From positions 31,414-63,881 of the forward strand of contig DYJF01000001.1 in assembly GCA_020723205.1 (NCBI GenBank): 32,468 nt of DNA. Reading direction: 5' to 3'. Every line of letters starts with the position of its first letter. Position 1 is the first letter of the stretch. Positions 1 to 32,468 of this stretch are shown one piece after another. This DNA is from Bdellovibrio sp. GTDB taxonomy: Bacteria; UBA10199; 2-02-FULL-44-16; DYJF01. A program made the translations under genes and the position numbers. Below the pieces are notes generated by a model. That model searched no databases and had not been told where the DNA came from. It was given only the letters and a program-made list of their open reading frames with translations.

Positions 1-445
1 CCAACGTGCCTTGCGGACAGGAGAACGACGCCTCTACCATATCGGCGCCGGCGCCCTCAAGACGACGGACAAGCTCCGACCAGTCATCCATTGTCTGGCC
101 CGTGATACTCCCGATGACAACTTTATCCGGGAATTCCCTCTTAAGCACGCCTACCCGTTCCTCGATGACGGTAACGTCGTAATGGCTTATGAGGTCGATG
201 TTCGTGAGACCCATCGCTCTTGCGTTCTCATAGCCGATGCCGCTGATCAATGGATAGACAAGGTCAACGCGCGTGCCGGGCATCGCGGTGGTCTTGAGAA
301 CGGCGCCCGCCCAGCCCGCAGCGAATCCGTCGCGGACCATTTCCAGTTCGTCCGTGGGCGGTGCCGCCGCAAGTACGAACGGGTTCGCGAAGCGCACGCC
401 GCAGAAGTCAACGCCTAGATCAACTTTTGATTCGGGATACATCAT
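1..445 (-). CDS. preA: Dihydropyrimidine dehydrogenase subunit PreA / dihydroorotate dehydrogenase-like flavoprotein (truncated by window edge)
   Basis: Reverse-strand translation from ATG at 445 reads MMYPESKVDLGVDFCGVRFANPFVLAAAPPTDELEMVRDGFAAGWAGAVLKTTAMPGTRVDLVYPLISGIGYENARAMGLTNIDLISHYDV..., typical of the PreA/DHOD barrel. It lies directly downstream of preT. The listed + ORF 11..418 is its antisense shadow. Confidence 0.85.
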   Translation of the reverse strand, partial: MMYPESKVDLGVDFCGVRFANPFVLAAAPPTDELEMVRDGFAAGWAGAVLKTTAMPGTRVDLVYPLISGIGYENARAMGLTNIDLISHYDVTVIEERVGVLKREFPDKVVIGSITGQTMDDWSELVRRLEGAGADMVEASFSCPQGTL

Positions 446-458
446 AATATCTTAAATT

Positions 459-539
459 CCTCCCCTTTGTAAGGGGAGGTTAGGTGGGGTAGATGACGAA
501 CTACCTCCCCTTTCCCCCTCCTTACAAAGGAGGGGAACC
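459..539. repeat. Composite palindromic repeat, family A full copy (A1)
   Basis: CCTCCCCTTTGTAAGGGGAGGTTAGGTGGGGTAG-ATGACGAA-CTACCTCCCCTTTCCCCCTCCTTACAAAGGAGGGG: two small hairpins arranged as a larger imperfect dyad. It recurs at 4744 and 24641. Confidence 0.85.
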
Positions 540-1823
540 CTTCAAATACACATCTATCTTTACCGCCGCTTTCTTCCCCATGCCAACCGCCCACGCTGCG
601 GTTCCGCCTCCGGTAACGCAATCCCCTCCGGCGAAAACTCCCTGCGCGGAGGCCATCATCGTCTCCTTGTGGACCGCGATCTTGCCGTCGGAGGTCGTCC
701 TCAATCCGAGATCGGACGACGGTCCCTGCCCCGTCGCGACGATGACGGTATCACACGGGATCACGAACTCCGGCCCCTCCACAACATAGCTTCGCTCTGT
801 TCCGGGAACGGGCTCGTTCCACTTTATCCGCGCGCACCTGACGCCGGTCGCTTTTTCCTGTCCCACGACGGAACGAACCATTACCCGGAAGTAGAACTCG
901 ACGCCGTCGTTCCACGCCGCATCGACCTCTTCCTTATATGCAGGCATCTCCCGCTGCGTGCGGCGGTAGAGCATGAAACATTCCGCCCCCGCGCGTCTGG
1001 CCACCCTCGCAGCGTCTATCGCGGTATCGCCGCCGCCGATAACGACCGTCCTTTTGCCCACATCGGGCATCCGTCCCTGTTTGGAAGCGGTCAGAAAATC
1101 CAGCGCTTGATGGACCTGCTTGAACCGGCTTCCTATCAGATCACTGCCCACGGGTTTTTGAAGACCGCAGCCGACGAAGACCGCGTCATAACCTTTTGAT
1201 AAGAGTTCCTCCGGACGCCCCATCGCATTGAGGCAGGAGAACTCCACGCCGAGTTTTTTGATGAACTCTATCTCAAAATCGAGGACGGCGGGAGGCAGGC
1301 GGAATGAAGGAATGACCCTTCGGAGCATGCCGCCTATCTCCGGCCCTTCCTCGAAAACTCTTACGATATAACCCCTGACAGCAAGCTCCGCGGCGCATCC
1401 CAAGCCCGCCGGACCGGCGCCGACCACCGCGACATTTTTCCCGTTACGAACGGGAGGAGCCGGTTCGATCATGCCCTGCAGGCGCTCGCGATCGGTAACG
1501 AACCGCTGCAGGGCCGCAATGTCTATTGGACGGGTGAGACCCGCCGCTGTGCACCCCTTGGCGCACTGCGAGCCGGCGGGGCAGATGTATGCGCAGCTCC
1601 CCGAAAGAATATTGTCACTTTTGAGAAGCTTTACGGCCCCGTCGAAGTTCTCAAAACGGATCTTCCTGATGAAACCGCGTGCGTCCACGCCTGCCGGGCA
1701 ATCGCAGGAACAGGGCGCATCGGCACACATCAGGCACCTTGACGCCTCGATCATCGCCTGCTGTATCGTGTATCCCTCTTCCAAAGTGACCCCTTCAAAG
1801 GGAGGATTCGACCACACCTTCAT
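522..1823 (-). CDS. preT: NAD(P)H-dependent dihydropyrimidine dehydrogenase subunit PreT / GltD-like FAD oxidoreductase
   Basis: 433 aa. N-terminal Cys-rich Fe-S region (CLMCADAPCSCDCPAG, CAYICPAGSQCAKGC), dinucleotide-binding motifs VAVVGAGPAGLGCA and VVIGGGDTAIDAAR. Adjacent to preA. Confidence 0.9.
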   Translation of the reverse strand: MKVWSNPPFEGVTLEEGYTIQQAMIEASRCLMCADAPCSCDCPAGVDARGFIRKIRFENFDGAVKLLKSDNILSGSCAYICPAGSQCAKGCTAAGLTRPIDIAALQRFVTDRERLQGMIEPAPPVRNGKNVAVVGAGPAGLGCAAELAVRGYIVRVFEEGPEIGGMLRRVIPSFRLPPAVLDFEIEFIKKLGVEFSCLNAMGRPEELLSKGYDAVFVGCGLQKPVGSDLIGSRFKQVHQALDFLTASKQGRMPDVGKRTVVIGGGDTAIDAARVARRAGAECFMLYRRTQREMPAYKEEVDAAWNDGVEFYFRVMVRSVVGQEKATGVRCARIKWNEPVPGTERSYVVEGPEFVIPCDTVIVATGQGPSSDLGLRTTSDGKIAVHKETMMASAQGVFAGGDCVTGGGTAAWAVGMGKKAAVKIDVYLKGSPPL

Positions 1824-1861
1824 CTTTTTATCAAGCCAGTTCCCCCGATCACATCGAGGGG

Positions 1862-1889
1862 TTGCTTTTTCCCGGATTTCTGGTATAAG
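1862..1889 (+). promoter_or_regulatory. Putative sigma70-like promoter for the ACT-domain gene
   Basis: TTGCTT (1862-1867), 16 bp spacer, TATAAG (1884-1889), followed about 50 bp later by AAAGGAGAAAAAAGGT-ATG. Confidence 0.45.
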
Positions 1890-1937
1890 CGCCCGCTGAT
1901 GCGTTGAAATATAACCGAACGAAAGGAGAAAAAAGGT

Positions 1938-2348
1938 ATGGCGCCCAAAGCAAAGAAGACGACAGAGCTGTTCATCATGACGCCCAACACACTGGGGTCC
2001 CTAACGAAGATCACGAACCCGCTCACCAAGAACGGCATCAACATCGAGGGATACTGCGCCTACGAGTGGGGCAAAGAGGCGGCATATCGCATCATCACCG
2101 ACGATAACTTAAAGGCCCGCACGGTCCTCTCCAAAGAGGGTTTTGCAGTCGAAGAAAATCCGACGGTTCTGTGGGAGATCAACAACAAGCCCGGGTTCTT
2201 AAAGAAGGCCACGGAGGCCCTCTCTGCCGCGCACATCAACATCTTCTGCAGCTATTGCACGACGATGGTCGGCGGCAAAAAGACCTCGACCGCCTTCACG
2301 ACGAACGACGCCGAAAAGACGTTCGCGGTATTGAACCAGCTTGGCTAG
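1938..2348 (+). CDS. ACT-domain protein (stand-alone, probably tandem ACT)
   Basis: 136 aa. MTPNTLGSLTKITNPLTKNGINIEGYCAYEWGKEAAYRIITDD... then VLWEINNKPGFLKKATEALSAAHINIFCSYCTTM: two ACT-like beta-alpha-beta repeats. Good RBS. Confidence 0.75.
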   Translation: MAPKAKKTTELFIMTPNTLGSLTKITNPLTKNGINIEGYCAYEWGKEAAYRIITDDNLKARTVLSKEGFAVEENPTVLWEINNKPGFLKKATEALSAAHINIFCSYCTTMVGGKKTSTAFTTNDAEKTFAVLNQLG

Positions 2349-2368
2349 ACGATCTATTTAAGATAACG

Positions 2369-2405
2369 AACCGGCGCCGCGTCTTGACCGGCGCCGGTTT
2401 TTTTT
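2369..2405 (+). terminator. Rho-independent terminator after the ACT-domain gene
   Basis: AACCGGCGCC-loop-GGCGCCGGTT followed by an uninterrupted T run. Lies between convergent genes. Confidence 0.85.
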
Positions 2406-2421
2406 GGAAGGCAACCCCCGC

Positions 2422-3717
2422 TTAAACCGCATCGTCCATTTTCACGTAGCTGTTTCTGACCAGTCCCCCCGCGATTCCCAGTATCGCCGCTGGCAAGAGC
2501 CACCCCAGTCCGTGGTTCGTAAGAGGCAGAACGTCGAAAAGCGCGTTTATCGACTCCGCTTCTATGCCGGAACGATGCAGGGCGTCGATGATGCCGTAGC
2601 TGAAGGCGCCCGCGACCGCACCGCGCCAAATATTGCGCCTCCTCAAGACGCCGCTGAAAAGCGTCAGGACGACCATCACCATGACCGTAGGGTAAAGCGC
2701 AACGAGGGCCGGTATCGCTATCCTGACGATCATCTCAACGCCGGCATTTGATAGGACAAAGCTCACCGCACACACAGCGACGCAGACCGATTTGTAGCCG
2801 ATGCGCCCCTTCTTAAGCTCGCTGAAATATTCTCCGCAGACGGCTGTCAGACCGATGGCGGTCGTAAGGCACGCCATCGAGACCGCGACACCCAAGACCG
2901 TCGCGCCCGCCGTTCCCATAAGCCGCTGCGAGATCGCCACGAGCAGTTCGGTCCTTGTCAGGTCGCCCGAGATCGCTCCACTTGTTGCGCCGAGATAGAT
3001 AAGCCCGCCGTAGACCACAGCCAGACCGCAGGCGGATATTATCCCCGCCTTGACGATCGTGGATATCTGCGCCCTTTTGTCCCCGATTCCTTTGTTCTTC
3101 AAGTCGTTCAGCATGACGATGCCGAAGATCGTCGCGGCCATCAGGTCCATCGTTTGATAACCCTCGACGAGACTCCTTCCGAAGACGTGAGAATGCATCG
3201 TGGCGGCAGGCAGGGCAACGGGCCATATGACCCCCGATACGATCAGCGCAAGAAGCGCTAGCAACAGAAGCGGGGTCAGTATCTTTCCTATGAGGTCCAC
3301 GACAGAAAGAGGATTCACCGTGAAGACGAGCACGACGGCAAAATACGCGAAAGAGAAAAGCCAGGTGTTAAGCCACGGAAAATTCGGCGCTATCCCCAGC
3401 TCGAATGTCGTAGCGCACGTGCGGGGTATCGCGAGCAGGGGGCCGATGGCGAGCATGACGGCCAAGGTGAGTATCTTGGCGATGCGCCTGTCCACGCGCG
3501 CCGCGATTTTGTCGATGCCGCCGTCCGCCTTTGCAACCGCAAGTATCCCCATGAGCGGAAGACCGACCCCTGTCAAGAGAAACCCCGGGATTGCCAGCCA
3601 ATACCTATCGCCGAAAAGACGGCCGAGCGTCGGCGGAAAGATGAGATTGCCGGCGCCGAAGAACATGGCGAAAAGAGCGAACCCCAGGACCAATATCTGC
3701 CGTTTACGTACGATCAT
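2422..3717 (-). CDS. BrnQ/LIV-II family amino-acid carrier
   Basis: 431 aa polytopic protein. N-terminus LGFALFAMFFGAGNLIFPPTLGRLFGDRYWLAIPGFLLTGVGLPLMGILAVAK is typical of BrnQ. ATG overlaps the stop of the upstream ygeW-like gene (ATGA, 3714-3717). Confidence 0.85.
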   Translation of the reverse strand: MIVRKRQILVLGFALFAMFFGAGNLIFPPTLGRLFGDRYWLAIPGFLLTGVGLPLMGILAVAKADGGIDKIAARVDRRIAKILTLAVMLAIGPLLAIPRTCATTFELGIAPNFPWLNTWLFSFAYFAVVLVFTVNPLSVVDLIGKILTPLLLLALLALIVSGVIWPVALPAATMHSHVFGRSLVEGYQTMDLMAATIFGIVMLNDLKNKGIGDKRAQISTIVKAGIISACGLAVVYGGLIYLGATSGAISGDLTRTELLVAISQRLMGTAGATVLGVAVSMACLTTAIGLTAVCGEYFSELKKGRIGYKSVCVAVCAVSFVLSNAGVEMIVRIAIPALVALYPTVMVMVVLTLFSGVLRRRNIWRGAVAGAFSYGIIDALHRSGIEAESINALFDVLPLTNHGLGWLLPAAILGIAGGLVRNSYVKMDDAV

Positions 3718-4724
3718 TTCACACCGCCCATGGTCAGGGCCATGACCGCCTTTGCCGTGTGGAGGCGGTTCTCCGCCTCATCGTATATGATGGACCAGTC
3801 GTCGTTGTCTATGACCTCATCCGTCACTTCCCGACCGCGATCTGCAGGCATCGCGTGCATGTACTTCACGTCCTTTGACGCGAGCTTCATACGGCGCGCG
3901 TCGCATATCCAGTCCCTGTTTTTTTCGAGGTTCGCCTTCATCGCCTTCTTGTGTTCATCGTCGTCTTTGTAATCTTTGAAATGCGCGAAACCGCCCCAGT
4001 TCTTGGGTATAACCACCTGCGCGCCTTCGAAGCCGGCGTCCATGTTGTCGACGAAGCGCAAGTTGCCGCCGTTCTCCTTCGCGTTCTTTCGGGCCGTATC
4101 CACCAGCTCCGGCATCAACGGAAATTCATTCGGGGCCGCGACAGTGACGTCCATACCATAGCGCGCAAAGAGCATGATCTGCGTCTGCGGAACCGAGAGC
4201 GGCTTCGCATGAGACGTCGCATAGGCCCAGCTGATGCAAACTTTGAGGCCCTTCAGATTGCGCCCAAATTTTTCCTGCATGACCATAAGATCTGCAAGCC
4301 CCTGCATCGGGTGATAATAATCGTCCTGAAGATTTAAGATCGGGATCGAGGACCACTTTTCCATCTCGCGCAGATATTTATTGCCGATTCCGTAGAAACA
4401 GTTGCGGCAGGCGATGGCATGTCCCATGCGCGACAAGACAATCGCCGTGTCCTTTGGGCTTTCACCATGAGACAGCTGCATCTTGTCCGCGGTAAGGTCG
4501 TGCGCGTGGCCGCCCAATTGCGTGATGCCCGCCTCCATTGAATTTCTCGTGCGCGTGGACTGCTCGAAGAAGATCATGAAGACGGTCTGATCGGGCAAAT
4601 ATCTCGTCGGCGCTCGTTTCTTGAATTTATCCTTAAGGTCGTATGAGAGATCGAGCGCACGATCGATCTCCTCTTTGGACCAATCCTGTTCCGTTATAAA
4701 ATGCCGGCCTGAAAGCGATGACAT
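3714..4724 (-). CDS. ygeW: YgeW-like (knotted) carbamoyltransferase, aspartate/ornithine carbamoyltransferase superfamily
   Basis: 336 aa. FFEQSTRTRNSMEAGITQLGGHAHDLTADKMQLSHGESPKDTAIVLSRMGHAIACRNCFYGIGNKYLREM and DDYYHPMQGLADLMVMQEKFG: carbamoyl-phosphate STRTR and HPxQ motifs with YgeW-type sequence. RBS AGGAGGTCTT-ATG. Confidence 0.85.
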   Translation of the reverse strand: MSSLSGRHFITEQDWSKEEIDRALDLSYDLKDKFKKRAPTRYLPDQTVFMIFFEQSTRTRNSMEAGITQLGGHAHDLTADKMQLSHGESPKDTAIVLSRMGHAIACRNCFYGIGNKYLREMEKWSSIPILNLQDDYYHPMQGLADLMVMQEKFGRNLKGLKVCISWAYATSHAKPLSVPQTQIMLFARYGMDVTVAAPNEFPLMPELVDTARKNAKENGGNLRFVDNMDAGFEGAQVVIPKNWGGFAHFKDYKDDDEHKKAMKANLEKNRDWICDARRMKLASKDVKYMHAMPADRGREVTDEVIDNDDWSIIYDEAENRLHTAKAVMALTMGGVK

Positions 4725-4743
4725 AAGACCTCCTGTTCAACAT

Positions 4744-4819
4744 CTCTCCCCCTTTGTAAGGGGAAGTTGGAGGGGGTAGATCTACCCTCCCTGTCCATCC
4801 CTTACAAAGGGAAGGAACC
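4744..4819. repeat. Composite palindromic repeat, family A full copy (A2)
   Basis: TCTCCCCCTTTGTAAGGGGAAGTTGGAGGGGGTAGATCTACCCTCCCTGTCCATCCCTTACAAAGGGAAGGAACC, centred on GTAGATCTAC. Confidence 0.85.
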
Positions 4820-5990
4820 TCTTAGGAAACGAGGCATAAAACGCGGCCGCTTTTGAAAGATGTTCGGTCGGTATCCATTCGTTAGGCGCGTGGGCCTGCT
4901 CCTCGAAACCCGGGCCGAAGCCGATACAGGGGATATCGTGCATTCCGCAGATGGCGACACCGTTGGTGGAAAAGGTCCACTTGTCTATCTGCGGCGTCCC
5001 GCCAAAAAGTTCCCTGTAGGCCGTAACCGCGGCTTTCACCGCCTTGTGGTCTTCAGGGATCGTCCAAGTGGGATAATATTTTTCCGTTGGATAAATTTTT
5101 CCTGTGTACGCGGCCTTTTCATATTTTGGAACGACAACCTTGCCGCCCGCCTGCCTCACGATCTCGTCGATCTGACCTACCGCGATCTCTTTCGTCTCCC
5201 CCGCCGTGAGCCTTCGATCCAAATATATGCTGCAGCCGTCGGGGACGGCGCACTGCGAAGGCCCGACCGATGATATTTGGCTCACTACAACAGTACCCTT
5301 TCCCAAAAATTGATCATGCCTTAATTTTTCATTGAGCTCCGCAATCTTCAAAGTGAGCGGTGCCATTTTGTATATTGCGTTGTCGCCGCGCTCGGGGGCG
5401 CTGCCGTGAGCGGACCTGCCCTTCACTGAAACTTCCATCTCCATGCGGCCGCGGTGGCCGCGATATATCCGAAGGCCGGTTGGCTCCGTGAGCACGCACA
5501 CATCGGGCCTGACCTTCTCTTCCCTTATGAGATATTGCCAGCAGAGGCCGTCGCAGTCCTCCTCCATAACGGTACCGGTCACGAGCAACGTATAGTCGCC
5601 CTCAAGCCCCAGCTCTTTTATCAATTTTCCCGCATAGACCATCGAGGCCATGCCGCCCTTTTGGTCCGCCGCCCCCCTGCCCCACACCCTGCCATCCTTC
5701 ACATGTCCCTTGAACGGATCGAAATCCCAGAGTTCGCGGTTGCCGACGTCGACCGTATCGATATGGGCGTCCATCGCGATGACGGTCCTGCCCTTTCCCA
5801 TCCTCCCGACGATGGAGCCCAGACCGTCCACGCGCACATCGTCGAAGCCGGCCTTTTTCATCTCAAGACCGATCCGCTCTACGACGGCCCTTTCTTCGCC
5901 GGAAAGGGACGGGATCGAGATAATGTCGGCCAGAAATCGGGCGATCTCCGGCTCAAGATTTTTTGCTTTTTTTAATAGGTCCTTTTCCAT
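4782..5990 (-). CDS. ygeY: M20 family peptidase/deacylase, YgeY-like hydrolase
   Basis: MEKDLLKKAKNLEPEIARFLADIISIPSLSGEE..., metal-binding motifs MDAHIDTVDVG and GRGAADQKGGMASMVYAGK, TVMEEDCDG. ATG at 5990 chosen over the ORF-track start at 6041, which overlaps the upstream gene. A GTG at 6014 (overlapping TAGTG) is an alternative. Confidence 0.85.
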   Translation of the reverse strand: MEKDLLKKAKNLEPEIARFLADIISIPSLSGEERAVVERIGLEMKKAGFDDVRVDGLGSIVGRMGKGRTVIAMDAHIDTVDVGNRELWDFDPFKGHVKDGRVWGRGAADQKGGMASMVYAGKLIKELGLEGDYTLLVTGTVMEEDCDGLCWQYLIREEKVRPDVCVLTEPTGLRIYRGHRGRMEMEVSVKGRSAHGSAPERGDNAIYKMAPLTLKIAELNEKLRHDQFLGKGTVVVSQISSVGPSQCAVPDGCSIYLDRRLTAGETKEIAVGQIDEIVRQAGGKVVVPKYEKAAYTGKIYPTEKYYPTWTIPEDHKAVKAAVTAYRELFGGTPQIDKWTFSTNGVAICGMHDIPCIGFGPGFEEQAHAPNEWIPTEHLSKAAAFYASFPKRFLPFVRDGQGG

Positions 5991-6013
5991 AGTTTTGCGC
6001 TTTACGCCTTTCA

Positions 6014-7423
6014 CTAAAAAAGCGCCCCCGCCCTTATCCACCGTCCAACCCCCGCCTTGGCGACGACACCCCTCCCGTCCTCATAAACGGTCTGCCCCCG
6101 CACCATAGTGCGCACCACTTTGCCCGTAAATTCCATCCCTTCGAAGGGCGTCACCTTTCCCTTGGACTCGAACTTTTCGCCCTCGACCTTCCATTTCCTC
6201 TTCTCGTCCATTAATACGATGTCCGCGTCGCTTCCGGCCGCGATATCCCCCTTGCGCGGATAGAGCCCGAATCTTTTCGCCGCGCTCTTCGACGTAACCT
6301 CGACGAGCCGTGCAAGGGATATCCTTCCCTTCGAATAGCCCTCGGAGAACGCGTACGGCAAAAGCGTTTCCGTGCCGGGTATCCCGCCGTAGTCGGTCCA
6401 GATGGAACCGGTCTCCTTGTCCTTCTTGGGACACGGCGCATGGTCGCTCGCGAAGAAATCGAGCGTCCCGCGCTTGAGATAGTCCCAGAGCGCCTCGTTG
6501 TCCTTGGCAGTCTTGACGACGGGCGCCGTTTTGAGAGCGCTCCCCAAGCGGATGAGATCCTCGAAGTTGAACTGAAGGTAATGCGCGCACGTCTCCGCCG
6601 TGACGTCGGACCTGTCCCTCTTGGCCTCCGCAATCGCGGCTGCGGCCCCCGCCGAGCCCACGTGTACAACGTGGACGGACGAACCCGTCTCGCGCATGAT
6701 GGCCATCGCCTGCCTGACGCCGTTCTCTTCGGCGGGATCCTTTCTCGCCTCATAGTACGCCATCGGATCGCGCCTTCCCGATGTCTGCATCTGGGCCTGC
6801 CTCGAAACGACTAGCTCGCGGTCCTCGGCGTGAAGTCCCACGAGCACGCCCAGCTCCCTCGCATAACGCATGACCTCGATGAGATCCAAGGGCATAAGAT
6901 GCCTGAACTCCGCCATGCCGGAGATGAGATAGCATTTGAAACCGACCACGCCGGCCCGCCTTATGTCCTGCATGGCCCTCTGCCACGTGCCGGCCCTGTA
7001 GGCGTTGCCGGAGACCCCACCCCAGAGGGCGAAATCAACGACCGCCATCTTTTCGATGGCCGAAAGTTTTGTGTCGAGGTTTTTTTTGTCCGTCACGGAA
7101 GGGACAGACGTGTCCGGCATGTCTATGACGGTGGTGACGCCCCCCGCCGCGGCGCTCTTTGTCCCTGTCTCAAAGTCCTCCCGCTCGGTGAAACCGGGCG
7201 TATTGAAATGGACGTGGGGATCTATCGCACCGGGAAGGACAAGAAGGCCGGCCGCGTCTATGATATCCGCTTCCAAGGGATACTTCGAAGAGGCCGGCAG
7301 GACCTCCTTTATCTTTTCGCCCTCAATGACGATGTGGCACTTCTCCGTCCGGTTTTCGGTGCCATTTGAAATAGTCGCATTGGCGATCGTCAGCATCATT
7401 TTCCCCTCTAAAATCGCTCTCAT
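6014..7423 (-). CDS. hyuA: HyuA/AllB-like cyclic amidohydrolase (dihydropyrimidinase/hydantoinase/allantoinase family)
   Basis: GAIDPHVHFNTPGFTEREDFETGTKSAAAGGVTTVIDMP, GFKCYL (probable carbamylated Lys), GLHAEDRE, SSVHVVHVGSAGA, DFFASDHAPCPKKDK. Start placed at 7423 (AAGGAG-N7-ATG). The ORF-track start at 7474 would run into the divergent csoR promoter. Confidence 0.88.
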   Translation of the reverse strand: MRAILEGKMMLTIANATISNGTENRTEKCHIVIEGEKIKEVLPASSKYPLEADIIDAAGLLVLPGAIDPHVHFNTPGFTEREDFETGTKSAAAGGVTTVIDMPDTSVPSVTDKKNLDTKLSAIEKMAVVDFALWGGVSGNAYRAGTWQRAMQDIRRAGVVGFKCYLISGMAEFRHLMPLDLIEVMRYARELGVLVGLHAEDRELVVSRQAQMQTSGRRDPMAYYEARKDPAEENGVRQAMAIMRETGSSVHVVHVGSAGAAAAIAEAKRDRSDVTAETCAHYLQFNFEDLIRLGSALKTAPVVKTAKDNEALWDYLKRGTLDFFASDHAPCPKKDKETGSIWTDYGGIPGTETLLPYAFSEGYSKGRISLARLVEVTSKSAAKRFGLYPRKGDIAAGSDADIVLMDEKRKWKVEGEKFESKGKVTPFEGMEFTGKVVRTMVRGQTVYEDGRGVVAKAGVGRWIRAGALF

Positions 7424-7467
7424 ATCACCGCTCCTTAATATTTCCACAAAAATATAGGAATTATTAT

Positions 7468-7496
7468 TTGACATACCCTATGGGGGTATCTATAAT
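7468..7496 (+). promoter_or_regulatory. Consensus sigma70 promoter of the copper efflux operon
   Basis: TTGACA (7468-7473), exactly 17 bp, TATAAT (7491-7496). Confidence 0.9.
7473..7489. promoter_or_regulatory. CsoR-type operator dyad 1 (in promoter spacer)
   Basis: ATACCCTATGGGGGTAT: 17-bp inverted repeat filling the -35/-10 spacer, similar to known CsoR operators with C-tract/G-tract arms. Confidence 0.8.
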
Positions 7497-7511
7497 ACCC
7501 ATAGAGGGTAT
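7495..7511. promoter_or_regulatory. CsoR-type operator dyad 2 (over -10/initiation region)
   Basis: ATACCCATAGAGGGTAT: second 17-bp inverted repeat, 22 bp after the first (about two helical turns). Confidence 0.75.
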
Positions 7512-7528
7512 AGGTATGGAGGTGGACC

Positions 7529-7798
7529 ATGGTGAACGACGACACAAAAGAGGTGCTTCGGCCGCGCATCAAGAGGATAATCGGTCAGATTGAAGGCGTG
7601 GAAAAGATGATAGAGGAGGAGCGTTACTGCATAGACATCATCAATCAGGTCAATGCGGCAAGGCGCGCCCTTGAACAGGTCGCCCTGATAGTAATGAAGC
7701 GCCACATGGAGAGCTGCCTCACGGAGGCCATCAAGGGCAAAAAGGGACAAGAAAAGATCGACGAGATCGTCGGTTCCATAGACGCTTTCATTCGTTAG
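7529..7798 (+). CDS. csoR: CsoR/RcnR-family metal-sensing repressor, predicted Cu(I)-type CsoR
   Basis: 89 aa helical protein RIKRIIGQIEGVEKMIEEERYCIDIINQVNAARRALEQVALIVMKRHMESCL. C34-H59-C63 spacing matches the CsoR C-H-C copper ligand pattern. Heads a Cus-type operon. Confidence 0.92.
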   Translation: MVNDDTKEVLRPRIKRIIGQIEGVEKMIEEERYCIDIINQVNAARRALEQVALIVMKRHMESCLTEAIKGKKGQEKIDEIVGSIDAFIR

Positions 7799-7806
7799 GA
7801 GGGGAT

Positions 7807-9075
7807 ATGAAATGGCAAATTATCATCTCCCTGATTCTCTTTAGCACGACCGCGATCGCTTCTGAAAAGGCGCCCTCCACGTTGACGCTGCCCCAAGTGA
7901 TCGATCGTGCGTTGGCGCAGAATCCGGCAATAGCGGCCGCATACTATGAGACAAAGGCGGCGCAGGCGCGGCCGCCGCAAGCGGCTACGCCGCCCGATCC
8001 CCAGTTCATGGTCCAATTCACGCAGGTCCCCATCAACACGACCGATGTGAGCCAGGGAATGACGGAATACATGGTGGAACAGCAGGTCCCCTTCCCTTCA
8101 AAACTGGTCTTCGGCCACAAGGCGGAAAAACATGCGGCGATGGCAAAACAATCTCGCGAGGCAATGACAGCACAGGAGATCGTGCGGAGGGTAAAGACGG
8201 CCTATCTGGATGCGTGGCGGCTGCAGGAAGAGACTAAGATCAATCGCCAGACGATGTCGATCTATCTCCAAAACAAAGGAACGTCTGAAACGGCCTATGC
8301 AACGCTCGAACGCCCCGTTTCCGATCCGGTTCGCGCATCGGTGGACTTGGGCGACATTGAAGGCCAGCTGGCGATGATCGAACAGGAGTACGTTCAGGCC
8401 GTCGAGGTACTTTCAAGTCTCATCGCGGAGCCGATCGAGCAGTCCGTAAGAATCGCGCCTCCGCCGGGTCCCTCTTCGATCGCGAACTTAAGCGAGCTAT
8501 TGGACAGGGCCAAGGCGGTAAGACCCGAGATCGTGGAGGCCGGACACGCCGTTGATTCCGAAGGCGCAAGGGTCTCGCTGGCGAAATCGCAGTACGGACC
8601 CGATCTGACGTTCAGATGGGGGTTCCTCGATATGCCGGGCAACATGCAGAACGCATGGACGGGAAGAGTGGGCCTTACGATCCCTCTCTGGTCGTTCTCA
8701 AAGCAGCGATACGGCGTCCGCGAATCCCAGGCGATGCTCATGCGCGCGCGTTCGCAAAGGGAGGAAACGGAACTGGGAACGATCGCGGACGTCAAGTCCT
8801 CATACGCGCGCCTGATGGCCGCAAAAAAAGTTGCCAGGATATATTCCGGCACGGTCATACCGCGCGCACAGCTACTTATGACGTCCTCGCAGGAGGCGTA
8901 CAAATCGAACAAAGCCGATTTTCTGGGCATCGTAGATTCCATCCGGAGCTTAAATAACGCCAAGCTCATGCTCGTCCGCGCAAAGACGGACGAAGCCAAG
9001 GCCTATGCGGACCTTGAACGGGCGGTCGGAGCCCCGATCACGAAGGAGGGATCATATGGAAACATTGAAAATTAA
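7807..9075 (+). CDS. TolC/CusC-like outer membrane efflux protein
   Basis: 422 aa. Signal peptide (MKWQIIISLILFSTTAIASEKA) followed by LTLPQVIDRALAQNPAIAAAYYETKAAQA and a repeated OEP-domain pattern. Upstream of cusB/cusA-like genes. Confidence 0.88.
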   Translation: MKWQIIISLILFSTTAIASEKAPSTLTLPQVIDRALAQNPAIAAAYYETKAAQARPPQAATPPDPQFMVQFTQVPINTTDVSQGMTEYMVEQQVPFPSKLVFGHKAEKHAAMAKQSREAMTAQEIVRRVKTAYLDAWRLQEETKINRQTMSIYLQNKGTSETAYATLERPVSDPVRASVDLGDIEGQLAMIEQEYVQAVEVLSSLIAEPIEQSVRIAPPPGPSSIANLSELLDRAKAVRPEIVEAGHAVDSEGARVSLAKSQYGPDLTFRWGFLDMPGNMQNAWTGRVGLTIPLWSFSKQRYGVRESQAMLMRARSQREETELGTIADVKSSYARLMAAKKVARIYSGTVIPRAQLLMTSSQEAYKSNKADFLGIVDSIRSLNNAKLMLVRAKTDEAKAYADLERAVGAPITKEGSYGNIEN

Positions 9076-10096
9076 AAGTCAAAGATCGAAAATCATTTTT
9101 ATCACGATCATCGCGTTGGCCGTTGCGCTTTCCGGCGGAAGCATATGGTATGCCGCAACTCACAAAGGAGCGGTATATTCGCACATGCACGGGGCACAAC
9201 AGACGATCTATTACTGCCCCATGCATCCAAACTATACGTCCGACAAGCCCGGTGAATGCCCGATATGCGGGATGGATCTTGTCCCTATGAAAATGGATGA
9301 AAAAAAACAAGACACGAAACAGGAGGGACACGGGATGATCACGATCGAATCCGACCGGCAGCAGCTGATCGGTGTCAAAAAAACAAAGATAGAGATGAAA
9401 GATGCAAAAAGGACGATCCGTACGGTCGGAAAGGTGGCGTTCGACACTGAACTCGCGGTCGCGCAACGCGAGTATATCGAAGTGAAAAAGACCGGCGACA
9501 GGGGCTTGGCGGAAGCGGCAAGAGAGCGTCTCACGCTCATGGGCATGAGCGACGAACAGATAAGGGAGCTAAAACAGGTGGAGCGAAACCTCTACTCTCC
9601 CCAAAAAACAGCGTGGGTCTATCCCGCGATCTACGAAAATGAATTTAACCTCGTGCAAAGGGGGCAAACGGTGAAGATCGAGCTTCCGTCGGGGACCGGC
9701 ATGCGGGAGGGAAGGATCATAGCGATCGATCCGGTGGTTGACAATCAGACAAGAACGGCTCGCCTAAGGATCGAGGTCCCGAACGACGACGGCGTCCTGA
9801 AGCCCAACATGTATGTGAACGCGATTATTGAAAGCGGTCTTGGGCAGAAGCTTCTGGTGCCCAAGGATGCGGTGTTGAGCTCGGGTGAAAGGAACATCGT
9901 TTTCGTGGTGCATGACGACACAAGGTTCATGCCGCATGAAGTGAAGCTCGGAGCCGAGCTTGAGGACGATTATGTCGTCGAGTCGGGAATTAACGAGGGA
10001 GATGAAGTGGTAACCGGCGCGAACTTTCTTGTCGATGCCGAGTCCAAGCTCAAAGCGGCACTTAGCGGCAGCGGCGGCCACGTTCATGGAGAATGA
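9056..10096 (+). CDS. cusB: Heavy-metal RND efflux periplasmic adaptor (CusB-like) with N-terminal heavy-metal-binding domain
   Basis: N-terminal TM anchor, YYCPMHPNYTSDKPGECPICGMDLVPM metal-binding domain, adaptor C-terminal half (VWVYPAIYENEFNLVQRGQTVKIELPSG..., LLVPKDAVLSSGERNIVFVV). ATG at 9056 has RBS GAAGGAGGGATCAT. Overlaps the tolC-like 3' end. Confidence 0.87.
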   Translation: METLKIKSQRSKIIFITIIALAVALSGGSIWYAATHKGAVYSHMHGAQQTIYYCPMHPNYTSDKPGECPICGMDLVPMKMDEKKQDTKQEGHGMITIESDRQQLIGVKKTKIEMKDAKRTIRTVGKVAFDTELAVAQREYIEVKKTGDRGLAEAARERLTLMGMSDEQIRELKQVERNLYSPQKTAWVYPAIYENEFNLVQRGQTVKIELPSGTGMREGRIIAIDPVVDNQTRTARLRIEVPNDDGVLKPNMYVNAIIESGLGQKLLVPKDAVLSSGERNIVFVVHDDTRFMPHEVKLGAELEDDYVVESGINEGDEVVTGANFLVDAESKLKAALSGSGGHVHGE

Positions 10097-13000
10097 CGAT
10101 GATCGGAAAGATCATAGAATTTTCGGCCCGCAATAGATTTACGGTGCTGATCCTGACCGCAGCGCTGGTCGTCATCGGTGTATGGTGCCTCAAGAACGTG
10201 GATCTGGACGCGATCCCCGACCTTTCCGACACGCAGGTCATTATCTATTCGCGGTGGGACAGAAGCCCCGATATCATAGAGGATCAAGTGACGTATCCCA
10301 TCGTCACGGCGATGCTGGGTTCTCCCAAAGTGAAAGCGATCCGCGGCTTTTCCGACTTCGGTTTCTCGTACGTCTACATCATATATGAGGACGGGACGGA
10401 CATCTACTGGGCGCGCAGCCGCACTCTTGAGTATTTGAGCAAGATACTGCCGCGCCTCCCCGAAGGCGTGAAAACGGAGCTCGGACCGGACGCCACAAGC
10501 TTGGGCTGGGTCTTCCAGTACGCATTGGTCGATGAATCGGGAAAGAACGGCCTTTCCGATCTGCGCTCATATCAGGACTGGTATCTGCGCTACTATCTGC
10601 AGAGCGTCCCCGGTGTTGCGGAAGTCGCAACGGTTGGGGGATTCGTGAGGCAGTATCAGGTCAATATAGATCCGAACAAGCTTCTGGCCCACAACATACC
10701 GATAGATAAGGTCGTAGACGCGTTAAGAAAAGGCAACAACGACGTGGGCGGCCGGCTGGTGGAAATGTCGGGACGCGAATACATGGTCAGGGGGCGCGGC
10801 TACGCCAGATCCGTAGAAGATATTGAAAAGATCGGCGTCGGCGTCGATCCCAAGAACGGTACGCCCATCACGATAAAGCAACTTGGAAAAGTGGAGCTCG
10901 GCCCCGACATCAGGCGAGGCGTCGCAGATCTTGACGGCAAAGGCGACGCGGTCGGCGGTATCGTCGTCATGCGCTACGGCGAGAACGCGCTTGACGTCAT
11001 AGACAGGGTCAAGGAGAAGTTCAAGGAGATCGCGTCTTCGCTTCCTGACGGCGTAAAAATTGTTACGACCTACGACCGCTCCGAGCTCATATTGAGATCA
11101 ATTGACACGCTCAAGGACACGCTCATAGAGGAACTGATCATCGTCTCTGCGGTCATCCTGTTCTTCCTGTGGCACATTCCATCCGCCGCCGTCCCGATAA
11201 TCACGATACCGGTCTCCGTCCTTCTGGCGTTCATCCCCTTCTATTTCATGGGCCTGACCGCGAACATCATGTCGCTTGCCGGCATTGCGATATCGATCGG
11301 CGTCTTGGTTGACGGTGCGATCATCGAGGTTGAGAACGCATATAAAAAGCTCCAGTTGTGGCGGGACTCCGGCCGGAAAGGAGACTTCCGCGAGGTGCGC
11401 CTGAAGGCCCTCAAAGAAGTGGGGCCTTCCGTCTTCTTCTCGCTGCTTGTCGTCGCCGTGGCTTTTTTGCCGATCTTTACCTTGGTCGATCAGGAGGGCC
11501 GTCTCTTCAAGCCGCTCGCCTATTCAAAGAACTTCGCGATGGCAATCGCCGCGATCCTTGCGATCACGCTCGATCCGGCCGTGCGCATGCTCTTCACCAG
11601 GATGGATTTCAGAAAATTCAGATGGAAATGGCTCACGTGGCTGTACAATCACGCGATGGTCGGCAACTATTATGCCGAAGAGAAGCACCCCGTGAGCCGG
11701 CGTCTTTTTGCGATCTATGAACCGGCATGTAGGTGGGTGCTCAAACGACCGAAGAAGGTCATAATAGCCGCCGCCATTCTATTTTTAACGGCCATACCTC
11801 CGTTTATCTTTCTCGGAAGCGAGTTCATGCCTCCCCTGAACGAAGGCACGATCCTTTACATGCCCACCACGCTTCCCGGCATATCGGTGACTGAAGCATC
11901 AAAACTTTTGCAGGCGCAGGATCAGGTTCTCAAAAGTTTTCCCGAGGTTGAGACCGTGTTCGGAAAAGCGGGGCGCGCCGAGACCGCGACCGATCCGGCC
12001 CCCTTCTCCATGATGGAAACAACGGTGGTATTGAAACCGGAAAGCCAGTGGCGCGAGAAAAAACGCTGGTTCTCTTGGATGCCCGAACACAATAGATTCT
12101 ATCTCAAAAGGATCTGGCGCGATAGGATCACTTGGGATGACCTCATCGCCGAGATGGATAAGAAGATGCAATTCCCGGGTGTCGCGAACGCGTGGACGAT
12201 GCCCATCAAGGCACGCATAGACATGCTTTCAACCGGCATCAGGACCCCTGTCGGCATCAAGATCCTAGGGCCCGATTTTGCTGAGTTGGAGCGCATCGGG
12301 AAGGATCTGGAAATGATCCTTAAGGATGTGTCCGGCACGCGTTCGGTCTTTGCCGAGCGCGCTGCCGGCGGTTATTTTCTCGATTTTGATCTGAAACGAG
12401 ACGAACTTGCAAGATACGGCCTGTCGGTTGACGATGCGGAGATGGTCGTCATATCCGCCATCGGCGGCGAAAACATCACGACCACGATCGAGGGGCGCGA
12501 AAGATATCCGGTAAACGTTCGTTACCAGCGCGAGCTGCGCGACGACGTCTCCAAACTTTCCCGCGTTCTGGTGTCAACTCCTTCGGGAACGCAGATACCC
12601 ATCTCACAGATAGCCGACATTCATCTCTCATACGGCCCCTCCATGATACGGGATGAGAACGGGATGGTGGCAAGCTACGTCTTTGTTGATACGGCCGGGC
12701 GCGATATCGGCGGCTACGTTTCTGAAGCTAAAAAAGCTGTTGAAAAGACCCTCAAGCTTCCCGCAGGATACGCGCTTTCGTGGAGCGGGCAGTATGAGAA
12801 CATGCTTCGCGTGCGCGAACGACTGGGGCTCATACTGCCGCTCACGCTCTTCATCATATTCATGCTTCTTTACATGAACACAAAGTCCGCGGTGAAGGCA
12901 GGCATCGTTTTTCTGGCCGTCCCCTTCTCTGCGATCGGCGCCGTCTGGCTTCTGTATATTCTGGGATATCACATGTCCATCGCCGTGTGGGTCGGCCTCA

Positions 13001-13359
13001 TAGCCCTTATGGGTCTTGACGCGGAGACGGGGGTGTTCATGCTCTTGTTCCTGGACCTTTCCCATGACGAGGCAAGACGTGAAGGAAAAATGAAAAACGG
13101 ATCGGACCTGGTCGAAGCGATCGTCCATGGCGCGGTAAAGCGCGTGCGCCCGAAGATAATGACGGTCACTTGTCTGTTCATGGGCCTACTCCCGATCATG
13201 TGGTCCATCGGCACCGGCGCCGACATGATGAAGCGAGTTGCCGCGCCGATGATCGGAGGCCTTGCGACATCATTCATTATGGAACTTTTGGTGTATCCGG
13301 CGATATATTATTTGTGGAAGAAACGCGAGATCGGAGGACCCCATGGCCAACATACTTGA
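10093..13359 (+). CDS. cusA: CusA-like heavy-metal RND efflux pump (Cu/Ag type)
   Basis: 1088 aa. YVYIIYEDGTDIYWARSRTLEYLSKILPRLPEGV, GVLVDGAIIEVENAYK, and MPIKARIDMLSTGIRTPVGIKILG (the CusA RxxMLSTG segment). ATGA overlap with the adaptor stop. Confidence 0.94.
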   Translation: MTMIGKIIEFSARNRFTVLILTAALVVIGVWCLKNVDLDAIPDLSDTQVIIYSRWDRSPDIIEDQVTYPIVTAMLGSPKVKAIRGFSDFGFSYVYIIYEDGTDIYWARSRTLEYLSKILPRLPEGVKTELGPDATSLGWVFQYALVDESGKNGLSDLRSYQDWYLRYYLQSVPGVAEVATVGGFVRQYQVNIDPNKLLAHNIPIDKVVDALRKGNNDVGGRLVEMSGREYMVRGRGYARSVEDIEKIGVGVDPKNGTPITIKQLGKVELGPDIRRGVADLDGKGDAVGGIVVMRYGENALDVIDRVKEKFKEIASSLPDGVKIVTTYDRSELILRSIDTLKDTLIEELIIVSAVILFFLWHIPSAAVPIITIPVSVLLAFIPFYFMGLTANIMSLAGIAISIGVLVDGAIIEVENAYKKLQLWRDSGRKGDFREVRLKALKEVGPSVFFSLLVVAVAFLPIFTLVDQEGRLFKPLAYSKNFAMAIAAILAITLDPAVRMLFTRMDFRKFRWKWLTWLYNHAMVGNYYAEEKHPVSRRLFAIYEPACRWVLKRPKKVIIAAAILFLTAIPPFIFLGSEFMPPLNEGTILYMPTTLPGISVTEASKLLQAQDQVLKSFPEVETVFGKAGRAETATDPAPFSMMETTVVLKPESQWREKKRWFSWMPEHNRFYLKRIWRDRITWDDLIAEMDKKMQFPGVANAWTMPIKARIDMLSTGIRTPVGIKILGPDFAELERIGKDLEMILKDVSGTRSVFAERAAGGYFLDFDLKRDELARYGLSVDDAEMVVISAIGGENITTTIEGRERYPVNVRYQRELRDDVSKLSRVLVSTPSGTQIPISQIADIHLSYGPSMIRDENGMVASYVFVDTAGRDIGGYVSEAKKAVEKTLKLPAGYALSWSGQYENMLRVRERLGLILPLTLFIIFMLLYMNTKSAVKAGIVFLAVPFSAIGAVWLLYILGYHMSIAVWVGLIALMGLDAETGVFMLLFLDLSHDEARREGKMKNGSDLVEAIVHGAVKRVRPKIMTVTCLFMGLLPIMWSIGTGADMMKRVAAPMIGGLATSFIMELLVYPAIYYLWKKREIGGPHGQHT

Positions 13360-14431
13360 TACAGCATTGCAGTTCATGTCCGGTTCACTTGCGGCCGCAT
13401 GGCAGGTCCTTTTGGATGCCAGCATATTCATACTGTTCGGATTCGTCATTGCGGCGCTCATCAGGGCGTTCCTCTCGAGCGAGCAGATCGTCAGATATAT
13501 GGGCGGCAATAATTTCCGCTCCGTCCTTCTGGCGGCGCTCTTCGGCGTCCCGCTCCCTCTGTGTTCCTGCGGCGTCGTGCCCACCGCGATGGCGCTTAGA
13601 AAGCAGGGCGCCTCAAAGGCGGCGACGGTCTCGTTCCTCATAACGACGCCGGAATCGAGCATCGACTCGATAGCCATCACCTATGCGCTGATAGACCCGA
13701 TAATGACGGTATTCAGGCCGATCGCCGCGTTCATCACGGGGTTTGTGGCCGGAATAGCGGAGATATTCTTTGGAAAGAAGGAGACAGAAAAAGTTACGGC
13801 GGAAATTCCATGTCCGCATTGTGCCCCCTCTCCCCACCCCTCCCCCTCGAGGGGGGAGGGTGAGGGAGGGGGTGAACATACACACTCCCTCGCGGATCGT
13901 CTGAGCTCCGGCCTGCGTTTCGCCTTCGTTGAATTATTCACCGACATCAGCCGCTGGTTCCTGATAGGAATGCTGATCGCGGGGATCATCACGTTTGCCG
14001 TGCCCGCAAGCTTCATCGAGCAGCATCTGGGAAGCGGCTGGGCCTCGATGCTCATCATGCTTGCCGTGGGCCTGCCTCTCTACGTCTGCGCTACGGCATC
14101 GACCCCAATCGCCGCGGCGCTCATCCTCAAGGGAATGAGCCCGGGCGCGGCGCTCGTGTTTTTGCTCACAGGGCCGGCCACGAACGCGGCTTCGTTCACC
14201 GTGCTGATCAAAATGCTGGGACTGCGAACGGCGATCATCTATATACTGTCCATTGCGGTCTGCGCGGTCATTTTGGGCATGCTCTTGAATCAGATCTACT
14301 TCATGCTGGGAATTGATATCAGGGTCGCCGTGGGCCACGCGCACGAAATGATTCCCGTGTGGCTCAAGTGGGCGACAGCGGTTCCACTTACAGCCGCGAT
14401 GGTCTGGGCCGCTGTCAGGAAGAAAAATTAA
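13343..14431 (+). CDS. SO_0444-type Cu/Zn efflux permease (UPF0718/ArsP-like)
   Basis: MANILDTALQFMSGSLAAAWQVLLDASIFILFGFVIAALI..., GVPLPLCSCGVVPTAMALRKQGASKAATVSFLITTPESSIDS. RBS GGAGG before ATG 13343. Overlaps the cusA end by 17 bp. Confidence 0.8.
   Translation: MANILDTALQFMSGSLAAAWQVLLDASIFILFGFVIAALIRAFLSSEQIVRYMGGNNFRSVLLAALFGVPLPLCSCGVVPTAMALRKQGASKAATVSFLITTPESSIDSIAITYALIDPIMTVFRPIAAFITGFVAGIAEIFFGKKETEKVTAEIPCPHCAPSPHPSPSRGEGEGGGEHTHSLADRLSSGLRFAFVELFTDISRWFLIGMLIAGIITFAVPASFIEQHLGSGWASMLIMLAVGLPLYVCATASTPIAAALILKGMSPGAALVFLLTGPATNAASFTVLIKMLGLRTAIIYILSIAVCAVILGMLLNQIYFMLGIDIRVAVGHAHEMIPVWLKWATAVPLTAAMVWAAVRKKN
13824..13872. repeat. G/C-run palindromic repeat inserted in frame in the permease CDS
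   Basis: CCCCCTCTCCCCACCCCTCCCCCTCGAGGGGGGAGGGTGAGGGAGGGGG. Encodes APSPHPSPSRGEGEGGG in the cytoplasmic-linker-like region. Confidence 0.85.
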
Positions 14432-14456
14432 ATCGCCCGTGGACGGCTGGTGGTTC

Positions 14457-14948
14457 TCATCTTTTCTTCTTGGTAAAATCGTACGGCGGGTCTTTCACCC
14501 AGAGGCGCTCCAACTCCTCGTTGATCTTCCGGCGTTCCTCGTAACTGATCTCTTTCTCGCCGTCAGCCACCGGGCCTACGGAACGCGCGGAACTTTTCAA
14601 GAACTCCCGTATCCCCTTCGTCTTGGCGCCCTCTCCCTTCACAAAGAAAGTGAGCCCCTTGTCGTCGCTCACCACCACTATCTGCGAGCGGTTCTTGGCC
14701 CTCGCCACGCGCTCCTTTATGACGTCGTCCGCGCTCTTGGGTCCGCCGAACACTATCTCATATTCCCGTTCGCCTGCCACATCGGAGTTCTCATAGCCGT
14801 CGAAGACCACGACCACCCTGTTGGCGGGGCTGCCCGTCAGGCGCCTCGATTTGAGGAACTCGATGAGGCGCGCGTGGGGAGAGACGGAATCGGCGAGCCC
14901 CTCGATCTTGTGGATCAGGTTGAAGGCGTCTATGAGATATATCAGCAT
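14457..14948 (-). CDS. NYN/YacP-like PIN-fold ribonuclease domain protein
   Basis: 163 aa. MLIYLIDAFNLIHKIEGL..., RVVVVFDGYE, SADDVIKERVARAKNRSQIVVVSDDKGL: conserved acidic residues of NYN/YacP. Overlaps the upstream gene stop. Confidence 0.8.
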   Translation of the reverse strand: MLIYLIDAFNLIHKIEGLADSVSPHARLIEFLKSRRLTGSPANRVVVVFDGYENSDVAGEREYEIVFGGPKSADDVIKERVARAKNRSQIVVVSDDKGLTFFVKGEGAKTKGIREFLKSSARSVGPVADGEKEISYEERRKINEELERLWVKDPPYDFTKKKR

Positions 14949-16303
14949 GAGCGCTGCTCCAGAATTGCCTTCTCAACGTCCGCTATCTTCGATTGCTCGC
15001 CCAGCCAAAACTCCTTGCCCCTTTGGGCGCGGAGCTCTTCCACGGTTTTCCCCTGCTGTTCGACCCAAGTGTAATATTTAAGATTCGCCCATGAATCTTG
15101 CGCAAGCTTGTCCCCTTCGCGTATCCAGTCGGCGTCGGCGCCATGGAATATCGCCTTGATTCGGCGGGAGGCCTCGTCCCTGTCCATCTTGCCAAACTGT
15201 TTTGTCAGATCCGCGAGCACGCTGTAGTAACGGTCGAGGTTGTCCGTGGCGACGGTAAAAATCACATCTCCCTTTCCCAATTTGTAATGCTTCGCAGTCT
15301 TTATGGCGCCCAGTATGTTGCAGATGCACGATATTCCGAAGAGCGTAGAGAAAGATTCGAGCTCGGGTATCACCTTCCAGCCCGGCTCCTCCGCCACGGC
15401 CTGCATGCCCTTCTTGCAGGACACGTCGTCGATGCACATGAGCGCGTCCATGTTGTCCGTGTTGTGTATCCATGTGGCGTGCTTGTCGCCGATCCCCTGA
15501 ATATCGTGGTCGCCGAAACCATTGTTGTAAAGCGTCGGGCACTGGACCGGTTCGAGACCGACAACGCGGCAATCCTTATGGACCTGCTTTATGCGGTCGC
15601 CGGCGGCTATCGTTCCCGCAGAGCCCATGGCGGAACAGAACGCCGCGAAGTTCCTGGCGCCCTTCGTTCTTTTAAGCTCTTCGAAGAGCTCGAGCACGGA
15701 GTTTCCCGTGACATAGTAATGAAAGCGGTAGTTGCCGAATTCCGCGAACTGGTTGACGATGACCGTGTCCTTCTCGCGCGCCAGTTCGTGCGTCTTGTCG
15801 TAGATCTCCTTCACGTTGCTTTCGCAACCGGGGGTCTTGATGTACTCCGCGCCGTACCATTTAATCTTCTCGAACCTCTCCTGACTCATCCTCTCTGGCA
15901 GGATCACGAGGGAATCGTATCCCATTCTGGGGCCTACATACGCGCCCCCGATCCCGTAGTTGCCGGTTGAAGGCCATACCAAGCGGTGTTTTCCGGGCGT
16001 TATCGTGCCCATGACCTGTCTTTCAATAGTGCACGAGTAGGTCGCGCCGACCTTGTGGCTTCCCGTCGGAAAATATTTGCCGATTATGACGACTATCTCG
16101 GCGTCCACGTTCGTGAGCGCTTTGGGAAGAACGACGTGGCGCACCTTGTTCTCTTTGTCCTTCCACGTGATATTGTAGAGGTTTATCGGATCGAGAGGGG
16201 ATGTCTCGAGCACCTCTATCGCCCTCTTCCTCGTTTCATGGTGAATCTTTTCCGGATTCAGCATCTCTTCGAACGTCGGACCATAAACCAATGTGGATTT
16301 CAT
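14942..16303 (-). CDS. PLP-dependent beta-family (fold type II) lyase, cysteine synthase/threonine synthase superfamily
   Basis: 453 aa. PTGSHKVGATYSCTIERQV (PLP-lysine region), VWPSTGNYGIGGAYVGPRMGY, CSAMGSAGTIAAGDRIK. RBS GGAAGGAGAAGTT-ATG. Confidence 0.8.
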   Translation of the reverse strand: MKSTLVYGPTFEEMLNPEKIHHETRKRAIEVLETSPLDPINLYNITWKDKENKVRHVVLPKALTNVDAEIVVIIGKYFPTGSHKVGATYSCTIERQVMGTITPGKHRLVWPSTGNYGIGGAYVGPRMGYDSLVILPERMSQERFEKIKWYGAEYIKTPGCESNVKEIYDKTHELAREKDTVIVNQFAEFGNYRFHYYVTGNSVLELFEELKRTKGARNFAAFCSAMGSAGTIAAGDRIKQVHKDCRVVGLEPVQCPTLYNNGFGDHDIQGIGDKHATWIHNTDNMDALMCIDDVSCKKGMQAVAEEPGWKVIPELESFSTLFGISCICNILGAIKTAKHYKLGKGDVIFTVATDNLDRYYSVLADLTKQFGKMDRDEASRRIKAIFHGADADWIREGDKLAQDSWANLKYYTWVEQQGKTVEELRAQRGKEFWLGEQSKIADVEKAILEQRSC

Positions 16304-16313
16304 AACTTCTCCT

Positions 16314-16337
16314 TCCCCCTCCTTTGTAAGGGGAGGC
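16314..16337. repeat. Family A half-copy hairpin (A4)
   Basis: TTCCCCCTCCTTTGTAAGGGGAGG in the 39-bp gap between the ssnA-like and PLP-lyase genes. Confidence 0.75.
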
Positions 16338-16342
16338 AGATA

Positions 16343-17674
16343 TTAGATCCTGTCCCACAGTCTTTTAGCCAACTTTCTTGCCCCAAGAATTATTTTCTCT
16401 TCATCCACCGTCTTCATCTCAAAATCCTTCATCAGGACCTTGCCCGCGCAAATCGTCGTCCTCACAGGCAGGTTCATTACTCCATACAACATGTGTGCCC
16501 AAAGGTTTAGGTCGGTAACGGGGGTTTGGGGGATATAGTCGCTGATTATCACGTCAGCGGCGGCGCCTTTTTTCAAAACGCCGAGACGCATCCCGAACAT
16601 CTCTGACGCGATCGCGGGGTTGACCTCCATCACGGATCTTTTCGTTTCAGCAAAACCCGCTGATATTGCCGCGCGCCCCCCGCCCCGTAATGACATCGTG
16701 ATCTTATGCAGGACCGACGCGAGCTTCACATCTCCTGCGATCGATGCGCTCATGCCGTCGGTACCGATCCCGACTGGGATACCCTTCCTGTGCATGTCTA
16801 TGAACGGCGCTACGCCGACTGCGTTGTTCAGGTTCGACTGCGGATTGTGAACGACAAATGCGCCGCTCCTTTTCAGCAGATCGAGGTCGGATCTGTTGAT
16901 GTGGACGCAGTGGGCGGCGATCGTCCCCCCTCTCAATATTCCCTCATTACACAATCGCCTTACCGCGCCTCTGTCGTCAACGTCTTCAGCGACATGAATA
17001 TGCGCGCCGACGCCGAAACTGTCCATCTCGCGGCGCGATTCTGCCAATGTGTGGTCCGAAAGCGTCATCGAGGCGTGAAGGCCCACCATGCCGCGGAGCG
17101 GATAACGGCGATTCATTTTCACGTGCCTCCGGCAGCTCTCAAGGAACGACGCGTTCTCGCGCACCGCTTCGTCCCTTTTCTTCCCCCCGTGTCTGTCGGA
17201 GACCTCAAAACACAACGAACCCCTGACGCCGGTCTTCAAAAAAGCGTCAGCGACCAAACCCAGCGAACCGCTTATGGAGCCATAGCTCGCATGATGATCG
17301 AACACCGTCGTCACGCCCGATCTGACCGATTCGATAAGCCCTAAAAGAGCGCTGTAGTAGATATCCTCTTCTGTCAGCGCCGTATCCAGCTTCCACCACA
17401 GCTTTTCGAGGATGTCCCTGAAGGAGGCCATCCGCGGCACGCTCATTCCCTTGGCGAATTGGCCGTAGAGGTGCATGTGGGGATTGATAAAACCGGGAAG
17501 GACGACGCGTCCGCACGCGTCAATGACGGTCGCATTGCGAATCATGGGGCAGTTTGAAGAGCGTCCGGACGACGCAACGGCCCCATCCTTGAGATATACA
17601 AAACCGTCGGGAAAAAAACGCTCAGGGCCCGCAATGACAAAGGCGTTTTTAATGAGGATCTGCCTGCAAATCAT
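16343..17674 (-). CDS. ssnA: SsnA-like amidohydrolase (chlorohydrolase/guanine deaminase-like family)
   Basis: MICRQILIKNAFVIAGPERFFPDGFVYLKDGAVASSG..., VVLPGFINPHMHLYGQFAKGM, VGLHASMTLSD, GTIAAHCVHINRSDLDLLKRSGAFVVHNPQSNLNNAVG, VGIGTDGMSAS. Confidence 0.82.
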   Translation of the reverse strand: MICRQILIKNAFVIAGPERFFPDGFVYLKDGAVASSGRSSNCPMIRNATVIDACGRVVLPGFINPHMHLYGQFAKGMSVPRMASFRDILEKLWWKLDTALTEEDIYYSALLGLIESVRSGVTTVFDHHASYGSISGSLGLVADAFLKTGVRGSLCFEVSDRHGGKKRDEAVRENASFLESCRRHVKMNRRYPLRGMVGLHASMTLSDHTLAESRREMDSFGVGAHIHVAEDVDDRGAVRRLCNEGILRGGTIAAHCVHINRSDLDLLKRSGAFVVHNPQSNLNNAVGVAPFIDMHRKGIPVGIGTDGMSASIAGDVKLASVLHKITMSLRGGGRAAISAGFAETKRSVMEVNPAIASEMFGMRLGVLKKGAAADVIISDYIPQTPVTDLNLWAHMLYGVMNLPVRTTICAGKVLMKDFEMKTVDEEKIILGARKLAKRLWDRI

Positions 17675-17737
17675 GTACGCGGTTTTAATCCAGCGGACCA
17701 TGGGTTGCAAGCCATACTTCCGCCGTGCTTGCGACCT

Positions 17738-19243
17738 TCATTGCGGCGGGACGGGCGCCGGCGGGGGCGCCGTCGCCGCAGGTGGCGGAGAGACCGGCAC
17801 AGGCGCCGGTGGGGCAACGGTCGGCGGCGGTGTTACAGCGGGCGCAGGCGCGGACGGTGTCGTCGGCGCCGGCGGAGGAGGCGCAGGAACATAGGGTTGA
17901 ACCGGTGGAGTTATCGCCGGCGCCGCTGGCGCCGACGGAGTTATCGTCGGAGCGGGGATCGCCTGCGGTGCCGCTTGAGGCGCAGCCGGCGGAGGTGCCA
18001 TAGGAAAAGGAGCAGGCGCGGCGGCGGCCGGAGGCGCGGCAGGCACCGCTGTCGGCGGAGGAGGCACCGAGGGAACTGCCGACGGCGCTACCAACGGCGG
18101 TATCGCGGTCACTCCGGGGGGAGGCGCCGGCTGAACCTCGCCCGCCGGGGCCTCAACAGGTCCGGTTGCGAACGCTTTTCCCAACTGATATTGAGCGACC
18201 GCGCGCTGATGTTCCTCCAGCGTTTCAGAGAAGACATGACTGCCGTCATTTCGCGAAACAAAGTACAGATACTTAGTCTGTGCCGGATTTAACGCCGCGT
18301 CAAGCGAGGCCCTGCCGGGATTGCATATCGGCCCGGGGGGCAACCCCAGGCGCACGTACGTGTTGTAAGGATTCGCGCCGTTATCGAGATCCGCACGGGT
18401 GAGGTTGCCGTTGAAGTCGGGGATTCCGTAGATCACTGTCGGGTCGGTCTGGAGCGGCATATTCTGCTTCAGCCGGTTCCAGAAGACCGATGAAACGATC
18501 CCCCTCTCCTCCGCCTTGCCGGTCTCCTTTTCGATGATGGACGCGAGCGTCACTATCTGCTGCTGCGACATGCCCAGCCGATCGGCCAGTGCCGCATATT
18601 CGGGCGTATATATCTCGCGAAAACGCGCGACAAAACGTTTTATGATCTCGTCGGCGGTCTTGGGCCTGAAGACATCGTACGTGTCGGGAAAGAGATAGCC
18701 CTCAAGCGAGGCGATGTCCTTGAAACCCAGAGATTCGATGTACACCTTGTCCTTCGTCAGCCGGTCGAACTCCTGCGGAATAGCGGGATCCTTGAGGAAG
18801 GTGAGGCCCGAAAGATATTTGACGATATCGTTTATCGTCCAGCCCTCGATGATCTGAAGCTGATATTTTTTGACCTGTCCCTTGACCAGCATCATCACGA
18901 CCTGATCGGCCGTGATTCCGGCGGGGAACTCGTATTCACCCGCCTTGACCTGACCGCCAAGGCCGCGGAGCCGGACATATGCGGAAAAAACCTGCGGAGT
19001 CTTGATCACCTGATTATCGGCAAGCTGCTGCGCGATCGCGGAGGCCGTGAGACCCTGTTCGATCTCGACGTCCGCCGCGGCGGGAGATTGCCACCTGTAG
19101 ACCGCTGCATAGAACGACCAGCCGATGAACGCAATAACGAGCACCGAGATCACGATGATCCCCGCTATCACCAGCCGTAACGACTTCTTGATCGTACCGA
19201 CCGCCTTGCTCCGGGAACCCTCGTCCAACTGTTCATTGTCCAT
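17738..19243 (-). CDS. mltG: Endolytic murein transglycosylase MltG (YceG-like) with long Pro/Ala-rich C-terminal tail
   Basis: 501 aa. N-terminal TM, LysM-like/YceG region, IVTLASIIEKETGKAEERGIVSSVFWNRLKQNMPLQTDPTVIYGIPDF, NTYVRLGLPPGPICNPGRASLDAALNPAQTKYLYFVSRNDGSHVFSETLEEH. About 140 aa low-complexity Pro/Ala tail. Confidence 0.92.
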   Translation of the reverse strand: MDNEQLDEGSRSKAVGTIKKSLRLVIAGIIVISVLVIAFIGWSFYAAVYRWQSPAAADVEIEQGLTASAIAQQLADNQVIKTPQVFSAYVRLRGLGGQVKAGEYEFPAGITADQVVMMLVKGQVKKYQLQIIEGWTINDIVKYLSGLTFLKDPAIPQEFDRLTKDKVYIESLGFKDIASLEGYLFPDTYDVFRPKTADEIIKRFVARFREIYTPEYAALADRLGMSQQQIVTLASIIEKETGKAEERGIVSSVFWNRLKQNMPLQTDPTVIYGIPDFNGNLTRADLDNGANPYNTYVRLGLPPGPICNPGRASLDAALNPAQTKYLYFVSRNDGSHVFSETLEEHQRAVAQYQLGKAFATGPVEAPAGEVQPAPPPGVTAIPPLVAPSAVPSVPPPPTAVPAAPPAAAAPAPFPMAPPPAAPQAAPQAIPAPTITPSAPAAPAITPPVQPYVPAPPPPAPTTPSAPAPAVTPPPTVAPPAPVPVSPPPAATAPPPAPVPPQ

Positions 19244-19283
19244 ATATACCCCCCAAAAACCGTTACTCGTGAATCGTGACCGG

Positions 19284-19712
19284 TCACTGGTCGCGGTTGT
19301 CCAAATAATCTTTGAGGATCATGACCGCCGCCATCTTGTCTATGACCCTTCGCCTTTTCCTGCGGCTCACATCCGCGCCGATGAGATGTGCCTCCGCGTC
19401 AGCCGTCGAATAACGTTCGTCCCATGTCTCAACAGGAATATGGCAACCATTGTCCTTCAGGAACGCCCCGATCTCCTCCATGAGACCCAAAATCTTTTTA
19501 GCTGAAGTCCCGATCCCCCCTTCGGAATCGAGCGGTATCCCGACTAAAAGCTTTTCCGCTTTCGTCTCGGTAATATATTTAAGTATTTCATCAAAATCAC
19601 GCTTTTTCGTCTTGCGTCCTATTACGCCCAGGGGTTGCGCGGTCCAACCCATTGGATCGCTCACCGCAACACCGATCCGTTTGGTGCCGATATCGAGGCA
19701 GAGAATTCGCAT
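19284..19712 (-). CDS. ruvX: RuvX/YqgF-family Holliday junction resolvase-like protein
   Basis: MRILCLDIGTKRIGVAVSDPMGWTAQPLGVI..., LLVGIPLDSEGGIGTSAKKI, VETWDERYSTADAEAHLI. Start placed at 19712. Confidence 0.92.
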   Translation of the reverse strand: MRILCLDIGTKRIGVAVSDPMGWTAQPLGVIGRKTKKRDFDEILKYITETKAEKLLVGIPLDSEGGIGTSAKKILGLMEEIGAFLKDNGCHIPVETWDERYSTADAEAHLIGADVSRRKRRRVIDKMAAVMILKDYLDNRDQ

Positions 19713-19801
19713 CACGCCTTTAATAACCTGCCGCTTAATGCAGGGCAAGGGTTAAGGTTATGGCTTGATTTTTTAAATGATTTGATTACGTTCCACCGGA
19801 A

Positions 19802-20074
19802 ATGGAACGCGTAAGGATCAAAGTTAGGGGAAGGGTTCAGGGCGTTTTCTTCAGGGCCCATACGCAGGAAAAGGCATCACGCCTTGGCCTCACCGGCTGG
19901 GTTCGAAATACGGAAGACGGGGGGGTCGAAACGATGGCCGAAGGCAGCCGGAAGGCCCTTGAAGACCTTGTTTCATGGTGTCATGAGGGTCCGCCGGCCG
20001 CCGATGTGAAAAGCGTGGACGTGGAATGGCTGAAGGCCAGCGGCGAGTTCAAGGGTTTCATGATCTCCTATTAA
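19802..20074 (+). CDS. acyP: Acylphosphatase
   Basis: 90 aa. RVRIKVRGRVQGVFFRAHTQEKASRLGLTGWVRNTEDGGVETMAEG: canonical GRVQGVxFR and GWVRN motifs. Confidence 0.95.
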   Translation: MERVRIKVRGRVQGVFFRAHTQEKASRLGLTGWVRNTEDGGVETMAEGSRKALEDLVSWCHEGPPAADVKSVDVEWLKASGEFKGFMISY

Positions 20075-20130
20075 TTGACAGGATCGCCATAAGAGGTGTA
20101 TAAAGCTCGAAATCTTAAAGGAGGGAGTGT

Positions 20131-21150
20131 ATGAAAAAAGTCGCTGTTTTTGCATGTATAGCCGTCGTATTTGCCTTTATAGCCGGATGCGGAGGGGTTA
20201 AATCCGGCAAGATGCTTGTCGAGGTCAACGGTACGAAGGTGACCGAAGGTGATCTGGAGTTTTTAGGCACGGTCAATCCGCGCATACAGGCGCAGATCAT
20301 GAATCCCGAGGGGAAAAAGCGGCTCGTGGACAATCTGATCGAGCAGGAGCTCCTGTATCAGGAAGCGGTCAAGGAGGGGGTCAACAGAAAACCTGACGTG
20401 AAGGCGAAGATAGACCTCTACCGACGCGTGATCATCGCACAGGCGCTCGTGGACGATGAGGCGGAAAAGATGGCGAAGAAATATTACGACGAACATCCGG
20501 AGGAGTTCAAAAAGCTCAAGCTCTCCCAGATACTGATCCGCTATTCCAATCCCGACGAGCTGAAGAAATCGAAGGAACAGAAGAAGGGCACGGCGAAACC
20601 GGCGGCGAGAAGCGAACAGGACGCGCTCAAGTTCGCCAATGAAATAAAGGCCCGTCTGGACAAGGGCGAGGATTTTGCAAAGGTTGCAAAAGAGGTCTCC
20701 GACGATACCACGACAAAGAGCCGCGGCGGCGATCTTGGGCTGGCTACCAAGAGCGACCAGCGCCTAATAAGCCGTGGTTGGGGTTCGCTCCTTGACAAGG
20801 CCTACGAAATGAAGGTCGGCGAGATCGCAGGCCCGATCAAGACCAACAACGGTTATCATATAATCACGGTTACGCAGGGCGTGGAGATCGAGCCGTACGA
20901 AGAGGCAAGGGCCGGTCTCGAGTTCAAGTTCAAGAACGGCGCAAAGGGCGAGCTTGTCGCAAAGCTCAAGAAGGACGCCAAGATAGAATACGCCGAGGGG
21001 TTGAAGCCGGAAACAAAGCCGGCTGAAGGCGCGGCGCCCGCAGCTGAGGGCGCGGCGGCGGTCCCGGTTGAAGCGGGCCAACCCGCTTCCGGCGCGGGGT
21101 CTCCGGGGGTCAAGATAGAGGTGAAGCCGGCTCCGGAAAAAACACAGTAG
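20131..21150 (+). CDS. Parvulin-type peptidyl-prolyl cis-trans isomerase, SurA/PrsA-like lipoprotein
   Basis: Lipobox signal MKKVAVFACIAVVFAFIAGCGG, SurA_N-like helices, parvulin core SQILIRY...ARLDKGEDFAKVAKEVSDDTTTKSRGGDLG...GPIKTNNGYHIITV. Confidence 0.88.
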   Translation: MKKVAVFACIAVVFAFIAGCGGVKSGKMLVEVNGTKVTEGDLEFLGTVNPRIQAQIMNPEGKKRLVDNLIEQELLYQEAVKEGVNRKPDVKAKIDLYRRVIIAQALVDDEAEKMAKKYYDEHPEEFKKLKLSQILIRYSNPDELKKSKEQKKGTAKPAARSEQDALKFANEIKARLDKGEDFAKVAKEVSDDTTTKSRGGDLGLATKSDQRLISRGWGSLLDKAYEMKVGEIAGPIKTNNGYHIITVTQGVEIEPYEEARAGLEFKFKNGAKGELVAKLKKDAKIEYAEGLKPETKPAEGAAPAAEGAAAVPVEAGQPASGAGSPGVKIEVKPAPEKTQ

Positions 21151-21170
21151 ATAGGTCAATATGAAATAAA

Positions 21171-21203
21171 AAACCGATGGGCACGGCCCATCGGTTTTTT
21201 TTT
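21171..21203. terminator. Bidirectional Rho-independent terminator
   Basis: AAAAAACCGATGGGC-ACG-GCCCATCGGTTTTTTTTT: 9-bp perfect stem, A run on the left, T run on the right, between convergent PPIase and DUF192 genes. Confidence 0.92.
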
Positions 21204-21223
21204 GCTTCAGATAACGCCCTCCA

Positions 21224-21757
21224 TCACTGCGGGCCGATGCCGTAGACCGCCTGATCTCCAGCCGCGAGCCCGTTCGTCAAGGCGAAGCCGGCCGCGACCT
21301 CGAGAACATATCGGTATGGTCCCGGGGGATAAAGCTTCTCCTCCGAGTTGGGCGTCGTATTCGCCTTGATATCGACGATCTTCATGTCCGGACCTACGAA
21401 GATTATGTCCAGAGGGATGGAGGTGTCCTTCATCCAGAACGGATCGGTCATATCCTCCGCAAAAACGAACCACATCCCGCCCGTTTTGAAGGGAAGTTCG
21501 CTTCGCCCCATGAGGCCGTGTATCCTCTGCTCTTCGGTCGTCGCGATCTCCACGGGCACATTGATGCTCTTGCCTCCCTGCGTGTGGACCGTGATGTTAG
21601 CGACATTGATGCTTCCGCTCGGCATAGACGCCTCCTGTACCGCCTGGGTCTGCTTCCCCTCCTCTTCGCCGGTCTGGGCGAGCTTTGCCTTTTCACAAGC
21701 GCCCGATTGAAGAGCAAGGGTCAAGAACACAGCCGCTACTGCAAAAGACCTTCTCAT
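21224..21757 (-). CDS. DUF192 family exported protein/lipoprotein
   Basis: Signal [21 protein letters not shown], then [66 protein letters not shown]. Start placed at 21757 (ATGA overlap with sucD stop). Confidence 0.88.
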
Positions 21758-22620
21758 AACACCTCCTTGAGTGTTTTTCCTATATCCGCCGGGCTTTTCG
21801 CTACGGCAACGCCGCACTTTTCAAGCTTTACGATCTTCTCCGCCGCGGTGCCCCTTCCCCCCGCGATTATGGCGCCGGCATGGCCCATGCGTTTCCCCTT
21901 CGGAGCCGTCTGACCCGCGATGAACGCGGCGACCGGCTTTTTCATATGAACCTTTATGAAATCGGCGGCCTCCTCCTCGGCCGTTCCGCCTATCTCGCCT
22001 ATCATCACGACCGCGCGCGTTACCTTATCCTCCTCGAACGCCTTGAGGCAATCGATAAAATCGGTTCCTAGAACGGGATCGCCGCCGATGCCTATCGCGG
22101 TCGATTGTCCCAGACCCAATCTCGTGAGCTGATCCACCGCTTCGTAGGTCAACGTGCCGCTCCTTGAAACGACCCCTATCTCGCCCTTCTTATGTATCCA
22201 GCCCGGCATGATCCCCATCTTGCACTCCCCGGGGGTGATTATGCCCGGACAATTGGGCCCGATAAGGCGCATTCTCGATGTCTCAAGCGCGCGCTTCACG
22301 CGGACCATGTCGAGCGTCGGTATTCCCTCTGTGATGCAAACGCAGACACCGATACCCGCCGCATCCGCCTCGAGGATCGCATCCGATGCAAAAGCCGCCG
22401 GAACGAATATGAGAGACGCGTCGGCGCCGGTCTGTTTCACCGCGTCAGCAACCGTGTTGAAAACGGGGACGCCTTCGACCTCGAGCCCGCCCTTGCCGGG
22501 CGTCACTCCGGCGACCACCTTCGTACCATACTCGCGGCAGGCCTTCGCGTGAAAAGCACCCTGCGAACCGGTGATGCCCTGAACGACGACGCGCGTATCT
22601 TTTCCTATCCAGATAGACAT
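21754..22620 (-). CDS. sucD: Succinate-CoA ligase subunit alpha
   Basis: [44 protein letters not shown]..., [41 protein letters not shown]. Confidence 0.96.
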
Positions 22621-22623
22621 AAT

Positions 22624-23781
22624 TTATTTAGCCAGCTCCACCGCTTTTTCAGCCGCATGGACCAGATCGTCGACCGAAACTATGTTCAGGCCGGATCCCT
22701 TGAGGATATCTCTCCCCTGCCCGACGTTTGTCCCCTGCAGACGCACGACAAGCGGCACTTTGACGCCAAGCTCCTTCGTCGCCGCGACTACCCCTTCGGC
22801 TATGACGTCGCATTTCATTATGCCGCCGAAGATATTGACGAGGATCGATCTCACCTTCGGGTCGCGGAGGATGATCTTGAACGCCTCTGCAACGTTCTCC
22901 TTCGTCGCGGAGCCGCCGACATCCAGAAAGTTGGCCGGTTCACCGCCGCCCAGTTTAATGATATCCATCGTGGCCATGGCAAGGCCGGCCCCGTTCACCA
23001 TGCAGCCGATCGTACCGCTCAAACTGACGTAATTGAGATCGAACTTTTTCGCTTCCGCCTCGGATGCATCCTCTTCCGACTCGTCCCTCAACTCTTCAAG
23101 TCCCTTATGGCGATAAAGGGCGTTGTCGTCCAGATCGATCTTCGCGTCGAGCGCCGCGAACTTCTGATCCTTCGTCAGAACCAGCGGATTGATCTCGACC
23201 AAAGAGGCGTCGTTCTCCGCATAGGCGCGATATGCAAAAGAGACGAGAGCAGAGAACTGGTTCACGATCTTGGGATCGAGTCCCAAAGCAAAAGCGAGCT
23301 CCCTCCCCTGATACCCCTGAAATCCGACCGCCGGATCGACGGCGCTCCTGATGATCTTTTCCGGAGCGGACGCCGCCACCTGCTCTATCTCCATACCGCC
23401 CGCGGCCGAAGCTATGACGACTGGACGCCCTTTCGACCGGTCCAGTGTGATCGCGAGATAGAGCTCGCGGTCTATTTCGGATGTCCTTTCCACAAGGACG
23501 CGGCCGACCTTCTTTCCCATGGGGCCGGTCTGCGCGGTTACGAGAGTCATGCCGAGGATGGCCTTCGCGTGTTTGCGCGCCTCCTCCGCATCCTTGGCGA
23601 CCTTGATACCGCCCCCCTTGCCGCGCCCGCCTGCGTGTATCTGCGCCTTCACAACGACGGAGGAGCCCAGCTCCTCCGCGATGCCAGCCGCCTCCTCAAC
23701 TTCGAACGCGACACGGCCTTCGGGAACGGGGACCCCGTATCTCTTCAGCAGTTCTTTGGCCTGATATTCGTGTAATTTCAT
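22624..23781 (-). CDS. sucC: Succinate-CoA ligase [ADP-forming] subunit beta
   Basis: [26 protein letters not shown]..., [67 protein letters not shown]. Confidence 0.97.
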
Positions 23782-23789
23782 AAAGACAA

Positions 23790-23875
23790 ATTCAAAATCC
23801 TAATACCTAAATCCTAAACAAATCCAAAATTCAAATATCAAAATTCACAACTCTCGGTTCTGAACATTGGAATTT
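23790..23875. repeat. AT-rich short-motif repeat (family D) upstream of sucC
   Basis: On the minus strand: GAATTTTGATATTTGAATTTTGGATTTGTTTAGGATTTAGGTATTAGGATTTTGAATTTG. Iterated GAATTT / GGATTT / TAGGATT units in an otherwise GC-rich region. Confidence 0.5.
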
Positions 23876-23889
23876 TTCATTTGTAGAAT

Positions 23890-24630
23890 TTATCTCAAAA
23901 ATTTCCTGATCATGTGTATCGTCGTGTCCCATCCGAGCCGCGCGATCGCCTCGGTGAGGGGGATGTTCTTGGGACACGCTTTTTCGCAGTTCTGCGCGTT
24001 GCTGCAGTCGCCAAGGCCGCCGACTCCCATGAGAGCGTCGAGGCGCTTTTCCTTCTCGAGCGCGCCGATCGGATGCGTGTTGAACATGAACGCCTGTCCC
24101 ATCACGAACGCGCCCATGAAAGGGGACCTTGAGTTGTACTGCGGACAGGCCTCGCAGCAGCATCCGCAGACCATGCATCTGGAGAAGTGATAGGCCTTCT
24201 GTTGATCGGCCGGCGCCATGCGCGGGCCCGGACCCAGATCGAAATAGCCGTCGACCGTCACCCATGCGCCCGCTTCCTTGAGCGCCTCGAACATCTTGGA
24301 GCGGTCCACGCGCAGGTCGCGAACGACCGGAAACTTCGTCATCGGCTCAAGGGTTATCGGCTGCTCCAGCTGGTCGACAAGCGCGCTGCACGATTGCCTG
24401 ACCTTGCCGTTCACGATCATCGTGCACGAACCGCAGACCTCTTCGAGGCAGGAGCACTCCCAGACGACGGGAGTCGTGGGCAGCCCCTCGACGGTCACGG
24501 GATCGTTCTGGATCGCCTGCAGGCACATCACGACGTTCATCTTGGGCCCGTAGGGAACCGCAAACTCTTCCCAATAGGGCAGCTCGTCGGGCCCGTCCTG
24601 ACGCTTTATTTTTAATCTGATCTCGTCCAT
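23890..24630 (-). CDS. sdhB: Succinate dehydrogenase/fumarate reductase iron-sulfur subunit
   Basis: CSCLEEVCGSCTMIVNGKVRQSCSALVDQL and CMVCGCCCEACPQYN, CSNAQNCEKACPKNIPLTEAIARLG. Confidence 0.94.
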   Translation of the reverse strand: MDEIRLKIKRQDGPDELPYWEEFAVPYGPKMNVVMCLQAIQNDPVTVEGLPTTPVVWECSCLEEVCGSCTMIVNGKVRQSCSALVDQLEQPITLEPMTKFPVVRDLRVDRSKMFEALKEAGAWVTVDGYFDLGPGPRMAPADQQKAYHFSRCMVCGCCCEACPQYNSRSPFMGAFVMGQAFMFNTHPIGALEKEKRLDALMGVGGLGDCSNAQNCEKACPKNIPLTEAIARLGWDTTIHMIRKFLR

Positions 24631-24640
24631 AAGAGCTGCC

Positions 24641-24719
24641 GTTCCCCTCCTTTGTAAGGAGGGGTTAGGGGAGGTAGATCTACCCCACCCTCACCCTCCC
24701 CTTACAAAGGGGAGGAAAA
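24641..24719. repeat. Composite palindromic repeat, family A full copy (A3) between sdhA and sdhB
   Basis: GTTCCCCTCCTTTGTAAGGAGGGGTTAGGGGAGGTAGATCTACCCCACCCTCACCCTCCCCTTACAAAGGGGAGGAAAA: near-perfect dyad centred on GTAGATCTAC. Confidence 0.88.
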
Positions 24720-26468
24720 CTAATGGGCTACATCGTATCTCCTCGCCACCGGTTTGATATCCAGGATCTCCACCTTCTCGCTGTAATCGAACTTAGGCCC
24801 TTCAGGGGAGTACTCGCATTTCGTCACGCACAGCCATTTTTCGTCGTCGCGTTTGGGCGTCTCCGGCTTATAATGGGAGCCCCTGCTCTCCTCGCGGCCC
24901 AGCGCGCCCAGCACGATAAGACGCGCAAGATCGAACTGGTTCTCGAGCGTCCTCATGAAAAAGATCTCGTCGTTGGCGAACCCGCCGGTGTCGCTGATCT
25001 TGGAGCGGGCGAACCTCTCTTTAATCTCCGATATCTTCGCGTCGAGCTCTTTTAAGTTCTTGTTGAACCTCACTATCGTCGCATGGTCGGTGAGCCATTT
25101 CGAAAGTTCCTGCTTCAAGAGGTGAGGGTTCTCCGGCCCGTCCATGCCTATGAATTTTTTGTTGATGTCGTCCTGCCGGCCCTTCTCTTCCTCGAGCAGG
25201 GAAGCGGGGAGCGCATCCGCCGTCTTGGTGAGCCCCTTTGCGTACTCGACCGCAGCGGGGCCGGCGACCGTCCCGCTGTAGATCGCCGACAGTAGCGAAT
25301 TGGCTCCCAAGCGGTTCGCGCCGTGATACTGGTAATCGCACTCGCCGGCCGCAAAGAGCCCCTTCATGCTTGTCCGATGGTCGCCGTCCACCCAGATGCC
25401 GCCCATCGAATAGTGCACGGCGGGAAAGACCTTCATCGGAACTTTTCTGGGATCGTCGCCCACGAACTTCTCGTACAGCTCCAAGATGCCTTCAAGCCGT
25501 TCGGCGAGCGCCTCGTGATCGAGATGAGTGAGATCGAGATACACAATATCCTCGCCGTCCACGCCCAGCTTCATCTCTTTGACGACCTTCCAGATGGCGC
25601 GCGCGGCGATATCTCTGGGCACCGTGTTGCCGTATGCGGGATACCACTCCTCCAGAAAATACCACGGTTTGCCGTCCCTTGGCACCCACACCCTTCCGCC
25701 CTCGCCCCTCGCAGCTTCGCTTATGAGCCGGCACTTGTCGGTGCCCGGGATCGCCGTCGGATGGAACTGGACGAACTCGGGGTTCGCAAAGAAAGCGCCG
25801 CGCTTGTAGACCTCGGTCGCGGCGTAACCGGTGCAGTGTGTCGAGTTGGTGCAGGTCCCGTAGACGTGATTGAAACCGCCCGTGCACATTATGACCGCGT
25901 CAGCGGCGAAAGCGCGCGTCTCCATTGTGTCCTTGTCTGTCGCTGTGATGCCGCGACAAACTCCCTCTCCGTCGATCATAAGCGACGCGAATTCGAAGTT
26001 CTCGAACTTTCTGACAGCGCCCGCCGCTTCATGCCGTCTGATCTGCTCGTCCAGCGCGTACATCAGCTGCTGGCCCGTCGTTGCGCCCGAAAAACACGTG
26101 CGGCGCTTTTTCACGCCGCCGAAGAGGCGCAGGTCCAAAAGCCCCTCCTTCGTGCGGTTGAACATGACGCCCATGCGGTCGAACATGTAAATGAGGCCGG
26201 GCGCCGCGACGCACATCTTCTTCACGACACTCTGGTGCGCAAGAAAATCTCCGCCGTAGACGGTGTCGTACGTGTGGGCCTCTACCGAGTCACCCTCTCC
26301 CTTGGTGTTTAAGGCCGCGTTGATTCCGCCCTGCGCGCAGACCGAATGCGAGCGGCGCACGGGAACAACCGAAAAGATGGAGACGTCCGCTCCTTTTTCG
26401 GCGGCCTTGAGCGCGGACATGAGCCCCGACAGCCCCCCGCCGACCACTATGATCCTAGGTTTCGCCAT
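24720..26468 (-). CDS. sdhA: Succinate dehydrogenase/fumarate reductase flavoprotein subunit
   Basis: IIVVGGGLSGLMSALKAAEKGADVSIFS, RSHSVCAQGGINAALNTKGEGDS, CTGGFNHVYGTCTNSTHCTG, HYSMGGIWVDGDHRTSMKGLFAAGECDYQYHGANRLGANSLLSAIYSG. Confidence 0.96.
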   Translation of the reverse strand: MAKPRIIVVGGGLSGLMSALKAAEKGADVSIFSVVPVRRSHSVCAQGGINAALNTKGEGDSVEAHTYDTVYGGDFLAHQSVVKKMCVAAPGLIYMFDRMGVMFNRTKEGLLDLRLFGGVKKRRTCFSGATTGQQLMYALDEQIRRHEAAGAVRKFENFEFASLMIDGEGVCRGITATDKDTMETRAFAADAVIMCTGGFNHVYGTCTNSTHCTGYAATEVYKRGAFFANPEFVQFHPTAIPGTDKCRLISEAARGEGGRVWVPRDGKPWYFLEEWYPAYGNTVPRDIAARAIWKVVKEMKLGVDGEDIVYLDLTHLDHEALAERLEGILELYEKFVGDDPRKVPMKVFPAVHYSMGGIWVDGDHRTSMKGLFAAGECDYQYHGANRLGANSLLSAIYSGTVAGPAAVEYAKGLTKTADALPASLLEEEKGRQDDINKKFIGMDGPENPHLLKQELSKWLTDHATIVRFNKNLKELDAKISEIKERFARSKISDTGGFANDEIFFMRTLENQFDLARLIVLGALGREESRGSHYKPETPKRDDEKWLCVTKCEYSPEGPKFDYSEKVEILDIKPVARRYDVAH

Positions 26469-26475
26469 ATTCCCA

Positions 26476-26539
26476 CCGTTCGTGCCAAGCCGTGTCGAAG
26501 CGCGAACCGTTCACCCTTCGACAAGCTCAGATCGAACGG
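26476..26539. repeat. Palindromic repeat, family B, between sdhC and sdhA
   Basis: CCGTTCGTGCCAAGCCGTGTCGAAGCGCGAACCGTTCACCCTTCGACAAGCTCAGATCGAACGG. Shares GTTC-(N)CCTTCG-CAAGCTCAG-CGAACGG with the element at 29083-29157. Confidence 0.7.
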
Positions 26540-26546
26540 TAAAGAG

Positions 26547-27164
26547 TTATCCTGTGAACGCCAATAATATCCTCAAGCCCCACGCTCCCATAAAAAACGT
26601 TATAACCCATGTCGCCATCGTCATCGCGAGCTGGGACTTTTTGCTAGCCGTTACCCCCCACGTCATCATCGCGGTTGCAAATCCGTTCGCGAGATGGAAG
26701 ACCGCGCTCATGATGCCAACGATATAGAACGCCTTGACCCACGCCGGTCCGAAATGCTGCTGCATGTACGCGAATGTCACGTGCTTTCCAGTGAAAAAGG
26801 CGTGCAGACGGGTGTTCCAGACATGCCACACGACGAAGGCAAGCGCCGTAAAACCCGTGACCCTCTGCAGGATATACATCCAGTTACGATAGTACGTGTA
26901 AGGCACGAGGTTCACGGAACCCCTGTAGATGATTATGAGGCCTAAGAGCGTATGGACGAGAAGAGGGACGGCGATCAGGCCTATCTCCATGAATGCGATG
27001 AGCGGAAAGCCCTGCGAGGCGCCGACGAACAGATTGAACGTCTCCGCCCCGCCGAAGACGAAGGAATTGAACGTGAAGTGAACAACAAGAAACGCGCCGA
27101 GCGGAAATATCCCGAATAGAGATTGCAATCTTTTGAGGAGAAAATAATCGTAGCGGCCCGCCAT
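26547..27164 (-). CDS. sdhC: Succinate dehydrogenase/fumarate reductase cytochrome b subunit (type B, single polypeptide)
   Basis: 205 aa multi-TM. FPLGAFLVVHFTFNSFVFGG, PLLVHTLLGLIIIYRGSVN, RVTGFTALAFVVWHVWNTRL, VFHLANGFATAMMTWGVT, with spaced heme-ligand-type His. Directly upstream of sdhA. Confidence 0.88.
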   Translation of the reverse strand: MAGRYDYFLLKRLQSLFGIFPLGAFLVVHFTFNSFVFGGAETFNLFVGASQGFPLIAFMEIGLIAVPLLVHTLLGLIIIYRGSVNLVPYTYYRNWMYILQRVTGFTALAFVVWHVWNTRLHAFFTGKHVTFAYMQQHFGPAWVKAFYIVGIMSAVFHLANGFATAMMTWGVTASKKSQLAMTMATWVITFFMGAWGLRILLAFTG

Positions 27165-27243
27165 CGCTCCCCCAAATTGTCACGTAAACGCGCCAAGTTA
27201 CGTCCAATCTGTATACAAACGGCTATGGCGGAAGTCAATTAAC

Positions 27244-28797
27244 TTATGTTATAGGCCCCGACTCGCGCACCTTGGGCGAGGCCTTCGCGGCGTACTGCTC
27301 GAAATTCTTCTGGAAACGCGCCGCGAGGTCCTTGGCCTTTGCGTCGTAGGCCGCCTTGTCCTTCCACGTGTTGCGCGTGTTGAGAATGTCGCGCGGAACG
27401 TCGGGGCACGCCTCCGGCACGAGTATCCTAAAGACGTTGTCCGGCGAACGCGGCTGATCGTTCAACACGCCGGACAGCGCCGCGTTCAGAAGCTTTCTCG
27501 TAAGATTTATATCCATCCGTTTTCCCACGCCGTACGGGCCGCCGCTCCAGCCGGTGTTCACCATCCAGCAACGGGCCTTGTGCTTCGCCAGACGCTCGCC
27601 CAAAAGGTTCGCGTAGGTAGTGGGATGCAGCGGCAGGAACGGCGAGCCGAAACAGGTGGAGAAAGTCTCCTTCGGTTCCACTATGCCCGCCTCCGTGCCG
27701 GCCACCTTTGCAGTATAACCGGACAGAAAATGATACATCGCCATCTCGGGCGTGAGTTCCGCGATCGGGGGAAGTACGCCGAAGGCGTCGCAGGTGAGAA
27801 ACACGATGTTCTTCGGCTGGCCTCCCATGCCCGGTATCACGCAGTTGGGGATGTATTCCACCGGATAGGTCGCGCGCGTGTTCTCCGTTACGCTCCCGTC
27901 GTCGTAATCGATGGCGCGTGTGGCTTCGTCAACGACGACGTTCTCAAGTACAGAGCCGAAGCGTATCGCGTCCCATATCTGCGGCTCCCTCGTGCGGTCG
28001 AGCTTTATCACCTTCGCGTAGCAACCGCCCTCGAAGTTGAAAATGCCGTTATCGGACCAGCCGTGTTCGTCGTCGCCGATGAGGCGGCGGGACGGATCCG
28101 CGGAGAGCGTGGTCTTTCCCGTGCCCGACAGGCCGAAGAAGAGCGCAGTGTCCCCGTCCTTTCCGACGTTCGCGGAACAGTGCATCGGGAAGACGTTCCG
28201 GCGCGGCATAAGAAAATTCATGACGGAGAAGATCGCTTTTTTTATCTCCCCGCCATAGTGGGATCCGATTATGAGAATGATGTTCCGCTCAAGATCAACG
28301 CCGATGAAGACCTCGGTATCCGTCCTGTCAGTCTTCGGATCGGCCGTGAGCTCGCACGCATTGATGACAGTGAACTGCGGCTCATATGACGCAAATTCCT
28401 TATCTGTCGGCCTCAGGAACAGGGTCTTTGCAAAGAGCGCGTGCCACGCCTTCTCCGCTACGACCCGCACGCTAAGCCGGTATGAAGGGTCGGCACCGGC
28501 GAAGCCGTCCGAAATGAAAATATCTCTCTTTGAAAGATATTCTTTCGCCTTCGAAAGGAGCTTATCGAACGACTCCTGCGATATCGGCCTGTTTACCTTC
28601 CCCCACCAGAGTTCGTCCTTCGTGTTCTTGCTCTCCACCACGAAGCGGTCGGTGGGCGAGCGGCCGGTCCGCGCGCCGGTCCTCACGACAAGCGCGCCGT
28701 TGGCGGCAAGCTTCCCCTCCCCACGGGCGAGCGCTTTCTCAACCAGCTCCGCCACCGAAAGATTTCTGTGAACTTTACCTGAAGTCCGGACGTCCAT
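27244..28797 (-). CDS. pckA: ATP-dependent phosphoenolpyruvate carboxykinase
   Basis: 517 aa. GARTGRSPTDRFVV, IGSHYGGEIKKAIFSVMNFLMPRR, FFGLSGTGKTTLSADPSRRLIGDDEHGWSDNGIFNFEGGCYAK, NTGWSGGPYGVGKRMDI. Confidence 0.97.
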   Translation of the reverse strand: MDVRTSGKVHRNLSVAELVEKALARGEGKLAANGALVVRTGARTGRSPTDRFVVESKNTKDELWWGKVNRPISQESFDKLLSKAKEYLSKRDIFISDGFAGADPSYRLSVRVVAEKAWHALFAKTLFLRPTDKEFASYEPQFTVINACELTADPKTDRTDTEVFIGVDLERNIILIIGSHYGGEIKKAIFSVMNFLMPRRNVFPMHCSANVGKDGDTALFFGLSGTGKTTLSADPSRRLIGDDEHGWSDNGIFNFEGGCYAKVIKLDRTREPQIWDAIRFGSVLENVVVDEATRAIDYDDGSVTENTRATYPVEYIPNCVIPGMGGQPKNIVFLTCDAFGVLPPIAELTPEMAMYHFLSGYTAKVAGTEAGIVEPKETFSTCFGSPFLPLHPTTYANLLGERLAKHKARCWMVNTGWSGGPYGVGKRMDINLTRKLLNAALSGVLNDQPRSPDNVFRILVPEACPDVPRDILNTRNTWKDKAAYDAKAKDLAARFQKNFEQYAAKASPKVRESGPIT

Positions 28798-28821
28798 TTT
28801 TCATCCTTTCATTTTTAAATT

Positions 28822-28908
28822 CCGCCGCGGAGACGCAGAGAAAACAAATATTTTTTTAAAACAAAAGGATTTTTTGTATTTCTCTGTGTCTCTGCGCCTC
28901 TGCGGCAG
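28822..28908. repeat. Large inverted repeat, family C
   Basis: CCGCCGCGGAGACGCAGAGAAA...TTTCTCTGTGTCTCTGCGCCTCTGCGGCAG: arms complementary around an AT-rich centre. Confidence 0.8.
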
Positions 28909-28913
28909 ATTTT

Positions 28914-29459
28914 CTATAATGATTTGCGCTTTTGTTCAAGTACTTCGTCGAACGCGGGTTTACCGTCGCGGCGCACGAATTTGAAGCCGCAATCGGGATG
29001 CGTCTTCGGATGTCCGTAGAGGCGCTGACGCGGATAGAACCTGCAAATGCGGTGACGAAAATGATAGACACGACAACTTACGGCCCGTTCACCCTGAGCG
29101 GGCAATGTTCGTCCTTCGTCAAGCTCAGGACGAACGGAGTGCGAGTCGAAGGGTTCCACGAGATATCTGCACGTATAAACCAACAGCTTTCCCTCGCGCC
29201 CCTGATACTGAAAATTGAACAGAACCTTGTGCCACCTGCTCAAGAAATCGGCGAAACGACCGTTCTTCGCGATGTAATCCGGCATCTCGAGAGCCAAAAG
29301 CTGGCAGCACCGTCCGCACCGCTTGCACGCGCCGACACGGACATATTCCGTCCTATTCCGGACGCCTATGAGCCAGTCGGCCGCGGTCTCCATTGAATAG
29401 AAAAGAAAACCGATGCAGAACGCGAGCGCCCGGACGGAAAATAGAAGTATCGCGGCCAT
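28914..29459 (-). CDS. YkgJ-like CxxCxxCC cysteine-cluster protein (Zn/Fe-S binding family) with in-frame repeat insertion
   Basis: CKRCGRCCQLLALEMPDYI, KLLVYTCRYLVE-[insert]-SCRVYHFRHRICRFYPRQRL, HPDCGFKFVRR. Confidence 0.8.
   Translation of the reverse strand: MAAILLFSVRALAFCIGFLFYSMETAADWLIGVRNRTEYVRVGACKRCGRCCQLLALEMPDYIAKNGRFADFLSRWHKVLFNFQYQGREGKLLVYTCRYLVEPFDSHSVRPELDEGRTLPAQGERAVSCRVYHFRHRICRFYPRQRLYGHPKTHPDCGFKFVRRDGKPAFDEVLEQKRKSL
29083..29157. repeat. Palindromic repeat, family B, inside the YkgJ-like CDS
   Basis: CACCCTGAGCGGGCAATGTTCGTCCTTCGTCAAGCTCAGGACGAACGGAGTGCGAGTCGAAGGG. GTTCGTCCT...AGGACGAAC dyad. Encodes PFDSHSVRPELDEGRTLPAQGE. Confidence 0.85.
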
Positions 29460-29467
29460 TTGACCCG

Positions 29468-31918
29468 CTAGATCGCCAACTCCGCCTCTTCCTTTTCCTC
29501 TCTGGTGAGGCGTTTCTTCACGATGTTCCCTCCGCCCGTCTTCGGCGGCGTTCTCGCGAAGAGTTTTACCTTCGAGCTGTCGAGCACGAGCGCCTCCTTG
29601 AGAACCTCGTCCATGTGTTCAACCTTGACTATATCGAGGTCCTTCAAGATCTTTTTCGGAATGTCCTTCAGATCCTTCTCGTTCTCCTTGGGAATGAGGA
29701 TCTTCTTTATCTTGCCCCTGTGCGCTGCAAGTATCTTCTCCTTCAAGCCCCCGATGGGGAGAATGCGGCCGCGGAGCGTTATCTCGCCCGTCATGGCGAC
29801 GTCCCTGCGCACCGGAACCTTAAGAAGCGCCGAGGATATGGCCGTCGCCATCGTGATGCCGGCGGAGGGTCCGTCCTTCGGGATGGCGCCTTCGGGCACG
29901 TGAATGTGAATGTCCACTTTTTGATAGAATTCGCGTCCCAGACCCAGCGTCTCCGCGCGCGAGCGAACGTAGCTCATCGCCGCCTGCGCCGATTCCTGCA
30001 TGACGTCGCCCAGTTTCCCTGTGATGGTCAGCTTGCCGCGCCCCGGCATGACCGAGACTTCGGTCGTCAAAAGCTCGCCGCCGACCTCGGTCCACGCCAG
30101 TCCCGTGCACAGGCCGATCTGATCGACGTCCTCCGCGATGCCGAAGTGGAACTTGGGAACGCCCAGATACTGCGCGACCTTTTTGGGCGTGATGCGCACG
30201 AACTTGTCCTTCTTTTCCGACTTCGCGACCTCGCGCGCGACCTTCCTTGAAACGGAAGCTATCTCGCGCTCCAGGTTCCTGACCCCCGCCTCTCTCGTGT
30301 AACGGCGGATGACCATCTTGAGGGCCGACTCCGTGAAAGCAATGTGCTTCTCCATGAGCCCGTTGGCCTCGCGCTGTTTAAGCACGAGATAGCGTTTCGC
30401 TATCTCAAGTTTTTCCACTTCCGTGTAGCCCGGAATGCGGATGATCTCCATCCTGTCCTGAAGCGGCATGGGGATCGCAGGAAGCGTGTTCGCGGTCGTG
30501 ATGAACATCACGTGCGAGAGATCGTAATCGAGGTCCAGATAATGGTCGCTGAACGTGTGATTCTGCTCCGGGTCAAGCACTTCGAGAAGCGCCGCCGACG
30601 GGTCGCCCCTGAAGTCCATGCTCATCTTGTCCACTTCGTCCAAGAGGAACACCGGATTGTTCGAGCCGACCTTCTTCAAGGACTGGATGACCTTGCCCGG
30701 AAGCGCGCCGATGTACGTCCTTCTGTGGCCGCGGATCTCCGCCTCGTCGCGCACGCCGCCCAGAGAGAGCCGGATGAACTTGCGTCCCATCGCCCGCGCT
30801 ATCGAGCGCCCGAGCGACGTCTTTCCGACGCCCGGCGGGCCCACCAGGCACAGTATCGGTCCCTTCATCTTGTCGACGAGCGAACGAACGGCCAGGTATT
30901 CGATGATGCGCTCCTTGGGCTGCTCAAGACCGTAGTGGTCCTCGTCCAATATCTTCTCCGCCTCATCGATGTCCATCTTGTCCTTGGTCATTTCGTCCCA
31001 AGGGAGGGAAAGTATCCAGTCTATGTAATTGCGCACGACGGTCGCCTCCGCCGACATCGGCGACATCATCTTGAGCTTCTTTATCTCCTTCATCACGCGG
31101 TCGCGCGCCTCGGCGGAGAGCTTTTTCTTCTTCGTCTTCTCCTCGAGCTCCGCAATCTCGCTCTTGAACTCGTCGCGCTCTCCCAGCTCCTTCTGGATCG
31201 CCTGCATCTGCTCGTTTAAGTAATACTCGCGCTGCGTCTTCTCCATCTGCTTTTTAACGCGGGTCCTGATGCGCCGCTCGACCTGCAATATCTCGATCTC
31301 CGACTGCATGAGCGAAAGCAGTTTCTCAAGGCGCTCCGCCGACGACGTTATCTCGAGGATGTTCTGCTTATCGGGGAGCTTCAGCGCCAGATGCGCGACT
31401 ATCGTGTCGGCAAGCCGCGAGGGGTCCTCGATGGTTGAGACCGACGCCAGCATCTCCGGCGGTATCCTGCGGTTGAGCTTCACATACTGTTCGAAGGTGG
31501 ACTTGACGCCGCGCATGAGCGCTTCCGTCTCTATCGTAACTTCGCGCTCCTCCTGTATCGGTTCAACCTCTACCAAGAAGAAGTTCGCGTTCGGTATGTA
31601 CTGATGGACCCGGGCGCGGCTCTTGCCTTCGACCAGGACCTTCACCGTGCCGTCAGGCAGCCGCAGAAGCTGTATGATCGCGGCCAGCGTCCCGATGTTA
31701 TAGATGTCCTCCTCTTTGGGATCGTTCGTCTTCGCGTTTATCTGCGCGGAAAGGAGTATGTCCTTCTCCTTCCCCATGGCCTCTTCGAGCGCCGCGATGG
31801 ATTTCTCCCGCCCGACGAAAAGGGGGACCACCATGTGCGGAAAGACGACGATGTCACGCAGAGGTAAAAGCGGCACCAGAACTCGTTCTGCGACCGGCCT
31901 GTGGGTGTGTTCGGGCAT
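29468..31918 (-). CDS. lon: ATP-dependent protease Lon
   Basis: 816 aa. [76 protein letters not shown] (catalytic Ser) and [13 protein letters not shown]. Confidence 0.98.
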
Positions 31919-31938
31919 ATTGATTCAGCTCCTTTAAA

Positions 31939-31969
31939 CGATCCCCCTCCCTTGCAGGGGGAGAGATCG
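31939..31969. repeat. Family A-like half-copy hairpin (A5) between clpX and lon
   Basis: CGATCCCCCTCCCTTGCAGGGGGAGAGATCG. Confidence 0.6.
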
Positions 31970-31972
31970 TGT

Positions 31973-32468
31973 TCACGCCGTCTCCGCCTTTTGTTCGTAG
32001 ACGACGAGCGGCGGTTTATGTCTGCCTATTGTGTCCTCGTTTATCACGACCTCCTGCACGTTCTCCCTTGACGGAGTGTCGTACATCACGTCGAGCATTA
32101 TGGATTCGAGTATCGCGCGAAGGCCCCTTGCGCCGGCCTTGCGTTTGACCGCCTCGCGCGCCACGGCCTCAAGCGCCCCTTTGGTGAACGTAAGCTTCAC
32201 CTTCTCGAACTCAAAGAGGCGCTGATATTGTTTCACCAGCGCGTTTCGCGGTTCCGTCAGTATCTTTACGAGCGCGTCCTCTTCGAGCTCCTCGAGCGTG
32301 GCAACGACCGGGAGCCGCCCGACGAACTCCGGTATCAGGCCGTACTTCAGGAGATCCTCGTTCTGCACCTCGCGCAAGAGCTCTCCCAGCTTCCTGTTCG
32401 TCTTTCCCTTGACTCCGGCGCCGAAACCGAGCTTCTTCTCGCCGACGCGCCTTTCGATCATGTCGTCG
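31973..32468 (-). CDS. clpX: ATP-dependent Clp protease ATP-binding subunit ClpX, C-terminal part (truncated by window edge)
   Basis: GFGAGVKG..., [95 protein letters not shown]. Upstream of lon. Confidence 0.95.

Follow-up and report, generated by a model that had tools for sequence, protein, structure and literature searches.

Palindromic repeats read in frame within protein genes have previously been known mainly from Rickettsia and from a survey of REP sequences. The Rickettsia palindromic elements (RPEs; Ogata et al. 2000) are Rickettsia-specific, 105–146 bp in length, and occur both in intergenic DNA and as in-frame fusions within conserved protein genes (reviewed in PMC2229807); the product of an RPE-bearing gmk gene has been demonstrated to be both translated and active (PMC2229807). 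REPs of the GTAG and CGTC types, including intragenic examples (Di Nocera et al. 2013, PMC3733652), are 20–40 bp palindromes with covarying stems, which form head-to-head dimers whose conserved ends face outwards, occur inside other palindromes and in some cases lie wholly within ORFs. Bacterial MITEs and other small mobile sequences (ERIC, RU, Correia; PMC2229807) are small, non-autonomous, palindromic and sometimes intragenic.

A repeat in a draft genome of Bdellovibrio sp. (1.75 Mb in 85 contigs, 83% complete) shares with RPEs the palindromic form and the placement both between genes and in frame within them, and with REPs and MITEs the features just listed; like the RPEs it is a multicopy palindrome with in-frame copies in conserved genes that are absent from the orthologues. 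Its unit of about 33 nt and its composite of 73 nt lie below the RPE size range, and it differs from GTAG/CGTC REPs (PMC3733652) in that its conserved end is CCGTTC, neither GTAG nor CGTC. Unlike CGTC-type REPs it has neither a CCA tail nor an AT-start stem, and unlike the GTAG REP/RAYT system it has no detected partner in this draft in the form of a Y1 (tyrosine) transposase with repeat copies on either side. As the GTAG/CGTC tag is absent, the repeat is treated here as one that works like RPEs and intragenic REPs, and is not filed as a member of either REP superfamily.

The repeat was encountered in a window of 32,468 nucleotides (the whole stretch of DNA analysed), where it lies within a gene for a cysteine-cluster protein and between two other genes. 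The features of the window are as follows:

28914..29459, minus strand: insert-bearing gene of a CxxCxxCC/YkgJ-like cysteine-cluster protein, an open frame of 181 aa with orthologues
29085..29157, minus strand: composite (nested) palindromic repeat of 73 nt, translated in frame to about PFDSHSVRPELDEGRTLPAQGER, supported by copy alignment and by the composite order at other sites
29107-29135: palindrome GTTCGTCCTTCGTCAAGCTCAGGACGAAC in the DNA of the YkgJ-like loop, a 29-mer with multiple genome copies
29107..29137, minus strand: inner unit, inverted with respect to the outer one, reading CCGTTCGTCCTGAGCTTGACGAAGGACGAAC on the minus strand with stem arms of 9 nt (38-unit alignment)
29085..29099, plus strand: left arm of the outer split unit, CCGTTCACCCTGAGC, fitting the conserved half CCGTTC..CCTGAGC
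29143..29157, plus strand: right arm of the outer split unit, GAGTCGAAGGGTTCC, fitting GAGTCGAAGG of other composite copies
26476..26539, no strand assigned: intergenic two-unit copy between an SdhA/FrdA-like gene (ending at 26468) and a Sdh_cyt gene (starting at 26547)
13262-14431, plus strand: ArsP_1/SO_0444-family efflux permease gene with PSPHPSPSRGEGEGGG in frame, from a different, GC-rich repeat

The 181-codon frame stays open across the insert, and the local order in the product is YTCRYLVE, PFDSHSVRPELDEGRTLPAQGERAVS, CRVYHFRHRICRFYPR, with the loop PFDSHSVRPELDEGRTLPAQGERAVS lying between CRYLVE and CRVYHFRHR. Alignments with order-, class- and domain-level homologues show the family motifs CxxCGxCC, C, CRxYPR and CGF to be present and all Cys positions of the family to be kept. 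The Pfam match to PF03692 (CxxCxxCC) is weak (16.7 bits, below the cut-off of 23), and the matched stretch, residues 44–145, includes the insert. The AlphaFold model of the protein, with a mean pLDDT of 44, is too poor for placement of the loop. A PEPCK gene adjoins the YkgJ-like gene here and in two order-level relatives; between the two genes in this genome, at 28816-28914, lies a long inverted repeat (CCGCCGCGGAGACGCAGAGAAA / TTTCTCTGTGTCTCTGCGCCTCTGCGGC), either another repeat family or a terminator-like hairpin.

Comparison with orthologues confirms the expansion of the loop that had been proposed from this sequence. The nearest comparison genomes belong to the same order: orthologues in four such relatives (41–47% identity) are free of the repeat and have 7–10 residues between CRYxxE and C(R/S)IYPFRHR, and class-level relatives have about 3 residues in the same loop. 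Here the loop has 26 residues, 16 to 19 more than in the order-level relatives and about 23 more than in the shorter form; a non-repeat loop of equal length, which would have argued against an insertion, is not what the homologues show. The repeat codes for nearly all 26 residues, AVS excepted, which means that the loop was either very short beforehand or has been replaced. The exact insertion point is uncertain, with a net gain of 18 aa by alignment as against up to 25 aa coded by the repeat, since the closest comparison, at the level of the order, supplies no same-genus or same-family empty site.

The insert extends beyond the 29-nt dyad originally described, since its outer arms belong to the same repeat family: an inverted inner unit splits an outer unit, giving a nested composite. 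The arrangement CCTGAGC-N-[inverted unit]-N-GAGTCGAAGG recurs at C13 (inside the RNase R gene, in frame), C26:21579 and C36, and the composite is found intergenically at other sites. As copies share arms that extend beyond the inner unit, the composite has been copied as one block. At C26:21571-21636 and at C16 it sits in turn inside another palindrome, CGTC-type REP-like (TCATTGCGAG...CGAAGCAATCC), a repeat within a repeat. The original prediction that the dyad is related to the element at 26476-26539 also holds, the latter being a two-unit copy of the same family with 78% identity over 41 nt to the YkgJ copy. Folded as a single RNA strand, the insert region gave a z-score of only -1.3, and structure in the mRNA is therefore not claimed; an Rfam search of window positions 26000-30000 returned weak sub-threshold matches only, none of them on the palindromic repeat.

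Genome-wide, the repeat was surveyed by pattern searches, with reversed patterns as controls, and through a partial sample of 286 kb, which covers about 16% of the genome and takes in the window. It is spread about forty times through the genome: allowing up to 3 mismatches, the 29-mer palindrome has 10 matches and its control none, and at up to 2 mismatches the 17-nt core has 36 across the 1.75-Mb draft, where its control has 1. An initial, looser unit search was discarded, its matches being mostly due to chance. Alignment of 38 units gives the consensus CCGTTC-NN-CCT-GAGC-nn-GTCGA-AGG-NN-GAAC, in which the left end, CCGTTC, is almost invariant, the right end decays, and the base context beside CCGTTC is variable (CGTC, CATC, CGCC, CACC, CGTG). 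Units are frequently arranged as dimers or nested trimers, among them head-to-head dimers of the form CCGTTC...GAAC(GG)TTC...GAACGG with the tag end outside (e.g. L047, L050, L063). Changes in the stem are compensatory (CCT/AGG, GCT/AGC, GGT/ACC, GTT/AAC; GT/AC, AT/AT, GC/GC), with 44 double-change cells, where shuffles give 13.0 and slid-partner controls no more than 7. Because this set of 38 had been filtered for pairing, a second test was made on 27 copies picked by core sequence alone, in which the flanking variable dinucleotides formed 41 Watson–Crick pairs out of 54, compared with 24.5 in shuffles (p about 5e-5). Within the 286-kb sample, three of six true units lie inside genes (TonB-like, RNase R, YkgJ-like), and four further apparent units were rejected as chance matches. 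Set against a crude coding fraction of 0.91, this makes units richer between genes than expected by chance; intragenic units are nonetheless not rare, though the numbers are small.

Beyond the YkgJ-like gene, at least seven conserved genes carry copies in frame: nadA, cysS, hutU, rnr, mazG, and the TonB-like and DUF362-ferredoxin genes. The peptides they encode include:

nadA: VHPELVEG
cysS: RPFALSLSKGE
DUF362-ferredoxin gene: SVHAELVEAQAVHPSTCSG, between two 4Fe-4S motifs
TonB-like gene: VRPELVEGRAVRVSTSSTRT
hutU: VRGELVEPRTNRPLDSSFDVLRTNG

By alignment the segments in NadA and CysS are inserts relative to the orthologues; the copy in NadA is truncated, with a net gain of about 4 residues, and the cysS gene that carries the insert is the sole full-length CysS match in the draft. 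The insert in HutU is clean, residues 6–158 and 188–579 aligning to residues 8–160 and 159–549 of the urocanase structure 1x87_A, so that the flanking segments meet at chain residues 158–161. Alignment of the rnr product to the RNase R structure 8cdu_C reveals additional segments coded by three different repeat families. At this locus (L154, around C13:7543; minus-strand ORF 1-2115 in locus coordinates) the in-frame segments come from the present palindrome, an LPLCKGE/PPYKGGE palindrome and a QDTRRKTQDTRRET-type repeat, families unrelated to one another. An unrelated repeat is also present in frame in a second gene of the window, as had been noted from the sequence: PSPHPSPSRGEGEGGG in the ArsP_1 permease. 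Two further observations concern other sites. At L048 (C74:33002-33030) the TGA of CCTGAGC is the stop codon of a xanthine-dehydrogenase-like gene, which also has an in-frame LPLCKGE/PPLQREG segment, and the window holds a second palindrome family, CTCCTTTGTAAGGAG, intergenic at 462-534, 4749-4817, 16303-16336 and 24628-24717 and partly in facing pairs.

Outside this genome the distribution of the repeat is patchy. The strict pattern GTTCNNCCTGAGC...TCGAAGGNNGAAC occurs in 7 of 290 genomes, this one included, with no control matches; two of the six others fall within the same order or class and four outside the class. Seven plasmid records carry the repeat, those named being from Sphingobium, Novosphingobium, Variovorax, Comamonas and Methylobacter, and at the two plasmid sites inspected, one on a large Comamonas plasmid and one on a large Sphingobium plasmid, it is intergenic. 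Carriage by viruses was considered and rejected, phage records yielding zero matches and viral contigs 13 among 2.9 million, with one copy each. Neither the core sequence nor RPELVEG was found in a search of the literature. Y1 transposase (PF01797) was not found in the draft, 83% complete as it is, and is present in 48 of 60 relatives of the class, such that co-occurrence of repeat and Y1 genes is uninformative and absence from this draft does not decide for or against a Y1-driven origin. In G270, a repeat-rich genome of another phylum, one copy is close to a Y1 ORF; in a class-level relative (G023:C44, L110) a palindrome copy codes for the C terminus of a truncated Y1-transposase ORF (NGSSFDRLRTNE). 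A link to RAYTs by co-occurrence was accordingly rejected, given how widespread Y1 genes are in the class and that one adjacency proved to be a copy within a truncated Y1 ORF.

The reading preferred here, with a probability of roughly 0.88, is that a small, non-autonomous REP/RPE-like palindrome has spread in this genome and was probably inserted once into the loop between CRY and C-x-YxFRHR of the YkgJ-like protein. It builds on a multicopy covarying family, a composite shared between sites, an insertion relative to orthologues and a frame that has been kept. Mobilisation would have been in trans, by a transposase of Y1/RAYT or other type that is now absent or missing from the draft, and a single event would have placed the repeat in the loop. 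The consensus unit, as read from the sequence, is free of stops in five of its six frames, so that survival in frame is easy, and a copy of suitable length would yield an uninterrupted, polar, loop-like peptide. Selection would then remove copies that break frames or domains, leaving only frame-keeping insertions in tolerant surface loops, which is where the copies in enzymes are found, in frame; the enlarged YkgJ-like protein would still be expressed and functional.

Were the gene instead decaying or silent, its frame could have stayed open after the insertion by chance, and the sub-threshold Pfam score would be in keeping with such a fate. The full-length open frame, the conserved Cys motifs and the identity to orthologues argue against it, however, as do the PEPCK neighbourhood conserved in two relatives and inserts of the same kind in genes such as cysS that are likely essential, and decay is considered improbable. 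A misassembly, in which the repeat was misjoined into the gene, is a natural concern in a fragmented draft of metagenome type, the more so as some copies sit at contig ends (C32:13, C73:37543), yet it is very improbable: ordinary reads are longer than the 73-nt repeat, the frame is preserved on both sides of the insert, and eight independent host genes are alike in this respect.

The remaining alternative concerns the value of the insert to its host. The original prediction had left it open whether the genome tolerates or recruits such insertions, and recruitment would mean that the repeat-coded loop is useful to the YkgJ-like protein, as an interaction surface or in regulation, and that insertion was favoured and not merely tolerated. 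Five of the eight host genes (YkgJ, NadA, TonB-like, DUF362 and HutU) use the same frame, V-R/H-x-E-L-V/D-E-G/A/P, and the Cys ligands and the remainder of the YkgJ-like protein are conserved, both of which would suit recruitment. The frame bias derives, however, from eight genes only and may reflect solubility; the host genes are functionally unrelated and several different repeat families insert likewise, which fits tolerance, and a benefit to the protein is judged improbable. Repeat-free relatives, a multicopy family and at least seven further host genes thus uphold the tolerance half of the prediction, which is preferred to recruitment.

Insertion of an in-frame palindrome into the YkgJ-like gene joins a wider pattern in this genome, in which at least eight conserved genes, including those for a tRNA synthetase, RNase R, urocanase and quinolinate synthase, hold in-frame repeats. 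As several of these products are well-assayed enzymes, tolerance is directly testable. There is also a caution for annotation, in that peptides resembling RPELVEG, FDKLRTNG or PFALSLSKGE in predicted proteins flag inserted repeat DNA and not a functional motif. More tentatively, and with rather more doubt than confidence, the CCGTTC-tagged family, with its near-identical core across phyla, may move between lineages and repeatedly add in-frame segments to housekeeping enzymes, joined in this genome by several unrelated families. If this were true, in-frame repeat insertion would be a general means by which proteins change, reaching well beyond the Rickettsiales.
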